Assembly: GCF_003671765.1 (NCBI RefSeq)
Contig: NZ_QPIB01000012.1
Location: forward strand, 519,366-583,365
DNA length: 64,000 nucleotides
DNA from: Xenophilus sp. E41
GTDB taxonomy: Bacteria > Pseudomonadota > Gammaproteobacteria > Burkholderiales > Burkholderiaceae_C
Direction: 5' to 3'
Below the pieces are notes generated by a model. That model searched no databases. It saw only the letters and a list, made by a program, of their open reading frames with translations, and was not told where the DNA came from. Made by a program: the position numbers and the translations under genes. Positions 1 to 64,000 of this stretch are shown here, one piece after another. The stretch's first letter is position 1. Every line of letters starts with the position of its first letter.

Positions 1-912
1 CAGATCAAACGCTTCGGCTACAACGAGCCGCTGTTCCTGGGCAGCATCGCCGCCGGCGGCACGCTGGGCATCCTGATCCCGCCCTCGATCAACCTCGTGA
101 TCTACGGCGTGCTGACCAACACCTCGGTGCCCAAGCTGTACCTGGCCGGCATCCTGCCGGGCATCCTGGCGGCGGTACTGTTCATGGCGGCGATCGTGGC
201 CGCCTGCCTGTGGCGTCCGGCCTGGGGTGGGCAGCCGGTACGCGCCAGCTGGGGCGAGCGCATGGCCAGCCTGGTGCACCTGCTGCCGCCTCTGGCGATC
301 TTCATCCTGGTGGTGGGCTCGATCTACGCCGGCCTGGCCACCCCGACCGAAGCGGCCGCGCTGGGCGTGGTGGGTGCGCTGGTGCTGGCGCTGGCCGCGC
401 GCCGGGTGTCCTGGCAGATGCTGCGCGAGGTGGCGGAGAACACCATGCGCTCGACCGCGATGATCATGCTCATCGTCATCGCCGCCGGCTTCCTGAACTT
501 CGTGATGTCGGCCATCGGCCTGACCGACGCGATCACGAGCAGCGTGTCCGGCCTGGGCTGGCCGCCCATGGCGATGCTCGCGGCCATGGTGGTGTTCTAC
601 GTGATCCTGGGCTGCTTCATGGAAACGCTGTCCATGATGATCACCACCATCCCCATCGTCGCGCCCATCATGACGGCGCTCGGTTTCGACCCGATCTGGC
701 TCGGCATCGTGATCATCGTGCTGGTGGAAACCGCGCTGATCACGCCGCCCGTGGGCCTGAATCTGTTCGTGGTGCAGAGCCTGCGCAAGAGCGGCTCGAT
801 CCAGGCCGTCATCGTCGGCGCCGTGCCCTTCGTGCTGGCGCTGTTCGCGGTCATCGTGCTGCTGGCCCTGGCGCCCGACCTGGCGCTGTGGCTTCCGCGG
901 ATCTTTGGCTGA
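1..912 (+). CDS. dctM: TRAP transporter large permease (DctM family), 5' truncated
   Basis: Reading frame 1 is open from the first base, so the start lies outside the window; 303 residues are visible of a family usually about 425 long. Seen: a nearly continuous run of hydrophobic helices, including GGTLGILIPPS near the visible N-terminus and PVGLNLFVVQ near the end, both typical of the large membrane subunit of TRAP transporters. The family imports organic acids with a small permease and a periplasmic binding protein, which should lie just left of the window. The stop is 23 bp from the next gene, so it is probably co-transcribed with the DUF2848 protein and the amidase. The substrate is unknown. 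Confidence 0.93.
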   Translation, partial: QIKRFGYNEPLFLGSIAAGGTLGILIPPSINLVIYGVLTNTSVPKLYLAGILPGILAAVLFMAAIVAACLWRPAWGGQPVRASWGERMASLVHLLPPLAIFILVVGSIYAGLATPTEAAALGVVGALVLALAARRVSWQMLREVAENTMRSTAMIMLIVIAAGFLNFVMSAIGLTDAITSSVSGLGWPPMAMLAAMVVFYVILGCFMETLSMMITTIPIVAPIMTALGFDPIWLGIVIIVLVETALITPPVGLNLFVVQSLRKSGSIQAVIVGAVPFVLALFAVIVLLALAPDLALWLPRIFG

Positions 913-935
913 CCGCTCCCTCTTCCTTCCCGACC

Positions 936-1619
936 ATGCAACTGACTTTTTCCATTTCGTCCGCTGGCGGTGCGAGCACGCTGGCCGTCTCCATCGACCA
1001 CTTCGTGATCGCCGGCTGGGCCGGGCGCGACCACGCAGCCATCGAGCACCACATCGAAGAGTTGGCCGCCATCGGCGTGCCACGCCCGTCGGCAGTTCCG
1101 CTGTTCTACCGTGTCGCCGCCAACCAGCTGACGCAGGACGCTACGGTGCAAATGGCGGGCCCCGACAGTTCGGGCGAAGTCGAGGTGCTGCTGTTCAGCC
1201 AGGCTGGCCGCAGCTATGTGAGCCTGACGTCCGACCACACCGACCGCAAGCTGGAGGCGCACAGCGTAGCGCTGTCCAAGCAGCTGTGCGCCAAGCCCGT
1301 GGCGCGCGAGGCCTGGCCGCTGGACGAGGTGCTGCCGCACTGGGACAGCCTGCGCATCGTCTCCAGCATCGTCGAGGACGGCCGCGAGGTGGAGTACCAG
1401 AATGGCCTGCTCGACAGCCTGCGCGACGTGCGCGACCTGGCCCGCCGCCATTGCGGCCAGGAGCAACTGCCCGAGGGAATGGCCATGAGCTGCGGCACCG
1501 TGGCCGTCATCGGCGGCATCCGGCCCGCGAACATCTTTACCATGGCACTGGTCGACGATCGCCTCGGCCGCCGCCTGGCACACCGCTACACGGTGGAGTG
1601 CCTGCCTGTGGTGGCCTGA
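936..1619 (+). CDS. DUF2848 family protein
   Basis: A 227-residue cytosolic protein whose length and sequence fit the DUF2848 family. These proteins are often encoded beside catabolic and transport genes and have a fold thought to be related to fumarylacetoacetate hydrolase; no precise reaction is established. The ATG at 936 lies 23 bp after the permease stop. Conserved-looking blocks are SIDHFVIAGWAGRD near the N-terminus, SDHTDRKLE at about residue 105 and MSCGTVAVIGGI near the C-terminus. Its place between a TRAP permease and an amidase suggests a role in processing the imported compound (inference). Confidence 0.85.
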   Translation: MQLTFSISSAGGASTLAVSIDHFVIAGWAGRDHAAIEHHIEELAAIGVPRPSAVPLFYRVAANQLTQDATVQMAGPDSSGEVEVLLFSQAGRSYVSLTSDHTDRKLEAHSVALSKQLCAKPVAREAWPLDEVLPHWDSLRIVSSIVEDGREVEYQNGLLDSLRDVRDLARRHCGQEQLPEGMAMSCGTVAVIGGIRPANIFTMALVDDRLGRRLAHRYTVECLPVVA

Positions 1620-1684
1620 CCGGCGCCACGCCCGCTGGCACTGCGCCCACAGTACCGACCGCAACCTTCATCCGCCCAGCGCCC

Positions 1685-3028
1685 ATGCCCACCCCAGCCC
1701 GCATTGCCGCCATGCGCGCCCGGCTCGACGCCGGTAGCACCTCCCACGAAGCCATGGTCACCCAGGCCCTGGAAGGCGCGAAGCTTCCCGCCGCCGAGCA
1801 TGTCTTCACCCGGCACTACGCCGATGCCGCACTCGCCGCCGCACGCCATGCCGATGCCGCCCGCAAGGCCGGTGTACAGCTGCCGCCGCTGGCGGGTTTG
1901 CCGGTCTCCATCAAGGACCTTTACGACGTGGCCGGCGAGACCACGCTGGCCGGCTCCATCGTGCGCCGGGGTGCGGCGCCCGCCACACAGGACAGCGTGG
2001 CCGTGCAGCGCCTGCGCGCGCAGGGTGCGGCCATCGTGGGCAAGACCAACATGACCGAGTTCGCGTTCTCGGGCGTGGGCATCAACCCGCACCATGGCAC
2101 GCCGCGCAACCCGGCCGACCCGGCCACCGCGCGCATCCCGGGCGGCTCCTCGTCCGGTGCCGCCGTGTCGGTCGCCTTGGGCCTGTCCGTCGTCGGCCTG
2201 GGCTCGGACACCGGCGGCTCCATTCGCATCCCGGCCGCACTGTGCGGCATCGTGGGCTTCAAAAGCACGCAGTCACGGACGCCGCGCGCCGGTGCATTCC
2301 CGCTGTCCCAGACGCTGGACACGGTCTGTGCCATGGCGCTGTCGGTGGAGGACTGCCTCGTCGCCGATGCCGCGCTGGCGGATGCGCCGCTCGCGGTGCG
2401 GCGCCGTCCGCTACAGGGCCTGCGCCTGGCCGTGCCGAGCACGCTGATGTTCGACGGCATCGACCGGCCCACGGCACACGCCTTCCAGCGCGCCGTCTCC
2501 ACGCTCTCGGCGGCAGGCGCGCAGATCGTGGACCTCCCGCTGGCGGAGCTGGCCGAGGTCGCGCGGATCAACGCGCCCGGCGGCTTCTCGCCCGTCGAGG
2601 CCGCCGCCGTGCACCGCGCGACCCTCGCCGAGCGCCGCGCCGACTACGACCGCCGCGTGGCCGCCCGCATCGACCTGGGGCTGACCGTGAGCGCGGCCGA
2701 CTACATCACCATGCAGCAGCGCCGCGCCGACTGGATCGCCCGCATGGAGAGCGCGCTGCAGGGCTTCGACGCGCTGCTGTGCCCCACGGTGCCGATCGCG
2801 GCGCCGGCCATCGACGCGCTGGCGACGGACGAGGCCTTCTTCCAGGCCAACGGCCTGCTGCTGCGCAACACCTTCGCGATCAACTTCCTGGACGGCTGCT
2901 CGTTCAGCCTGCCCTGCCATGAAGCGGGCGAGTTGCCGGCAGGGCTGATGCTGTCATCGGTGCGCGGCGACGATGCCCGGCTGGCGGCCGTGGCGCTGGC
3001 CGTGGAAGGGGCGCTGGCCTCGGTGTGA
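1685..3028 (+). CDS. amidase-signature family amidase
   Basis: A 447-residue hydrolase of the amidase-signature family, which cleaves carboxamides through a Ser-cisSer-Lys triad. The triad is visible: Lys77 in PVSIKDLYDV, cis-Ser155 in GGSSSGAA and nucleophile Ser179 in GSDTGGSIRIP, with the 24-residue Ser-Ser spacing usual for the family. The ATG at 1685 was chosen because it fits the family N-terminus; the frame is open far upstream without homology. It is the third gene of the TRAP-DUF2848-amidase operon, so it probably hydrolyses an imported amide. The substrate cannot be read from the sequence. Confidence 0.93.
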   Translation: MPTPARIAAMRARLDAGSTSHEAMVTQALEGAKLPAAEHVFTRHYADAALAAARHADAARKAGVQLPPLAGLPVSIKDLYDVAGETTLAGSIVRRGAAPATQDSVAVQRLRAQGAAIVGKTNMTEFAFSGVGINPHHGTPRNPADPATARIPGGSSSGAAVSVALGLSVVGLGSDTGGSIRIPAALCGIVGFKSTQSRTPRAGAFPLSQTLDTVCAMALSVEDCLVADAALADAPLAVRRRPLQGLRLAVPSTLMFDGIDRPTAHAFQRAVSTLSAAGAQIVDLPLAELAEVARINAPGGFSPVEAAAVHRATLAERRADYDRRVAARIDLGLTVSAADYITMQQRRADWIARMESALQGFDALLCPTVPIAAPAIDALATDEAFFQANGLLLRNTFAINFLDGCSFSLPCHEAGELPAGLMLSSVRGDDARLAAVALAVEGALASV

Positions 3029-3167
3029 AGCGCACGACGGGCTCGCTCGGCTGCAGCTCGCTCGGGCGCGACCAGCCGGCGCGCTGCAGCACCGCATCGA
3101 GCCGCGTCGGCGCGTCGTGGCCGGTTTCGGTGGCGGACCAGCGCCAGAGTTCGTCGGAGAAAGGCAT
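2904..3167 (-). pseudogene. possible remnant of a second amidase N-terminus
   Basis: On the minus strand an ATG at 3167 opens a frame starting MPFSDELWRWSATE, which resembles the first residues of many amidases (ELWRWSATELA..). The following residues do not continue the family, and the frame then runs antisense into the 3' end of the upstream amidase. It may be a decayed gene fragment or chance similarity. No protein product is claimed. Confidence 0.2.
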
Positions 3168-3203
3168 GGCCCCGGTGTGCGGCGCACCCGCCTGCAGATC
3201 GTC

Positions 3204-3262
3204 ACGAATGTGACGAATTGGCCCGCGGCGCCCGACTGGCGGGCGCTGCAGGCCGATTGCAC
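3204..3262 (+). repeat. intergenic repeat family A, degenerate copy
   Basis: The segment contains gaattgg, cggcgcccg, the hairpin half gggcgctgcaggcc and a trailing caggaatc. The core gcgggcgctgcaggcc is shared with the copies at 16411, 17810 and 53790. The 5' gctat..atagc part is eroded. Just before it, cgtcac-gaat-gtgacg (3200-3215) is a perfect 6-bp inverted repeat. Confidence 0.55.
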
Positions 3263-3264
3263 TT

Positions 3265-4275
3265 TCAGGAATCGGAGCCCGAATCCTGCTTTGCGACATC
3301 TGCGCCCGGGGCTTCGGCCACGCCCCGCGCCGCTCGCGCGTACGCCGTCGGCGTCTGGCCCACGTGCCGCGTGAAGGCGACGCTGAAGGCACTGGCCGAG
3401 CCGTAGCCCACGCGCTCGGCGATCTCCGCGGTGCGCAGCTCGCCCTGGCGCAGCAGGTCGCGGGCGATCTCCATGCGCCAGGCGAGGAGGTACTCCATCG
3501 GTGCAATGCCGACCGCGCGGGTGAAGCGTTCGTAGAAGCTCGAGCGCGAGAGCGCCGCCGCGCGCGCCAGGCGCTCGACGGTCCAGGGCTGGTCGATGCC
3601 GGCATGCAGCTGCTCCAGCGCCACGGCCAGACGCGCGTCGCCCAGGCCGCGCAGCAGCCCGGGCGGCGCCTGGTCAGGCGGCGTGGCGCGCAGGGCCTCC
3701 ACGAGCAGCAGCTCCACCAGGCGCGCACGCACGAAGTCGCCCCCCGGTCGGGGCACGGCGCTTTCCTCGGCCACCATGCGCACCAGCGCCGACAACCGCG
3801 ACGAGCCCCGCACGCACACGACGCCGGGCAGCAGCGCGACGAGCAAGGCCGGGTCCGCGCGGTCGAAGACGAAGGCACCGCCCAGCGAGCGCATGTCCGG
3901 CGGGCCGGACGGGTCGCCGTAGCGGAGCTCGCGGCCGCCCGTGGGCAACGCGTCCGGGTCCATGGCGACGGGCGCCACCGCGTCGCCGCCGGCGAGCGTG
4001 AAGGCCGGCGTGCGCGGCAGCAGCACGAAGTCGCCGGCGCCGACCTCGACCGGTTCATGCCCGTCGACGGCCAGCCGGCAAGTGCCTTCCAGAAAGATGC
4101 AAAAGGAAGGCCGGCCGTAGGCGGCGAAACGCACCGCCCAGTCGCCCTTGCCGCCGATGGCGTTGGCGAACACCGCACGCGGGTGCAGCAGCGCCACGAC
4201 CTGCGAAAGCGCGTCGCCGGGTTCCGGACGATGGCTAAACAAAGAAGGACATCTGCATACCGAACATCCGGGCAT
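3265..4275 (-). CDS. AraC-family transcriptional regulator with N-terminal cupin
   Basis: A 336-residue regulator. The N-terminal part (about 20-200) matches the cupin_6 ligand-binding domain of AraC proteins (GGKGDWAVRF, GRPSFCIFLEG). The C-terminal part (about 225-325) is a double helix-turn-helix with the AraC signature AERVGYGSASAFSVAFTRHVGQTP. It is divergent from the short-chain dehydrogenase with only 51 bp between start codons, so it probably regulates that gene. The start is uncertain: an ATG at 4275 and a TTG 11 codons downstream are both possible, and the family usually starts close to GDALSQVV. Confidence 0.9.
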   Translation of the reverse strand: MPGCSVCRCPSLFSHRPEPGDALSQVVALLHPRAVFANAIGGKGDWAVRFAAYGRPSFCIFLEGTCRLAVDGHEPVEVGAGDFVLLPRTPAFTLAGGDAVAPVAMDPDALPTGGRELRYGDPSGPPDMRSLGGAFVFDRADPALLVALLPGVVCVRGSSRLSALVRMVAEESAVPRPGGDFVRARLVELLLVEALRATPPDQAPPGLLRGLGDARLAVALEQLHAGIDQPWTVERLARAAALSRSSFYERFTRAVGIAPMEYLLAWRMEIARDLLRQGELRTAEIAERVGYGSASAFSVAFTRHVGQTPTAYARAARGVAEAPGADVAKQDSGSDS

Positions 4276-4326
4276 GCTCGCCTACGCTGCGGTCTTCGTC
4301 AACCTCCACCTGTCAAGGACACCCCC

Positions 4327-5100
4327 ATGAAGACCGCCCTCGTCACCGGCTGCTCGTCCGGCTACGGCCTCGAGATCGCCCGCCACTTCCACGCCATGGG
4401 CTGGCGAGTGGTCGCCACCATGCGCCAGCCCCGGCCCTCGCTGCTGCCGATCTCCGACACCCTCGAAGTCCTGCCGCTGGACGTCACGGATGCACGGAGC
4501 ATCGCCCGCGTGGTCGCGGCCGCCGGCCCGGTCGACGTGCTGGTCAACAACGCCGGGCTCGGGCTCTTCGGCGCCTTCGAGGCCACGCCGCTGGCGACCG
4601 TGCGCGAGATCTTCGAGACCAACACCTTCGGCACGATGGCAATGTGCCAGGCCTTCATCCCGCAGTGGCGCGAGCGCCGCTCGGGCCTGGTGGTGAACGT
4701 GACGTCGAGCGCAACGCTGGCGCCCTTCCCGCTCGTTGCGGCCTACACCGCCAGCAAGGCCGCGATCGAGGGCTTCACCGAATCGCTGGCGCTCGAGCTG
4801 GCCGCCTTCGGCGTGCGTGCGCGGCTGGTCGAACCGGGCTACTGCCCCGACACCCGCTTCGCCGCCAACGGCGCCGGGCGCATGGAGGGGCTGATCCCGG
4901 AGGCCTACGGCCGCTATGCACAGGAGGTCTTCGCACAGCTCGCCGACGTGGGCGAGGCGACACGGCCCGTCGACGTGGCGCACGCCGTGTGGCAGGCCGC
5001 GAACGACCCGTCGGATCGCCTGCGCTTCGCTGCCGGCGCGGACGCGGTGGCGCTGGCCCACGCCCGAAGCGGCCTCGGTGCCGACGCGTGCACGGCCTGA
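4327..5100 (+). CDS. short-chain dehydrogenase/reductase
   Basis: A 257-residue classical SDR oxidoreductase. The NAD(P)-binding motif TGCSSGYG (7-14), structural NNAG (74-77), and catalytic Ser127, Tyr140 and Lys144 (YTASK) are all present. The family reduces or oxidises carbonyl/alcohol pairs; the fold and C-terminus resemble members acting on small ketones or quinones, but the substrate is not deducible. It is transcribed away from the AraC-type regulator across a 51-bp gap, which suggests that the regulator controls it. It ends 18 bp before the convergent XRE-type gene. Confidence 0.92.
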   Translation: MKTALVTGCSSGYGLEIARHFHAMGWRVVATMRQPRPSLLPISDTLEVLPLDVTDARSIARVVAAAGPVDVLVNNAGLGLFGAFEATPLATVREIFETNTFGTMAMCQAFIPQWRERRSGLVVNVTSSATLAPFPLVAAYTASKAAIEGFTESLALELAAFGVRARLVEPGYCPDTRFAANGAGRMEGLIPEAYGRYAQEVFAQLADVGEATRPVDVAHAVWQAANDPSDRLRFAAGADAVALAHARSGLGADACTA

Positions 5101-5118
5101 GCGGTCCGCGCGAACTCG

Positions 5119-5547
5119 CTATTCGGCGCTGGCCAGCCGCTCCAGCGCGGCCCGGCGGCTCAACTGCTTGAGGGCGCCGAGCTGGCGCACCTGTTCGGGC
5201 CGCGGCCGCACCTGGCCTTGTTCCCACAGGTAGACGCTGGCGCCGCTCATGCCCACCAGCCGGCCGTAGTCGGCGGCGGACAGGCCGAGCTTCTTGCGAT
5301 GCGCCGCCAGCCGCGTCGCGCTGAAGCGGTACTGGCGGTCTTCGGCCGGCTGGGCCTTGGTCTCGACCGAACGGGCACGGCCGGCCTGGCGCAGTTCCTT
5401 CTGCAAGGCGGCGACCTCGCGCCGCAGGGCGGCGATGGCGCTGCGCTGCTGGGCGCTGGCCTTCTTCAGGCTCTCGATTTCCGACCGGACTTCCTTGCGC
5501 GCGACGCGTGCGATCTCCGCCTTGAGGATGGATGCGATGTTGGCCAT
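5119..5547 (-). CDS. XRE-type helix-turn-helix protein with coiled-coil N-terminus
   Basis: A 142-residue protein. Residues 1-70 are charged and helical (KAEIARVARKEVRSEIESL, then IAALRREVAALQKEL), predicting a coiled coil. Residues 75-130 hold a Cro/CI-type helix-turn-helix (LSAADYGRLVGMSGASVYLWEQG). I chose the ATG at 5547 (MANIASIL) over one 10 codons upstream because the extra residues look non-coding. Similar proteins are common in betaproteobacteria as small DNA-binding proteins of unknown target. It lies downstream of the oxygenase operon on the same strand, 67 bp away, and may be read through from it. Confidence 0.85.
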   Translation of the reverse strand: MANIASILKAEIARVARKEVRSEIESLKKASAQQRSAIAALRREVAALQKELRQAGRARSVETKAQPAEDRQYRFSATRLAAHRKKLGLSAADYGRLVGMSGASVYLWEQGQVRPRPEQVRQLGALKQLSRRAALERLASAE

Positions 5548-5614
5548 GGGGCGGGATTGTCTCAGGCCCCACGACACCCCTATGGCAGCACCGCGGACGC
5601 GTGCGGACGAAGAC

Positions 5615-6583
5615 TCAAGCGTCGATCGTCAGCGTGTTTTCTAGCGCACGCGAGCAACAAGGAAGGAATTCGGCGTGGGCAGCCTTTTCCTGGGCCGTCA
5701 GGAACGAGTCCCGGTGGTCGACCAGGCCCGCAACGACGGGTATCAGGCAACTTCCACAGACGCCCTGCTCGCAGGAAGAGGCAATCTGGATTCCGCTGCG
5801 GCGCAACGCCTGGAGCGCGCTTTCGTCTGCTCGGACGACGATGCGCTGGCCACTGCGCACGGCCCACAGTTCGAAGGGGCGATCGCCGCTGCCAGATGCC
5901 GCAGCGGCGGGCTGGAAGCACTCGTGGTGAAGGCGGTCGTCGGTCCAGCCCGCGGCACGGGCCGAACCGAGTACGTGGTCCATGAAGCCCTGTGGGCCGC
6001 AGACATACAGGTGGGCGTGCGCAGGCTGTCTGGACAGCACGCGCCCGACATCGAGGCGCCCGCTCGGCGCGTCGTCCACATGCAGATGCACGGACCGCGC
6101 GTAGGGTGAGCCGAGCAGTTCATCGACAAGGGCCATGCGTGCAATCGAGCGGCCGCAGTAATGGAGTTCGAACGGTGTTCTGCGCCCATGAAGCGCGGCA
6201 GCCATGCAGAGGATGGGCGTGATGCCGATGCCGCCCGCGACCAGCACTGCTGGCGCCCCGTCGAGCCGCAGCGCGAAGTGGTTCCTGGGTGCGGAGATCC
6301 GCAGCGAGCTTCCCACCTGCAGGGTGCGGTGGACGGCCTCCGAGCCGCCCCGCGACGCCGTGGTCCGCAGCACCGCGATTCGGTAGCGTTCGGGCGCGCA
6401 GGCGGGAGGACCGAGCAGCGAGTACTGGCGCACGAACCCGCCCACATGCACGTCGATGTGCGCGCCCGCGTCGAGGGCCGGAAGCGGTACACGCCCGCTG
6501 GCCTCGATCTCGAGCGCGCAGATGTCAGTGGCGAGCTCCGACCTCGCCGTGACGCGCGCGTCGATCAGCGTGACGTCGCTCAT
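5615..6583 (-). CDS. VanB/phthalate-dioxygenase-reductase type oxidoreductase
   Basis: A 322-residue iron-sulfur flavoprotein that passes electrons from NAD(P)H to a Rieske oxygenase. The domain order is a flavin-binding barrel (RQYSLLG near residue 53), a nucleotide domain (VAGGIGITPI near 115) and a C-terminal plant-type 2Fe-2S ferredoxin with Cys271, Cys276, Cys279 and Cys309 in C-x4-C-x2-C-x29-C. This order is that of phthalate dioxygenase reductase and vanillate demethylase reductase. Its ATG overlaps the stop of the upstream hydrolase by 4 bp. It is the last catabolic gene of the operon and the natural partner of the Rieske oxygenase at 8521-9873. Confidence 0.94.
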   Translation of the reverse strand: MSDVTLIDARVTARSELATDICALEIEASGRVPLPALDAGAHIDVHVGGFVRQYSLLGPPACAPERYRIAVLRTTASRGGSEAVHRTLQVGSSLRISAPRNHFALRLDGAPAVLVAGGIGITPILCMAAALHGRRTPFELHYCGRSIARMALVDELLGSPYARSVHLHVDDAPSGRLDVGRVLSRQPAHAHLYVCGPQGFMDHVLGSARAAGWTDDRLHHECFQPAAAASGSGDRPFELWAVRSGQRIVVRADESALQALRRSGIQIASSCEQGVCGSCLIPVVAGLVDHRDSFLTAQEKAAHAEFLPCCSRALENTLTIDA

Positions 6584-7428
6584 TCTGCGCGCACGAGGTT
6601 GGACAGCGTGCCGACATCCTGCACTTCAACCTCGACGACGTCACCCGGACGCAGGTAGAGGGGCGGTTGGCGCTTGAAGCCCACACCGCCCGGCGTGCCT
6701 GTGACGATCACGTCGCCTGGCTCGAGCGGTGTGAAGCTCGAGATGTAGGCCACCAAGCCAGGCATCGGGAAGATGAGCTGTTCCGTCGTGGCCTGCTGGA
6801 CCACCTCGCCGTTGAGCCGCGTGCGCAACGCGAGGACCTGGCCGTCGCCAATCTCCCCGCGCGTGACCATCCAGGGCCCGAACCCGCCAGTCGCGGGAAA
6901 GTTCTTCCCGGGTGTCCATTGGGTCGTATGCGCCTGCCAATCGCGGACGGACCCGTCGTTGTACGGTGCGTAGCCCGCGATGTGCGCCCAGGCATCCGCC
7001 TCGCGAATGCGCCGTCCCCCACGCCCAATGACAATGGCGATCTCTCCCTCGTAGTCCACTTGCTGCGACTCGGACGGAATCACCAGCGGCTGGCCGTGCC
7101 CCACCTGCGAGGAGGCCACGCGCAGGAAGATGGTCGGCTGCCCGGTCTTCTCGCGGCGGGCCTCGACACGATGTTCCTCGTAGTTCAGCCCCACGCAAAA
7201 GATGCGCGGTGCGTCCGGAATCACGGGCAGCAGGGTGACGTCGGCCAGTGCCAGTTGCGGCGTGGCGGCATTCGCAAGCGATTCGATGGCCGCCAGGTCC
7301 AGCTCGGCGAGGGCGCTGCGCAGCGTGGCGTATCGCCCCTGCGAAGCGGCGTGGAGATCGACGATCCGGTCACCGGCGAGCGCACCCCAGCGCGCCTCTC
7401 CCCGATGGGAGTAGCTCAGAAGTTTCAT
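6580..7428 (-). CDS. fumarylacetoacetate hydrolase-family protein
   Basis: A 282-residue protein with the FAH fold: FCVGLNYEEH at about residue 77, DYEGEIAIVIG with acidic metal ligands near 125, NDGSVRDWQ and the C-terminal VTGTPGGVGF. Relatives hydrolyse fumarylpyruvate or acylpyruvates, or hydrate or decarboxylate ring-cleavage products. Inside a Rieske oxygenase operon it probably acts on a later intermediate of aromatic breakdown. Its stop overlaps the start of the reductase (ATGA), indicating translational coupling. The reaction cannot be narrowed further from the sequence. Confidence 0.92.
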   Translation of the reverse strand: MKLLSYSHRGEARWGALAGDRIVDLHAASQGRYATLRSALAELDLAAIESLANAATPQLALADVTLLPVIPDAPRIFCVGLNYEEHRVEARREKTGQPTIFLRVASSQVGHGQPLVIPSESQQVDYEGEIAIVIGRGGRRIREADAWAHIAGYAPYNDGSVRDWQAHTTQWTPGKNFPATGGFGPWMVTRGEIGDGQVLALRTRLNGEVVQQATTEQLIFPMPGLVAYISSFTPLEPGDVIVTGTPGGVGFKRQPPLYLRPGDVVEVEVQDVGTLSNLVRAE

Positions 7429-7501
7429 GGATTGGATGCCCCGTTCCCCGGGGCGGACTGGATGACGGATAGGTGGTCCAAGGACGCACCCGCGTACGTG
7501 G

Positions 7502-8482
7502 CTAGTCCGCAGTGACCCCTGCGGACTTCACGATCTTTCCCCACTTGTCGTATTCGGCGAGGAAGTACGACTTGAACTGCTCGGGACTCCCACCTCTGAC
7601 CGTTGCGCCCTGCGATGCCAGCGTCTGCTGCAGGTCCTTCTCCTTGAGTGCGGCATTCACCTCGCGAGAGAGCCTGTCGATGACGGGCCGTGGGGTGTTC
7701 TCCGGTGCCAGCAGGCCGAACCAGGTGCCGGCCTCGAAGCCCGCCACGCCGGCCTGCTGCATGGTAGGCACCTGTGGGAACTGGGACGAGCGCTCGGCCG
7801 ACGTGATCGCCAGGGCACGGAGCTTGTCACCGCGCACGAGCGGCGCCGCAGTGCTGAACACATCGAACATGAGGTCGATCTGGCCCGCCACGAGGTCCAC
7901 CAGTGCGGGGCCGCTGCCCTTGTAGGGCACATGGACCATGTCCACCCCCGTGAGCGTCTTGAAATACTCGCCGGCGAGGTGAGCGGCGCTGCCGTTGCCG
8001 AAAGAGCCGTAGGACAGCTTGCCGGGCTTGTCCTTCGCCAAGGCGATCAGGTCGCTCACGCTGCCGACCTTCAAACCCGGCTCGACCACCAGCAGCAGCG
8101 GCTGCGTCGCGATGAGCGTGATGGGATCGAAGGATTTGACCGGGTCGTAGGCGAGCTTCGAATAGGTGTGGGGTGTGACGGTGAGTGGGCCGGCCGCGCT
8201 GAACAGCAACGTGTAGCCATCGGCCGGCGCCTTGGCAACGAAGTCTTGTCCAACCGTGCCCCCTGCGCCGGCGCGGTTCTCGACCACCACCGGCTGCCCC
8301 AGCCGCTCGGCCAGCGACTTGGCGACAAGCCGCCCGGTCTGGTCTGTCGAGCCACCAACGGCGTAGGGGATGACCAGCTTGATGGGCCGGTCGGGATAGG
8401 TGTCGGCGTGCGCGACGCACGCGCCTGTCAGGAGGCAGGCGGCGGCCAGCGAGGCGGCCCAGAAGGATTTCGTGGTGATCAT
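7502..8482 (-). CDS. Bug-family tripartite tricarboxylate transporter substrate-binding protein
   Basis: A 326-residue periplasmic binding protein. A signal peptide covers about residues 1-26 (ending ACVAHA). The mature part starts YPDRPIKLVIPYAVGGSTD, a hallmark of Bug/TctC proteins, followed by VVVENRAGAGG and VPYKGSGPALVDL. Bug proteins bind aromatic or carboxylic acids and deliver them to TctAB-type permeases, which are not in this window; orphan Bug genes are abundant in Burkholderiales. Its place between the oxygenase and the hydrolase suggests that it captures the pathway substrate. Confidence 0.93.
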   Translation of the reverse strand: MITTKSFWAASLAAACLLTGACVAHADTYPDRPIKLVIPYAVGGSTDQTGRLVAKSLAERLGQPVVVENRAGAGGTVGQDFVAKAPADGYTLLFSAAGPLTVTPHTYSKLAYDPVKSFDPITLIATQPLLLVVEPGLKVGSVSDLIALAKDKPGKLSYGSFGNGSAAHLAGEYFKTLTGVDMVHVPYKGSGPALVDLVAGQIDLMFDVFSTAAPLVRGDKLRALAITSAERSSQFPQVPTMQQAGVAGFEAGTWFGLLAPENTPRPVIDRLSREVNAALKEKDLQQTLASQGATVRGGSPEQFKSYFLAEYDKWGKIVKSAGVTAD

Positions 8483-8520
8483 GTCTTGTCTCCTGTTTTT
8501 GTCTTCGAGCGCCCTTGGGG

Positions 8521-9873
8521 CTACTCGGCGCCGACCTCGATGGAACTGGCCCGAGCCGTGGAGGACGTCGCCCCCGGATCGACGCGGCCGAAGGCGTCAC
8601 CGAATCGCTCGAGCATCACCTGCTCGAAGGACACGCCCTCCGAGGCGAACCAACTCCCCGAACGCAGCCGGTAGGCCTGGTGCTTCGTTGGCGCGAGCGG
8701 CTCGATGCCGCGCGCAAGTGCCTTGGCACCGGCAAGCACAGTTCTTCGAAAGCGCACGATGGCGGCGTCAGAAGGCGACAGGTGCTCACGTGTGCGGTCG
8801 GCGATGCGGCCCTGGCTGTCCTGGATCATGGCGTCCTGTTCGGCCACGCCGCGCACGCCCGTGAAGCTGATGTGCTTCTGGTGCGCGCGGTCGATGAGGT
8901 ATTCATTCGATCGGTTGCGGATCGGGATGAAATTGGCGTCGACCTCGGCGATCACGCCATGCCCTTCCTTGAACCTGGCGACTTCGTCTTCCCCGAGCGG
9001 GCGCTCGGGGTTCCAGGCATAGGTGTAGATCCAGCAGTTCTCGTCGTCGATGGGCACCCACGTGTAACCGAAGTGCGTCTCACCCGGCAGCGTCGATGGT
9101 GTGGTGCTGTGCGATGGCAGAGCGAACTGGGCGCTGCGCCAGTAGCGTGTGCCTCCATCGGCGCGGCGCGCGCCGCCCACCACGAAACCCACCTCGTGCT
9201 CGAGGATGGAGAACTGCGGCAGCGGGTCCTCGCGGATCCAGCGCAAGCGCTTCTCGTCCGCTGGCGCGTCGGGGTTCGCGTTCGACGGCACGCTCGGTGC
9301 CGGCATGTGCAGGAACGAGAAGTGCGAGGTGTCGAGCGCCCCCTCGATGGACTGCGCCCAGTTGCACTCCTGCAGCTTCTTCGTGACGTACCGGTGGGAC
9401 TCGGGCAGCTCGGCGAAATCCAGCCGAGGCACCTCGGGCAGCTCGCGTGTCCACGGGTCCGGCCCCAGGTATGCCCATACCAGGCCCCCATGCTCGCGCG
9501 TGGGGTAGGCTTTCAGCCGCAAGGTGTCGTGATAGGTCGCACCCGGTGGCACATTCGGCAGCTCGACCGGGCGGCCCTGGCGGTCGAACTGCCAGCCATG
9601 GAACACACAACGGATGGCGCAGCTCTCGTTGCGGCCAAAGTACAGGTCCGCGCCGCGGTGCGGGCAGCGCGAATCCACCAGGCCCACAGCACCGTCGCTG
9701 TCCCGAAAGGCCACGAGCCGCTCGCCCAGGATATTCACACGCAGGGGCGCGCCATCCGGCTCGGGCAGTTCGCGCGAGAGCGCAACTGGCTGCCAGAAGC
9801 GCCGGAAGAACTGGCCCATCGGCGTCTGCCCACCGGTGCGGGTGAGCAGTTCGTTGTCTGCCTGAGTCAACAT
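8521..9873 (-). CDS. Rieske non-heme iron oxygenase, large subunit (phthalate 4,5-dioxygenase-like)
   Basis: A 450-residue aromatic-ring oxygenase. The Rieske 2Fe-2S ligands are Cys70, His72, Cys89 and His92. The catalytic site is visible as Asp181 with the iron ligands His184 and His189 (LDTSHFSFLH). The N-terminus MLTQADNELLTRTGGQTPMG is typical of the phthalate-dioxygenase-like group, which works with a separate VanB-type reductase, found here at 5615-6583. I chose the ATG at 9873, preceded by a GGAG ribosome-binding site, over upstream in-frame starts. It lies 11 bp from the isomerase stop. The true substrate is unknown; no dihydrodiol dehydrogenase or ring-cleavage gene accompanies it. 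Confidence 0.94.
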   Translation of the reverse strand: MLTQADNELLTRTGGQTPMGQFFRRFWQPVALSRELPEPDGAPLRVNILGERLVAFRDSDGAVGLVDSRCPHRGADLYFGRNESCAIRCVFHGWQFDRQGRPVELPNVPPGATYHDTLRLKAYPTREHGGLVWAYLGPDPWTRELPEVPRLDFAELPESHRYVTKKLQECNWAQSIEGALDTSHFSFLHMPAPSVPSNANPDAPADEKRLRWIREDPLPQFSILEHEVGFVVGGARRADGGTRYWRSAQFALPSHSTTPSTLPGETHFGYTWVPIDDENCWIYTYAWNPERPLGEDEVARFKEGHGVIAEVDANFIPIRNRSNEYLIDRAHQKHISFTGVRGVAEQDAMIQDSQGRIADRTREHLSPSDAAIVRFRRTVLAGAKALARGIEPLAPTKHQAYRLRSGSWFASEGVSFEQVMLERFGDAFGRVDPGATSSTARASSIEVGAE

Positions 9874-9884
9874 GTCGCTCTCCT

Positions 9885-10712
9885 TCAGTTCACATGCCCG
9901 AGCGCCGTCGGGTTGGCCGATGCGGCGCGTGGGTCGCGGATGCCATGGGCCTCGGCCCATCGCAGCGTGTCGAGGGTGTGCCCCGAGGGCGTGTATTCGC
10001 AGCCGATCCAGCCTTGCCAACCCAGGCGCTCGATGAGTTCGAAAAGGAACTGGAAACGGATCTCGCCCGTGCCTGGCTCATGGCGGCCCGGCACGCCGCC
10101 CACCTGGATGTGGCCGATGTGCGGCCACACTGCCTCGAGGCGTTCAGCGATCGCACCTTGTTCGGTCTGGATATGGAAGGTGTCGAAGCACAGCTTCACG
10201 TTGTCGCGCCCAAGCGCTTTCACCACCTCCACGCCCTCCTCGATGCGGTGATAGAGGAAGTCGGGGAAGCGTGCGCGGCAGCACGGCTCGAGGATGAGGA
10301 CCAGGCCGGCGCTTCGGGCATGGTCCGCAGCCCAGGCGATGTTCTCCTTGAAGAGGGCCATGCACCGGGCGCGGTCCAGGTCCTTGCCGATGTTGCCGGG
10401 CATCACATGGATCATGGGACCGCCGACCTGCACGGCGTAGTCGACGGCCGTGCGGATGCTCTCCCGGAATCGCTCCTCCTGGCCGGGCAGGGCGGCGTAG
10501 CCGCGCTCGCCACGGTCCCAGTCGAACGGCGCGAGGACCTGGACGAGCTGCAGACCGTTGGCCTCGAGACGCGCAGCGATCTCGCGGGCAGGGTACTCGT
10601 ACGGGAACGCGACTTCCACGCCCTTGAAGCCGGCGCGGGCCGCCGCCTCGTAGCGCTCGAGCATCGGCAATTCGGTGAAGAGCCACCGCAGGTTGGGATC
10701 GAATCGAAGCAT
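9885..10712 (-). CDS. hydroxypyruvate isomerase-like TIM-barrel protein
   Basis: A 275-residue AP-endonuclease-2/xylose-isomerase-fold protein close to the Hyi family: NLRWLFTELPMLERYEAAA at the N-terminus, FPYEYPAREIAARL, GERGYAALPGQEERFRE and the C-terminal GWIGCEYTPSG. Metal-binding Glu, Asp and His residues fall in ILEP, CFDTFHIQ and HIQVGG. As the first gene of an oxygenase operon it may isomerise a small oxo-acid or sugar-like product rather than hydroxypyruvate. The ATG at 10712 was chosen because it aligns with family N-termini. A second Hyi homologue (otnI) lies at 60629-61456. Confidence 0.85.
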   Translation of the reverse strand: MLRFDPNLRWLFTELPMLERYEAAARAGFKGVEVAFPYEYPAREIAARLEANGLQLVQVLAPFDWDRGERGYAALPGQEERFRESIRTAVDYAVQVGGPMIHVMPGNIGKDLDRARCMALFKENIAWAADHARSAGLVLILEPCCRARFPDFLYHRIEEGVEVVKALGRDNVKLCFDTFHIQTEQGAIAERLEAVWPHIGHIQVGGVPGRHEPGTGEIRFQFLFELIERLGWQGWIGCEYTPSGHTLDTLRWAEAHGIRDPRAASANPTALGHVN

Positions 10713-10809
10713 TGCTGCCAGAGTCCTTCTTCGTCGTGGGAAGGCGATCGTAGGAATGCGCAATTGCTAAGACAAGCTAGACTTTCTCAGGACGAATTGA
10801 GGTTTCCTT
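10713..10809. promoter_or_regulatory. divergent control region between oxygenase operon and LysR gene
   Basis: The 97-bp gap lies between two divergent starts and must carry both promoters. It contains the perfect palindrome gcaattgc (10760-10767) in an AT-richer stretch, a candidate part of the LysR binding site. No convincing -35/-10 pair was assigned. Confidence 0.5.
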
Positions 10810-11724
10810 ATGAATATCGGAAGCGTGTCGTTTCGACAGCTGCGTGCCTTCGTCGCTGTGGCAGACGCCGGCAGCTTCGCCATGGCCGCCCAGCGGCTCC
10901 ACCTGAGCCCCTCGGCCCTCAGCCTGCTGATCCGGGATCTTGAAAGGAACATGGGCGTGCGGCTGTTCGACCGCACGACGCGCTCGACCGTGCTGTCCGT
11001 CGCCGGCAGCGAGTTCTATCCCCTGGCACGTCAGGTGCTCGACGATCTGGCGCGCGCGCTGGAAAGCACGCAGGACCTCGAACAGAAGAAACGTGGCACG
11101 GTGCGCGTGGCCTGCACGCCGCTCTACGCGGCGACCATGCTGCCGGAGATGGTTCACCGCTACCGTCGCAAGTACCCGGCGATCGCCGTGTACGTGCTGG
11201 ACTCGCTCAACCAGCAGGCCACGGCCCGGGTCGTCAGCGGCGAGGCCGACCTGTGCATCGCCCCGCAGCGTGCGACGCCCCCGGAGCTGGTCCAGCAGAG
11301 CTTGATGCGCGATCGCATCCGCCTGGTGTGCCGCGCCGATCACCCCCTTGCTTCGCGTGCACGCGTGAGCTGGGCGCAGGCGCTGCAGCATCCGTTCGTG
11401 AGCCTTACCGCGGACTTCACCCACCGGCTGCAGGCGGATCTGTTCAAGCACTCCACGTCGCTGAGCCTGCAGCCCGCACACGAGGTGTCGTTCATCACCA
11501 CGGCGTTGGGAATGGTACGCAGCGGTTTCGGCGTGACGGCGCAGCCAAGCCGCGCCATGCCCCTGCTCGATTCGTTCGGGCTCGTGTCCCGCCGGCTCGT
11601 CTCACCTACGGTGGACCGGCTGCTCTCGCTCTTCCATCCCCGCAACCGGGCACTGTCTCCGGCGGCGGAGAGCTTCAAGGACTTCCTGTTCGACGAACTG
11701 GCGCAGGGTGGCGATACCCTGTGA
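10810..11724 (+). CDS. LysR-family transcriptional regulator of the oxygenase operon
   Basis: A 304-residue regulator. The winged helix-turn-helix spans about residues 5-65 (FRQLRAFVAVADAGSFAMAA, then LSPSALSLLIRDLERNMG), followed by a periplasmic-binding-protein-like effector domain (TVRVACTPLYAATMLPEM). It is divergent from the isomerase-oxygenase operon across 97 bp, the standard LysR arrangement, so it is probably the aromatic-acid-responsive activator of that operon and autoregulated (inference from layout). Confidence 0.93.
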   Translation: MNIGSVSFRQLRAFVAVADAGSFAMAAQRLHLSPSALSLLIRDLERNMGVRLFDRTTRSTVLSVAGSEFYPLARQVLDDLARALESTQDLEQKKRGTVRVACTPLYAATMLPEMVHRYRRKYPAIAVYVLDSLNQQATARVVSGEADLCIAPQRATPPELVQQSLMRDRIRLVCRADHPLASRARVSWAQALQHPFVSLTADFTHRLQADLFKHSTSLSLQPAHEVSFITTALGMVRSGFGVTAQPSRAMPLLDSFGLVSRRLVSPTVDRLLSLFHPRNRALSPAAESFKDFLFDELAQGGDTL

Positions 11725-11807
11725 AGGCTGCGCAGCGACGCTGGCCCAGCCTACCGGCAGAGAACCATGTCAGGCCGCAGCCGGCGCCCTGTTGGCGGAC
11801 GAACTGC

Positions 11808-11829
11808 CCCGGCCGCCGAGTCGGCCGGG
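11808..11829. terminator. GC-rich hairpin between lysR and receiver gene
   Basis: cccggccg and cggccggg form a perfect 8-bp stem around a 6-base loop between two convergent genes. There is no U-tract, so it could be a weak or Rho-assisted terminator. Confidence 0.4.
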
Positions 11830-11840
11830 CCCGCGGGCAC

Positions 11841-12227
11841 TCAAGCCGCCCCCGGCGCCGAGAGCCGGTTGCAGTAGTCGATGAAGGCCTCGAGCTCGTT
11901 GGACTTGTCGAAGACGGCGTCGGCACCGGCCTCGCGGCAGCGACGCCGCATGTCGGCGGTGGCGTAGTTGCTCAGCACCACCGCCCGCTGCGAGGGGCCG
12001 CGTGCCCGCAGGTGACGCAGCACGCCCAGGCCCGAGCCCTGTGCCAGGAACAGGTCGACCACCGCGAGGTCCCAGGCACCGGCGTGCGCGACCAGCCACC
12101 GCGCCGCGTCGTCCTCGCCACCCGCGTCGGCCACCACTTGGGCGGCGGCCAGTTCTTCGAGGGTGGGAATGAGGCTGTCGCGGATGGTGGCGTTGTCTTC
12201 GACGAGAAAGATGCGGAGGGCGGGCAT
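11841..12227 (-). CDS. stand-alone response regulator receiver protein (paralogue 1)
   Basis: A 128-residue single receiver domain with no output domain. The acidic pair Glu10-Asp11 (LVEDN), the phospho-acceptor Asp58 (VVDLFL) and the lysine in FDKSNE are present. Such proteins act by protein-protein contact in chemotaxis-like or phosphorelay circuits. No histidine kinase is nearby. It is strongly similar to the receiver at 17098-17490, with shared GSGLGVL, NYATAD and GADAVFDKSNEL blocks, so the two are recent paralogues. The neighbours give no functional hint. Confidence 0.9.
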   Translation of the reverse strand: MPALRIFLVEDNATIRDSLIPTLEELAAAQVVADAGGEDDAARWLVAHAGAWDLAVVDLFLAQGSGLGVLRHLRARGPSQRAVVLSNYATADMRRRCREAGADAVFDKSNELEAFIDYCNRLSAPGAA

Positions 12228-12337
12228 GGACGAGGGAACGACAGTGAACGTTAACCTCGATGTCCACCGCGACGTGGGCGCCGCGTACGCCGGCTGGGGT
12301 CGGACGCCGCCTACGACGGACGGCAGGGCCGAGCGCC

Positions 12338-12631
12338 TCAGCTTTTCCTGGAAGGCGGGGTGCCGCCGGCGCTCTGGCCCAGTTCGTCGTGCACCTGCTG
12401 CAGCCGGTCCACCGACTCGCTCAGTTGTTTCTCGACCTCGACGCTCTGGTCCAGCGCCTGGGCGACTTCGCCGACCTGCACGTGGTCGGGCAGCTTCTCC
12501 TCCAGCACCGTGTTGACCACGGCCAGGTTGTCCGCCGCCTGGCGGATCTCGGCGGCCACTTCCTTGGCCTTGTCGATCGTCTGTTCCAGCGAGGCCTGCG
12601 CGTCGGCGGCCTGCTTCTTCTCAGGGCTCAT
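12338..12631 (-). CDS. small coiled-coil protein of unknown function
   Basis: A 97-residue, highly charged, helical protein without signal peptide or membrane segment. Heptad-like patterning runs through most of it (LEQTIDKAKEVAAEIRQAA, later VEKQLSESVDRLQQVHDELG), predicting a coiled coil. The ATG at 12631 is the first sensible start; the upstream open frame lacks coding character. I recognise no family. It is transcribed toward the receiver gene with a 110-bp gap and is divergent from the pirin gene. Confidence 0.65.
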   Translation of the reverse strand: MSPEKKQAADAQASLEQTIDKAKEVAAEIRQAADNLAVVNTVLEEKLPDHVQVGEVAQALDQSVEVEKQLSESVDRLQQVHDELGQSAGGTPPSRKS

Positions 12632-12859
12632 GCATGCTCCTGCAGCGGCGCATCGCCGTGCGAAGGGGCGATGGTAGCGCCGCGCCAGCGCGGCGGGTAC
12701 CTCAAAAGACGCAGCGGCGCGGCGGCGCCACGGGCCGATCGTTCCATGGGTGCACCGGGCCGTCCTGCCCGCGGGGCTTCCACAATCGGCGCCCAGGCCC
12801 CATCTTCGGGGCATGGCGTGGCAGTCCGGCCGCGCAGTTCGTCTTCCAGGATCCCTGCC

Positions 12860-13909
12860 ATGTCCAGTTCCCCCGTGCTCCAGGTCCGGCCCCTCGGCTT
12901 CCCGTGGGCCACCGTCGACCCTTTCCTCTTCTGTGCGTACCACGACGACGCTTACCCGCGCGCCGATGCGCAGATGCGCCCGGACGCGCCGCTCGAAGGC
13001 CGCGAGATCGGTGCCGACTTCAGCCGCAAGGACGGCTGGAGCATGTACCACGGCGAAGCGGTGCCCGGCTTTCCCGGCCATCCGCACCGCGGCTTCGAGA
13101 CCGTGACCATCGTGCGCCGAGGCCTGATCGACCATGCCGACTCGCTGGGCGCGGCGGCGCGCTTCGGCCGCGGCGACGTGCAGTGGCTCACCGCCGGCCG
13201 CGGCATCCAGCATTCGGAGATGTTCCCGCTGCTCAACCAGGAGACCGACAACCCGCTGGAGCTGTTCCAGATCTGGCTGAACCTGCCGGCGCGCAACAAG
13301 ATGGTCGAGCCGCACTTCACCATGTTCTGGGCCGACCGCATCCCGCGCCTGGCGGCCACCGACGCCGACGGCCGCCGCACCGACGTGAGCGTGATCGCCG
13401 GCCGCCTGCAGCCCGAGGCGGACGGCGCCGCGCCGATCGATCCGCTGGCGCCGCCGCCCGATTCGTGGGCCGCGCAGGCGGACTCGGACGTGGCCATCTG
13501 GACGCTGCGCATGGACCCCGGCGCGCGCTGGACGCTGCCGGCCGCCGCGGGCGAGGGCACGCGCCGCACGCTGTACTTCTTCAAGGGCCAGCAGGTGACC
13601 GTCGGCGGCCAGGCGGTGCAGGGGCCGGCAGCCATCGCGCTGCAGGCCGACGTGCCGGTGGAACTGGTGAACGGCGATGCGGCGGAAGGCGAGTTCCTGC
13701 TGCTGCAGGGCCGTCCCATCGCCGAGCCGGTGGCCCAGTACGGCCCCTTCGTGATGAACACGCAGGCCGAGATCATGCAGGCCATGAACGACTACCGCCG
13801 CACCCAGTTCGGCGGCTGGCCCTGGCCCGACCATGCGCCGGTGCACGGGCGCGACCCGGCGCGCTTCGCCCGCCATCCGGACGGGCGGCGCGAGGAAGCG
13901 GCGGCCTGA
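12860..13909 (+). CDS. pirin family protein
   Basis: A 349-residue bicupin. The N-terminal cupin holds the pirin motif HPHRGFETVTIV (metal-binding His near residues 74-76) and the downstream HSE in GIQHSEMFPL; the C-terminal cupin starts near residue 215 (TLYFFKGQQVTV). The length is greater than the usual 230-300 residues because of an insertion around 190-215. Bacterial pirins are iron-dependent; some have quercetinase activity and others regulate metabolism, and the role here is unknown. It lies just upstream of the merR gene on the same strand but is separated by that gene's own promoter. Confidence 0.9.
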   Translation: MSSSPVLQVRPLGFPWATVDPFLFCAYHDDAYPRADAQMRPDAPLEGREIGADFSRKDGWSMYHGEAVPGFPGHPHRGFETVTIVRRGLIDHADSLGAAARFGRGDVQWLTAGRGIQHSEMFPLLNQETDNPLELFQIWLNLPARNKMVEPHFTMFWADRIPRLAATDADGRRTDVSVIAGRLQPEADGAAPIDPLAPPPDSWAAQADSDVAIWTLRMDPGARWTLPAAAGEGTRRTLYFFKGQQVTVGGQAVQGPAAIALQADVPVELVNGDAAEGEFLLLQGRPIAEPVAQYGPFVMNTQAEIMQAMNDYRRTQFGGWPWPDHAPVHGRDPARFARHPDGRREEAAA

Positions 13910-13921
13910 AGCATTTTTCGC

Positions 13922-13952
13922 TTGACCTGGAGTGCACTCCAACTCCTAGCAT
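13922..13952 (+). promoter_or_regulatory. MerR-type promoter with 19-bp spacer and central palindrome
   Basis: A -35 box TTGACC (13922-13927) and a -10 box TAGCAT (13947-13952) are separated by exactly 19 bp. The spacer contains the perfect 14-bp palindrome tggagtgcactcca (13928-13941). Long spacers with a central dyad are the signature of promoters twisted open by MerR-family activators. The expected start point is about 13959, so the promoter should drive the regulator itself and the GAF gene. Confidence 0.85.
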
Positions 13953-13958
13953 GGGGGC

Positions 13959-14486
13959 ATGAGCTCTTCCCCCGCCCCTTGCCACGCTTCCGCCACCCCC
14001 GTCGGCGCATCGCCGTCGGAGGGTGTCAATCCCTCCCCGCTGCTGCACATGACCATCGGCCAGGTGTCGCGCGCGACCGGCATGTCGGCCGACACCCTGC
14101 GCTACTACGAGCGCATGGCCCTGCTGGCGCCGCCGCGCGATGCGGGCCGCCGGCGCCACTATGGCCCGCAGGACCTGCTGACGCTGAGCTTCGTCGCCCG
14201 CATGCGCGCCACCGACATGCCGCTGGCCGAGATCCGGACTTACCTGGCACTGGCCGCGCAGGGCGACGCCACGGCCGAGGCGCGCCGCGCCCTGCTCGAG
14301 GCGCACCGCACGCGCGTGCAGGCGCAGCTCAAGGCCTCGGCCGAAGCGCTGGAGGTGATCGACTTCAAGCTCCAGCATTTCGATGAGCTGTCGCGCAAGA
14401 TCAAGCTGGCCACGGCCGACGCGCAGCCCGGCGCCTTCAAACTGCCGGCGTCGCGCGGCGCGCGCGATGAGGCGGCGGCGGCCTGA
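13959..14486 (+). CDS. MerR-family transcriptional regulator
   Basis: A 175-residue regulator. The winged helix-turn-helix starts at about residue 31 (MTIGQVSRATGMSADTLRYYE) and is followed by a dimerisation helix (about 110-150). There is no metal-binding cysteine cluster, so it resembles aldehyde- or redox-responsive MerR proteins such as AdhR/NmlR rather than metal sensors. The first 30 residues are low in complexity and absent from relatives, so the true start may be the ATG at 14049. The ATG at 13959 coincides with the predicted transcription start and would give a leaderless message. It is probably autoregulated through the promoter just upstream. Confidence 0.9.
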   Translation: MSSSPAPCHASATPVGASPSEGVNPSPLLHMTIGQVSRATGMSADTLRYYERMALLAPPRDAGRRRHYGPQDLLTLSFVARMRATDMPLAEIRTYLALAAQGDATAEARRALLEAHRTRVQAQLKASAEALEVIDFKLQHFDELSRKIKLATADAQPGAFKLPASRGARDEAAAA

Positions 14487-14561
14487 TCCCGGCGGGGCGC
14501 GCGCAAGTGGCGATGCGCACTGACGCGCGCCCCTGGCCCGCAAGTCGCCACAATCGGGGCC

Positions 14562-15035
14562 ATGTCCCCCTCCCTCTACGCCACCCTCGACCCGCTGCGT
14601 GCAGCGCTCCAGCGCGAGGGCCTGGCCGGGGGCCTGCGCTTTCTGAACGCGCGCGTGCCGCACCGCTACACGGCCGCCTACCGGGTGCAGCAGGACACGC
14701 TGGTCAACCTCGACCTGTATGACAAGGCCGGCGAGGTGCGGCCCGAGTTCCTCGCTTCGGTGCCCTTCGAGGACAGCTTCTGCCAGTTCGTGCTGCGCGA
14801 CGGCGAGTTCCGCACCGGATGCAGCGCCCAGGATGCGCGCCTGGACGGCCACCGCTACCAGGGCGTGATGGGCGCCTACCACGGCGTGCCGCTGGTGGAC
14901 GACGACGGCGGCCTGTTCGGCACGCTGTGCCACTTCGACACGGACGACCGGCCGCTGCCGGACGAGGAATTCGTCTTCCTGCAGAAGGCCGCACGCCTGA
15001 TGTCGGCGGTGGTGACGCGCCAGGTCGGCCGCTGA
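14562..15035 (+). CDS. GAF domain-containing protein
   Basis: A 157-residue soluble protein made of one GAF domain. The core FEDSFCQFVLRDGEFRTGCS (about residues 67-86) and VPLVDDDGGLFGTLCHFD (about 108-125) are typical of the stand-alone GAF proteins that bind small ligands or sense redox state. Cys73 and Cys86 could be redox-active, but this is inference. It lies 75 bp downstream of merR on the same strand and is the only gene that could share its promoter. It converges on mntH with 6 bp between stops. Confidence 0.85.
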   Translation: MSPSLYATLDPLRAALQREGLAGGLRFLNARVPHRYTAAYRVQQDTLVNLDLYDKAGEVRPEFLASVPFEDSFCQFVLRDGEFRTGCSAQDARLDGHRYQGVMGAYHGVPLVDDDGGLFGTLCHFDTDDRPLPDEEFVFLQKAARLMSAVVTRQVGR

Positions 15036-15041
15036 GCCCGG

Positions 15042-16364
15042 CTACAGGCCACCGACCACCGACGCGACCAGCCACACGTTGGCGGCGCCGATCGTTGCGA
15101 ACAGCGTCCACGCCACCGCACGCAGCACCGGGCCGTTGGCGAAATCGCCCATCAGCGCGCGGTCGCTGGTGAATCGGATCAGCGGCCAGATCGCGAAGGG
15201 CAGCTGGAAGCTCAACACCACCTGGCTGAGCACCAGCATCTTGCCCACCCCACCATCGCCGAACCACCACACGCCCACGAAGGCCGGCACCAGTGCCAGC
15301 GCGCGGGTGATCAGGCGACGCTGCCAGCAGGGAATCTTCAGGTCGAGAAAACCTTCCATGATGATCTGGCCCGCGATCGTGCCGGTGAAGGTGGAGCTCT
15401 GCCCCGAGGCCAGCAGCGCGATGCCGAAGAGCGTGGCCGCCAGCGCGCTGCCGACGATGGGCTCGATGAGGCGGTAGGCGTCCTCGATCTCGGCCACCTC
15501 GCGATGGCCGCTGCCGTGGAAGGCGCTGGCGGCCAGGATCAGGATCGCCGCGTTGACGAACAGCGCCAGGGTGAGCGAGATGACCGCGTCCAGCGTGCCG
15601 AGCGTGACGGCCTCGCGCCTGGCGGCCTCGGTCTTCGCCACCAGGCGCGTCTGCACGATCGACGAATGCAGGTACAGGTTGTGCGGCATCACCGTGGCGC
15701 CGACGATGCCGATGGCCAGGTACAGCGCGCCCGGCTGCTGCAGCCGCTCCAGGCTGGGGCCGAAGCCCATCGCGACGCCGAACCAGTTGGGCTGCGACAT
15801 CGCCAGCTCGACCACGAAGCAGCCGGCGATGGTCGTGACCAGGGCGAGCACGATCGCCTCGACACGGCGAAAGCCCGCGCCCTGCAGGCCGAGGATCAGC
15901 AGGGTGTCGAAGGCCGTGATGGCGATGCCGACCGGAATCGACACGCCGAAGAGCAGGTGCAGCGCCAGCGCGCTGCCCAGCACCTCGGCCAGGTCGCAGG
16001 CCACGATGGCCAGCTCGGCACCGAGCCACAGAAAACGGTTGGTACGCGGGCCATAGTGGTCGCGGCAGGCGCGCGCCAGGTCCTTGCCGGCCACCAGGCC
16101 CAGGCGCACGCACAGCGTCTGCAGCAGCATGGCCGCCAGGCTGGCCAGCAGCACCACGAAGAGCAGGCCGTAGCCGAAGCGCGAGCCGGCCTCGATGTCG
16201 GTGGCCCAATTGCCGGGGTCCATGTAGCCGACCGACACCAGCAGCCCCGGCCCGGCGAAGCGCAGCAGCTTCTTCCACAGCGGCAGCCCCGGATCGACCG
16301 CCACGCTGCCCTTGACTTCGGACGGGCAGAACGGGGCGGTGGCGGTTCGGGGCAGACGGTACAT
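15042..16364 (-). CDS. mntH: Nramp family divalent metal transporter (MntH)
   Basis: A 440-residue inner-membrane proton-coupled Mn2+/Fe2+ importer. About eleven hydrophobic helices are visible. The metal-site motifs are DPGN in GYMDPGNWATD (TM1, near residue 50) and MPHNLYLHSS (TM6, near 215), both intact. The N-terminal 25 residues are hydrophilic. No recognisable Mur/MntR or Fur site or Mn-sensing leader was seen upstream; the upstream gap instead contains a repeat of family A. It is convergent with the GAF gene. Confidence 0.95.
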   Translation of the reverse strand: MYRLPRTATAPFCPSEVKGSVAVDPGLPLWKKLLRFAGPGLLVSVGYMDPGNWATDIEAGSRFGYGLLFVVLLASLAAMLLQTLCVRLGLVAGKDLARACRDHYGPRTNRFLWLGAELAIVACDLAEVLGSALALHLLFGVSIPVGIAITAFDTLLILGLQGAGFRRVEAIVLALVTTIAGCFVVELAMSQPNWFGVAMGFGPSLERLQQPGALYLAIGIVGATVMPHNLYLHSSIVQTRLVAKTEAARREAVTLGTLDAVISLTLALFVNAAILILAASAFHGSGHREVAEIEDAYRLIEPIVGSALAATLFGIALLASGQSSTFTGTIAGQIIMEGFLDLKIPCWQRRLITRALALVPAFVGVWWFGDGGVGKMLVLSQVVLSFQLPFAIWPLIRFTSDRALMGDFANGPVLRAVAWTLFATIGAANVWLVASVVGGL

Positions 16365-16410
16365 CGGCGTCGATCATAGGAGCAGACGCCGGTGCCGCGG
16401 CTTGGCAATC

Positions 16411-16470
16411 GCTATTGTTTTGATAGCTGCCGGCGCTCGCCCCGCGGGCGCTGCAGGCCAATTCGGTCGG
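16411..16470 (+). repeat. intergenic repeat family A
   Basis: The copy opens with gctattgttttgatagc (inverted gctat/atagc), followed by a GC-rich hairpin cggcgctcgccccgcgggcgctg and the tail caggccaattcgg. It fills the gap between the mntH start and the glycosylase stop. Confidence 0.8.
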
Positions 16471-16477
16471 TGATCGC

Positions 16478-17101
16478 TCAGCGCGCCCGGCGCGCCGCCG
16501 CCGGGAAGGGCCGGCTCAGGAAGCGCGAGCCCTGTTCGCCGAAGCGCCAGTGCATCTCCACCGCCTTGCTGATGCCGATGCGGGGGCCGACCTGCACGAG
16601 CACCGGCGGCGCGGCCTCGGCGGCCAGCAGCTCGAAGGGCGGCGCATCGAGCCGATGGCCGTTGAAGCTCGCGTCCACGCCCAGGGCCTGCCCGACGCGG
16701 CCGGGGCCGGCAGCCAGCAGGCGCTCGTCTTCCACGCCGCGGCGGTGGCGCATCGTGGCCAGGCCGTGCGTGGGCTGCAGCGCGCGGATCAGCACCCCGG
16801 CGCCGTGGCCTTCCTCGCGGCAGACGAAGTTGAGGCACCAGTGGATGCCGTAGGAGCGGTACACGTAGGCCCGGCCGGGCGGTCCGAACATCGCGGCGTT
16901 GCGCAGCGTGGGACCGCCGTAGGTGTGCGAGGCCGGGTCGTCGCGGTCGTAAGCCTCGGTCTCGACGATGCGCCCACCCACGCCGTCGACCAGCACCGTG
17001 ACGCCGATCAGCGCGCGCGCGACCTCCTCGGACGGGCGGCCGAAATCCAGCCCGGCCAGAAGGTGGCCGCTCGTGCGCTGTCCGTCGGACCCGGCTGTCA
17101 C
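16478..17101 (-). CDS. DNA-3-methyladenine glycosylase (AAG/MPG family)
   Basis: A base-excision repair enzyme of about 207 residues that removes alkylated purines. The AAG-family blocks are visible: GRIVETEAYDRDDPASHTYGG (catalytic Glu in ETEAY), YVYRSYGIHWCLN and the C-terminal RIGISKA..RF. The frame stays open to an ATG at 17140, but a GTG at 17101 overlaps the stop of the upstream receiver (GTGA), the usual coupled arrangement, and gives a normal family length. It therefore appears to form a two-gene operon with the receiver, although the functional link is obscure. Confidence 0.9.
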   Translation of the reverse strand: MTAGSDGQRTSGHLLAGLDFGRPSEEVARALIGVTVLVDGVGGRIVETEAYDRDDPASHTYGGPTLRNAAMFGPPGRAYVYRSYGIHWCLNFVCREEGHGAGVLIRALQPTHGLATMRHRRGVEDERLLAAGPGRVGQALGVDASFNGHRLDAPPFELLAAEAAPPVLVQVGPRIGISKAVEMHWRFGEQGSRFLSRPFPAAARRAR

Positions 17102-17490
17102 GCCAGCGGCGCCATCTGAGAGGGCCGGTCCTGGCTGCAATAGTCGAAGAAGTCGTCGAGCTCGTTCGACTTGTCGAACACGGCATCGGCGCCCAGGGCG
17201 AGGCAGCGTGCGCGGATGTCGGCGGTGGCGTAGTTGGTCAACACCACCACCCGCTGATGGGGGCGGCGAGGCGTGCAGGCGCTCAGCACCCCCAGGCCCG
17301 AGCCTTCACGCAGGAACAGGTCGATCACCGCCAGATGCCACACATCGGCATGGTCGCGCAGCCAGGCGGCGGCTTGGGTCTCCGTCTCGGCCACGCCCAC
17401 CACGGGCGCATCGGCCAGGTCGGCCAGCGTGGGGATGAGGTTGTCCCGGATGGTCGGGTTGTCTTCGACGAGAAAGGTCAGCAGGGCCAT
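17098..17490 (-). CDS. stand-alone response regulator receiver protein (paralogue 2)
   Basis: A 130-residue single receiver with Glu9-Asp10 (LVEDN), phospho-acceptor Asp57 (VIDLFL) and the conserved lysine in FDKSNE. It is clearly paralogous to the 128-residue receiver at 11841-12227 and is likewise without output domain or nearby kinase. The start at 17490 (MALLTFLVEDN) matches that paralogue; the frame extends upstream without homology. Its stop overlaps the putative GTG start of the alkyladenine glycosylase by 4 bp. Confidence 0.9.
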   Translation of the reverse strand: MALLTFLVEDNPTIRDNLIPTLADLADAPVVGVAETETQAAAWLRDHADVWHLAVIDLFLREGSGLGVLSACTPRRPHQRVVVLTNYATADIRARCLALGADAVFDKSNELDDFFDYCSQDRPSQMAPLA

Positions 17491-17608
17491 GCGAGGTACC
17501 GGGCGACTGTGCGCGGCAGTGTACGCATCGGGCCCGCGCTCAGCCATGGCCGTCTTGCGAAACCCCAGGGGTCGCGCAGGGCGCACAGCGCACCTGCGCA
17601 CCCCCTCG

Positions 17609-17686
17609 TCAGAACACCCCGAAGATCTTGAGCAGGATGATGACGCTGACGGGCACGCCGAGCAGCCAGAGGACGATGGATTTCAT
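17609..17686 (-). CDS. 25-residue single-pass membrane peptide
   Basis: A short gene with a strong ribosome-binding site (AAGGAG, 7 bases before the ATG) encodes MKSIVLWLLGVPVSVIILLK followed by IFGVF. It has one Lys near the start, then almost entirely hydrophobic residues with a central Gly-Val-Pro kink, so it should be a transmembrane peptide with a short cytoplasmic N-terminus. I recall many similar tiny proteins with an LLGVP..IILL pattern in proteobacteria, with no known function. Its own ribosome-binding site and clean frame support it as real. Confidence 0.7.
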   Translation of the reverse strand: MKSIVLWLLGVPVSVIILLKIFGVF

Positions 17687-17809
17687 GCGGGTCTCCTTGG
17701 TTGAAAGCAATGGAGCCCATGATCGGTACCGCTGCCGCGCGGGCCGTGCCGGCGCGCGCATGCTGGCCCCGTAGGAATGACCGCCGCGTCATTGCGGGTG
17801 CGCACCACT

Positions 17810-17873
17810 GCTACGAAAACAATAGCTGTATGCGCAGTCGGCGCGCGCGCTGCAGGCCAAGTCGGCACGAAAA
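17810..17873 (+). repeat. intergenic repeat family A
   Basis: gctacgaaaacaatagctg is followed by gcgcagtcggcgcgcgcgctgcaggccaag in shorter matching pieces (core gcgcgctgcaggcc) and a cacgaaaa tail. It lies between the gap terminator and the 25-residue peptide gene. Confidence 0.75.
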
Positions 17874-17914
17874 CCTGCCGCTTGGCCGCCGGCCACCACG
17901 ACGGCGCACAGGCC

Positions 17915-17948
17915 AAAAAAAACGCGCCCGAGGGCGCGTTTCTTTTTT
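17915..17948 (-). terminator. Rho-independent terminator of the tkt-gap operon
   Basis: aacgcgccc and gggcgcgtt form a perfect 9-bp GC-rich stem with a 2-base loop, flanked by A8 and a T-rich tract. It sits 20 bp past the gap stop on the minus strand and could act in both directions. Confidence 0.9.
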
Positions 17949-17967
17949 GCCGTCGCAGGGCCGCGGC

Positions 17968-19128
<1,161 letters not shown>

Positions 19129-19141
19129 GGCTGTCCGTATG

Positions 19142-21244
19142 TCAATCGCGCAGCACCGCTTCCACGGTCGCCGCGACGTTCTCGGGCGTGAAGCCGAAGT
19201 GCTTGAACAGCACGGGCGCGGGCGCCGATTCGCCATACGTGTCGATGCCGACCACGGCCGACACGCCGTATTTCCACCAGCCGCCGGTGCAGCCCATCTC
19301 GACGGCGATGCGCGGGATCTTCCTGGGCAGCACGGCCTTCTTGTAGCCGACGTCCTGGCGGTCGAAGGTGGTGGTCGAGGGCATCGACACCACGCGCACG
19401 GCGATCTTCCTGGCGGCCAGCAGCTTCTGTGCGGCCAGGGCCAGCGGCACTTCCGAGCCGGTGGCGATGATGATGGCGGCGGTCTTCTTGCTCTTGAGGC
19501 CCACGGCCTCGGGCTCTGCCAGTACGTAGGCGCCCTTGGCGATGTCGCTCAGGTCGCTCTTGGGCGAATAGGCGATGTTCTGGCGCGACAGCAGCAGCGC
19601 CGTGGGGCGCGACTGGTTCTGCAGCGCGACGGCCCAGGCCACGGCGGTTTCGGCCGTGTCCGACGGGCGCCAGACGTCCAGGTTGGGAATGAGGCGCAGC
19701 GAGGCGGCGTGCTCGATCGACTGGTGCGTGGGGCCGTCCTCGCCCAGGCCGATGGAGTCGTGCGTGAACACGTGGATCACGCGGCGCTTCATCAGCGCGG
19801 CCATACGGATGGCGTTGCGGCTGTAGTCGCTGAAGGTCAGGAAGGTGCCGCCGTAGGGGATGTAGCCGCCATGCAGCGCGACGCCGTTCATGATGGCCGC
19901 CATGCCGAACTCGCGCACGCCGTAGTTGATGTGGCGGCCGATGACGCCCTGCGGCGTGGCAGCCGCGGCGTCGGGCTTGGCCTCGTCCTCGGCACCGTGC
20001 TTGGCGTCCAGCGCCGGCACGTTCATGACCACGGCCCCCGTCTTGGGGTCGAAGCGCAGGGCTGCCGTGCTCTTGGTGTTGGTGAGGTTGGAGCCGGTCA
20101 GGTCGGCGCTGCCGCCGAGCATCTCGGGCAGGGCGGCGGTGAAGGCTTCGAGCGCCAGCTGGCTGGCCTTGCGGCTGGCCACGGTCTCGCCCTTGGCGTG
20201 GGCGGCGACGATGGTGTCGAAGGCGACCTGGTGGAAGTCCGCCGGCAGCTCACCCTTCATGCGGCGGGTGAAGTCGGCCGCCAGCTGCGGGAAGGCGCTG
20301 CCGTAGGCGGCGAAGCGCTCGTTCCACTCGGCCTCGGCCTGGGCCCCAGCCACGCGGTGGTTCCAGTCGTCGTAGACGGCCTGCGGGATGACGAAGGGCG
20401 GCTCGGTCCAGCCGAGCGCTTCGCGCGTGAGCTTGATCTCGTCGGCGCCCAGCGCCTCGCCGTGGGCCTTGGCGGTGCCGGCGCGGTTCGGGCTGCCCTT
20501 GCCGATCGTGGTCTTGCAGATGATCAGCGTCGGCTTGTCTTCGGACTTCTTCGCCTTGGCGATGGCGTCCGAGACGGCCTTGACGCTGTTGCCGTCGATC
20601 GGGCCGATCACGTTCCACTCGTAGGCCTTGAAGCGCTCGGCGGTGTGGTCGATGAACCAGGGCTTGACCTGGCCGTCGATGCTGATGCCGTTGTCGTCGT
20701 ACAGGGCGATCAGCTTGTTGAGCTTCCAGGCGCCGGCCAGCGCGCAGGCCTCGTGGCTGATGCCTTCCATCAGGCAGCCGTCGCCCAGGAAGGCGTAGGT
20801 GTGGTGGTCGACGATGGCGTGGCCCGGGCGGTTGAACTCGGCGGCCAACAACTTCTCGGCCAGCGCGAAGCCCACGGCGTTGGTGATGCCCTGTCCCAGC
20901 GGGCCGGTGGTGGTTTCCACGCCGGGCGTGACGTCCACTTCCGGATGGCCCGCCGTCTTGCTGTGCAGCTGGCGGAAGTTCCTGATCTCGTCGATGGGCA
21001 GGTCGTAGCCCGTGAGGTGCAGCACGGCGTACTGCAGCATCGACGCGTGGCCATTCGACAGGATGAAGCGGTCGCGGTCGAACCAGTGCGGGTTGGCCGG
21101 GTTGTAGCGCAGGTGCTCGCCCCACAGTGCGACGGCCATCTCGGCCATGCCCATCGGCGCGCCGGGGTGGCCGGAGTTGGCTTGTTGAACGGCGTCCATT
21201 GCCAACGCGCGGATCGCGTTGGCCATCAAGGCTTGGTTGGCCAT
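19142..21244 (-). CDS. tkt: transketolase
   Basis: A 700-residue thiamine-diphosphate enzyme of the pentose phosphate and Calvin pathways, moving two-carbon units between sugar phosphates. Seen: the N-terminal ANAIRALAMDAVQQANSGHP, the TPP motif starting GDGCLMEG near residue 155, the central catalytic block FTHDSIGLGEDGPTHQ near 470 and the C-terminal transketolase_C domain. The ATG at 21244 matches family starts; the upstream extension is non-coding. It leads gap in a two-gene operon and is divergent from speD. Confidence 0.97.
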   Translation of the reverse strand: MANQALMANAIRALAMDAVQQANSGHPGAPMGMAEMAVALWGEHLRYNPANPHWFDRDRFILSNGHASMLQYAVLHLTGYDLPIDEIRNFRQLHSKTAGHPEVDVTPGVETTTGPLGQGITNAVGFALAEKLLAAEFNRPGHAIVDHHTYAFLGDGCLMEGISHEACALAGAWKLNKLIALYDDNGISIDGQVKPWFIDHTAERFKAYEWNVIGPIDGNSVKAVSDAIAKAKKSEDKPTLIICKTTIGKGSPNRAGTAKAHGEALGADEIKLTREALGWTEPPFVIPQAVYDDWNHRVAGAQAEAEWNERFAAYGSAFPQLAADFTRRMKGELPADFHQVAFDTIVAAHAKGETVASRKASQLALEAFTAALPEMLGGSADLTGSNLTNTKSTAALRFDPKTGAVVMNVPALDAKHGAEDEAKPDAAAATPQGVIGRHINYGVREFGMAAIMNGVALHGGYIPYGGTFLTFSDYSRNAIRMAALMKRRVIHVFTHDSIGLGEDGPTHQSIEHAASLRLIPNLDVWRPSDTAETAVAWAVALQNQSRPTALLLSRQNIAYSPKSDLSDIAKGAYVLAEPEAVGLKSKKTAAIIIATGSEVPLALAAQKLLAARKIAVRVVSMPSTTTFDRQDVGYKKAVLPRKIPRIAVEMGCTGGWWKYGVSAVVGIDTYGESAPAPVLFKHFGFTPENVAATVEAVLRD

Positions 21245-21407
21245 CGGTGGCTTTCGGGGGAGGGGGAAAGGAGAGGAGCCCTCAATTTTAGCGAGCGGGG
21301 TGAGGCGCACCCGCCAAGTGCCGCCGGACCCTGCACGGCCATGGCGTATTGCCGGTCGTCTGCGTGCCCTACCGGCCGGGCGAAGCCGGGCTGCTAGAGT
21401 CCGCGGC

Positions 21408-21797
21408 ATGCAGGGCCTGCACCTCACCGCCGATCTCCACGACTGCCAGTGCGCAGCGCGCTGGCTGGTCGACGCCCAGGCGCTGGGCGCCCACTGCGCG
21501 GCGGCCGTCCGCAGCGCCGGCCTGCAGCCCGTGGGCGAGCTGTTCCACCGCTTTCCCGACACGGCCGAAGGCCCGGGCGGCGTGACGGCGACGGTGCTGC
21601 TGGCCGAATCGCACCTGTGCGTGCACACCTGGCCCGAGCGCCGCGCCGTGACGCTGGACGTCTACGTCTGCAACTTCGGCGGCGACCATTCCGCCAAGGC
21701 GCAGGCGCTGCTCGACGCGCTGGTGGCGCTGTTCGCGCCGCGCGAGGCCGTGCGCCAGTCACTGCAACGCGGCTTGGCTCCTGCGCATGTCGACTGA
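21408..21797 (+). CDS. speD: S-adenosylmethionine decarboxylase proenzyme
   Basis: A 129-residue class 1 (prokaryotic type) AdoMet decarboxylase that makes the aminopropyl donor for spermidine. The self-cleavage serine Ser68 in AESHLCVHTWPE becomes the pyruvoyl cofactor; His73 and Cys88 (VYVCNFGG) occupy the expected catalytic positions at +5 and +20. It is divergent from tkt and overlaps the next gene, murU, by 11 bp. The matching aminopropyltransferase is encoded 14 kb away at 35280-36863. Confidence 0.95.
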   Translation: MQGLHLTADLHDCQCAARWLVDAQALGAHCAAAVRSAGLQPVGELFHRFPDTAEGPGGVTATVLLAESHLCVHTWPERRAVTLDVYVCNFGGDHSAKAQALLDALVALFAPREAVRQSLQRGLAPAHVD

Positions 21798-22533
21798 AGG
21801 CGTACGCGCCGGCGCCATGCTGCTGGCCGCCGGCCGCGGCGAGCGCATGCGGCCGCTGACCGACCACACGCCCAAGCCGCTGCTGCCGGTGCGCGGAAAG
21901 CCGCTGATGCAGTGGCCCATGGAGGCGCTGGCGGCCGGCGGCGTCACGCGGCTGGTGGTCAACACGGCCTGGCTGGGTGAGCAGATTTCAAGCCATTTCG
22001 GCCCGCAGCCCGCATGGGGCGGGCGCGAGGCGCTATCGATTTCATACTCCGACGAGGGCCGCGATTTCGGCGGCGCACTGGAGACGGCCGGCGGCATCGT
22101 GCGTGCCCTGCCCCTGCTCGAGGACGTGTTCTGGGTGGCGGCCGGCGATGTGTTCGCGCCGGACTTCCGCTTCGACCCCGCCGCGCTGGCCCGCTTCCGT
22201 GCCGGCGACGCGCTGGCCCACCTGTGGCTGGTGCCCAATCCCGCACACAACCCGAAGGGCGACTTCGGCCTGGACGAGGATGGCCGCGCGCGCAACGTGC
22301 CGGCCGATGCCGGCGTGCCGCGCCACACCTTCTCCACCATCGGCCTGTACCGCGCCGCGTTGTTCGCACCGCCCTATTGCGGCATTCCGGCCGGCAACCC
22401 GGAGGGCGTCAAGGCGGCACTGGCGCCGATCCTGCGGGCTGCCATGGACGACGGCCGCGTCACGGCCGAGCTCTACACCGGCGGCTGGACCGACGTCGGC
22501 ACGCCGGAGCGGCTGGCGCAGCTCCAGCGCTGA
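21787..22533 (+). CDS. murU: N-acetylmuramate-1-phosphate uridylyltransferase
   Basis: A 248-residue sugar nucleotidyltransferase. The N-terminal signature AMLLAAGRGERMRPLTDHTP with KPLLPVRGKPL is followed by the metal-site block VAAGDVFAPDF and the C-terminal GGWTDVGTPERL, the pattern of MurU. MurU makes UDP-MurNAc from MurNAc-1-phosphate in the cell-wall recycling route that bypasses de novo, fosfomycin-sensitive synthesis. Its partner kinase AmgK is usually adjacent but here lies at 48818-50059. The start overlaps the speD 3' end by 11 bp, so it is probably translated from the speD message. Confidence 0.9.
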   Translation: MSTEGVRAGAMLLAAGRGERMRPLTDHTPKPLLPVRGKPLMQWPMEALAAGGVTRLVVNTAWLGEQISSHFGPQPAWGGREALSISYSDEGRDFGGALETAGGIVRALPLLEDVFWVAAGDVFAPDFRFDPAALARFRAGDALAHLWLVPNPAHNPKGDFGLDEDGRARNVPADAGVPRHTFSTIGLYRAALFAPPYCGIPAGNPEGVKAALAPILRAAMDDGRVTAELYTGGWTDVGTPERLAQLQR

Positions 22534-22562
22534 CGCGGCCGGACCGCCGGCCGCGCCGGGGC

Positions 22563-24617
22563 TCAGGGGATGTTGGCCGAGGTGACCTGGAAGGCGCCAC
22601 CCGGCAGACCGAACTCGCCGCCGTATTCGAAAGCGTCGCCGCCGCTGCTGCCCATGCCGCAGCCGTTGGGCGCGCCGCAGGCGCTGCCGCTGTAGTTGTG
22701 CATGATCACCGGCCCGTAGCGGTAGTTGCGCAGCGCGCGGCCGCCGTAGTCGGCCACCGAGACCACGTACGACTCGGTGCCGTGGTTGTCCGTGTCCTCC
22801 GCCGCGATCGGGTCCACCAGCCGCGCGTCCTTGAGCGTGCGCACCACCGTCCCGCCGTTGCCGGAGAAGCGCACCCACTGCAGCTGACGGTCCCCGCGCG
22901 AGGTCACGATCACCTCGCGGGTGATGTCCTGGTAGATGGCGCTGCCGGCCTTCTCCTTGACCAGCGCGATGCCCGTCGGGTTGCGGCCCACGGCCACGGC
23001 GCCGACCTCCGCGATGCTCGCAGCCGATCCGCTGCCGGCGGTGGGGTAGTCGCCCAGGTTGAAGATGTGCAGCTGCCCATCCTGCGTGGCCACCCAGGCG
23101 CGGCGGCTGTTGCCCCAGGCATAGGTCCTCACGGCCGTGGGCCGGTTGGCCATCGCCACCGTCTTGATGACGGTGGGGGTCTGCCCGGGCGCGGCGGCGA
23201 AGGTGCGCGGCCATTGCGAATCGGCCGAGCCGACCGAGGTCGTCACGCTGTAGTCCGAGTCGCTGCCGAAGTACATGCTCTGGTAGTAGGCGAACAAGGG
23301 CCGCAGGTCCAGGAAGGCCACCTTCTGCTCGGACTTTGAGGTCACCACGGCGACGCCGCCCTTGGCATAGGTGTCGAAGTTGCGGCCGCCGGATTTGAAG
23401 GTCGCGCGGTTGTTCGCGTTGCTCAGCGGCAGGGAATAGGCCTGCTCGCGCGTGCCCTCTCCCAGATAGGCGTTGCGGTCCACCCCCGTCGTGACCGAGA
23501 TATCGGTCGGCGCCTTCATGTCGGACGGCAGCGGGACGTAACCCAGCACCTTCATGTAGCCGGTGTTGCCGAGGTTGGGCAGGCCGGGATAGAGGCCGTT
23601 CCATTCGCCCCAGTAGTTCGAACCGGTGGGATTGTTCGGTGTGCAGCCTTCGCACAGGCCGGCCAGCGCCACCACGGCGACCTCGCCGCGCAGGTTGACC
23701 GTGTCCCACACGGTGATCAGGGCGAACTCGTTGCTGTTGGTCACCGCCACCGCCGTCGGCACCTTGCCCGACGCCAGCTGCGCACTGGCCTTGTTGGTCG
23801 AGGTGTCGGTCTGCGCCGAAGCGATGAAGCCGCTGTCGAACACCATCAGGCTGTTCATGCACCAGCCTGGGCGGCCCGCGCATCGGGCCACACCGACCGG
23901 ATTGCCGACCGCCCCGCCGGACGCCCGGTAGGCGGCGCCGTTGACCTCGTCAAGCCCCCCGCCGTAGTACACCCACCTCAGCTCGGGCCGCTGCGAGAAG
24001 ACCGCGTTGCTCACCGAGCTGATCGCCACGTCGGCCACGCCCACGCGCTGCGCCGGCACATCGGGAATGAAGGCGACATGGCCGTTGTTCGACGAGAAGT
24101 CGCCGATGTTGTTGCTCCATGCGCCCACTTGCCAGGTGCCGCAGGCGATGGGGTCGCAGGGGCGCTGCCCGCCGCTGCGGTCGGACACGAAGGCATTGTC
24201 GTTGCGCTTGAACCAGGTGGGCACGCCGTCGTTGCCCGTGGTCCCGTACGCCGACGGCGCCGGCCCATAGCGGTAGTCGATGCCCCCGGCCTTGCCCATG
24301 GCCGCTGCCACGGCGCGATAGGCGGCCGCGTCGACCGTGGTCGTTCCGCCGGTCAGCGGGTCCGGGGTGCCGGCCGCAGGCGCGGGCGCTGCCGCGCCGG
24401 ACCCCGACCCAGAACCCGAAGCCGTTCCCGATCCGGTCGCCGGGGCGCTCGTCCCGCTCGCCGCGCTTTCACTTCCCGACGGCGTCCCCGCCGAAGAACC
24501 GGCGGCCACCGCGGCGAGGCCGATGCCTCCTCCGCCGCCACCACCACCACCGCCACCACAGGCCGTCAGGATCATGCCTGCCACGACCAGGGACCCTCCA
24601 AGCGTTATAACTTTCAT
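22563..24617 (-). CDS. putative surface lipoprotein, propeller-like, paralogue 1
   Basis: A 684-residue protein with a lipoprotein signal (LVVAGMILTACGG; lipidated Cys20). After the Cys come about 11 glycines and a Ser/Gly/Ala/Pro-rich linker to about residue 90, then a globular part of about 590 residues. That part contains repeated short segments such as PTAVAVTNSNEFALITVWD and REVIVTSRGDRQLQWVRF that look like blades of a YVTN-type beta-propeller, plus four paired cysteines (CDPIAC, CAGRPGWC, CEGC, CGAPNGC) suggesting disulfides. I recognise no named family. A close paralogue lies at 26159-28156 beyond pepP. It is probably anchored in the outer membrane. Confidence 0.85.
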   Translation of the reverse strand: MKVITLGGSLVVAGMILTACGGGGGGGGGGGIGLAAVAAGSSAGTPSGSESAASGTSAPATGSGTASGSGSGSGAAAPAPAAGTPDPLTGGTTTVDAAAYRAVAAAMGKAGGIDYRYGPAPSAYGTTGNDGVPTWFKRNDNAFVSDRSGGQRPCDPIACGTWQVGAWSNNIGDFSSNNGHVAFIPDVPAQRVGVADVAISSVSNAVFSQRPELRWVYYGGGLDEVNGAAYRASGGAVGNPVGVARCAGRPGWCMNSLMVFDSGFIASAQTDTSTNKASAQLASGKVPTAVAVTNSNEFALITVWDTVNLRGEVAVVALAGLCEGCTPNNPTGSNYWGEWNGLYPGLPNLGNTGYMKVLGYVPLPSDMKAPTDISVTTGVDRNAYLGEGTREQAYSLPLSNANNRATFKSGGRNFDTYAKGGVAVVTSKSEQKVAFLDLRPLFAYYQSMYFGSDSDYSVTTSVGSADSQWPRTFAAAPGQTPTVIKTVAMANRPTAVRTYAWGNSRRAWVATQDGQLHIFNLGDYPTAGSGSAASIAEVGAVAVGRNPTGIALVKEKAGSAIYQDITREVIVTSRGDRQLQWVRFSGNGGTVVRTLKDARLVDPIAAEDTDNHGTESYVVSVADYGGRALRNYRYGPVIMHNYSGSACGAPNGCGMGSSGGDAFEYGGEFGLPGGAFQVTSANIP

Positions 24618-24644
24618 CCTACTAAATAAAGTTCCAAATAACTA

Positions 24645-24674
24645 TTTGTACATTGGCTCCCGTCCTACAGGCAA
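24645..24674 (-). promoter_or_regulatory. candidate sigma-70 promoter of lipoprotein paralogue 1
   Basis: On the minus strand TTGCCT (24674-24669) and TACAAA (24650-24645) are separated by 18 bp in a strikingly AT-rich stretch. The -10 box lies about 28 bp upstream of the ATG at 24617. The AT-rich 127-bp gap must also hold the divergent pepP promoter, for which no clear pair was found. Confidence 0.45.
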
Positions 24675-24744
24675 ACATCCTTGCAAATCTTTTCCGAGTC
24701 GTTGTGGAAATGCGGCCGAGTTGTTACGTACGTATAGTCAGTCC

Positions 24745-26130
24745 ATGAACAGCGCCCTCTACGCACAACGCCGCGCCCGCCTGGCGGCGCAACTCGGCCC
24801 GGACGGCATCGCGATCGTGCCGACGGCGCCCGAGCAGCCGCGCAACCGCGACACCGATTTCCTGTATCGGCACGACAGCTACTTCTATTACCTGACCGGC
24901 TTCACCGAGCCCAACGCCTGGCTGGTGCTGGCGGGCGACGGCCGCGCCACCCTGTTCTGCGCACCCAAGGACCTCGAACGCGAGATCTGGGATGGCTACC
25001 GACTCGGGCCCGAGGCAGCGCCGGCCGCCCTCGGCGTCGACGAGGCCGTCTCCGTCGCCACGCTCGACACCACCCTGCCCCGGCTGCTGGAGAACCGCGG
25101 CACCGTCTGGTATCCCTTCGCCACGTACCCGGGGCTGGAAACGCGGGTGGACGGCTGGCTGCAGAAGGTGCGCGCCCGCGTGCGCTTCGGCGCCCTGTGC
25201 CCCGAGCAGCAGCGCGACCTGTGTGGCCCGCTCGACGAGATGCGCCTGGTCAAGGACGCGCACGAGCAGGACATCATGCGCCGCGCGGCCGACATCAGCG
25301 CGCGCGCGCACGTCCGGGCGATGCAGACCTCGGCCCGCATGCTGCGCGCCGGTCAGGACGTGCGCGAATACCACCTGGACGCCGAGCTGCTGCACGAATT
25401 CCGCCTGGGTGGCTCGCAGTACCCGGCCTACGGTTCGATCGTGGCCGCCGGTGCCAACGCCTGCGTGCTGCACTACCGCGCCGATGCGGCCCCGGTGCGG
25501 GCCGGCGAGCTGGTGCTGATCGACGCCGGCTGCGAGCTCGACGGCTATGCCAGCGACATCACGCGCACCTTTCCCGCCGACGGCAGGTTCACCGGGCCGC
25601 AGCGCGCGCTGTACGACCTGGTGCTGGCGAGCCAGGACGCGGCGGTGGCAGCGACACGTGCGGGCCAGCGCTTCAACGACCCGCACGAAGCGACCGTGAA
25701 GGTGCTGGCGCAGGGCCTGCTCGACCTGGGCCTGCTCGACGCGAACAAGGTGGGCTCGGTGCAGGACGTGATCGACAACCGCAGCTACTTCCAGTTCTAC
25801 ATGCACCGCACGGGCCACTGGCTGGGCATGGACGTGCACGATTGCGGCAGCTATGTGGAGCCCACGCAGGTGGGCGAAGTCAGCGAACGCAAGGACCCGC
25901 TCTCGGGCGAGCTCATCAAGAACCGGCCCAGCCGCATCCTGCAGCCCGGCATGGTGCTGACCATCGAGCCCGGCCTCTACGTGCGGCCCGCCGAGGGTGT
26001 GCCCGAGCAGTTCCACAACATCGGCATCCGCATCGAGGACGACGCCATCGTGACGGAGAACGGCTGCGAACTGATCACGCGCGGCGTGCCGGTCCATGCC
26101 GACGAGATCGAGGCGCTGATGCGCGAGTGA
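24745..26130 (+). CDS. pepP: Xaa-Pro aminopeptidase
   Basis: A 461-residue M24B metallopeptidase that removes an N-terminal residue preceding proline. An AMP_N domain occupies about 1-140 (FLYRHDSYFYYLTGF), followed by a pita-bread catalytic domain. Metal ligands are visible in LIDAGCELDGYASDITRTFP (two Asp), HRTGHWLGMDVHD (His), TIEPGLYV (Glu) and IRIEDD (Glu). There is no signal peptide, so it is cytosolic. It lies between the two lipoprotein paralogues and is divergent from the first and convergent with the second, an arrangement consistent with insertion of a duplicated lipoprotein gene around it. Confidence 0.95.
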   Translation: MNSALYAQRRARLAAQLGPDGIAIVPTAPEQPRNRDTDFLYRHDSYFYYLTGFTEPNAWLVLAGDGRATLFCAPKDLEREIWDGYRLGPEAAPAALGVDEAVSVATLDTTLPRLLENRGTVWYPFATYPGLETRVDGWLQKVRARVRFGALCPEQQRDLCGPLDEMRLVKDAHEQDIMRRAADISARAHVRAMQTSARMLRAGQDVREYHLDAELLHEFRLGGSQYPAYGSIVAAGANACVLHYRADAAPVRAGELVLIDAGCELDGYASDITRTFPADGRFTGPQRALYDLVLASQDAAVAATRAGQRFNDPHEATVKVLAQGLLDLGLLDANKVGSVQDVIDNRSYFQFYMHRTGHWLGMDVHDCGSYVEPTQVGEVSERKDPLSGELIKNRPSRILQPGMVLTIEPGLYVRPAEGVPEQFHNIGIRIEDDAIVTENGCELITRGVPVHADEIEALMRE

Positions 26131-26158
26131 ATCGCAGCCGGCCCGACGGCCGCGGTGC

Positions 26159-28156
26159 TCAGGGGATGTTGGCGGACACGACCCGGAAGGGTCCGCCGGG
26201 CAGGGCGAATTCGCCGCCGTACTCGAAGGGGTCTCCGTTGCTTCTTCCCATGCCGCAGCCGCTGGGAGCGGCGCAGGCGCTGCCGCCGTAGTTGTGCATG
26301 ATCACCGGCCCGTAGCGGTAGTTGCGCAGCGCGCGGCCGCCGTAGTCGGCCACCGAGACCACGTACGACTCGCTTCCGTGGTTGTCCGTGTCCTCCGCCG
26401 CGATCGGGTCGACCATGCGCGTGTCCTGCAGGGTGCGCACCACCTGCCCGCTGTTGCCGTTGGCGGCAAAGCGCACCCATTGCAGTCGCCGGTCGCCGCG
26501 CGAGGTGACGATCACCTCGCGGGTGATGTCCGGATAGACGGCGTTGCCGGCCTTCTCCTTGACCAGCGCGATGCCCGTCGGATTGCGGCCCACGGCCACG
26601 GCGCCGACCTCCACGATGCTCGCGGCCGATCCGCTGCCGGCGGTGGGGTAGTCGCCCAGGTTGAAGATGTGCAGCCGTCCGTCCTGCGTGGCCACCCAGG
26701 CGCGCCGGTGGGTGCCCCAGGCATAGGTCTTCACGGCCGTGGGCGGGGCGCCCATCGCCACCGTCTTGATGACGGTGGGGGTCTGCCCGGGCGCGGCGGC
26801 GAAGGTGCGCGGCCATTGCGCGTCGGCGGGGCCGACCGAGGTCGTCACCCCGTAGTCCGCCTCGGTGCCGAAGTACATGCGCTGGTAGTAGGCGAACAAG
26901 GGCCGCAGATCCAGGAAGGCCACCTTCTGCTCGGACTTGGAGGCCACCACCGCGAGGCCGGCCTTGGCGTAGCTGTTGAAGTTGCGGCCGCCGGACCGGA
27001 AGCTCGCGCGATGGGCCGCGTTGCTCAGCAACAGGTCGTACGTCGACTCCCGGCCGGGAACGCCGGCCGGCAGGTAGGCTTCCCGGCTCAGGCCCGTGGT
27101 GACCGAGATGTCCGTCGGCGCCTTCATGTCCGCCGGCAGCGGGACGTAGCCCAGCACCTTCATGTACGCGGTGTTGCCGAGGTTGGGCAGGCCGGGGTAG
27201 AGCCCCTGCCACTCGCCCCACCATGAGCTGGGCGAAGCCGGCTTGGCCGGCGTGCAACCTTCGCACAGGCCGGCCAGTGCCACCACGGCGACTTCGCCGC
27301 GCAGGTTGACCGTGTCCCACACGGTGATCAGGGCGAACTCGTTGCTGTTGGTCACCGCCACCGCCGTGGGCACCTTGCCCGGCGCCAGCCGGGCACTGGC
27401 CTTGTTGGTCGAGGTGTTGGACTGCGCGAAGCCGATGAAGCCGTTGTCGAACACCATCAGGCCGTTCATGCACCAGCCGGGCCGGCCTTCGCACCGCGCC
27501 ACGCCGACCGGGTTGCCGATCGGCGCACCGGCACGGCGGTACGCGAGGGCGTTGATCTCGTCCAGGCCACCGCCGTAGTAGACCCACATCAGCTCCGGTC
27601 GCTGCGAGAACACCTCGTTGCTGGTCGAGCTGATCCCCAGGCCGGCCATGCCCAGGCGCTGCGATGGCGACTCCGGGATGTAGGCGACGTGGCCGACGTT
27701 GGAGGCGAAGTCCCCGACCTCGTTGCTCCACGTGCCGACCTGCCATGTGCCGCAGAAGGCCGGATCGCAACCGCGCTTGCCGCCCTGGCGATCGGACACG
27801 AAGGCATGGTCGGCGCGCTTCGACCAGGTCGGCAGGCCGTCGTTGCCGGTGGTGCCGTAGGCCGAGGGCGCGGGACCGTAGCGGTAGTCGATGCCGGCGG
27901 CCTGGCCCATCGCGGCCGCCATGGCACGGTAGGCGGCGGCGTCGTCGACGCTGAAGGCACGCTGTGCGCCCCCGCTGCCGACCGGCGTTGTCCTCTCGGT
28001 GTTTCGCGCCGCGGGGGCCTGAGCCACCGTCGTCGATCCCGTCCCGGCCGCGTGCGCCGCGGCCATGCTCGGCGGCGTGCCGACCGCGACGCCGCCGCAG
28101 GCGGCCAGCGCGATCCCCGCCACCACCAGCGTCTTGCCCATGCCCATTGCTTGCAT
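26159..28156 (-). CDS. putative surface lipoprotein, propeller-like, paralogue 2
   Basis: About 665 residues from the ATG at 28156 (MQAMGMGKTLVVAGIALAAC); ATGs 3 and 5 codons later are also possible. A lipobox LAAC precedes a short Ala/Thr-rich linker, without the poly-glycine run of paralogue 1. From about residue 75 on it aligns without large gaps to paralogue 1, keeping the four cysteine pairs (CDPAFC, CEGRPGWC, CEGC, CAAPSGC) and long stretches of identical DNA. No known domain is recognised. Both copies end in SANIP just before their stops. Confidence 0.85.
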   Translation of the reverse strand: MQAMGMGKTLVVAGIALAACGGVAVGTPPSMAAAHAAGTGSTTVAQAPAARNTERTTPVGSGGAQRAFSVDDAAAYRAMAAAMGQAAGIDYRYGPAPSAYGTTGNDGLPTWSKRADHAFVSDRQGGKRGCDPAFCGTWQVGTWSNEVGDFASNVGHVAYIPESPSQRLGMAGLGISSTSNEVFSQRPELMWVYYGGGLDEINALAYRRAGAPIGNPVGVARCEGRPGWCMNGLMVFDNGFIGFAQSNTSTNKASARLAPGKVPTAVAVTNSNEFALITVWDTVNLRGEVAVVALAGLCEGCTPAKPASPSSWWGEWQGLYPGLPNLGNTAYMKVLGYVPLPADMKAPTDISVTTGLSREAYLPAGVPGRESTYDLLLSNAAHRASFRSGGRNFNSYAKAGLAVVASKSEQKVAFLDLRPLFAYYQRMYFGTEADYGVTTSVGPADAQWPRTFAAAPGQTPTVIKTVAMGAPPTAVKTYAWGTHRRAWVATQDGRLHIFNLGDYPTAGSGSAASIVEVGAVAVGRNPTGIALVKEKAGNAVYPDITREVIVTSRGDRRLQWVRFAANGNSGQVVRTLQDTRMVDPIAAEDTDNHGSESYVVSVADYGGRALRNYRYGPVIMHNYGGSACAAPSGCGMGRSNGDPFEYGGEFALPGGPFRVVSANIP

Positions 28157-28259
28157 GGCGAAAGTGTCCCGTCGATGGAACCGACCGTCCAGCAAAGCCC
28201 CGCCGAACCCACGGCCGCCCGACAGGCGTCGCCCTGCCGCACAGCGCAAGCGCCTGCGA

Positions 28260-29507
28260 TCAGTGGCGCGACAGGAATCGGTGCGCCGAATACGGCGCCG
28301 GATCGACCACCGGCGTCTCGCCGTCGATCAGCTCCGCCAGCAGCCGGCCGCTCACGGGGCCCAGCGTGAAGCCCTGGTGCGCGTGCCCGAAGTTGAACCA
28401 CAGGCCGCGGTGGCGCGGCGCCGCGCCGATGACGGGCTTCATGTCGGCCGTGCAGGGCCGCGCGCCCAGCCAGGGCTGGACTTCCACGGCTTCGGGCAGC
28501 TCGAGCAGCTCGCGGGCATGGGCTTCGGCACGTCCCAGCTGCCAGGGCGTGGGCGGTGCATCCTGTTTCGCGAATTCGGCGCCGGTGGTGATGCGCACGC
28601 CGCGCTGCATGGGCGCGATCACCAGGCCGCGGCCGACGTCGTACAGCGGCAGGCGCGGTGCCGCGCCGCCACGGTAGTGCCGGTGGTAGCCGCGCTTGAC
28701 GAACAGCGGCAGCCGATAACCCAGCGGACGCAGCAGCGCATCGGCCCAGGGGCCCAGGGCCACCACCGCGTGTTCGGCTTCGAGCGGACCGTCCTCCGTC
28801 TGCAGGGCCCAGCCGGTCGCGGTCTGGCGCAGCGTCGATGCGTCGCCTTCGGCCAGCGTGCCGCCCAGGCGCTGGAAGTGCGCGGCATAGCGCGCGACCA
28901 GCTCGCCCGGATCGCTCACGCTCCACGGGTCGCGCCAGTGGATCGCGCCGGCCAGGCGGGTGCGCAGCGCAGGCTCCGCGGCGGCAAGGGCCGCGCCATC
29001 CAGCAGGTCGGTGCGCAGGCCATGGCGGCTCGAGAGCGCCTGCGCGGCGGCAGCGGCCAGGTCCATCGACGCGGCGTCACGGAAGATGTGCAGGTAGCCC
29101 TCGCGGCGCACCAGGTCGTCGGCGCCGGCCGCGGCGATGAGCGGCGCGTGCTCGTCGGTCGCGTGCGCGATCAGGCGCGCATAGGCCTCGGCGATGGCCG
29201 GGTAGCGGCCCGTGCCGGAGTTGTGCCAGTAGCGTGCCAGCCCGGCGGCCACCTGCGGCAGGGCGCCCAGGTGGTAGTTGACGTCGGCGCCGCGCTTGAG
29301 CGCCACGCCCGCCAGCTTGGCGATGCTGCGCGGAAAGGCGTAGGGCGCGACCGCCTCGCGCTGGATGATGCCGGCGTTGCCGTACGAGGTCTCGCGCCCG
29401 GGCGCGCGCCGGTCGACCAGCACCACCGCGTGGCCGCGCATGGCCAGGTGCACGGCGGTGCAGGTGCCGACCATGCCGGCGCCCAGCACGAGCACGCTGC
29501 GGCTCAT
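28260..29507 (-). CDS. D-amino-acid dehydrogenase-like FAD oxidoreductase
   Basis: A 415-residue DAO-family flavoprotein. The N-terminal dinucleotide motif VLVLGAGMVGTCTAVHL, then RRAPGRETSYGNAGII, and the C-terminal GHAHQGFTLGPVSGRLLAEL are typical of DadA-type membrane-associated D-amino-acid dehydrogenases, which oxidise D-amino acids to imino and then 2-oxo acids. The ATG at 29507 overlaps the ridA stop by 4 bp. Pairing with RidA, which removes the imine product, supports amino-acid or amine oxidation. The exact substrate could instead be a secondary amine. Confidence 0.9.
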   Translation of the reverse strand: MSRSVLVLGAGMVGTCTAVHLAMRGHAVVLVDRRAPGRETSYGNAGIIQREAVAPYAFPRSIAKLAGVALKRGADVNYHLGALPQVAAGLARYWHNSGTGRYPAIAEAYARLIAHATDEHAPLIAAAGADDLVRREGYLHIFRDAASMDLAAAAAQALSSRHGLRTDLLDGAALAAAEPALRTRLAGAIHWRDPWSVSDPGELVARYAAHFQRLGGTLAEGDASTLRQTATGWALQTEDGPLEAEHAVVALGPWADALLRPLGYRLPLFVKRGYHRHYRGGAAPRLPLYDVGRGLVIAPMQRGVRITTGAEFAKQDAPPTPWQLGRAEAHARELLELPEAVEVQPWLGARPCTADMKPVIGAAPRHRGLWFNFGHAHQGFTLGPVSGRLLAELIDGETPVVDPAPYSAHRFLSRH

Positions 29508-29857
29508 CGCGAGCGGCTCGCGACCACCGTCAGTTCGAGCAGCGCGCCGGGCAGCATGAGGTCGGCGCGGACCGTGGTGCGCACCGGCCGGGGCTCGGCG
29601 AAATGCTCGGCATAGACGCGGTTGAAACCGGCGAAGTCGGCCGCGTTCACGAGGTACGCGGTCACCGAGACCACGTCGTTCAACCCGAGCCCCTCGCTTT
29701 GCAGGGTGGCTGCGATGCGCTCGAGGGTCAGGGCGGTCTGCGCCTCGATGCCCTCGGGCATGGCACCGTCGGGCACGAGCGGCAGCTCGCCCGAAAGAAA
29801 CACGAGTTCGCCCACGCGGCGGGTCTTGGAAAAGGGAAGTGCGGGCGCTTGCGGCAT
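29504..29857 (-). CDS. RidA family reactive intermediate deaminase
   Basis: A 117-residue YjgF/YER057c/UK114-fold protein. RidA proteins hydrolyse enamine/imine intermediates released by amino-acid oxidising enzymes. Typical blocks are LVFLSGELPLVPDG near the N-terminus and the C-terminal RPVRTTVRADLMLPGALLEL with the conserved arginine. It overlaps the dehydrogenase start (ATGA), so the two are translationally coupled. The 109-bp upstream gap contains a copy of the CGTTGC-N7-GCAACG site shared with the neighbouring LysR gene. Confidence 0.92.
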   Translation of the reverse strand: MPQAPALPFSKTRRVGELVFLSGELPLVPDGAMPEGIEAQTALTLERIAATLQSEGLGLNDVVSVTAYLVNAADFAGFNRVYAEHFAEPRPVRTTVRADLMLPGALLELTVVASRSR

Positions 29858-29937
29858 GGCGACGGATAAGCAGAGAGGACGATGGCCGGATTATTCGGCA
29901 GGCTCCGACGCGCAGCGATCGCTGCCGCCGAATGTTG

Positions 29938-29956
29938 CGTTGCGCATCAGGCAACG
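29938..29956. promoter_or_regulatory. candidate LysR operator upstream of ridA-dadA
   Basis: CGTTGC-gcatcag-GCAACG is a perfect 6-bp dyad with a 7-bp centre and includes the T-N11-A pattern of LysR sites. It lies 81 bp upstream of the ridA start. The identical dyad with the same spacing occurs at 30941-30959. Confidence 0.65.
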
Positions 29957-29966
29957 CATCGGCTTG

Positions 29967-30923
29967 TCATCCCTCGCGCGCCAGCGTCTCGCGCAGGTGA
30001 TCGATGAAGGCACGCGCCGCATCGGGCAGGTGCCGGCCGGCCATGGTCTGGACCTCGAAGTGGCGCTCGTTCATCTCGCGGTCTCGCAGCGGGATCGCGA
30101 CGATGCTGCCGTTGTGCAGCTGCTGGCGCAGTGCCAGTTCGCCGCAGAAGGTCACGGCGCGGGTGCAGGCCGCGTACTGGATGAGCGGGTAGAGGTGGTC
30201 GCTGGTGATGACCGGCTCCATCGGCAGGCCCTGCCGGCTGCAGCTGATGTCGAGCAGCTGGCGCAGCGTGGACGTGGCCGCCGGCAGCGCCAGCGGATGC
30301 GCCACCACCTGCGCGAGCGAGACCTGGCGCCGCGCGGCGAGCGGGTGGTCCGGCGCGACGATGGCCAGCACGGGCGCCGGGTGGCGCAGTTCGACGTTCA
30401 GCCCGCGTTCGGAGCTCAGGCTCACGGTCACGCCGATGTCGGCGATGCCTTCGCGCACGCGCCGGGCCACCTCGCGCTGCACGCACATGTCGAGCGTGAA
30501 GTGGATGCCCGGACAGCGGGCCTGGAACTGCGCCACCAGCGCGGGCAGGAACTCGTAGGCGAAGCCTTCGGTGGCCGCCACGCGCACCTCGCCCTGGCGC
30601 AGGCCGCGCAGGGCGAGGATGTCGTCGGCCACGCGCTCGATGTCGAGCCACGCGCGCCGCGCATGCGCGGCCAGCAGCTCCCCGGCCGAGTTGAGGGCCA
30701 TGCCGCGCGCACGGCGCTCGAAGAGCAGGGTGTCGAGCTCGCGTTCGAGCCGCCCGATCTGGCGACTGACGGCCGAGGGCGCAACCTCCAGCCGCGCCGC
30801 GGCCTCGGTGACCGACCCGGCGCGCGCCACCTCGAGGAAGTAGCGCAAGGCGACCTCCTGCAGCACGCCCTGGTTGAAGGATCGGCGGGCGCTCGTGCGC
30901 GAACGGGAACGGGCGGCGGGCAT
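29967..30923 (-). CDS. LysR-family transcriptional regulator
   Basis: A 318-residue regulator. An Arg/Ser-rich stretch (1-20) precedes the winged helix (about 22-80: LRYFLEVARAGSVTEAAARL, then VAPSAVSRQIGRLERELD) and an effector domain (GEVRVAATEGFAYEFLPALV). It sits between ridA-dadA, on the same strand downstream, and a divergent Bug-amidase operon. Matching dyads on both sides of its gene suggest that it controls both operons and its own expression. The effector is probably an amino acid or amide-derived compound (inference). Confidence 0.92.
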   Translation of the reverse strand: MPAARSRSRTSARRSFNQGVLQEVALRYFLEVARAGSVTEAAARLEVAPSAVSRQIGRLERELDTLLFERRARGMALNSAGELLAAHARRAWLDIERVADDILALRGLRQGEVRVAATEGFAYEFLPALVAQFQARCPGIHFTLDMCVQREVARRVREGIADIGVTVSLSSERGLNVELRHPAPVLAIVAPDHPLAARRQVSLAQVVAHPLALPAATSTLRQLLDISCSRQGLPMEPVITSDHLYPLIQYAACTRAVTFCGELALRQQLHNGSIVAIPLRDREMNERHFEVQTMAGRHLPDAARAFIDHLRETLAREG

Positions 30924-30940
30924 GGCTGACGTGGGCTTTG

Positions 30941-30959
30941 CGTTGCCGTTCGGGCAACG
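30941..30959. promoter_or_regulatory. candidate LysR operator in the lysR/Bug divergent region
   Basis: CGTTGC-cgttcgg-GCAACG is the same 19-bp dyad as at 29938-29956. It lies 17 bp from the lysR start codon and 82 bp from the divergent Bug start, a typical place for autoregulation plus activation. Confidence 0.7.
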
Positions 30960-31040
30960 AAACTTTATGAAGCTTGTGCTTGCTGCACGGCAGGCGCGTT
31001 TCTAGCATGGACCGATGTCGTCGTCGAAAGGTGCCTTGCC

Positions 31041-32066
31041 ATGAAGCTCACGCCCCACGTTCCCACCGCCACCCCGGGAGCGCGCCGCCGCGCCTTCGCA
31101 CTGGCGGCGGCCGGTCTGTTCGCCACCGCCGGCCTCGCTCTGCCAGGCGTGGCAACCGCGCAAACCGCGTGGCCTGCCAAGCCGATCACGCTGGTCATCC
31201 CCTTCCCGCCGGGCGGGAGTGCCGACGTCATCGGCCGCCTGGTCGGCCAGCGGATGTCGGACGAACTGGGCCAGCCGGTCATCATCGACAACCGGCCCGG
31301 CGCCGGTACCGCCATCGCGGCCGGCCTGGTCGCCAAGGCGCCGGCGGACGGCTACACGCTGTTCCTCGGCTCGGGTTCGACCTTCACCGCCAACCCGGCG
31401 ATCCGCAGCAACCTGCCCTACGACACGCTCAAGAGCTTCGACCCGATCGCGATCGTCGCGCGCATTCCGCTGATCGTGCTGGCCAACAAGGATGTGCCGG
31501 TCAACAACGTCAAGGAATTCGTCGCAGCGATCAAGGCCACGCCCGACAAGTATTCGTATGCCTCCTTCGGCGCCGGCACCACCTCGCACTTCACCGGCGA
31601 GATCGTGCTGCACGCCGTGGGCGCCAAGCTGATGCACGTGCCCTACAAGGGCAGCGCACCGGCGATGACCGACCTGATCGGCGGCCAGGTGCCCTTCTCG
31701 GTCGACACCGTCACCGCGGCCATCCCGCAGCTCAAGGCCGGCAAGGTGAAGGCCATCGCCGTGACCACCGCCAAGCGGTCCTCGCAGCTGCCCGACGTGC
31801 CGACCTTCGCCGAGGCCGGCTACAAGGACATCGACGCCGACACCTGGATCATGCTGGTCGCGCCCAAGGGCACGCCGGCACCGGTTCGCGAACGGCTGGA
31901 GAAGGCGCTGGCGAAGATCATCGCCACGCCCGCGGCCAAGTCCGCGCTGCAGGCGCAGGGCGCCGAGCCCGCCTTTGCCGGCGCTGCGGCCTCGCTGGCG
32001 CAGATCGAGCGCGAGCTGCCGCTGATGCGCGCCGTGGCGCAGCGCGCCGACATCCGGGCGGACTGA
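31041..32066 (+). CDS. Bug-family tripartite tricarboxylate transporter substrate-binding protein
   Basis: A 341-residue periplasmic binding protein. The signal peptide is long with a twin-Arg-like ARRRAF near residue 15, and cleavage is likely after GVATAQ. The mature start AWPAKPITLVIPFPPGGSAD is typical of Bug proteins, followed by VIIDNRPGAGT and MHVPYKGSAPAMTDL. It is divergent from the LysR regulator and followed 2 bp later by an amidase, so it probably captures an amide or carboxylate that the amidase processes. Confidence 0.93.
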   Translation: MKLTPHVPTATPGARRRAFALAAAGLFATAGLALPGVATAQTAWPAKPITLVIPFPPGGSADVIGRLVGQRMSDELGQPVIIDNRPGAGTAIAAGLVAKAPADGYTLFLGSGSTFTANPAIRSNLPYDTLKSFDPIAIVARIPLIVLANKDVPVNNVKEFVAAIKATPDKYSYASFGAGTTSHFTGEIVLHAVGAKLMHVPYKGSAPAMTDLIGGQVPFSVDTVTAAIPQLKAGKVKAIAVTTAKRSSQLPDVPTFAEAGYKDIDADTWIMLVAPKGTPAPVRERLEKALAKIIATPAAKSALQAQGAEPAFAGAAASLAQIERELPLMRAVAQRADIRAD

Positions 32067-32068
32067 CG

Positions 32069-33601
32069 GTGTCGGAACTCGTCGAAAGCTCCGCCGTCGA
32101 GCTGCGCCGCCTGATCGGTGCGCGCCAGCTCTCGCCCGTCGAACTGCTTGAGGCCTGCATCGCGCGCATCGAGCGGCTCAACCCCTTCGTCAACGCCATC
32201 ACCGCCACCTGCTACGAGCGGGCGCGCGCCGAAGCCCGGGCCGCCGAACAGGCCGTGATGCGCGGCGAGCCGCTGGGCCTGCTGCACGGCCTGCCGCTGG
32301 GCGTGAAGGACCTGGAACCCACGGCCGGGCTGCTGTCCACCATGGGCACGCCCAGCCTGCGCAACCATGTGCCGGCACGGGACATCGAGCTGGTGCGCCG
32401 CCTGCGTGCGGCCGGCGCCATCGTGGTCGGCAAGACCAATGTCCCGGAGATGGGCGCCGGCGCCAACAGCCGCAACCCGGTGTGGGGCGCGACCGGCAAT
32501 CCCTTCGACCCGAAGCTCAACGCCGGCGGATCTTCCGGCGGCTCGGCCGCGGCGCTGGCGCTGGACCTGCTGCCGCTGGCCACCGGCTCGGACACGGGCG
32601 GATCGCTGCGCATCCCGGCCGCCAAGTGCGGCGTGGTGGGTTTCCGGCCTTCGCCGGGCGTGGTGCCGAGCGTGCGCAAGCCGCTGGGCTGGTCGCCGAT
32701 CTCGGTCGTCGGGCCGATGGGCCGCGACGTGGCCGATGCCTGCCTGCAGCTGGCCGCCAGCGCGGGCCCGCACCCGGGCGATCCGTTGAGCCATCCGCTC
32801 GATGCGACGGCCTTCCTGCGCCCTGCAGACGTGGACCTCTCGCGCCTGCGCGTGGCGTGGACCGAGGACTTCGGCCTGTGCGACGTCGACCCGGCCATCC
32901 GCCGGACGATGCGCGAGCGCATGGCCGCGATGTCCGGCCTGTTCGCGGCCTGCGACGAGGTGCGCATCGACCTCGGTGCGCCGCAGGACGTGCACCGCTG
33001 CTTCGACGTACTGCGCGCCGAGGCCTTCGTGGCCGGCATGCGCGAGGCCTACGAACGCGACCCGGAAAGCCTGGGCCCCAACCCGCGCGCCAACTACGAG
33101 ATGGGCGTGAAGATGAGCCTGCTGGACAGCGCCTGGGCGCAGACCGAGCAGACGCGCATCCTTGGTCGCTTCCAGAAGGTGTTCGAGGGCTACGACCTCG
33201 TGCTCTCGCCCACCACGCCGGTGTCGCCCTTCCCATGGACGCAGCCCTTCGCGGCCGAGATCGACGGCCGGCCGCAGGCCAACTACTACCGCTGGCTGGC
33301 GCTGACCTACGTGGTCACGCTGACCACGCACCCGTCGATCACGCTGCCCTGCGGTGTCGATCCGCAGGGCATGCCCTTCGGCCTGCAGGTGACGGGGCGC
33401 TTCCGCGGCGACCTGGCGCTGCTGGGCGCGGCGCAGGCGATGGAGTCGGCCTTCGCCGCCGACGCCACGCTGCGACGGCCGCGGCCGGACATCGCGCGGC
33501 TGAAGCCGTCGGTGCCGGCGCTCGATTCGATCGTCACGGCGCCGCCGGACGACCGGCATGCGCATCGGCCGACCGAAGCGAGCGGCGCGTCGGTCGTCTG
33601 A
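32069..33601 (+). CDS. amidase-signature family amidase
   Basis: A 510-residue amidase. The Ser-cisSer-Lys triad is Lys80 (LGVKDLEPT), cis-Ser155 (GGSSGGSAA) and Ser179 (GSDTGGSLRIP). The start is a GTG at 32069 (VSELVESSAV), 2 bp after the Bug stop, which fits the family N-terminus; the frame is open upstream only as an overlap with the Bug gene. It is about 60 residues longer than the amidase at 1685-3028 and only distantly related. The operon with a Bug binding protein suggests an imported amide substrate. Confidence 0.93.
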   Translation: MSELVESSAVELRRLIGARQLSPVELLEACIARIERLNPFVNAITATCYERARAEARAAEQAVMRGEPLGLLHGLPLGVKDLEPTAGLLSTMGTPSLRNHVPARDIELVRRLRAAGAIVVGKTNVPEMGAGANSRNPVWGATGNPFDPKLNAGGSSGGSAAALALDLLPLATGSDTGGSLRIPAAKCGVVGFRPSPGVVPSVRKPLGWSPISVVGPMGRDVADACLQLAASAGPHPGDPLSHPLDATAFLRPADVDLSRLRVAWTEDFGLCDVDPAIRRTMRERMAAMSGLFAACDEVRIDLGAPQDVHRCFDVLRAEAFVAGMREAYERDPESLGPNPRANYEMGVKMSLLDSAWAQTEQTRILGRFQKVFEGYDLVLSPTTPVSPFPWTQPFAAEIDGRPQANYYRWLALTYVVTLTTHPSITLPCGVDPQGMPFGLQVTGRFRGDLALLGAAQAMESAFAADATLRRPRPDIARLKPSVPALDSIVTAPPDDRHAHRPTEASGASVV

Positions 33602-33613
33602 GTCGAAGGCGCG

Positions 33614-35272
33614 TCAGGCGGCCGCCCCGACACCGGCGAGGTGCCCGCGCGTGAAGGCTTCCTCGAAGATCGAATAGCCCGCCCAGTCGCCGTGCGCGAA
33701 GGCCAGCCGACCCTGCACTTGGACGGCGCGCTCCTGATTTGATAGCGGACCGCGCCCGTGGGGCGGGCGCAAATGGCCGATTCGGCTCAAGAGCCCGGGG
33801 GTGGGAATGGCCATCGCGTGGCCGTAACGCGTGATGTCGATGCGCGTGGCGAGCCGTGGCAGGTCGGGGTGCGGCACCGACAGCTCGGCCAGCAGCTCGT
33901 CGCGCCACGCGCTCCACGGCGCGTCGAGCAGGCGACGGCGCCCCTCGGCGGCCGTGGCCCCGTCGAAGCCACTGGGGCCGAGTGGCCGGTACCAGCTCAG
34001 CACCGTGGCACGCGGCGTCGGGTCCAGCGCCTGGTGGCGCGCGTCGACGTAACCCAGGCCGCGCGTGCCGTAGACCACGTTGTCCCAACTCGGCGCGGCG
34101 CCGGGCCGGTCCTGCAGCGGTGCGCGCAGGTGCACGTTGGCCACCAGCCAAGGCGCGTACTGCAACGCTGCGGCGGCCTGCCGCAGGACATCCGGTGCCT
34201 GCTCCACCACGCGCGCAGCGATGAAGGCGGGCAGGGCGACGATGCAGCGCTCGGCCTGCCAGCGCACGACGCGACGCGTGGCGGCATCCCAGGCGTCGAC
34301 CTCGACCCCGTGCCGCGTTTCGGCGATGCGCAGCACCGCATGGCCGGTGCGCAGGCGCTCGCCCAGCGGCGCCGCCAGCCGCTGGGTGAGCCAGCCATTG
34401 CCTTCGGGCCAGGTGAGGACGGCGTCGCGCTCGCCGCCCTCGGCGCTCGGGTCGCCTGGCGGATGGAAGCCGTGCCGGCTGGCGAAGTAGTGGATGCCGG
34501 CCCAGGCCGACACGTGCGCGATGCCGGCGCCGTAATCGTCGCGGCAGCAGTAGTCGAGGTACCAGCGCAGCTGCGGATCGCTCAGCCCCTCGCGCTCGAG
34601 CCAGGTGGCGAAGGGTTCGGCGTCCAGCGCCATTGCCACCGCCATCGCATCGGCCGTGGCCGGCGCGCGGAAGGCGGGAATGGTGAAGTGCGCCTCGCGC
34701 TGCAGCGCGTCGACGCGCTGTGCGAAGCGGCGGTACTGCGCCAGCGTGCCGGCGTCCACGCCATGCAGGGGCAACAGGCCGTCCTGCCACTCGCCGCGGA
34801 AGAACAGCCGCTCCTGCGGGCTGTGGCACAGGTGGCGCTCGTCGTATTCCCAGCGGCCGGCGACGCGGCGGCGCAGGCCCAGTTCCTCGAGCAGGTCCTG
34901 CACCTCGTGCGCAGGGTCCCCGGGCGTCGGCAGGTAGTGCGCGCCCAGCGGGCAGGCGATGCCATGCACGCGGCCGCCGCGGGCGTTGCCGCCGGCGCCG
35001 TCCTCCAGCTCGAGCAGCACGAAGTCGTCGGTGCCGGCCAGGCGCAGCGCCCGCGCTGCGGCCAGCCCGGCCACGCCGCCGCCGGCGACCACCACGCGCG
35101 TGCGGCGTGTCTCGGCCGGAACGGCGCCGCGGCCGGCACCGTCGCGCCAGGCATGGCCGCGCGCGACGTCGATGCCGGTAAAGCCGCCGTCGATGGGCGG
35201 GCTCGATTCGCAGCCGGCCAGGGCCAGCGCGCCGGCGGAGGCGCCAATGAAATCGCGGCGGCGCAACGTCAT
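33614..35272 (-). CDS. Tat-exported FAD-dependent amine oxidase-like lipoprotein
   Basis: A 552-residue flavoprotein. The N-terminus MTLRRRDFIGASAGALALAG followed by Cys combines a twin-arginine signal with a lipobox, so a folded FAD enzyme should be exported and anchored. The dinucleotide motif VVVAGGGVAGLAAARALRLAG is cut here as VVVAGGGVAGLAAARAL, and C-terminal FAD-binding residues (FAHGDWAGYSIFEEA) are present. The architecture is that of amine oxidases and protoporphyrinogen oxidase relatives. It follows the SpeE-like gene by 7 bp, so polyamine or aminopropyl compounds are plausible substrates. A family A repeat lies antisense in its 3' part (residues about 494-513). Confidence 0.88.
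   Translation of the reverse strand: MTLRRRDFIGASAGALALAGCESSPPIDGGFTGIDVARGHAWRDGAGRGAVPAETRRTRVVVAGGGVAGLAAARALRLAGTDDFVLLELEDGAGGNARGGRVHGIACPLGAHYLPTPGDPAHEVQDLLEELGLRRRVAGRWEYDERHLCHSPQERLFFRGEWQDGLLPLHGVDAGTLAQYRRFAQRVDALQREAHFTIPAFRAPATADAMAVAMALDAEPFATWLEREGLSDPQLRWYLDYCCRDDYGAGIAHVSAWAGIHYFASRHGFHPPGDPSAEGGERDAVLTWPEGNGWLTQRLAAPLGERLRTGHAVLRIAETRHGVEVDAWDAATRRVVRWQAERCIVALPAFIAARVVEQAPDVLRQAAAALQYAPWLVANVHLRAPLQDRPGAAPSWDNVVYGTRGLGYVDARHQALDPTPRATVLSWYRPLGPSGFDGATAAEGRRRLLDAPWSAWRDELLAELSVPHPDLPRLATRIDITRYGHAMAIPTPGLLSRIGHLRPPHGRGPLSNQERAVQVQGRLAFAHGDWAGYSIFEEAFTRGHLAGVGAAA
33735..33791 (+). repeat. family A repeat inside the FAD oxidase gene
   Basis: gatagcggac, the hairpin cgcgcccgtggggcgggcgc and ggccgattcggctcaag match the order of the intergenic copies. 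Here the repeat lies within a coding sequence and is translated in frame on the other strand as about 19 residues (RIGHLRPPHGRGPLSNQE). Confidence 0.65.
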
Positions 35273-35279
35273 CGGGCGC

Positions 35280-36863
35280 TCAGTGGGTGACCCCGACCTT
35301 GCCCCACTCCTGCTCATAGGTCGTGACCAGCACCTGGTTCGACAGCCGGTTGACCTCGGCCGGCACGCGCGCCATGTCCTTGGGGAAGTCGAAGAGCAGG
35401 GGCAGCGTGTCGACCGTGAGGAAGCGCAGGCCCGCCGGCAGCGTGTCGGGCCGGCGCCAGGGGCGGTGGCTGGCGATGATGTAGCCCCACTCGCCGAAGC
35501 TCGGCACGTGCGCGTGGTAGGGCGTGGCCACGAGGCCGACCGACTCGATGGTCTGCGCCACGGTCCAGAAGCTCTTGCGCGCCACCAGCGGCGAGGTGGT
35601 CTGGATCACCGCGTAGCCGCTGGCGGCCAGGCGGCGGTCGAGCAGCGCATAGAAGCTGTTGGTGTAGAGCTTGCCGATGGCGAAGTTGGTGGGGTCGGGG
35701 AAGTCGACCACGATGACGTCGAAAACGTCGTCAGCTTCCTGCAACCACTTGAACGCATCGGTGTTGACGACCTTCACCTTGGGTGAGGAGAGCGAGTGGC
35801 CGTTGAGCGCGGCGAGCGTCTCGTGTCCGGTGAAGAGTTTGGTCATGTTCGGATCGAGCTCGACCAGCGTGACCGATTCGACCGAGGGGTACTTCAGGAT
35901 CTCGCGCACCGCCATGCCGTCGCCGCCGCCGAGCACGGCTACCTTCTTCGGTGCGCCGTGCGCGGCCATGACGGGGTGCACCAGCGCCTCGTGGTAGCGG
36001 TACTCGTCGCGCTCGGCGAACTGCAGGTTGCCGTTGAGGAACAGCCGGTGCCCGGCCCCACCGCGCGTGACGACGATGCGCTGGTAGGGCGAGGTGGCGG
36101 CGAAGACGATGCGGTCCTGGTAGAACTTGTCTTCCGCCAGGGTGGTGATGCGGTCCGAAAAGGCGAAGGCGGCCGCCAGCGCCGCCAGCGTGAGCACGCA
36201 GGCCAGCGCGTGCGCCCCGAGGCGGCGCAGTTCGTGCCGGAACAGCCACAGCGCCCAGGCGCCCACGGCGGCGTTCATCAGGCCGAAGAGCAGCCCGGTG
36301 CGGATCATGCCCAGCTGCGGTACCAGCAGCAGCGGAAAGGCCACCGACACCGCCAGCGCACCGAGGTAGTCGAAGGTCAGCACCTGCGAGACCAGGTCCT
36401 TGAGCACGATGTCGCGCCGCAGGATGCGCATGACCAGCGGGATCTCGAGCCCCACCAGCGTGCCGACCACCACCACCAGGCCGTACAGCAGCAGGCGGAA
36501 GGCCCCGGGCACGTAGGCGTTGGCGATGAACAGCAGCGCCGGCAGGAAGCCGCCAACGAGCGCGACCATGAGCTCGATGCGCAGGAAGTGCGCGGGCAGC
36601 TGGCGCTCGAAGTAGCGCGACAGCCACGAGCCCACGCCCATGGCGAAGAGGTAGGTGCCGATGATGGTGCTGAACTGCAGCACCGAGTCGCCGAGCAGGT
36701 AGGAGCTCAGCGCCGCCGCGCTCAGCTCGTAGACCAGCCCGCAGGCCGCGACCACGAAGACGCTGGCGAGCAGGGCGATGGCGACGGGGGAGGGGCCGCC
36801 GCGGCGAACGGGTACGGCGGGCAGCGCGGCCGCCTCGGGCGGCGGCGCGTTGGGGTCGTTCAT
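35280..36863 (-). CDS. speE: membrane-fused spermidine synthase (SpeE-like aminopropyltransferase)
   Basis: A 527-residue protein. The first 30 residues are Pro/Ala-rich; seven transmembrane helices follow to about residue 235, then a complete aminopropyltransferase domain (about 250-520). Seen: YRYHEALVHP, the decarboxylated-AdoMet loop VLGGGDGMAVREIL, the acidic VELDPN and VVDFPDP blocks. Soluble SpeE is about 290 residues, so this is the long membrane-fused form. It uses the product of SpeD (21408-21797). It sits in a compact minus-strand operon between DUF350 and the Tat FAD oxidase, implying polyamine chemistry at the membrane. Confidence 0.93.
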   Translation of the reverse strand: MNDPNAPPPEAAALPAVPVRRGGPSPVAIALLASVFVVAACGLVYELSAAALSSYLLGDSVLQFSTIIGTYLFAMGVGSWLSRYFERQLPAHFLRIELMVALVGGFLPALLFIANAYVPGAFRLLLYGLVVVVGTLVGLEIPLVMRILRRDIVLKDLVSQVLTFDYLGALAVSVAFPLLLVPQLGMIRTGLLFGLMNAAVGAWALWLFRHELRRLGAHALACVLTLAALAAAFAFSDRITTLAEDKFYQDRIVFAATSPYQRIVVTRGGAGHRLFLNGNLQFAERDEYRYHEALVHPVMAAHGAPKKVAVLGGGDGMAVREILKYPSVESVTLVELDPNMTKLFTGHETLAALNGHSLSSPKVKVVNTDAFKWLQEADDVFDVIVVDFPDPTNFAIGKLYTNSFYALLDRRLAASGYAVIQTTSPLVARKSFWTVAQTIESVGLVATPYHAHVPSFGEWGYIIASHRPWRRPDTLPAGLRFLTVDTLPLLFDFPKDMARVPAEVNRLSNQVLVTTYEQEWGKVGVTH

Positions 36864-36878
36864 GGCAAGGAGCCTCGA

Positions 36879-36939
36879 CCGTTCGGGCCGAGCCTGTCGA
36901 AGCCCTGGCGCGGCGCTTCGACAGGCCCGGCGTGAACGG
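36879..36939. repeat. palindromic intergenic repeat between DUF350 and speE
   Basis: Two 25-bp arms (36879-36903 and 36915-36939) are inverted with three mismatches around an 11-bp loop; the cores are gcctgtcgaagc and gcttcgacaggc. This cgttcg..gcctgtcgaagc type is a common bacterial intergenic palindrome. It would form a strong hairpin in the operon mRNA and could adjust downstream expression. Confidence 0.8.
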
Positions 36940-36944
36940 CTGCG

Positions 36945-36966
36945 GGGTGGCCGGCGCCGGCCACCC
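36945..36966. terminator. perfect 22-bp palindrome at the DUF350 stop
   Basis: gggtggccggc-gccggccaccc is fully self-complementary and begins at the base next to the DUF350 stop codon. There is no U-tract, so it may attenuate, or protect mRNA ends, rather than fully terminate before speE. Confidence 0.5.
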
Positions 36967-37188
36967 TCAATGGATCGCTGCGGCGACGATGATGCTGATG
37001 CCCAGGCACATGGCGGCCACCACCATGGCCAGTGCCTTGTTGTGCTTCTCGACGATCTCGCCCCACAGGTCGTAGGGCGTGATCTTGTCGATGACGATGA
37101 AGGCGATCCAGAAGATCGCCACGCCGATCAGCGCATACAGCAGGGTGCCCAGGATCGCCATTGGCTGGAGCCATTCGATTTTCGGCAT
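36967..37188 (-). CDS. DUF350 family membrane protein
   Basis: A 73-residue integral membrane protein with two helices (ILGTLLYALIGVAIFWIAFI and LAMVVAAMCLGISIIVAAAI) joined by a charged loop ITPYDLWGEIVEKHN. This matches DUF350/YjfL-like proteins; some relatives are two or three times longer because of duplication, and this is the single-unit form. The function is unknown. It sits in the middle of the SPFH-DUF4178-DUF350-SpeE operon, 39 bp after DUF4178. Confidence 0.9.
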   Translation of the reverse strand: MPKIEWLQPMAILGTLLYALIGVAIFWIAFIVIDKITPYDLWGEIVEKHNKALAMVVAAMCLGISIIVAAAIH

Positions 37189-37227
37189 GCGGTCTCTCCG
37201 GTGGAAGGTTGGGGTGTGCGCGGGGCG

Positions 37228-38718
37228 CTACTTGTGGCCGCCGCCGCTCGAGTAGCCGCCGTAGGAGCCGCCCGAGCTGCGGTAGCCGCTGCCCGAGGAG
37301 CTCGAGCAGGTGGACAGGATGATCAGCAGGATGATGATCACCACGACGATGAGGATGATGGTGCCGCATCCCAGGCCGGACGCGGCGCTCACGGGCAGCG
37401 CATCGGTGCGCTTGAACATGTCCTTCTTCGCATCGAGCTTGAAGGCCGACGCCACCGCGTTGCTGTCGATGCGGCTGCCGTAGGACCAGGTCAGCTCGTT
37501 GGCGCTGCGCTCCATCGACAGCAGGCCGCCCTTGGGTTCGCCGTAGTCGCGGTTCTGCGTCTTCTGGCCGCGCTGCACCTGCCAGTAGAACTCGCCGGCG
37601 ACATAGGTGGTCTCGGCGTCGTAGGCGTACTGCTGCTTGTAGACGCGGCCCAGGTAGCGCGCGGTCTGCCCGCCTTCGGAGACGACCGGCGCGCCGGTCG
37701 CGGGCTTGACCATGCTCCAGCCGTCGCTGGCGTCGACCAGGAAGCTGAAGCCGCGCTTGTTGTTGTAGAGCAGGTATTCATCCCAGCCGAAGTGCTCGTC
37801 GTCGCCCGGCTCCTGGCCCATGCGGTGCTGGAAGCCCACCACCTGCCACTGCGCGCCTTGCAGCATGCCGAGCGTGCCCAGCGCGATGAGCGGCTGCACC
37901 GGCTCGTTCTGCGTCGCGTACTTCAGCTCGCCGCCGATGCCGCTGCTGGTGTCGATGATGCTCTTGCACGCCGGGCACGTGACGCTCTTGCTGTCGGCGA
38001 AGTTGAGCGTGACCGGCGAGCCGCAGTTGGGGCAGGTGAAGCTTCGGCCTTTCTCTTCCTTGGCGGACTCGTCGCGCAGGCCGGCCATCTTCAGGTCGTC
38101 GAGTTCGACCGAGCGGCCCAGGTACGCGGTGGGCGGGGCCGAGTCGTAGTCCAGGCTCAGGACCAGGCCCTTCTCGTTGCGCAGCTCGACGACGCGGAAG
38201 GGCTTGCCCAGCTCGGGCAGGCGCGGCAGTTCGCCCTGCGCCGACACCAGCTTCACCTCCTCGTTGGAGGCAACGGTGTAAGCCTGCCCGTTGAAGGTGT
38301 GGGTGGCGCCCACGCGCAACTGGTCGGCGGCCGGCGCGGGCTGCTGCAGCGCGTAGGGCAGCGAGAAGACGTAGGCGCCGTTGTCCTCGCTCAGGACGCC
38401 GGTGCGATCGTCGGTGCCGTCGATCTGGGCGACCCACTCGGTCCAGCGGCCGCCCTCGTAGGCGTACTGCAGGCGGCCGACGAGGGTGAAGGCCTTGTCC
38501 TGGATGCGGCCGGTGGCAAAGAGCTGCAGCGGGCTGAAGTCGTCGAAGAGCTCCGCCATCTTGCCGATGCGCGCGAGCTGCTCGCCCTGGCGCACGACGG
38601 TGCTCTGGCAGTACGGGCAGACGGCAAAGGCCGACTGCGCCGAGCGGAACTCGACCGGCGCGCCGCAGCCGGGGCAGGGCGCGCGGTAGGCACGTTGCGT
38701 GCCGCCCGGCTCAGCCAT
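37228..38718 (-). CDS. DUF4178 zinc-ribbon membrane protein
   Basis: A 496-residue protein. The N-terminal zinc ribbon has Cys15, Cys18, Cys34 and Cys37; a first DUF4178 unit follows (about 60-215), then a second zinc ribbon (CPNCGSPV..CPAC, about 228-248) and a second DUF4178 unit (about 270-430). Near the C-terminus is one hydrophobic helix (GTIILIVVVIIILLIILS), then a Ser/Gly/Tyr-rich tail. So two ribbon-DUF4178 modules are tethered to the membrane. The function is unknown; relatives lie beside SPFH, DUF350 and aminopropyltransferase genes, as here. Confidence 0.9.
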   Translation of the reverse strand: MAEPGGTQRAYRAPCPGCGAPVEFRSAQSAFAVCPYCQSTVVRQGEQLARIGKMAELFDDFSPLQLFATGRIQDKAFTLVGRLQYAYEGGRWTEWVAQIDGTDDRTGVLSEDNGAYVFSLPYALQQPAPAADQLRVGATHTFNGQAYTVASNEEVKLVSAQGELPRLPELGKPFRVVELRNEKGLVLSLDYDSAPPTAYLGRSVELDDLKMAGLRDESAKEEKGRSFTCPNCGSPVTLNFADSKSVTCPACKSIIDTSSGIGGELKYATQNEPVQPLIALGTLGMLQGAQWQVVGFQHRMGQEPGDDEHFGWDEYLLYNNKRGFSFLVDASDGWSMVKPATGAPVVSEGGQTARYLGRVYKQQYAYDAETTYVAGEFYWQVQRGQKTQNRDYGEPKGGLLSMERSANELTWSYGSRIDSNAVASAFKLDAKKDMFKRTDALPVSAASGLGCGTIILIVVVIIILLIILSTCSSSSGSGYRSSGGSYGGYSSGGGHK

Positions 38719-38754
38719 GGCGCAAGTACGGCGCTGCCGGCCGGGACTTCAAGC

Positions 38755-38810
38755 GTTTTGTGGCCGCAGCGCCCGTCCCGCCGGCGCGAGCCGCTATCGA
38801 AAACATAGCA
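38755..38810 (-). repeat. intergenic repeat family A
   Basis: Read on the minus strand: tgctatgttttcgatagc, then gctcgcgccggcgggacggg, gcgctgcggcc and an aaaacgcttgaa tail. It fills the gap between the SPFH and DUF4178 genes of the operon. Confidence 0.8.
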
Positions 38811-38819
38811 GTCGGCGAC

Positions 38820-39866
38820 TCAGACGAGCTTCTTGAGCAGCTCGGCCTTCTTGGCGTCGAACTCTTCCTGCGTGAGGATGCCCTTGGTCTTGAGCTCGCC
38901 CAGCTTCTCGAGCGTCGCCATGACCTCGTTCGGGCTCACCGTGGCGGGCGGTGCGGTGGCGGCGACGGCGGCCTGCGCGGCGGCATTGGGGTTCAGGCCC
39001 TGCTGGAGGTTCTGCGCCAGCACCTGGCCCAGCGCCACGCCGGCGCCCAGGCCCATCGCGTCGCCCGCGATGCCGCCGCCCTGGCCCGCGCCCTCGGCGA
39101 ACTTGGGAATGGCCTGCGCCGTCTGGTACTGCATGAACTTGCCCATGTCGTTGCCGACCATGCCCATGCCGATCTTCTGGTCGAGGATCTTCTGCAGCTC
39201 CTCGGGCAGCGAGACGTTCTGGACGGTGATGGTCTCGAGCTTGACGCCGATCTTGGCGAATTCGGGGTTCAGCTGCGCCGCCAGTGCCTTGGCAAACTCG
39301 ATCTGGTTGGCCGCCAGGTCGAGGAAGGGCACGCCGCTGGCCGCGATGGCGGTGCTGATGTTCTGCAGCACCAGGCCGCGCAGCTGGCCGTCCAGGTCGG
39401 CCACGGTGTAGGTGTCGCGCGTGCCCGAGATCTCGGTATGGAAGAGCTTCGGGTCCGCGATGCGGAAGGCGTAGTTGCCGAAGGCGCGCAGCCGCACGGC
39501 ACCGAAGTCCTTGTCGCGGATGGTGATGGGCTGCGGCGTGCCCCACTTCTGGTCGACCTGCTGGCGCGTGCTGAAGAAGTAGACGTCGCTCTTGAAGGGC
39601 GACTCGAAGAGCTTGTCCCAGTTCTTGAGGTACGTGAGGACGGGCAGAGTCTGCGTCGTCAGCTTGTACATGCCTGGGCCGAAGACGTCCGCCACCTGGC
39701 CCTCGTTGACGAAGACGGCCATCTGCGACTCGCGCACGGTGAGCGAGGCGCCGTTCTGGATCTCCATCTCCTGCATGGGGAAACGCCAGGCGAGCGTGCC
39801 GTCGCCGGTTTCCGTCCACTGGATGATGTCGATGAACTGCTTCTTGATGAAATCCATCAGGGCCAT
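38820..39866 (-). CDS. SPFH domain protein with C-terminal SHOCT domain
   Basis: A 348-residue protein. An SPFH (prohibitin/stomatin-like) region spans about 30-250 (MAVFVNEGQVADVFGPGMYK, then LRGLVLQNISTAIAASG); a Gly/Ala/Gln-rich linker follows, and a SHOCT domain ends the protein (KLGELKTKGILTQEEFDAKK). This is the bacterial SPFH group once labelled virion-core-like. Such proteins oligomerise on membranes and scaffold partners. The ATG at 39866 has a GAGGAG ribosome-binding site. It is the first gene of the five-gene minus-strand operon, divergent from maeB. Confidence 0.92.
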   Translation of the reverse strand: MALMDFIKKQFIDIIQWTETGDGTLAWRFPMQEMEIQNGASLTVRESQMAVFVNEGQVADVFGPGMYKLTTQTLPVLTYLKNWDKLFESPFKSDVYFFSTRQQVDQKWGTPQPITIRDKDFGAVRLRAFGNYAFRIADPKLFHTEISGTRDTYTVADLDGQLRGLVLQNISTAIAASGVPFLDLAANQIEFAKALAAQLNPEFAKIGVKLETITVQNVSLPEELQKILDQKIGMGMVGNDMGKFMQYQTAQAIPKFAEGAGQGGGIAGDAMGLGAGVALGQVLAQNLQQGLNPNAAAQAAVAATAPPATVSPNEVMATLEKLGELKTKGILTQEEFDAKKAELLKKLV

Positions 39867-39966
39867 GTCCACTCTCCTCGTCGGTCGGGTTGTCGAGCGC
39901 GGGATATTGCCATACCGGGACGCGGATGCCGCGCGCCGAAGCGCCGGCGCGCATCGGCCAGGCGAA

Positions 39967-39983
39967 CTAGGGCCTGGCCCTAG
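39967..39983. promoter_or_regulatory. palindrome in the SPFH/maeB divergent region
   Basis: ctagggcc-t-ggccctag has perfect 8-bp arms and lies 101 bp upstream of the SPFH start and 111 bp upstream of maeB. It may be an operator. A TAGAAT -10-like box for maeB is seen at 40014-40019 without a good -35. Confidence 0.4.
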
Positions 39984-40093
39984 GCCGCCGAAGTCGCCTT
40001 CGCGACCGAGGTCTAGAATCGGCGCCCCTCTAAAACAGCGCCCTGGGCGGGCCCGCGGCGGGCCACGCACCATCGGCTTCAGGAGCCAGTTCC

Positions 40094-42427
<2,334 letters not shown>

Positions 42428-42478
42428 TCGACTTTTTCGATAGCGTGCGCTAACTTATCGCACCGACGCACCTGCAGG

Positions 42479-42515
42479 GCGCCTGCTCAATTCTTGGGCA
42501 GGCGCTTGCTTTTTG
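42479..42515 (+). terminator. Rho-independent terminator of maeB
   Basis: gcgcctgc (42479-42486) and gcaggcgc (42498-42505) form a perfect 8-bp stem with an 11-base loop followed by ttgcttttt. It lies 52 bp past the maeB stop. Confidence 0.8.
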
Positions 42516-42600
42516 GGCATGCCTCGGGCACACTGGCGGGCTTGAATTTGCGGGTTAACCCGCAGTTCTGGTCCCCGCGTCCACAGCATTCGGTGCCTTC

Positions 42601-43014
42601 ATGGCGTTTGCCGCCTCGATCTCGTCCAAAGTCTCCAAGTTTGCGCTCACTGGCGTTTTCGTGGCGGCCCTCGGCGGGATCCTGGGGCCGAGCCACTCCG
42701 TCCAAGCCCGGGAATTCCCGGCCCAGGACGAAACGATCGCGCTGTCGCAATTGCCTCTCCAAGGTCAGACCACGTACCGCGCGATCTTCGACGGCGGCCC
42801 GTTCCGGCATGACAAGGACGGCACCGTGTTCGGCAACCGGGAGCGTCTGCTTCCGCGCGAGCGGCGTGGGCACTACCGCGAATACACCGTGGACACGCCG
42901 GGTGCGCGCACGCGCGGCGCCCGTCGCATCGTGTGCGGCGGCCCGCCGACGACGCCGCAGGCGTGCTGGTACACGGCGGACCATTACGCGAGTTTCAGGA
43001 AGATCGTTCCATGA
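42601..43014 (+). CDS. secreted guanyl-specific ribonuclease (RNase Sa/barnase-like)
   Basis: A 137-residue protein. A signal peptide ends about residue 36 (SVQA). The mature enzyme matches microbial ribonuclease Sa: HYREYTVDTPGARTRGARRI holds the catalytic Glu94, Arg105 and Arg109, and ADHYASF the catalytic His128. Cys112 and Cys122 may pair. It cleaves RNA after guanine and would be lethal if active in the cytoplasm. The downstream gene encodes a barstar-family inhibitor whose ATG overlaps its stop (ATGA), the expected toxin-immunity coupling. Confidence 0.93.
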   Translation: MAFAASISSKVSKFALTGVFVAALGGILGPSHSVQAREFPAQDETIALSQLPLQGQTTYRAIFDGGPFRHDKDGTVFGNRERLLPRERRGHYREYTVDTPGARTRGARRIVCGGPPTTPQACWYTADHYASFRKIVP

Positions 43015-43493
43015 CGGACGATCGCACAGGCAGGGGTGACGCACCCACGCGTTCGGGAGAAGTTTTGATCACCATGGAAAGAACAGCGGAGATGAATCAG
43101 TCCCTTCGTGGCGTTCGGCCCAACATCGTTCAGTCGATTCGGGCCTTTCGCGTCAGCGACCTTCAGGAGGCGGCCCACGCATCGGGCCAGCACTTCCTCT
43201 ATGCCAACCTGGCGAACGCCCAGAGCAAGCAGGACGTGCTCGACCTGATCGCGCAGCAGTTCACCTTCCCGGCGCACTTCGGCAAGAATTTCGACGCGCT
43301 GTACGACTGCATGACCGATCCCTTGCACAAATCGGGCCCGCAGCCGGGCTTCGTCGTGGTGCTCGAGCAGATCCCGGCCAATGCCAAGTTCGACAAGGAA
43401 GCGCGCGAGCAGCTCCTGGACATCTTCCGCGACGCCTCGGACTACTGGGGCGACCGCAAGGTGCCCTTCCGGTGCTTCTATTCTTTTCTGTAG
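43011..43493 (+). CDS. barstar family ribonuclease inhibitor
   Basis: 160 residues from the ATG overlapping the ribonuclease stop; an ATG at 43074 would give the usual, shorter barstar length and is an alternative. The core QQFTFPAHFGKNFDALYDCM corresponds to the barstar helix that plugs the RNase active site, with acidic Asp95 and Asp99 at the positions of barstar Asp35 and Asp39. It lacks a signal peptide and so protects the cytoplasm before the enzyme is exported. It is a cognate pair with the ribonuclease upstream. Confidence 0.93.
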   Translation: MTDDRTGRGDAPTRSGEVLITMERTAEMNQSLRGVRPNIVQSIRAFRVSDLQEAAHASGQHFLYANLANAQSKQDVLDLIAQQFTFPAHFGKNFDALYDCMTDPLHKSGPQPGFVVVLEQIPANAKFDKEAREQLLDIFRDASDYWGDRKVPFRCFYSFL

Positions 43494-43705
43494 CCCGTTC
43501 TGCACAAGCCGGCCAAGCAGAACGGGCCAACGAGGCCCAGATCCAGGGTCCCCACAGCGCGGAACCTGCGCCCCTGGATGGCATCGACCTGAACGCGGAT
43601 CCCGCGGCAGAGAAGATGCCGACCGACAAGCTGGTGGACGTGTCCCCGCTGGCGCTGCGCATGAGCAGCCCCTTCAACAGCACCTACTGGCTGGCCGCCG
43701 CCTGA
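43472..43705 (+). CDS. possible small secreted protein after barstar
   Basis: A 77-residue frame starts with GTG at 43472, overlapping the barstar 3' end. Its first 13 residues (VLLFFSVARSAQA) resemble a short signal peptide, then a polar region and SPFNSTYWLAAA at the end. The stop lies 20 bp before a strong terminator, which favours a transcript but not necessarily a protein. There is no clear ribosome-binding site and no family is recognised. Confidence 0.3.
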   Translation: MLLFFSVARSAQAGQAERANEAQIQGPHSAEPAPLDGIDLNADPAAEKMPTDKLVDVSPLALRMSSPFNSTYWLAAA

Positions 43706-43725
43706 GCACGGCGCGGTCCCCCGTG

Positions 43726-43755
43726 AAAAAGCCCGTCGACGACGGGCTTTTTTTT
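43726..43755. terminator. bidirectional Rho-independent terminator
   Basis: aaaaagcccgtc-gac-gacgggcttttt is a 12-bp stem with a 3-base loop and T/A tracts on both sides. It ends the ribonuclease-barstar unit on the plus strand and the lptD-surA-rsmA unit on the minus strand. Confidence 0.92.
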
Positions 43756-43776
43756 CGCCTGCGCGCAGACGGCGGC

Positions 43777-44553
43777 TCAGTCCGCGGTGGCCTGGGCCAG
43801 CGCGACGTACTCGGCCACGGGCACTTCCTCGGCGCGGCGCTGGGTGTCGAAGCTGCCGGCGAAATTCCGCGCCTCGAGCCAGCGGCCCAGCGTGTGGCGC
43901 AGCAGCTTGCGCCGCTGGCTGAAAGCGAGCTGCACGAGCGATTCGAGGTGTGGGACGTCGACCGGCGCCGGCGCGGCGCGCGGCACCATGCGCACCACCG
44001 CACTGTCCACACGCGGCGGCGGCTCGAAGCTGCCGGGCGGCACGAACAGGATGTTCTCCATCGCGTAGCGCCACTGCAGCATCACCGACAGCCGGCCGTA
44101 GTCCGCCGTGGCCGGCGCCGCCACCATGCGGTCGATCACTTCCTTCTGCAGCATGAAGTGCTGGTCGGCCACGCGGTCCGCCCAGCGCAGCAGGTGGAAG
44201 AGGATGGGCGTGGAGATGTTGTAGGGCAGGTTGCCCACCACGCGCAGCGCCGCACTGCCTGCGCCAGCGAGCCGGTCGGCAAGCGCACCGAAATCGACCC
44301 TGAGCACGTCGGACTCCACCACGTCGAGCTGCGCATGGCCGCGCAGGCGGGCGGCGAGGTCGCGGTCGAGCTCGATCACCGTGAGCCGGCCCAGGCGCTC
44401 GACCAGCGGCTGCGTGAGCGCCGCCAGGCCCGGCCCGATCTCGACCATCGGGTCGCCCGGCCTGGGCGCGATCTCGCGCACGATCGCATCGATGATCGCG
44501 CCGTCGGACAGGAAATGCTGGCCGAAGCGCTTGCGCGGCGCGTGCGCCTTCAT
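43777..44553 (-). CDS. rsmA: 16S rRNA A1518/A1519 dimethyltransferase
   Basis: A 258-residue KsgA-family enzyme that dimethylates two adjacent adenines in helix 45 of 16S rRNA, a late step of 30S assembly. The N-terminal [11 protein letters not shown], the AdoMet motif [11 protein letters not shown] and the catalytic [11 protein letters not shown] are all present. The ATG at 44553 (MKAHAPRK) was chosen over an upstream in-frame start. It follows surA by 170 bp; the pdxA gene that often lies between surA and ksgA is absent here. Confidence 0.96.
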
Positions 44554-44723
44554 GTGCGCGATCAGGACGTGTGAATGAATCCGGCGTGGCCGAGCAGCGC
44601 GCCGAAACGCGGCCAATCAAGGCGCCAAGCGCAGCCATGGCCCGGGCCATGGCGAGCATTTGCAACGCGGAGTGGGCGTGCTTTGGCGTGATGAGCGGGC
44701 ATGTCGGACTCTTTCACACGTTC

Positions 44724-46157
44724 TCAGGACTGCGGCGGCTCGCGCAGCTCGACGTAGGCGCGGTTGCGCACTTCCTGCGCCCAGGCCTCGTAGGCGTCGT
44801 CCATCTTCTTGTCGCGCAGCGCGTTGCGTGCGGCGGTGCGCAGTTCCTCGGGGTTGAGCCTGGCGTCGCGCCGGCCTTCGACCTGGATCAGGTGCACGCC
44901 GAAGCGGGTGCTGATCGGTTCGCTGATCTGGCCCGGCTGCAGGCGGCTCATCGCGTCCTCGAACTCGGGCACGAAGGTGCCCGGCACCGTCCAGCCCAGC
45001 TCGCCGCCATTGCGGGCACTGCCGGTGTCCTGCGACTGGTCGCGCGCCAGCGTGGCGAAGTCCGCGGTGCCGCTCTGGATGCGACGCTTGTAGTCGTTGA
45101 GCAGGGCCACGACCTGTTCGGGCGTGCGGTTGGCGTCCGGACGGATGAGGATGTGGCGCACCTGGGTCTGCGTCACCACGCCGTCGGCACCGGCGCTCGC
45201 GCGCTCGCGCGCCAGCACCTTGATCACGTGGAAGCCGGCGCCCGAGCGCACCGGGCCGGCGATGCCGCCCACGGGGGTCGACTGCGTGCTCTCGACGAAC
45301 AGCGGCGGGTAGCGGTCGGCATTGCGCAGGCCCAGTGCACCGCCGCTGCTGCGCGCGTCGGGAGCGTCCGATGCTTCGGCCGCGAGCTTGGCGAAATCCT
45401 CACCGGCCCGCGCACGGCGGGCGATGTCCTGTGCGCGCTGCTGCAGTGCCGCCACCTGCGAGGCACTGGCGTTCTCGGGCACGGTCACCAGCACCTGGGC
45501 CAGGTTGATGTCCTGGGCGCCGGGAGCGTTGGCGCCGCCGCGCTGGTCGCGCAGGAACTGGTCGACCTCGGCGTCGGTGACCTTAACCTTGGACTCGAGT
45601 TCGCGCTCGCGCAATCGGGTGAGCAGCAGCTGGTTGCGCACGTTGGTGCGGAACTCCTCGCGCGAGAGGCCCGCCTGGGCAATGCGCTGCTGCAGCTCGG
45701 CAACGCTCAGGTTGTTCTGCCGCGCCACGACGGCCACGCCCTGGTCGACCGCCGTGTCGTCGACGCGCACGCCCTGTTCCTTGGCCAGCTGCAGCTGCGC
45801 CTTCTCGGAGATGAGCTGCTCGAGCACTTGCTTGGCGAGCTGGGCGCGCGGCATGCGCTCGATCTCGGGCCCGCCGTCCTGCAACACGCGGTCGATGCGC
45901 TTTTGCACCTCGGTGTTGGTGATGGGCTCCGAATTGACCAGCGCCACGATGAATTCCGCGGCGCGCTGGGCCTGCGGGGCGGCCGGCGGCCGGGCATTGG
46001 CGGGCGGCACCGCGACCGCGGGCCCGGCCCGCATGATGTCGGTGATGCCCATCGGCCGCTGCGTGCGCTGCTGCTGCGCGCGCTGGGTCTGGGCCACGGC
46101 GGTGGTCGCCAGCGCGGCCGCGCAGGCCAGCGCGAGGGTGGAACGCAGGAAGTTCAT
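44724..46157 (-). CDS. surA: periplasmic chaperone / peptidyl-prolyl isomerase
   Basis: A 477-residue SurA. A signal peptide (MNFLRSTLALACAAALATTA, cleaved after about VAQ) is followed by the SurA N-domain (AAEFIVALVNSEPITNTEV), two parvulin domains (about 200-305 and 320-425; GGALGLRNADRYPPLF and GGELGWTVPGTFVPEFE) and a C-terminal helix. It chaperones outer-membrane proteins, including LptD, whose gene is immediately upstream (24-bp gap). The two form a conserved operon with rsmA. Confidence 0.96.
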   Translation of the reverse strand: MNFLRSTLALACAAALATTAVAQTQRAQQQRTQRPMGITDIMRAGPAVAVPPANARPPAAPQAQRAAEFIVALVNSEPITNTEVQKRIDRVLQDGGPEIERMPRAQLAKQVLEQLISEKAQLQLAKEQGVRVDDTAVDQGVAVVARQNNLSVAELQQRIAQAGLSREEFRTNVRNQLLLTRLRERELESKVKVTDAEVDQFLRDQRGGANAPGAQDINLAQVLVTVPENASASQVAALQQRAQDIARRARAGEDFAKLAAEASDAPDARSSGGALGLRNADRYPPLFVESTQSTPVGGIAGPVRSGAGFHVIKVLARERASAGADGVVTQTQVRHILIRPDANRTPEQVVALLNDYKRRIQSGTADFATLARDQSQDTGSARNGGELGWTVPGTFVPEFEDAMSRLQPGQISEPISTRFGVHLIQVEGRRDARLNPEELRTAARNALRDKKMDDAYEAWAQEVRNRAYVELREPPQS

Positions 46158-46181
46158 GGCGATGTCCTTGCTCGGGCGAAC

Positions 46182-48674
46182 TCAGTCGTAGTTGGTGAAG
46201 CGGCTCGGTGCCGGGATGGGCGAGCGCAGCGGCTGGTAGCGCGGCACGTTGAGCTGCAGGGTCTGCATGGGGCTGGAGCCCAGGCTGGAGAAGCCCAGGA
46301 ATTCCAGCTGGAACATGATCCGCTTGGTCGAGGTGGCCAGGCCGGTGCTGGTCTTCTCCAGCACGACGCGGCCGATGTAGCAGCAGCCGTCGTATTCGAA
46401 GCCGATGATCGCATCGGTCACGCCCGGCCGGTCGCCGGCGCTGGCGTACACCGGACGGCCAAGGCTGTTGAATGACGAAGGCTTGTCGCGCAGGCTGTAG
46501 TTGAGCCGGCCCACGGCATACCAGCGGCCGCCGCCCTGGCCACGGCCCGGGCCGAGGTCCTTGCCCTTGTCGCCCCACAGGTCGTTCAGGGGCCACTGCC
46601 AGCCCAGGTCGATCGACTCGTTGCCCGCCCCGTTGGGCGAGATGCGATCGGCCTGGTAGCGGTACGACACGCTCAGCGTGCGATAGGGCCCGGGCGTGTA
46701 GCGCGCCGTGACGGTGCTGCGGTTGGAGCGCCGGTCGTCGGGGTTGTACTGGACCGTCGTGTCCAGGCTCCACTTGGGGCTGAGATTGATCTGCGCGCCC
46801 AGCATCAGGTCGCTGGAGCGATCGGTCACGGGCAGGGTGCCCGCCGTGGTGAGGGTCGTCCCGTCGACCACGTTGGTCAGCGTCGGCATGGTCACGCGCT
46901 GGTCGGAGAAGCGCCGCCGCTGCGCGATGCCGAAGCGCGCCAGTTCGGCACCGCTGTCCGGATCGAGCAGGCGCGACGTCAAGCCCAGCGTGAGCGCATT
47001 GGTCGAGGAGATCCGGTCGTTGCCCGAGAACTCGTTCTCGGTGAACAGCGTGGCGAAGCTGAAGTCGTTGGCCGCCGTGTCGTACACCGGCAGCCGGCTC
47101 TGGTCGCGGTAGGGCGTGTAGACGTAGAAGGCACGCGGCTCCAGCGTCTGGCGGAAGGCCTTGCCGAACAGGTTCACGTCGCGCTCGAAGGTCATGCCGC
47201 TGTCGAGGCTGAAGGTCGGCACGGTGCGGGTGGCCGAGGTGCGGCCGTCGGACATCTGACCATCCAGCTGATAGCTGGTGGCATGCAGCTGCACCTTGGG
47301 CGTGATGTACGCACCCGGCGTCGTGAAGGGCCGGCTCAGGCTCGCGAGCGCGTAGGCGCGGTCGCCGTTGGGCTGGCCCTGTTCTGCCGTGCGGGCGCGA
47401 AAACGCGTGAAGTCGGTGTTCAGCGAGAAGTCGAGGCCGTTCCAGTCGTACTTCGCGTAGTTGGCCGTGAGCTGCGGCAGCCGGTCGTACGGCGGCACGA
47501 TCGGCGACGCCGAGTACTGCAGCGTCTGGTACGACAGCGCGCGCACCTGACCGCTCCAGTCGCCCTTGCCCCAGTTCAGCGAGCCGTCGATCGGCAGCAG
47601 GCGCGTGATGAGCGAGGGCGTGCGGTTGAAGTCGCGCCAGTAGTCGTCGTCGCTGACGCGGTTGGCTTCGAGGTTGAGGTTCAGCGAATCGAGGCCGATC
47701 TTGCTGGTGTCGAATTTCTGCCGGTATTTGCCCCAGAGCCCCCAGCGATCGCGGTTGCGCAACTGGTCGTCGGGCATGTAGTCCAGCCGCACCTCGCCGC
47801 TGTAGTCCTTCTCGAGGAAGCGGAACTCGTTGGCGACGTTGATGCCGCGCTTGCTCATCACCGTGGGCGTGAACGTGGCGTCGCGGTTGGGCGCGATGTT
47901 CCAGTAGTAGGGCAGCGCGAGTTCGAGGCCGTTCACGCTGTCCATGCCGATCGTCGGCGGCAGGAAGCCGCTCTTGCGCTCGTTGTTCAGCGGGAAGCTC
48001 ACGCTCGGGATCGGCGGCGTGCTCACGCCCATGAAGGTGAGCTTGACGTTCTCGGCCGTGCCGACGTTCTCTTCGTTGTCGGTGCGCAGGTTGGCGGCGC
48101 TCAGGAACCACGCCGGCATCCAGCCCGGGTAGTCCTCGCGGCGGCAGGTGGTGTAGGTGGCGCGGCGTGCGATGGCGCGGTCGGCATCGACGAAATCGAC
48201 GCGTTCGGCTTCGCCATGGGCGCCGGTGGCCAGCAGCTTGTAGCGCACGTTGTTGAAGAAGCCCTCGAAGGTCTCGACCTTCAGTTCGAGCTGCGGGCCC
48301 TCGTAGACGTTCCCGGCCTGGTTCACCCGCACGTTGCCGGTGGCCTTGGCGAGGTCGTCGGGCTGGTAGTACTCCAGCCGGTCAGCGTGGATCACGGTGT
48401 CGCCGCGACGCAGCGACGCGTTGCCTTCGACGATGGTCTCCAGGTCGGGACGGCCGGACACGCGGTCGCCCTCGACGATGCTGGGGCGCTGGCCGCGCTC
48501 GGCCGGCGGAATGGTTTCGGCCAGCATCGGCGTGCGCTTGAGCACCAGCGGTGCGTCCGGCTCGCCGCCCGCCTGGGCCCAGGCGCCGTGCGCATGCAGC
48601 ACGGCGAGCGTCAGCAGCGCCAGAGGCAGCGGCGGCAGGCACCGCGGCCGGGGCGCTCGGTTCGGATCAGGCAT
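46182..48674 (-). CDS. lptD: LPS-assembly protein LptD
   Basis: An outer-membrane protein of about 830 residues that inserts lipopolysaccharide in the outer leaflet with LptE. A signal peptide (LPLALLTLAVLHAHGAWAQA) is followed by an OstA-like N-terminal domain (about 80-200: NASLRRGDTVIHADRLEYY) and a beta-barrel. Conserved cysteines for the interdomain disulfides are visible: one in TYTTCRRED and the pair in EYDGCCYIGRV near the C-terminus. The ATG at 48674 is preferred; a GTG 12 codons upstream is possible. It is divergent from amgK. Confidence 0.96.
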   Translation of the reverse strand: MPDPNRAPRPRCLPPLPLALLTLAVLHAHGAWAQAGGEPDAPLVLKRTPMLAETIPPAERGQRPSIVEGDRVSGRPDLETIVEGNASLRRGDTVIHADRLEYYQPDDLAKATGNVRVNQAGNVYEGPQLELKVETFEGFFNNVRYKLLATGAHGEAERVDFVDADRAIARRATYTTCRREDYPGWMPAWFLSAANLRTDNEENVGTAENVKLTFMGVSTPPIPSVSFPLNNERKSGFLPPTIGMDSVNGLELALPYYWNIAPNRDATFTPTVMSKRGINVANEFRFLEKDYSGEVRLDYMPDDQLRNRDRWGLWGKYRQKFDTSKIGLDSLNLNLEANRVSDDDYWRDFNRTPSLITRLLPIDGSLNWGKGDWSGQVRALSYQTLQYSASPIVPPYDRLPQLTANYAKYDWNGLDFSLNTDFTRFRARTAEQGQPNGDRAYALASLSRPFTTPGAYITPKVQLHATSYQLDGQMSDGRTSATRTVPTFSLDSGMTFERDVNLFGKAFRQTLEPRAFYVYTPYRDQSRLPVYDTAANDFSFATLFTENEFSGNDRISSTNALTLGLTSRLLDPDSGAELARFGIAQRRRFSDQRVTMPTLTNVVDGTTLTTAGTLPVTDRSSDLMLGAQINLSPKWSLDTTVQYNPDDRRSNRSTVTARYTPGPYRTLSVSYRYQADRISPNGAGNESIDLGWQWPLNDLWGDKGKDLGPGRGQGGGRWYAVGRLNYSLRDKPSSFNSLGRPVYASAGDRPGVTDAIIGFEYDGCCYIGRVVLEKTSTGLATSTKRIMFQLEFLGFSSLGSSPMQTLQLNVPRYQPLRSPIPAPSRFTNYD

Positions 48675-48817
48675 CGGTACGGAACGGCAAACTTGGGTCG
48701 AAGGGGCCACGCGGGCCGGCCCTGCGCGACGCGCGGTGTCCGGGGCCGGGCACTGCGGGCTCCGCCAGCGGCCGCAAGCCTGCAGCGCAGGGCGGATTTG
48801 TAGAATCGAGATTATCC

Positions 48818-50059
48818 ATGACAGCCCCTTTGCCCCCGGCCGCCGGCCCGGAACGACCGAGCCTGCCGGGTGTGCCGCCGGCGTCTACTCCCGCCGCACC
48901 CGTCGCCTGGGCCGATCCGGCCCGCGCCGAAGCCTTCGCCCGCTGGATCGAGGCGATCGCGCCCGCCCAGGGGCTGCGGCCCGACACCGTGCGGCTGGCC
49001 TCGGCCGACGCCAGCTTCCGCCGCTACCTGCGCGTCGACACCGCCACGCCGGGCTTGGCGCGCATCGTGATGGACGCGCCGCCCGACAAGGAGGACAGCC
49101 GACCCTTCGTGAAGGTGGCGGCGCTGATGCGCGAGGCGGGCGTGACCGCGCCCGAGGTGCTCGCCTGGGACGAGCCCCAGGGCTTCATGCTGCTCGACGA
49201 CCTGGGCCATCAGACGATGCTGGACCGCATCGACCGCGACCATGCCGAGGCCAACCGGCCGCGCTACGAGCAGGCCATCGACGCGCTGATCCGCTGGCAG
49301 CTCGCCTCCAGGCCCGGCGTGCTGCCGCCCTACGACGCCGCGCTGCTGCAGCGCGAGTTGCAGCTCTTTCCCGACTGGTACCTGGCGAAGCACCGCGGCG
49401 TCGCGGTCGAAGGCAGGCTCAAGGAGACCCTGGACAAGACCTTCGCGCTGATCGTGCAGGACAACCTGCGCGCCGCGCCGGTGTACGTGCACCGCGACTT
49501 CATGCCGCGCAACCTCATGGTCTGGGACGCGCCCGAGCCGCCGCCGGGCCGCCCCAAGGCGGCGAGCGCCCCCGGACTCCGCGACGCCGGAGCCCCTTCC
49601 CCGGCTCGGGGCAGCGAACCTCGCGAAGCGGGGAGCGTGGGGGCCATGCCCCTGGCTGTGCTGGATTTTCAGGACGCGGTCTACGGTCCCATCACCTACG
49701 ACATCGCCAGCCTGATGCGCGATGCCTTCCTGAGCTGGGACGAGGACTTCGTCATCGACATCACGGTGCGCTACTGGCAGGCGGCGCGCAAGGCCGGGCT
49801 GCCGGTCGACGAGGACTTCGGTGACTTCTACCGCGCCGTGGAGTGGATGGGCCTGCAGCGGCACCTGAAGGTCGCGGGCATCTTCGCCCGCCTGACCTTG
49901 CGCGACGGCAAGCCCAAGTACCTCGCCGACACGCCGCGCTTCATCGCCTACATCCGCGCCACCGCCAGCCGCTACCGCGAGCTGACGCCGCTGCTGCGCC
50001 TGATCGACCAGGTCGAGGGCACCGAGGCCGCAACCGGCTACGCCTTCGGCCGGATGTGA
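48818..50059 (+). CDS. amgK: N-acetylmuramate/N-acetylglucosamine 1-kinase
   Basis: A 413-residue aminoglycoside-phosphotransferase-fold kinase. AmgK phosphorylates recycled MurNAc and GlcNAc at C1, feeding MurU. Seen: RLASADASFRRYLRVD near residue 60, FMLLDDLGHQTML, the catalytic VHRDFMPRNLMVWD near 225 and VLDFQDAVYGP near 285. Between these last two lies a Pro/Ala/Gly-rich insertion of about 38 residues (49532-49646) not expected in the family, which explains the extra length over the usual 340-350. A TAGAAT box at 48801-48806 suggests a very short 5' leader. It is divergent from lptD. Confidence 0.92.
   Translation: MTAPLPPAAGPERPSLPGVPPASTPAAPVAWADPARAEAFARWIEAIAPAQGLRPDTVRLASADASFRRYLRVDTATPGLARIVMDAPPDKEDSRPFVKVAALMREAGVTAPEVLAWDEPQGFMLLDDLGHQTMLDRIDRDHAEANRPRYEQAIDALIRWQLASRPGVLPPYDAALLQRELQLFPDWYLAKHRGVAVEGRLKETLDKTFALIVQDNLRAAPVYVHRDFMPRNLMVWDAPEPPPGRPKAASAPGLRDAGAPSPARGSEPREAGSVGAMPLAVLDFQDAVYGPITYDIASLMRDAFLSWDEDFVIDITVRYWQAARKAGLPVDEDFGDFYRAVEWMGLQRHLKVAGIFARLTLRDGKPKYLADTPRFIAYIRATASRYRELTPLLRLIDQVEGTEAATGYAFGRM
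49532..49646. repeat. in-frame repeat-derived insertion in amgK
   Basis: The DNA reads as a GC-rich mosaic (ccccttccccggctcgggg hairpin, then tcgcgaagcggggagcgtgg) like intergenic elements of this family of bacteria and related to the tail of the element at 57702-57757 (gccgcgaagcggcttggggg). It is translated in frame as Pro/Ala/Gly/Arg-rich residues between the two catalytic motifs. Confidence 0.55.
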
Positions 50060-50060
50060 A

Positions 50061-50126
50061 CCTGCAAGCCCGATCGGCCTGCAGCGCCCGTCCTGCTTGC
50101 GTCGCCAGCCATCGATTTCATAGCAT
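50061..50126 (-). repeat. intergenic repeat family A filling the amgK-rsmE gap
   Basis: On the minus strand: gctatgaaatcgatggct, a degenerate hairpin, gggcgctgcaggccgat and cgggcttgcagg. It starts 2 bp after the amgK stop and ends 3 bp before the rsmE ATG, so it is the whole intercistronic spacer and would precede or contain the rsmE ribosome-binding region. Confidence 0.75.
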
Positions 50127-50128
50127 CT

Positions 50129-50854
50129 ATGCCGCGCATCCATTGCCCCGACGCCTTGAGCCCCGGCCAGTCGCTGGCCTTGCCGGCGGGCGCCGCGCGC
50201 CATGTGCAGGTGCTGCGCCTGCAGCCGGGCGACGCCTTGACGCTCTTCGACGGCCGCGGCGGCGAATACGCCGCCACCGTCGAGCGCATGGGCCGCAGCG
50301 ACGTGCAGGTGCAGGTCGGTGCCCACGACCCGGTGGAGCGCGAGGCGCCGATCGCCGTGCACCTGGCGGTCGGCATGCCGGCCAACGAACGCATGGACTG
50401 GCTGGTCGAGAAGGCCGCCGAGCTGGGCGCGGCCAGCATCCAGCCCCTGGTGACGGCCCATGGCGTGCTGCGCCTGGCCGGCGAACGGGCCGAGAAGAAG
50501 CGCGCCCACTGGCAGGCGGTGGCCATTGCCGCCTGCGAACAGTGCGGCCGCAACCGCGTGCCGCCGGTGCATGCGCCCCTGGCTTTCGACGCCTGGATGG
50601 CCGCGCTGCCGGACGCAGACGACGCGCGGCTGCTGCTGGCCTTCGCGCCGGACGCCAGGGCACTGCGCGACAGCACGGCCGCAGGCGCCGCCGGCATCAC
50701 CGTGTTGAGCGGCCCCGAAGGCGGGCTCAACGCGCAGGAAGAAGCGGCCGCACGCGCGCGCGGCTTTCAGGCCGTGACGCTGGGGCCCCGCGTCCTGCGC
50801 GCCGAGACGGCCGCCCTCGCGGCGCTCGTGGGGCTGCTGGCGCTGCCCGCCTGA
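50129..50854 (+). CDS. rsmE: 16S rRNA m3U1498 methyltransferase
   Basis: A 241-residue SPOUT-class methyltransferase that N3-methylates U1498. An N-terminal PUA-like domain (about 1-75: RHVQVLRLQPGDALTLFDG) is followed by the knotted catalytic domain with VEKAAELGAASIQPL, EQCGRN, LSGPEGGL and the C-terminal LGPRVLRAETA. It lies 69 bp after amgK. Its last 88 bp overlap the 3' end of the convergent lysR gene. Confidence 0.95.
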   Translation: MPRIHCPDALSPGQSLALPAGAARHVQVLRLQPGDALTLFDGRGGEYAATVERMGRSDVQVQVGAHDPVEREAPIAVHLAVGMPANERMDWLVEKAAELGAASIQPLVTAHGVLRLAGERAEKKRAHWQAVAIAACEQCGRNRVPPVHAPLAFDAWMAALPDADDARLLLAFAPDARALRDSTAAGAAGITVLSGPEGGLNAQEEAAARARGFQAVTLGPRVLRAETAALAALVGLLALPA

Positions 50855-51744
50855 TCGGCCGCGGCCGACGCCGCCAGCCAGGCCGCAAAAGCCTCCACCA
50901 GCGCGTCGCCGACCTTGTGGGGCGCCACGAACACGCTGTAGCCGCGTGGGCCGCGGCCTTCATGGCCGTGGGCCTGGACGAGCTCGCCGGCGCGCAGTTC
51001 GCGCTCGACGCAGTAGCGCGGCACCAGTCCCACGCCCAGGTCGGCACGCACCGCCTCGACGAGCATCGAGAACAGGTCGAAGCGGTGCCCGCTCGCAGCG
51101 TGCATCGGCCGGCGCGCGATGCCGGCCTGGTCGAACCAGTCCTCCCACGCGCCCAACCGCGAGCTCAGCTGCAGCAGCGGCACCTCGCGGAAGTCGCCGC
51201 GCGCCACCGCGCGCTGCCAGCGCGAGCCCGGCGCGCTCGCCACCACACAGCGCTCGGCCATCAGTGGCCGAGCCTGCGCACCTGCCCACGCCGCGTCGTC
51301 GTACTGCACCGCCACGTCGAAGGCCGGCTCCTCCATGTAGATCTGCGTCGGGAAGACCTGCAGGTGCAGGCTGCAGGCCGGCTGCAGCGCGGCGAAGGCA
51401 GGCAGGCGGGGCACCAGCCAGCGCTCGGCGAAGACCGGCACCGCACCCACCAGCAGGCGCGTGCCGTCGGGGCGCTGTGCCATCGCCTCCAGCGTGTGGT
51501 TCTCCAGGCGCAGCAGGTCGCCGGCGATCTGCGCGTGGTAGCGGCGGCCCGCGTCGGTGAGCGCCGAGCCACGCGCCGTGCGCTGCACCAGCCGCACGCC
51601 GAGCTGCGCCTCGAGCTGGCGCAGCTGCTGGCTCACGGCGCTGTGCGTCAGGCACAGCTCCTCCGCCGCCTTGCCCACGCCGTGGTGGCGGGCGACGGCG
51701 TCGAGCACGAGCAGGGCGCGGGTGGTGGGGATGTGGCGGCGCAT
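50767..51744 (-). CDS. LysR-family transcriptional regulator (GcvA-like)
   Basis: A 325-residue regulator. The helix-turn-helix spans about 5-65 (ALLVLDAVARHHGVGKAAEE, then LTHSAVSQQLRQLEAQLG). The effector domain belongs to the GcvA-like subgroup (LLQLSSRLGAWEDWFDQAG). The C-terminal 30 residues are low-complexity and overlap rsmE antisense, so the true functional C-terminus may be shorter. It is divergent from the M20 peptidase (126-bp gap) and probably regulates it. Confidence 0.92.
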   Translation of the reverse strand: MRRHIPTTRALLVLDAVARHHGVGKAAEELCLTHSAVSQQLRQLEAQLGVRLVQRTARGSALTDAGRRYHAQIAGDLLRLENHTLEAMAQRPDGTRLLVGAVPVFAERWLVPRLPAFAALQPACSLHLQVFPTQIYMEEPAFDVAVQYDDAAWAGAQARPLMAERCVVASAPGSRWQRAVARGDFREVPLLQLSSRLGAWEDWFDQAGIARRPMHAASGHRFDLFSMLVEAVRADLGVGLVPRYCVERELRAGELVQAHGHEGRGPRGYSVFVAPHKVGDALVEAFAAWLAASAAADQAGSASSPTSAARAAVSARRTRGPSVTA

Positions 51745-51870
51745 GTAAGAAAAACTGACGGCGTCGAAGATTAAAGCAGAGCGCGCCGGCGCGGGCGGCC
51801 CAACAATGTGCGGCGGCCCGTGCCAGCACGGGCGCCCGCACCGCCAACCCTTTCCATCGCCGAGTCCGAT

Positions 51871-53244
51871 ATGCACCCGTTGCCGCGCCCCCTCGTCTCC
51901 ACCCTGGCCCTCGCGATCGCCGTCCTTGCCGCCGGCGCCGCGCAGGCCCAGACCTTCAGCGCCGTCGCGCCCACGCCCGCGCAGGTGCGCCCGGCGGTGG
52001 ACCAGGCCTACACGCAGCTGCTGTCGGCATCGCAGGTGCAGCAACTGCTCGAGGCGGTGAAGGCCGACCACGAACGCTCGGTCGAGGACCTGAGGATGCT
52101 CACCGAGATCGAGGCGCCGCCCTTCAAGGAACAGAAGCGCGCCGAGGCCTTCCTCGCGCGCATGAAGGCGCTGGGCCTGGCCGACGCGAAGATCGACGCC
52201 GAGGGCAACGTGGTCGGCCTGCGCAAGGGCACCGGTGGACCTGGAGGAAGTGGCCCGAAGCTGCTGATCTCGGCCCACCTGGACACGGTGTTCCCGGCCG
52301 GCACCGACGTGAAGGTGAAGGACCTGGGCAACGGCAAGCTCGCCGCGCCCGGCATCTCCGACGACACGCGCGGGCTGGCGGTGCTGCTGTCGTGGCTGAA
52401 GGTGCTCAACGACCACAAGGTGCAGACCGTCGGCGATCTGCTCTTCGTCGGCAACGTGGGCGAGGAGGAGCTGGGCAACCTGCGCGGCATGAAGCGCATC
52501 TTTGCCGACCATCTCGACATCGACGGCATGGTGGGCCTGGAGCCGGCGCCGGACGGCAGCGTGCTCATCCTGGGCACCGGCAGCCACCGCTACGAAGTGA
52601 CTTTCAAGGGCCCGGGCGGCCACAGCTATGGCGCCTTCGGCCAGGTGCCCAGCGCCATCCACGGCATGGGCCGCGCGATCGCGAAGATCGCCGAGGTGAA
52701 GACGCCGAGCTTCCCGAAGACCACATTCACGGTCGGCACCGTGAGCGGCGGCACCTCGGTCAACACCATCGCGCCGGAAGCAAAGATGGCGGTGGACATC
52801 CGCTCCGACCAGATGGAGCCGCTGCTGGAGACCGAAAAGAAGATCCTTGCCGCGATCGACGAGGCGGTGGTCGAGGAGAACAAGCGCTGGAACGTGAACA
52901 CGCTGAGCGTGAGCACCAAGCTCATCGGCGACCGCCCGGGCGGCAGGACGCCGCCGGACTCGGTGATCGTCGAGGCGGCCACGCGCGCGAATGCTTCCTT
53001 CGGCCACAAGACGCTGCTGTCGGGCGCGAGCACCGACGCCAACGTGCCGATGTCGCTCGGCATCCCGGCCATCATCATCGGTGGCGGCGGCAAGACCGGC
53101 GGCTTCCACGCGATGAGCGAGTGGATCGACGTGACGGACGGCTGGAAGGGCGCGCAGAACTCGCTGGTCACCGTGCTGGGGCTGGTGGGCGTGCAGGGCG
53201 TGACGCAACCGCTGCTCGAGAAACGGCCGCCGCGCGCCAAATAA
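51871..53244 (+). CDS. exported M20 family metallopeptidase
   Basis: A 457-residue zinc peptidase. A signal peptide (LVSTLALAIAVLAAGAAQAQ) implies a periplasmic enzyme. Metal ligands are visible in LISAHLDTVFPAG (His, Asp), GISDDTRG (Asp), NVGEEELGN (catalytic and binding Glu) and GGFHAMSEW (His). A dimerisation domain lies at about 245-355. M20 enzymes cut dipeptides, aminoacyl conjugates or tripeptides; the specificity is unknown. It is divergent from the LysR regulator, which probably controls it. Confidence 0.93.
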   Translation: MHPLPRPLVSTLALAIAVLAAGAAQAQTFSAVAPTPAQVRPAVDQAYTQLLSASQVQQLLEAVKADHERSVEDLRMLTEIEAPPFKEQKRAEAFLARMKALGLADAKIDAEGNVVGLRKGTGGPGGSGPKLLISAHLDTVFPAGTDVKVKDLGNGKLAAPGISDDTRGLAVLLSWLKVLNDHKVQTVGDLLFVGNVGEEELGNLRGMKRIFADHLDIDGMVGLEPAPDGSVLILGTGSHRYEVTFKGPGGHSYGAFGQVPSAIHGMGRAIAKIAEVKTPSFPKTTFTVGTVSGGTSVNTIAPEAKMAVDIRSDQMEPLLETEKKILAAIDEAVVEENKRWNVNTLSVSTKLIGDRPGGRTPPDSVIVEAATRANASFGHKTLLSGASTDANVPMSLGIPAIIIGGGGKTGGFHAMSEWIDVTDGWKGAQNSLVTVLGLVGVQGVTQPLLEKRPPRAK

Positions 53245-53343
53245 TTCGTCACGACGTGGCCGGCCGTGGTGCCGCGCAGGGTTGAGTCGGTCGCGAGGCT
53301 GCTCAACAATGGCCGGCTCAGTCACACATACAAGGAAAAGGCC

Positions 53344-53805
53344 ATGGGTCTGCTCGATTCGGTTCTCGGTCAGGTGCTCGGCGGCGCCATGCAACAGCAG
53401 CAGCCGCAAGGCGCGCCGGGCGGGCTCGGCGGTCTGGGCGACCTGGGAAGCCTGGCCGGCGCACTGGGTGGCCTGCTGGCCAACAACGGCAGCCAGGGCG
53501 GCCTGGGCGGTCTGGTCAGCAAGTTCGAACAGGCGGGCCTGGGCGACGTCATCGGCTCGTGGATCGGCAACGGCGAGAACGCGCCGATCTCCGGCGGCCA
53601 GCTCGGCGAGGTGCTCGGTGGCGACGTGGTGTCGGGCCTGGCGCAGAAGCTGGGCATGAACGCGCAGGCCCTGCTGCCGCTGCTGGCGGCGCTGCTGCCC
53701 CAGCTGATCAACCACCTGACGCCACAGGGCCAGGCGCCCGCGCAGGGCCTGGGCAACCACGACGACCTGCTGTCCTCGCTCAGCGGTTTGCTACAAAAAG
53801 GCTAG
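53344..53805 (+). CDS. DUF937 (YidB-like) protein
   Basis: A 153-residue Gly/Leu/Gln-rich protein typical of DUF937: MGLLDSVLGQVLGG at the start, a GGLGGLGDLGSLAGALGGLL run, then WIGNGENAPISGGQLGEVLG and QALLPLLAALLPQLINHLTP. The function is unknown; there is no signal peptide. Its last codons and stop (LLQKG, TAG) come from the 5' end of a family A repeat, so the C-terminus appears to have been set by the repeat insertion. Confidence 0.9.
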   Translation: MGLLDSVLGQVLGGAMQQQQPQGAPGGLGGLGDLGSLAGALGGLLANNGSQGGLGGLVSKFEQAGLGDVIGSWIGNGENAPISGGQLGEVLGGDVVSGLAQKLGMNAQALLPLLAALLPQLINHLTPQGQAPAQGLGNHDDLLSSLSGLLQKG

Positions 53806-53852
53806 CTGATCGCGCCCGGCTGGCGGGCGCTGCAGGCCCATGGAGCTCGAAA
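53790..53852 (+). repeat. family A repeat supplying the DUF937 stop codon
   Basis: gctacaaaaaggctagctg is followed by cgcgcccggctggcgggcgc and tgcaggcccatgg with a cgaaaat tail. The TAG inside gctagc (53803-53805) is the stop codon of the DUF937 gene. Confidence 0.8.
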
Positions 53853-53868
53853 ATCCAATGCAGCACGA

Positions 53869-53893
53869 CGGCGCCCCAGGGGCGCCGTTTTTT
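53869..53893 (+). terminator. Rho-independent terminator after DUF937
   Basis: cggcgcc-ccagg-ggcgccg gives a 7-bp GC stem followed by T6, 63 bp past the DUF937 stop, just after the repeat. Confidence 0.85.
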
Positions 53894-53927
53894 ATGGCCG
53901 GCCGCGCCGCTGGTCTGAGCGCGCGCG

Positions 53928-54920
53928 TCAGGCGCTGGCCGGATGGTGCAGGGCGCCGAGCACGCGGCGGCCCAGCGCACGGGCCATGCGGGCCGGTGCC
54001 ATCAGGCGCTGGATGCCGGAATACAGCATCTCGTCGTGCGTGCGCGGGTGCGACATCGACAGCGCGCGGATGAGGCGCTCCTTGGCCGCGTCCACCCAGG
54101 GCGATTCGCCGGGCGGGCGTGGATGCAGGCCCATCCTGCGCATGCAGTAGTTGACCTGGTAGACCCGCGCGCGGTACTCCATCTCGCTCATCACGTAGTA
54201 GATCGCGAGGCTGACCGACACCTCGCAGCCGTTGCGGATGAGGTGCGGCGCCAGCGGCGGATGGTGCACGCCGACGCCTGGCGTGAGCGTGTAGAGCGTC
54301 CCGGCCTCGGCCAGCTCGTCGCGGTAGCGGCCGGCCAGCGCGTTGAAGCGGTAGAAGTCCTCGATCTCCTCCTCGCACAGCGTGGCGCGCCCCTTGGGGT
54401 ACAGGCGAACGTACTTCTCGCCGCGGATCTGCATGAGGAAGTTGGTCTCGTGGTCGAAGTGGTAGGGCACCTGCAGGCCGGGTGCATTCATGAACACCGA
54501 CATGCTGCCCCAGTGCATGCGCCGGCGGACCGGCACGCCCGCCAGGTCCTCGATGTCGGCCATGAGCTCGTCGAACAGCGCCTCGTAGGCCGGGTCCACT
54601 TCGTCGAGGTAGTGCAGCGACAGCCACAGCCCGTTGTTCTCCACCCCCAGGATGCTGTTGCGCATGCGGCGCTTCAGCTCGGCGCGCGGCAGCTTGAGGT
54701 CGGCACCGCGGAAGGTGCGCGAGATGTCGGGGCGATCGAGCACCTGCGCCGACAGGTCGGCCAGCCGCTCGAGCGTGAACAGCGGATGCTCGGCCAGCCG
54801 GTGCCGGAACGCGAAGGACGCCTCGTCGAGCTGTGCCCAGGGCGCACGGTCGGCCAGGTCGATGAGACCGGCGGGTTCCGTACGGCACGTGTTGTCGTGG
54901 TATCTGGCCGTGTCGAGCAT
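53928..54920 (-). CDS. cupin/JmjC-like domain protein
   Basis: A 330-residue cytosolic protein. A jelly-roll core is suggested by LQVPYHFDHETNFLMQIRG (possible His-x-Asp Fe(II) ligands near residue 180), EKYVRLYPKG and PPLAPHLIRNG with a later His, the pattern of cupin_8/JmjC-type 2-oxoglutarate oxygenases. The substrate is unknown. The ATG at 54920 has an AGGAGA ribosome-binding site; an ATG 7 codons upstream lacks one. The 207-bp upstream gap is comparatively AT-rich and holds an inverted repeat at 55008-55023. Confidence 0.75.
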   Translation of the reverse strand: MLDTARYHDNTCRTEPAGLIDLADRAPWAQLDEASFAFRHRLAEHPLFTLERLADLSAQVLDRPDISRTFRGADLKLPRAELKRRMRNSILGVENNGLWLSLHYLDEVDPAYEALFDELMADIEDLAGVPVRRRMHWGSMSVFMNAPGLQVPYHFDHETNFLMQIRGEKYVRLYPKGRATLCEEEIEDFYRFNALAGRYRDELAEAGTLYTLTPGVGVHHPPLAPHLIRNGCEVSVSLAIYYVMSEMEYRARVYQVNYCMRRMGLHPRPPGESPWVDAAKERLIRALSMSHPRTHDEMLYSGIQRLMAPARMARALGRRVLGALHHPASA

Positions 54921-55007
54921 GGAATCTCCTGCGTCGGCCACGCAGCGCTGGCGCTGGCCGGTGCGGAGATTCTGCGCACGATGAGTACCAAATACTTCAT
55001 TCGGCTT

Positions 55008-55023
55008 TGGAGCGAATGCTCCA
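55008..55023. promoter_or_regulatory. inverted repeat upstream of the cupin/JmjC-like gene
   Basis: tggagc-gaat-gctcca has perfect 6-bp arms in a locally AT-rich stretch about 88 bp upstream of the start. It is a candidate operator. Confidence 0.35.
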
Positions 55024-55127
55024 GCATCTGGTCAGGCTGCGCTCATTCTGCGAGCGCAGGACGCGTCGAACGCGCTGGCGAGCGTGCGTCGCGCCACGCC
55101 TGCCATGCATCGAGCGCCGGTGCGGCC

Positions 55128-56633
55128 TCAGGCGGCCGCAGCGGCCTCGGCGGTGGCCGTGGCGGGCAGGGCGGCGATCACCTCCGCCACCGCGGCGGTG
55201 AGCTTCTTCGCGTAGGGCACGTGCAGGAACTCGTTGGGGCCGTGCGCGTTGCTCTTGGGGCCGAGCACGCCGCAGACCATCATCTGCGCCTTGGGGAAGC
55301 CTTCGCTGAGCATGTTCATGAGCGGGATCGTGCCGCCCTGGCCGATGTAGCCGCAGGGCGCGCCGAAGTGCGCCTGGCTGGCGGCGTTCAACGCGCGCTC
55401 GAACCACGGCACCATCGTCGGCGCATTCCAGCCGGTGGCGGCGCCGTTGCCGTCGAAGGTGACCTTGGCCTGGTACGGCGCGTTGTCCTCGAGCAGGGTC
55501 TTGAGCTCGGCCATCACCATCGCCGCATCGACCAGCGGCGGCAGACGCAGCGAGAGCTTGAAGGCGGTGTAGGGGCGCAGCACGTTGCCCGCGTCCTTCA
55601 GGGCCGGGAAGCCCTCGGCGCCCGTCACGCTCAGCGTCGGCTTCCAGGTGCGGTTGATCAGCGCCTCGACCGGGTCGGTGGTGGTGGGCAGCGCGAAGGC
55701 CGTGGAGCCGCCGCAGTCCCAGTGCGCCCAGGGAAAGCGCTTGTAGACCTCCTCGCCCAGGATGGCGGCCGTGGCCTGTGCCTGCGCAAGGCGATCGGGC
55801 GGCACCTCGCAATGGAAGCTGGCAGGCAGCAGGCGTCCCGTCTTGCTGTCTTCGAGCCGGTCGAGCACCTGCCGCATGATGCGAAAGCTCGACGGCACCA
55901 GGCCCGAGGCGTCGCCCGAATGCACGCCCTCGGTGAGGATCTCCACTTTCAGCGTGCCGCCGGCCAGGCCGCGCAGCGAGGTGGTGAGCCACAGCTGGTC
56001 GTAGTTGCCGGCGCCCGAGTCGAGGCAGATCACCAGCGCCACGTTGCCCAGCCGCGTGCGCAGCGCGTCGACGTACGGCAGCAGGTCGTAGGAGCCCGAT
56101 TCCTCACACGTCTCGATCAGGCCCACGATGCGCGGATGCGCCGCGCCCTGCGCCTTGAGCGCCTGCACGGCCGCGATGCTGGCGTAGACCGCGTAGCCGT
56201 CGTCGGCGCCGCCGCGGCCGTACAGCAGGCCGTTCTCGTACTTGGGGGTCCAGGGGCCCAGGTCCTTGCGCCAGCCGGTGAACTCGGGCTGCTTGTCGAG
56301 GTGGCCGTACATCAGCACGGTGTCGGTCATCGACGTGCCGGTGGCCGGCACCTCGAAGAAGAGCACCGGCGTTCGGCCTTCGAGGCGCACGATCTCCAGC
56401 GTCAGGCCTTCGACCTTCTGCGCCTCGACCCACTCTGCGGCGTTGCGCAGCACGGTCTCCAGGTAGCCATGCTCGGCCCATTCCTTGTCGAAGCCGGGCG
56501 ACTTGGCCGGGATGGCGATGTAGTCGGTCAGCTGGCGCACGATGTCGCCGTCCCATTTCGAGGACACATCGGCCAGGGCGCGGTCGGCATCGAGCAGGCC
56601 GGCCGGGATTTCGCGGTGCAGGGGGGCGTTCAT
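55128..56633 (-). CDS. M20 family dipeptidase
   Basis: A 501-residue cytosolic M20 zinc peptidase of the carnosinase/CNDP-like subgroup. Ligand blocks are VLMYGHLDKQPEF (His, Asp), LYGRGGADDGYA (Asp), IETCEESGS (Glu-Glu) and GPKSNAHGPNEF near the C-terminus (His). It hydrolyses dipeptides, possibly Xaa-His or cysteinylglycine; the specificity is not deducible. It has no signal peptide, unlike the M20 enzyme at 51871-53244, and the two are only distantly related. The GGAGA ribosome-binding site is 11 bases from the ATG. Confidence 0.94.
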   Translation of the reverse strand: MNAPLHREIPAGLLDADRALADVSSKWDGDIVRQLTDYIAIPAKSPGFDKEWAEHGYLETVLRNAAEWVEAQKVEGLTLEIVRLEGRTPVLFFEVPATGTSMTDTVLMYGHLDKQPEFTGWRKDLGPWTPKYENGLLYGRGGADDGYAVYASIAAVQALKAQGAAHPRIVGLIETCEESGSYDLLPYVDALRTRLGNVALVICLDSGAGNYDQLWLTTSLRGLAGGTLKVEILTEGVHSGDASGLVPSSFRIMRQVLDRLEDSKTGRLLPASFHCEVPPDRLAQAQATAAILGEEVYKRFPWAHWDCGGSTAFALPTTTDPVEALINRTWKPTLSVTGAEGFPALKDAGNVLRPYTAFKLSLRLPPLVDAAMVMAELKTLLEDNAPYQAKVTFDGNGAATGWNAPTMVPWFERALNAASQAHFGAPCGYIGQGGTIPLMNMLSEGFPKAQMMVCGVLGPKSNAHGPNEFLHVPYAKKLTAAVAEVIAALPATATAEAAAAA

Positions 56634-56740
56634 CGGGGGCAATCTCCGCTGGGCAAAAGGTGATTCTGCGCCGGTTGGGAAGGCCTTGAAAGCGGACGGC
56701 TGGAAGGTGAAGGGCCCGAAGAATCGCCTTGCCTTTTCTT

Positions 56741-56795
56741 CGTTGGTCTTTTTCGCGTCCTTTGCGTAACCTTCGCGTCTTTCGCGTTCGGTACC
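56741..56795. repeat. half-element related to the tkt-gap inverted repeat
   Basis: ttcgcgtcctttgcgta (56752-56768) is identical to the right arm at 19111-19127; accttcgcgtctttcgcgttcgg follows as a degenerate second unit. No matching left arm was found. It lies 7-60 bp upstream of the DUF72 start. Confidence 0.6.
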
Positions 56796-56802
56796 CGCAT
56801 TC

Positions 56803-57576
56803 ATGCCTTCCAAGACCCACCCCCCGCGCGTCGGCATCGGCGGCTGGACCTACGAGCCCTGGCGCGACAACTTCTATCCGAAGGGTCTCGCGCACACCCG
56901 GGAACTGCAATACGCCAGCCGCCATCTCACGGCGATCGAGGTCAACGGCACCTACTACAGCACCTTCAAGCCGCCGACCTTTCGCAAGTGGGCCGACGAG
57001 ACGCCCGACGGCTTCGTGTTCTCGCTCAAGGCCAACCGCTTCGCCACCAACCGCAAGCTGCTGGGCACGGCGAAGGAATCGATCGCGCGTTTCGTCGACA
57101 GCGGCATCGCCGAACTGGGCGACAAGCTCGGGCCGATCGTGTGGCAGTTCATGCCGACCAAGGCTTTCGAGCCGGAAGACTTCGAGGCTTTCCTCGCGCT
57201 GCTGCCGAAGAAGGAGGGCAGCCGCGTGCTGCAGCATGTGATGGACGTGCGGCACCCGAGCTTCCTGCTGGAGGAGTACCGCACGCTGGCGGCGCAGTAC
57301 GGCGTGTCGACGGTGTTCACCGACGCCGACAAGTTCCCGTCCTTCGAGGAGCCCGAAGGCCCGGTGGCCTACGCGCGGCTGATGATGGCCGACGCCAAGC
57401 TGGCGAGCGGCTACGCGCCCAAGGCGCTCGACGCGTGGGCCGAGCGCGCGAAGAGCTGGGCGGCCCAGCGGCCGACCTACGTGTTCTTCATCAACGGCGC
57501 GAAGGAAAAGGCGCCGGCGGCGGCCGGCGCCTTGCTGAAGCGGCTGGGCTGGTCGCCCGCCGGGGAAGTGCGATAG
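56803..57576 (+). CDS. DUF72 domain-containing protein
   Basis: A 257-residue TIM-barrel protein of the DUF72 (YecE) family. It starts VGIGGWTYEPWRDNFYPKGL and has EVNGTYYSTFKPPTFRKWAD, FSLKANRFATN and QFMPT as family blocks, and ends with the typical VFFINGAKEKAPAAA. The function is unknown. The ATG at 56803 immediately follows a repeat half-element. It is divergent from the M20 dipeptidase. Confidence 0.92.
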   Translation: MPSKTHPPRVGIGGWTYEPWRDNFYPKGLAHTRELQYASRHLTAIEVNGTYYSTFKPPTFRKWADETPDGFVFSLKANRFATNRKLLGTAKESIARFVDSGIAELGDKLGPIVWQFMPTKAFEPEDFEAFLALLPKKEGSRVLQHVMDVRHPSFLLEEYRTLAAQYGVSTVFTDADKFPSFEEPEGPVAYARLMMADAKLASGYAPKALDAWAERAKSWAAQRPTYVFFINGAKEKAPAAAGALLKRLGWSPAGEVR

Positions 57577-57599
57577 GGGCGCGAATCAGTTTTTTTATC

Positions 57600-57757
57600 G
57601 CGCGCTGGACGGCGCGCGACGCTCGATGCGCAACCCAGCCGGCGAGCGAAGCGAAGCCCTCAGGGCACCCGCGGAACTGGCTTTGCCAGGCCGCTGGGTG
57701 CGCCCCCCTCCCGCCGCAGGCGAGAGAGGGGGGAGCCGCGAAGCGGCTTGGGGGGTG
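57600..57757. repeat. mosaic intergenic hairpin element (family B)
   Basis: A GC-rich stretch with three nested hairpins: ctggc-ttt-gccag, ccccctc..gagaggggg (57702-57732) and gccgc-gaa-gcggc. The last part resembles the insertion in amgK. It lies between the convergent DUF72 and bactofilin genes and may act as a terminator. Confidence 0.6.
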
Positions 57758-57765
57758 TTTTCAGT

Positions 57766-58308
57766 TCAGGCCGCGGCCTGAAGGGGGGCGGGCTTGCTGT
57801 CGTTGCTGGCGCTGCTGCCGCCGGTGCCGACGCTGATCTCGCCGGACAGCTGGCCGCCTTCCTCGATCACGATCTTGCCGTAGCGGATCTTGCCGGTGAC
57901 CTTGCCGGTGGCGTGGATCACGAGCTTCTCGCGCGCGGTGAGATCGCCGTCGAACACGCCGCGGATCTCGGCGATGTCGATGGCCACCGAACCCTTGAAG
58001 GAGCCCTGCTCGGCGATCTGGATCACGCGCGAATCCATCGTGGCTTCGACGATGCCCTCGACCACGAGCGTGTCGCAATCGGTGATCTCGACGCCCTTGA
58101 GCTTGATGTTCGGGCCGACGGTGAGCTTGCTGCCGCCTTCCTTGACGGGAGCCGCAGCGGCGCTGGCAGCCGCGTTGGTGGTGAGGGACGAGGGGTTCAC
58201 GGGCGTGCCCGACAGGTTGGTGCCGCCGCCGACGAGCGGTGCGGGACGGGAGGTCAGGCTGTCGGTGTCGCGGTCACGCTTGCCGAAAAAGGGGGATTGC
58301 GATGCCAA
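57766..58308 (-). CDS. bactofilin family cytoskeletal protein
   Basis: A protein of about 180 residues with a polar N-terminal tail (about 1-65), the bactofilin beta-helix (about 65-155: VEGIVEATMDSRVIQIAEQG, then VFDGDLTAREKLVIHATGKV, GKIRYGKIVIEEGGQLSGEI) and an Ala-rich C-terminal tail. Bactofilins polymerise without nucleotide and position cell-envelope enzymes. The best start is a TTG at 58308 with GAGGAG 7 bases upstream; an upstream GTG at 58347 has no ribosome-binding site. Confidence 0.88.
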   Translation of the reverse strand: MASQSPFFGKRDRDTDSLTSRPAPLVGGGTNLSGTPVNPSSLTTNAAASAAAAPVKEGGSKLTVGPNIKLKGVEITDCDTLVVEGIVEATMDSRVIQIAEQGSFKGSVAIDIAEIRGVFDGDLTAREKLVIHATGKVTGKIRYGKIVIEEGGQLSGEISVGTGGSSASNDSKPAPLQAAA

Positions 58309-58458
58309 TGGGTGCTCCTCGGGAAAACGGCCATCGTAGGGGAGCACTCACGCTCGTCCCGCACTTCATTGGGAAAGATAAGTAACCAAATCCAAGTGCT
58401 CGCTTGGCACGCGTACTTTTGCCTGCGTGGCAAACCCGGGGTCCATGCGACGCAGCGC

Positions 58459-59040
58459 TCAACGCCATGCGGCGCGGCCTTGCGCGAGGTCGTCGATGCG
58501 TCGCATCAGCTCTGCAGCCCCAGTCTCTGCGACGTCGAAGCGCAGTTCAACCAGCGTGCCGTGCGTCACCTCGCCCAGGGCCGCCTGCGCCGCGGCGAGC
58601 TCGCGCCGCACCGCGCCTTCGAAGGCATAGGGTACGGCGCAGCACAGCGCACGCAGCCGCTGCAGCGGCACGACCTGCGCCTGTTGCAGGGCCTGGGCCA
58701 CGCTGTCGGTGTAGGCCCGCACCAGGCCGCCCGCGCCGAGCTTGACGCCACCGAAGTAGCGCACGACCGTGGCCAGCACGCCTTCCAGGTCGTGGTGACG
58801 CAGCACTTCGAGCATGGGCCGGCCCGCGGTGCCGCCGGGCTCGCCGTCATCGACTGCAGCCGACTGGCCGCCGGCCATCAGGGCCCAGCACACGTGCGTC
58901 GCGCCCGGATGCTCGGCCCGCAGCGCGGCGACGATGGCCTGCGCCGCGGCACGGTCGGGCACGGGCTGCACGCAGGCGATGAAGCGGCTCTTGCGCAGCA
59001 GCAGTTCGGCGGTCGCCGGTGCGGCGAGGGTGTGGGGCAT
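58459..59040 (-). CDS. YigZ/IMPACT family protein
   Basis: A 193-residue protein. The N-terminal UPF0029 domain has FIACVQPVP, THVCWALMAGG, DDGEPGGTAGRPML and VVRYFGGVKLGAGGLVRAY; the C-terminal part is a DUF1949-like ferredoxin fold. Relatives bind ribosome-associated GCN-type factors or nucleic acid; the bacterial role is unclear. The ATG at 59040 (MPHTL) was chosen over an ATG 11 codons upstream that has no homology. It is divergent from the channel gene. Confidence 0.93.
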   Translation of the reverse strand: MPHTLAAPATAELLLRKSRFIACVQPVPDRAAAQAIVAALRAEHPGATHVCWALMAGGQSAAVDDGEPGGTAGRPMLEVLRHHDLEGVLATVVRYFGGVKLGAGGLVRAYTDSVAQALQQAQVVPLQRLRALCCAVPYAFEGAVRRELAAAQAALGEVTHGTLVELRFDVAETGAAELMRRIDDLAQGRAAWR

Positions 59041-59123
59041 GGACAGGCAGGCAGGCCGCGCGACGCGGAACAATGGCGTCGCCGCACCCGGTGTCGGGGT
59101 TTGCGGCCAGAAAGGTTCCGATC

Positions 59124-60107
59124 ATGCCGCAGCCCCACGATTTACTCCCCGCCCACGAGCGCCCCACCGACCACCCCATTCACGCCGACGACATTCCCGG
59201 CATGTTCGACGACCGCGCCGCCGACGAGCGCTTCGGCAAGCCCGCGGGCGGCTGGCGGCGGCGCCTGTTCACGGTGATCTTCGAATCGGAGACGCGGGCC
59301 GGCCGGGCCTTCGACCTGGTGCTGATCGCGGTGATCCTGGCGAGCGTGGCGGTGGTGATGCTCGACAGCGTGGCGGCAGCGCGCGAAGCGCATGGCGTGC
59401 TGCTGCATCGCATCGAGTGGGTGTTCACGGCGGCGTTCACGCTGGAGTACCTGGCGCGGCTGGTGTGCGTACAGAGGCCGTGGCGCTATGCGCGCAGCTT
59501 CTATGGCGTGATCGACCTGCTGGCCCTGCTGCCGACCTACCTGGTGGCGCTGGAGCCGTCGCTGGGCGCGCTGATCGACGTGCGGGTGCTGCGGCTGTTG
59601 CGGGTGTTCCGCATCTTCAAGCTGTCGCGCTATGCGCACGAGTACCGCGCGCTGGCCATGGCGATGGTGGCGAGCCGGCGCAAGATCACGGTGTTCCTGG
59701 GCTTCGTGCTGCTGATCGTGCTGGTCGCCGGCACGCTGATGTACGTGATCGAGGGGCCGGCGCACGGGTTCACGAGCATCCCGATCGCGATGTACTGGGC
59801 GGTGTCGACGATGACGACGGTGGGCTTCGGCGACATCGTGCCCAAGAGCGACCTGGGGCGTCTGATCGCGTCGGTGATGATGCTCTCGGGCTGGGGTGTG
59901 CTGGCGGTGCCGACCGGCATCGTGACAGCCGAGATGAGCGCGCAGCGGCGGCTGCAGGACCGCACCTTGCGCGTGGCGCGTGCGGTGGCCGAGCACACCG
60001 CGGCGGCGGCTTCGGCGCCGTCCTCGTCGCGGGTGTGCGACGACTGCGGCAGCGACGGGCATGCGGCGGATGCGCGCTATTGCAGGCGGTGTGGGAACGA
60101 GTTCTGA
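59124..60107 (+). CDS. voltage-gated-type potassium channel with C-terminal zinc ribbon
   Basis: A 327-residue membrane protein. A cytoplasmic tail (1-60), six helices (from about 63) with an arginine-rich S4 (VLRLLRVFRIFKLSRY, 155-170), a pore loop with selectivity filter TTVGFGD (231-237) and S6 (GRLIASVMMLSGWGVLAVP). After S6 a helical linker leads to a four-cysteine zinc ribbon (Cys305, Cys308, Cys320, Cys323), which most Kch-type channels lack. The AAAGG ribosome-binding site is 7 bases from the ATG. The gating stimulus is unknown. Confidence 0.92.
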   Translation: MPQPHDLLPAHERPTDHPIHADDIPGMFDDRAADERFGKPAGGWRRRLFTVIFESETRAGRAFDLVLIAVILASVAVVMLDSVAAAREAHGVLLHRIEWVFTAAFTLEYLARLVCVQRPWRYARSFYGVIDLLALLPTYLVALEPSLGALIDVRVLRLLRVFRIFKLSRYAHEYRALAMAMVASRRKITVFLGFVLLIVLVAGTLMYVIEGPAHGFTSIPIAMYWAVSTMTTVGFGDIVPKSDLGRLIASVMMLSGWGVLAVPTGIVTAEMSAQRRLQDRTLRVARAVAEHTAAAASAPSSSRVCDDCGSDGHAADARYCRRCGNEF

Positions 60108-60628
60108 GTGGGCCTTTCTGGAAAGTGCAACCGGGCTGTGGCGCTGGCTGGGTGTGGGTTGTGGCCTGAATCGTCACGTCGTTACTTTCTTTGCCGGCCT
60201 TGTTTTGGGCTCTTCATCGTGGCCCGTTGCGGCGTCGCTGTGGATCGGCCGGCACGACGGCGGGGGCGCTGGCGGCGGCCGCGGCAGAAAAGAGCTGCCT
60301 AAACCAGACGCGCCCGTCCCAAGCCGGCCGATCCACCCCACAGTCCAGGCCGGTGGTGCCGGTGTGCGGGCGCAGGCGCCATTCGCGGCGCCGTGCAGTG
60401 CCCCAAGCACGTCGATTCCAGGCGAGCACATCGACAGCGCCGCACGCCAGTCAGCGCGAGCCTGAGCCGGAGAACGCACACCGGCACCGCCGGCCGGGTT
60501 CAGGCCCACAGCGCCCAAACACTCAGGCAGAAAGCAGCCCAAAAACGAAAGCGCAATCGCCCGAAAGCGCAGGACGGACGGGCACTACAGCCGAACTCGT
60601 CACAAACGCGACGATCGCTATAAGGGCT
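60108..60628. other. 520-bp gene-free stretch
   Basis: No open frame here has coding character: frames are short, or long only by GC bias. It contains an inverted repeat, gtggatcggccggc (60240-60253) and gccggccgatccac (60323-60336), with perfect 14-bp arms around 69 bp. It separates two convergent genes. The base composition changes toward A- and C-rich in the second half (60420-60620), unlike the coding neighbours. Confidence 0.5.
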
Positions 60629-61456
60629 TCAGCGCCTCAACCAAGCCTGCGCCCAACCCAACCCTTCGCTGGTCCCGCCACGCGGCCGGTACTCGCAGCC
60701 GACGAAGCCGTCCCAGCCGCAGCTCGCCGCCACCTCGTCGATGACCTCGAACAGGTACGGGTGGTGCAGCTCGCCCACATCGGGCTCGTGCCGCTGCGGC
60801 ACGCCGGCGATCTGGAAATGGCCCACACGGCCGGTGGGCAGGTACTGGCGGATCTTCATCGCCACGTCGCCCTCGACGATCTGGCAGTGGTACAGGTCCA
60901 TCTGCACCTTGAGGTTGGGCGCACCCACGGCCTGCACGATCGCATGCGCCTCGTCCTGCCGGCTGAGGAAGAAGCCCGGCACGTCGCGTGTGTTGATCGG
61001 CTCGATCAGCACATCGCGACCCACCTTGGCGGCTTGGGCGGCCGCCCATCGCAGGTTCTCGCGGTAGACCTCGGCCGCGCGCTCGCGCGACCCGGCGGGG
61101 TCGAGCAGCCCGGCCATCAGGTGCACGCGCGGGCAGTCGAGCACCGCCGCATAGTCGAGCGCACGCAGCACGCCGTCGCGGAACTCCGCCTCGCGGCCGG
61201 GCACGCTCGCCGTGCCGCGCGACCCCTGGTCCCACGCAGCCGCGATCGACTCGGTCGTGGTGCCGCCCGGCGGCGCGTTGAACAGCACCTGCTGCAGGCC
61301 GTGCGCCTGCAGCCGCGCGGCAAGTTCCTCCGCGGGCCACGCGTAGGGGAACAGGTACTCCACGGCGCGGAAGCCATCCTTCGCGGCCGCGGCGAAGCGG
61401 TCGAGGAAAGGCAGCTCGGTGTACATCATCGAAAGGTTGGCGGCGAAGCGTGGCAT
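60629..61456 (-). CDS. otnI: 2-oxo-tetronate isomerase (Hyi/OtnI family)
   Basis: A 275-residue TIM-barrel isomerase. [75 protein letters not shown] and [11 protein letters not shown] are typical of Hyi/OtnI. With OtnK and OtnC upstream it completes four-carbon acid-sugar breakdown; OtnI interconverts 2-oxo- and 3-oxo-tetronate. The ATG at 61456 fits the family; an ATG 5 codons earlier is possible. It lies 27 bp after otnC. Confidence 0.92.
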
Positions 61457-61483
61457 GGCGTGAAGCGGCAAGGGTGGGAAGGG

Positions 61484-62161
61484 CTACCAGCGCGCACCGA
61501 AGGCGCGGCGCAGGTCGTCGATGGCGGGGTCGGGCAGCGCCGTGGTGGCGCGGCCGGTGAGCAGGTGCAGGCGCGCGCTCTCCTCCAGCTCCTCGAGCAC
61601 GGCCATCGCCTGCTCGGGGGTGTCGTGCCACACCTTGGGGCCGAGGCGCGACAGCATCACGGCGCGGATCGGCGTGCCGCGTTCGCCATAGTGCGCGACG
61701 GCCTGCGCCACGGCCTCGGCGGCCTCGGGCGCGCCGGGGCGGTGGTAGGGGATCACCGGCACATGGCCGACCTTCATCACGAAGTAGGGCGTGATCGGGG
61801 GCAGCAGCTCGTGCGCGTCGCCGCCGTCCAGCGTGAGCGCGACGCAATGCGTGCTGTGCGTGTGGATCACGCAGGCGGTGCCGGCGTCGAAGCGGCGCGC
61901 GGCGTCGTAGATGCGCCGGTGCAGCGCGAGCGTCTTGCTGGCGGGGTCGCCACCGGTCTGCGTGCCCTGTGCATCGAGCCGGGCCAGACGCGCCGGGTCG
62001 AGCGTGCCGAGACACGCGTCGGTGGGAGTGATGAGGTAGCCATCGTCGAGCCGCACGCTGATGTTGCCCGCCGTGGCGTGCACATAGCCGCGCGCGAACA
62101 GGCTGGCGCCGACGCGGCAGATCGCCTCGCGCAACTGCGATTCGCCGCGCATGGCGCTCAT
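61484..62161 (-). CDS. otnC: 3-oxo-tetronate 4-phosphate decarboxylase (class II aldolase family)
   Basis: A 225-residue class II aldolase-fold protein. The zinc-site pattern GYVHATAGNISVR, IHTHSTHCVALTL (His ligands) and YHRPG is intact. In the known OtnK-OtnC pathway the phosphorylated 3-oxo-tetronate is decarboxylated to dihydroxyacetone phosphate. The ATG at 62161 overlaps the otnK stop (ATGA). It is co-transcribed with otnK and otnI. Confidence 0.93.
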   Translation of the reverse strand: MSAMRGESQLREAICRVGASLFARGYVHATAGNISVRLDDGYLITPTDACLGTLDPARLARLDAQGTQTGGDPASKTLALHRRIYDAARRFDAGTACVIHTHSTHCVALTLDGGDAHELLPPITPYFVMKVGHVPVIPYHRPGAPEAAEAVAQAVAHYGERGTPIRAVMLSRLGPKVWHDTPEQAMAVLEELEESARLHLLTGRATTALPDPAIDDLRRAFGARW

Positions 62162-63420
62162 GGCAGCACCTCGAAGGCGCGGCTGAAGAAGTCGCGGCCG
62201 CCGAAGTTGCCCGACTTGAGCGCGATGTGCAGGGGCACGCCATCGGCGAGCGCGTGGCACCAGGGCACGCCAGGGTCGATCTGCCCGCCGATCTGCAATT
62301 GCGTGATGCCCAGCGCCTGCACGCAGGCGCCCGACGTCTCGCCGCCGGCAACGACGAGCTGGCGTACGCCCGCGCCGGTCACCAGGCCACGCGCAATGGC
62401 CGCGAGCGTGCGCTCCATCAGCGCGCCGGCCTCGTGCGCGCCGAGCTGCGCCTGGACCGCACGCACCTGGGCCGGATCGGCGGTCGAATAGACGAGCACC
62501 GGCCCATGCGCGACGCGCGGCGCGGCCCAGGCCAACACCGCGTCGACAGCGGCCGCGTCGCGTGCGACCTGCAGGGGATCGAGCGCCATCGCCGCACCGC
62601 CCGCGCCGATGAAGGCCTGCACCTGGCCCTGCGTGGCGCCCGAGCAGCTGCCCGAGACGATCGCGCGCCAGCCGGCGGCCGGCGGAAGCGCTGCAGCCTT
62701 TGGCGAGGGCGCCAGCCCGAAGTTGGCGGGCAGCCCGATCGCCACGCCCGAGCCGGCCGTGACCAGCGACAGGTCGCGCAGCGCCGGGCCCAGGCGCAGC
62801 AGGTCGTCGTTGCTCACCGCATCGACGATGGCGATGCCCACGCCCTCGGCGCGCAGTGCGGCGATGCGCGCCGCGATGGCCTCGGTGCCGGCGGCCACGG
62901 CCCGGTGGTCGATGAGCCCCACGCGCCGGCGCGTCTGCGCCTGCAGCACACGCACGAGGTTGGCGTCGGTCATCGGCGTGAGCGGGTGGTCCTTCATGCC
63001 GCTGTCGGACAGCAGCAGGTCGCCCACGAAGAGGTGGCCCTTGAACACCGTGCGCTGGTTGTCGGGGAAGGCCGGCGTGGCGATGGTGAAGTCGCAGCCC
63101 AGCGCGTCCATCAGCGCGTCGGTCACCGGGCCGATGTTGCCGGCGGGCGTGCTGTCGAAGGTGGAGCAGTACTTGAAGTAGATCTGCACCGCGCCTTGCG
63201 CCTGCAGCCAGCGCAGCGCGGCGAGCGATTGCGCCACGGCGTCGGCCGCGGGAACGGTGCGCGACTTGAGGGCGACGACGACGGCATCGACATGCGCATC
63301 GAGCGGGCCGTCGGGCACGCCGATGGTCTGCACGACGCGCATGCCGGCGCGCACGAGGTTGTTGGCAAGGTCGGTGGCGCCGGTGAAGTCGTCGGCGATG
63401 CAGCCCAGGGCGATCGGCAT
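62158..63420 (-). CDS. otnK: 3-oxo-tetronate kinase (DUF1537 family)
   Basis: A 420-residue sugar-acid kinase of the OtnK group. The N-terminal domain starts LGCIADDFTGATDLANNLVR, the family hallmark, and the C-terminal ATP-binding region has VVAGGETSGACVQALGI and LKSGNFGGRDFF. It phosphorylates C4 acid sugars such as oxidised threonate or erythronate. It leads the otnK-otnC-otnI operon. No dehydrogenase (ltnD-like) or transporter of this pathway is present in the window. Confidence 0.94.
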   Translation of the reverse strand: MPIALGCIADDFTGATDLANNLVRAGMRVVQTIGVPDGPLDAHVDAVVVALKSRTVPAADAVAQSLAALRWLQAQGAVQIYFKYCSTFDSTPAGNIGPVTDALMDALGCDFTIATPAFPDNQRTVFKGHLFVGDLLLSDSGMKDHPLTPMTDANLVRVLQAQTRRRVGLIDHRAVAAGTEAIAARIAALRAEGVGIAIVDAVSNDDLLRLGPALRDLSLVTAGSGVAIGLPANFGLAPSPKAAALPPAAGWRAIVSGSCSGATQGQVQAFIGAGGAAMALDPLQVARDAAAVDAVLAWAAPRVAHGPVLVYSTADPAQVRAVQAQLGAHEAGALMERTLAAIARGLVTGAGVRQLVVAGGETSGACVQALGITQLQIGGQIDPGVPWCHALADGVPLHIALKSGNFGGRDFFSRAFEVLP

Positions 63421-63432
63421 GGGAAATGGATT

Positions 63433-63496
63433 GCTACTGAATTGATGGCTGCTCGCGCCCGCGTGCCGGGCGCTGCGGGCCTGTTTGGCTTGAAAG
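63433..63496 (+). repeat. intergenic repeat family A
   Basis: gctactgaattgatggct is followed by gctcgcgcccgcgtgccggg, cgctgcgggcctg and the full tail tttggcttgaaagc. It lies upstream of otnK and downstream of metW and is the best preserved tail of the family in the window. Confidence 0.8.
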
Positions 63497-63581
63497 CCGG
63501 GCCCGGTGCAGCGGAGGCATCGAGGCTAGCCCAGATTGCGCGACCGGGCCACCGGGATGGCCCGCCCGCGCGCCGCAGCCC

Positions 63582-64000
63582 TCAGGAGGCCCGCTCGAAC
63601 TTGAAGACCGCCGTGCTCGCGCGCGCGTTGGGTAGCCAGCGCACCACGCGGCCGTCCTGCAGGCCGAAGGCGTCGAGGATGCGCAGCCGGTTGCGCTGTG
63701 CGAGCACCTCGAAGTCCTTGAAGGTGCCGACGCGGATGTTGGGCGTGTCGTACCACTGGTAGGGCAGGCGCCGCGTGACCGGCATGCGCCCGCGCGCGAT
63801 GCTCACGCGGTTGGGCCAGTGCGCGAAATTGGGAAACGCGACGATGCCGATGCGCCCGACGCGCGCCGTCTCGCGCAGCATGACCTCGGCATTGCGCAGG
63901 TGCTGCAGCGTGTCGATCTGCAGCACGACGTCGAAGCTCGCGTCCTCGAACATCGACAGGCCTTCGTCGAGGTTGAGCTGGATCACGTCGACGCCGCGCC
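63582..64000 (-). CDS. metW: MetW methyltransferase-fold protein, 5' truncated by window end
   Basis: The frame is open to the last base of the window; about 139 C-terminal residues are visible of about 195. VIQLNLDEGLSMFEDASFDV, LQIDTLQHLRNAEVMLRE, PNFAHWPNRVSIARGRMPVT and PYQWYDTPNIRVGTFKDFE match MetW, which works with the homoserine acetyltransferase MetX in methionine synthesis. metX would be expected just beyond the window edge, upstream on the same strand. Confidence 0.92.
   Translation of the reverse strand, partial: RGVDVIQLNLDEGLSMFEDASFDVVLQIDTLQHLRNAEVMLRETARVGRIGIVAFPNFAHWPNRVSIARGRMPVTRRLPYQWYDTPNIRVGTFKDFEVLAQRNRLRILDAFGLQDGRVVRWLPNARASTAVFKFERAS

Follow-up and report, generated by a model that had tools for sequence, protein, structure and literature searches.

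In the window, i.e., the whole 64,000-nucleotide stretch of DNA that was analysed, five consecutive minus-strand genes encode an SPFH protein, a DUF4178 protein, a DUF350 protein, a membrane-fused aminopropyltransferase (TM-SpeE) and a FAD-dependent protein (Table 1). With a probability of roughly 0.5, they are proposed to form an envelope aminopropylation module arranged in two blocks, in which TM-SpeE would act on the outer face of the inner membrane. A preliminary description of this DNA had given the same genes, strand and coordinates, with which the Pfam families agree, all five proteins matching above the cut-offs. The signals it had pointed out (seven helices, a GGGDG motif, two zinc ribbons, and a twin-arginine leader with a lipobox) are also present in the sequence. 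All the genes on its list are real, but speD was missed although it is part of the functional set. SpeD, the sole PF02675 match in the genome, is encoded 12 kb from the five genes.

Table 1. Coordinates of the features in the window.
Feature	Position	Strand	Length	Basis
SPFH (Band_7_1) protein with C-terminal SHOCT	38820-39866	(-)	348 aa	Pfam
DUF4178 protein: two zinc ribbons, two DUF4178 domains, hydrophobic C-terminal helix, Gly/Ser tail	37228-38718	(-)	496 aa	
DUF350 membrane protein, two hydrophobic stretches by eye	36967-37188	(-)	73 aa	
DUF350-SpeE gap with REP-like hairpin	36864-36966	(-)		
TM-SpeE, whole gene	35280-36863	(-)	527 aa	
TM-SpeE membrane part, aa 1-236: six-helix MFS-type lobe plus TM7 (modelled)	36156-36863	(-)		
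TM-SpeE aminopropyltransferase domain, aa 245-527, predicted extracytoplasmic	35280-36131	(-)		
FAD-dependent amine-oxidase-fold protein, Tat signal and lipobox MTLRRRDFIGASAGALALAGC	33614-35272	(-)	552 aa	
FAD protein twin-arginine leader, aa 1-20; lipobox Cys is residue 21	35213-35272	(-)		sequence
SpeD, AdoMet decarboxylase	21408-21797	(+)	129 aa	PF02675 match

The sequence supports TM-SpeE as an aminopropyltransferase with intact catalytic residues on a membrane domain. It matches Pfam Spermine_synth (6.3e-38, 130.6 bits versus a cut-off of 22.9), being the only match to this spermidine-synthase family in the genome, and NCBIfam NF002956, polyamine aminopropyltransferase (688 bits versus a cut-off of 472). 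Residues D315, D387, D390 and Y290, kept in at least 98% of the 91 sequences used for the conservation figures, sit at the motif positions (mapped by motif) of SpdSyn residues whose catalytic roles are described in the available parts of PMC10146546 and PMC4356361. The nearest solved soluble aminopropyltransferases are those of T. thermophilus (1uir, 3anx) and thermospermine synthase (6bq2). TM-SpeE shares with them the catalytic core and the key Asp and Tyr residues, but differs from them by having a membrane lobe, a domain poor in Cys, the gate motif D-[FL]-P-D-P and a GEWG loop. Its pocket loop resembles that of long-substrate enzymes (1uir, 6bq2), an alignment reading that does not decide the acceptor. 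In PADLOC, mad2 matched the SpeE domain weakly and the FAD protein more weakly still.

The membrane part has seven helices, both in the sequence and in the model, and models as one six-helix MFS lobe followed by a seventh helix, which is reported here as new. The model of the TM domain (pLDDT 93.8) matched the six-helix C-lobe of FLVCR2 (residues 319-514) with Z 19.8 and 2.5 Å over 186 residues, and nearly all of the 50 structure matches listed were MFS proteins by title. Foldseek gave no match to the TM domain at E ≤ 0.001, the top three by E-value being ZIP transporters at 15 Å rmsd, and the profile of this domain found none among PDB sequences at E ≤ 1. With respect to MFS membership, the six-helix lobe is present, but the chain has seven helices instead of twelve. 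Near-invariant residues are E46, E97, E140, R146, D165 and N197, with the acids kept in 90 (E46) or 92 (E97, E140, D165) of 92 homologues.

The preliminary description had the aminopropyltransferase working at or across the membrane, which can now be sharpened, on the charge pattern and the MFS-lobe fold, to a catalytic domain probably located on the outer face of the inner membrane. Since MFS lobes start and finish in the cytoplasm, TM7 would exit outward. Lys plus Arg were higher in loops 2-3, 4-5 and 6-7 than in loops 1-2, 3-4 and 5-6 in all 92 homologues (from 95 sources, after dropping contig-edge, low-score or motif-less ones), and the N-flank of TM7 (+2.4) was more positive than the C-flank (-2.1) again in 92/92, which are not 92 independent cases because most of the sequences are close relatives. 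The hydrophobicity of TM2 is low (1.6 or higher in 21%), and the topology inference is independent of it.

Cysteine content was considered as well. The catalytic region contains 0.10 Cys per 100 aa, with zero in 72 of the 92 sequences, versus 1.8 per 100 aa in the same region of 25 soluble SpeE proteins, none of them Cys-free. This depletion agrees with an outside catalytic domain, as a weak test. As proof of location it was cut to a hint by the controls: SPFH, presumably cytoplasmic, has 0.11 Cys per 100 aa, versus 1.1 in the FAD protein, which is exported; soluble SpeE proteins from the same family and order carry just 2 (L129) and 1 (L018) Cys in this region; and 11 other membrane-fused SpdSyn-like domains, 7 of them outside by a rough count, have 0.21.

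The FAD protein begins with a leader, MTLRRRDF...LAGC, in which both the RR motif and the lipobox are present. Among 63 orthologues, taken from the 71 sources having a FAD match, RR is found in 59 and the strict lipobox pattern in 42. A Tat-type leader, mostly with a lipid anchor, is thus supported at the sequence level, as first described, and export is predicted. The name "amine oxidase" stands for the fold: the protein matches Amino_oxidase (PF01593, 9.9e-20, 71.7 bits versus a cut-off of 19.8), and over roughly the first 350 residues its profile resembles the flavin amine oxidases putrescine oxidase (2yg6, E 5.1e-13) and MAO-B (2.9e-12). It differs from both in the Tat leader, in the lack of a conserved Lys, with no column having Lys in over half of the 63 orthologues, and in Asn379, found in 61 of 63. 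Position 379, which we take to be the site of the flavin-proximal Lys of MAO, PAO and LSD1, was placed by motif, since the PDB profile alignments end at about 352-361 and do not reach the exact site. Polyamine oxidase as a shown function was therefore rejected: it is unproven because there is no conserved lysine, position 379 is Asn, and the match is to the fold only.

A sample of 150 genomes from across the phylum was surveyed for the association of these genes. The FAD protein occurred in 3 of them (E ≤ 1e-15), with TM-SpeE adjacent in each, and DUF4178 in 10 (E ≤ 0.001; 9 over the cut-off), with TM-SpeE within 3.8 kb in each; since this holds for every such genome, the association is not due to chance. 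The tie in all 10 genomes of the 150 sampled gives a context to DUF4178, a family of unknown function. SPFH of this group was found in 18 genomes, 13 of which lack TM-SpeE of this kind. The recurrence near aminopropyltransferases that had first been described for three families stands for DUF350 and DUF4178, in line with the available part of PMC11237479, and only partly for SPFH. SpeD was present anywhere in the genome in 13 of the 15 genomes with TM-SpeE versus 22 of the 135 others.

Neighborhoods were then counted among the best 80 of 579 relatives, for loci with enough flank. FAD lay within 2.5 kb of TM-SpeE in 53 of 65 loci, DUF4178 within 4.5 kb in 48/61, DUF350 within 3 kb in 43/61 and SPFH within 5.5 kb in 42/61. 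A neighborhood conserved across genera and phyla, set beforehand as a test, was found, with order and strand kept. In four loci from Acidobacteria and Gemmatimonadetes (L115, L119, L120, L124), the genes stand in one line as SPFH-SpeD-DUF4178x2-DUF350-SpeE-FAD. There was no FAD match in 9 of the 65 informative loci (L059, L067, L102, L105, L106, L107, L109, L113, L121), and some loci of this kind are SpeE alone; in two genomes (G052, G057) DUF350 is on other contigs or far off, as is SpeD in several genomes. Distant loci were also searched for further genes conserved next to the core; the clusters read there were overlapping frames, ordinary neighbors of the Dechloromonas-type loci or PspA-type partners, the latter in loci L035-L038 and L042-L045.

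The gaps from SPFH to FAD are 101, 39, 103 and 7 bp, short as first described, but a REP-like hairpin (-74.9 kcal/mol, z -5.7; 33 copies of its core motif in the genome at ≤2 mismatches) lies between DUF350 and SpeE, and this joint is often long in relatives. In 36 collinear loci (of L047-L097, all genes on one strand, SpeE start located), it exceeded 300 bp in 15, with more than 2 kb in 7 of these, whereas the other three joints exceeded 300 bp in 2, 0 and 4 loci. The SpeE-FAD gap had a median of 4.5 bp and was ≤60 bp in 27/36, starts being script-chosen and some small or negative gaps being start-choice artefacts. Unrelated inserts also occur in the DUF350|SpeE joint of relatives. Because this joint is loose, an arrangement in two blocks is more probable than a single operon; the single five-gene unit claimed at first is doubtful, and as a settled fact it was rejected on the hairpin and the gap lengths. 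The same gap lengths and inserts, together with the hairpin in the window, would also suit SPFH-DUF4178-DUF350 and SpeE-FAD being neighboring but functionally separate units. This is considered improbable, given that DUF4178, wherever it occurred among the 150 genomes, lay near TM-SpeE and that both blocks keep their order and strand across phyla.

In the proposed module, SpeD would produce decarboxylated AdoMet in the cytoplasm, as its family match suggests, and TM7 is predicted from the charge distribution and the fold to place the catalytic domain on the outer face of the inner membrane. TM-SpeE may dimerise like soluble SpeE, so that the two lobes would form an MFS-like, acid-lined path bringing the cationic donor or the amine acceptor to the outer active site. 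There, an extracytoplasmic amine, either a polyamine or an envelope amine, would be aminopropylated, and the FAD protein, whose gene usually comes directly after that of TM-SpeE, may act next on the product in the same compartment. From their context, SPFH-SHOCT, DUF4178 and DUF350 are a putative cytoplasmic-side membrane scaffold or sensor that replaces the PspA of related systems. That a lobe homodimer carries decarboxylated AdoMet or the amine, that the periplasmic enzyme then aminopropylates an envelope amine and that the Tat FAD protein finally oxidises it is, as a complete sequence, given slightly less than even odds. If true, an AdoMet-derived donor would be used in the periplasm.

An outside catalytic half would be a surprising topology. 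It would require the AdoMet-derived donor to cross the membrane, and we know of no exporter of decarboxylated AdoMet. The product would then have to be sought among periplasmic and lipid amines rather than cytoplasmic polyamines, which could explain why spermidine is said to be missing in such bacteria. The target question is clean in this genome, with one SpeD, one Spermine_synth and no PspA match. A literature search, with few subscription papers covered, found no spermidine synthase or aminopropyltransferase described as periplasmic, extracellular, membrane-bound or transmembrane and, by title, nothing on periplasmic use of an aminopropyl donor.

SpeD and SpeE also occur together in the surface spermidine genes PA4773-PA4775 of P. 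aeruginosa, which are tied to envelope protection and whose SpeE is soluble. Closer to the present case, Li 2019 reportedly raised the question of what membrane-fused aminopropyltransferases modify, and is said to have described MFS-SpdSyn fusions with AdoMetDC and DUF350, proposing an acceptor other than putrescine. The module shares with those fusions the membrane-fused aminopropyltransferase, SpeD and DUF350, but it has one six-helix lobe plus TM7, an enzyme predicted to be outside and an additional Tat FAD enzyme. An ordinary membrane-anchored spermidine synthase, with catalytic domain and substrates in the cytoplasm and a membrane part that anchors it or exports spermidine, would account for the intact catalytic residues, the NF002956 name and a donor made in the cytoplasm; a PF01276 decarboxylase is present in the genome, which makes putrescine or a similar diamine plausible. 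Nevertheless, it is judged unlikely, as the charge pattern in 92/92 homologues and the MFS-lobe parity put the domain outside, and in Li 2019 the AdoMetDC was reportedly functional yet no spermidine was found, and the fusions are said to have failed to complement an E. coli spermidine synthase mutant.

The available part of Ravi et al. 2024 (PMC11237479) describes a PspA-CesT/Tir operon group with 7TM-SpeE, DUF350, DUF4178 and a Ctha_1186-type lipoprotein and, among the variants of an ATP-grasp group, one in which Band7-SHOCT goes with AdoMet decarboxylase and polyamine oxidase. Judged against that part, TM-SpeE, DUF350, DUF4178, a membrane-scaffold partner and a lipoprotein are shared, whereas here SPFH-SHOCT stands in place of PspA, a Tat FAD lipoprotein is encoded beside SpeE, DUF350 is short (73 aa versus 8 TM) and DUF4178 has two domains with zinc ribbons. 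The genome gave 0 PF04012 (PspA) matches, in a search that was positive in 9 of 14 control genomes. This kind of system is already described, in that part of PMC11237479 and reportedly in Li 2019, and Band7-SHOCT with a FAD enzyme and without PspA is a variant of it.

Following Ravi et al., the locus could be a PSP-like stress unit, in which the polyamine level, or aminopropylation at the cytoplasmic face, tunes the membrane state via the SPFH/PspA scaffold, with FAD as an accessory. The published context of PspA-CesT, DUF350, DUF4178 and 7TM-SpeE (PMC11237479, in its available part) speaks for it, as do PspA at the related L036 locus and, in this genome, SPFH together with the lack of a PspA match. 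Such a unit leaves the topology and the Tat FAD enzyme beside SpeE unexplained, and the scaffold block and SpeE-FAD can be separated; the stress unit is given a low probability, on a par with that of the ordinary synthase. It is otherwise compatible with the envelope aminopropylation module.

The proteins of the putative scaffold gave clear Pfam matches: Band_7_1 (1.5e-78) and SHOCT (1.9e-8) for SPFH, two stretches of DUF4178 (2.3e-30), and DUF350 (3.8e-14). For DUF4178 (model pLDDT 87.4), no fold is called because the Foldseek matches were of low probability and VIA-align reached at most Z 5.3 (Spindlin); the toxin-binding-domain and mucin rows were rejected as noise. Its zinc ribbons have two CxxC each and match the Pfam ribbon models only below their cut-offs, and the four cysteines of the second one (C229, C232, C248, C251) are invariant in 35 aligned sequences.

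The five minus-strand genes of the preliminary description (SPFH-SHOCT, DUF4178, DUF350, SpeE and FAD) were borne out, each family match being above its cut-off, with intergenic gaps of 101, 39, 103 and 7 bp; the best start of the FAD gene, at 35272, yields MTLRRRDFIGASAGALALAGC. That list stands for its five members, but it lacked speD, which sits in the same window. SpeD reached 87.5 bits against PF02675 (cut-off 25 bits) and 74.3 against the NCBIfam model, slightly below the cut-off of 75.65. Since the genome (5.84 Mb, 100% completeness) has a single Spermine_synth gene, the SpeE of the cluster, and a single AdoMet decarboxylase gene, the aminopropyl donor made by SpeD would have one possible user, as far as PF01564 can tell. 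A PF01276 decarboxylase is also present, the PF02784 match is diaminopimelate decarboxylase, and PspA gave no match in the genome.

Window positions of the cluster and the other features
Feature	Position	Strand	Context	Basis
Five-gene cluster	33614-39866	minus		family matches
REP-like hairpin	36864-36966		inside cluster, DUF350-SpeE gap (103 bp)	folding energy and repeat motif
DUF4178 protein	37228-38718
speD (AdoMet decarboxylase)	21408-21797	plus	11.8 kb from cluster; sole AdoMet decarboxylase in genome
~690-aa paralogue	22563-24617	minus
~690-aa paralogue	26159-28249	minus
Peptidase-like frame	24337-26130	plus	flanked by the two paralogues
Barnase-type ribonuclease, then barstar	42601-43493	plus		PF00545, PF01337

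Of 150 genomes sampled from across the phylum, 15 carry a comparable membrane-fused SpeE (TM-SpeE), judged from match ranges and open frames. DUF4178 occurred in 10 genomes (9 above cut-off), with TM-SpeE at most 3.8 kb away in each, and the FAD protein (E ≤ 1e-15) in three, adjoining TM-SpeE every time. DUF350 was present in 14/15 TM-SpeE genomes vs 24/135 others, on a different contig from TM-SpeE in G052 and G057, and SpeD in 13/15 vs 22/135, adjoining TM-SpeE in 8 of the 13 and lying elsewhere in the remainder. The SPFH group is not exclusive to TM-SpeE genomes: it was found in 18/150, five of them with TM-SpeE, and in three of those five in its neighbourhood.

The gene-neighbourhood search proposed earlier was run, and the set co-occurs across genera, e.g., in Acidobacteria, Gemmatimonadetes and Betaproteobacteria. 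A scan of named genomes gave at least 579 relatives, with record titles from Comamonadaceae, other Betaproteobacteria, Acidobacteria, Gemmatimonadetes, Elusimicrobia, Fibrobacteres, Nitrospinota and Corallococcus. Among the best 80 of these, counting loci with sufficient flank, FAD lay within 2.5 kb of TM-SpeE in 53/65 (no FAD match in 9/65, several of them Dechloromonas-type with a lone SpeE), DUF4178 was near it in 48/61, DUF350 in 43/61 and SPFH in 42/61, and SpeD was in the fetched stretch in 22/48. SpeD is part of the set, since four loci of Acidobacteria and Gemmatimonadetes (L115, L119, L120, L124) carry SPFH-SpeD-DUF4178-DUF4178-DUF350-SpeE-FAD in a single line; the order in L034 is SPFH-DUF4178-DUF350-SpeE-FAD-SpeD. 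Elsewhere in the genome of one relative with the cluster (L129, G082), SpeE and SpeD matches share a 448-aa open frame.

Gap lengths in 36 collinear loci had medians of 70.5 (SPFH/DUF4178), 70 (DUF4178/DUF350), 106.5 (DUF350/SpeE) and 4.5 bp (SpeE/FAD), and exceeded 300 bp in 2, 0, 15 and 4 loci, respectively; seven of the 15 long DUF350/SpeE gaps were above 2 kb. Inserts at this joint include DNA methylase and ResIII genes by Pfam in L071 (3663-9965), a restriction-modification-like stretch in L096 (4559-9971) by similarity to L071, and TonB receptors in L055 (Pfam) and L066 (by reading). From the long gaps and inserts, the genes are read as two tight blocks that remain neighbours, SpeE-FAD and a block with a putative scaffold role (SPFH, DUF4178, DUF350). 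The restriction-modification-like inserts occur in two genera, and the joint seems to be a site prone to insertion. In the present cluster, the same gap folds at -74.9 kcal/mol, a z of -5.7 relative to 200 shuffled sequences, and its motif has 33 genome copies at up to two mismatches (19 forward, 14 reverse), with none for the backwards control. The DUF4178 protein gave a good beta-rich model with zinc ribbons (pLDDT 87.4), and none of the solved chains with which it was compared was clearly related.

By sequence, the closest solved proteins to SpeE are the T. thermophilus and thermospermine-type aminopropyltransferases. By motif, D315, D387, D390 and Y290 of TM-SpeE fall on the positions to which PMC10146546 and PMC4356361 assign the holding of the aminopropyl group, the deprotonation of the acceptor and the binding of its far amine. 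Their conservation among 91 sequences is 98% or higher.

Averaged hydropathy gave seven helices. Loops 2-3, 4-5 and 6-7 are richer in K+R than loops 1-2, 3-4 and 5-6 in 92/92 homologues, which are related sequences and thus consistent rather than 92 independent cases; this held with narrow and wide limits, about one positive residue remaining in each of the outer loops 3-4 and 5-6 with the latter. The hydrophobicity of TM7 is high (median 2.21, with 97% of sequences at 1.6 or more), and its flanks carry charges of +2.4 (N) and -2.1 (C), N exceeding C in all 92. From the loop pattern and TM7, the catalytic domain is predicted to lie outside, whether or not the weak TM2 is counted.

The confident model of residues 1-250 (pLDDT 93.8), in which DSSP writes TM5 and TM6 as one helix, gave mostly MFS carriers in Foldseek, with weak E-values and behind three ZIP rows at 15 Å rmsd. 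VIA-align placed residues 18-211 on the FLVCR2 C-lobe (Z 19.8, 2.5 Å over 186 residues), other MFS lobes ranking close after. Since MFS lobes start and finish on the cytoplasmic side, the seventh helix must, on this model, lead outward. The membrane acids E97, E140 and D165 (92/92) and E46 (90/92) would suit a cation path, perhaps in a dimer carrier, although a shared MFS fold by itself is no proof of transport.

In TM-SpeE, Cys occurs at 0.10 per 100 aa in the catalytic region, which is Cys-free in 72/92, vs 1.8 and 0/25 for soluble SpeE relatives. This poverty agrees with an outside location, yet the marker is not clean, because soluble SpeE proteins from the same family and order have just 2 and 1 Cys, SPFH has 0.11 per 100 aa, the exported FAD protein has 1.1, and a further 11 SpdSyn-like domains fused to membrane parts have 0.21, only 7/11 of them being placed outside by a rough count. 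L143, L144 and L147 are large membrane proteins with a mid-chain SpdSyn-like domain, 4-6 helices ahead and several behind, and are likewise Cys-poor.

For the FAD protein, RR was found within the first 32 residues in 59/63 orthologues and a strict lipobox in 42/63; several others show G-C after different residues, and L034, L108, L117, L119, L120 and L124 have no Cys at the site. The earlier label of amine oxidase holds for the nearest profiles, putrescine oxidase (5.1e-13) and MAO-B, but position 379, which we take by motif to be the site of the MAO/PAO lysine, is Asn in 61/63. Since, in addition, Lys does not exceed half of the 63 sequences at any aligned position, the protein is, judged from its sequence, a divergent flavoenzyme; H485, R244, D245 and D246 are present in all. 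It might act after SpeD and SpeE, in that putative order.

Such membrane fusions, accompanied by a functional AdoMetDC, reportedly gave no spermidine and no complementation in the work of Li et al. 2019. Because of this precedent and that of Ravi et al. 2024 (PMC11237479), the module is not categorically new: the latter already describes 7TM-SpeE, DUF350, DUF4178 and PspA operons, mentions for a related group a Band7-SHOCT variant that includes AdoMet decarboxylase and polyamine oxidase, and proposes that polyamines or aminopropylation are tied to membrane state. Neither the precise set of genes seen here nor an enzyme predicted to lie outside was found in the consulted passages of that paper, and literature phrase searches retrieved no enzyme of such placement.

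Elsewhere in the window, the two ~690-aa paralogues are 74% identical, the one at 22563-24617 having no Pfam match at 1e-5. The barnase-type ribonuclease (2.5e-22) is followed by a barstar match (1.5e-29).
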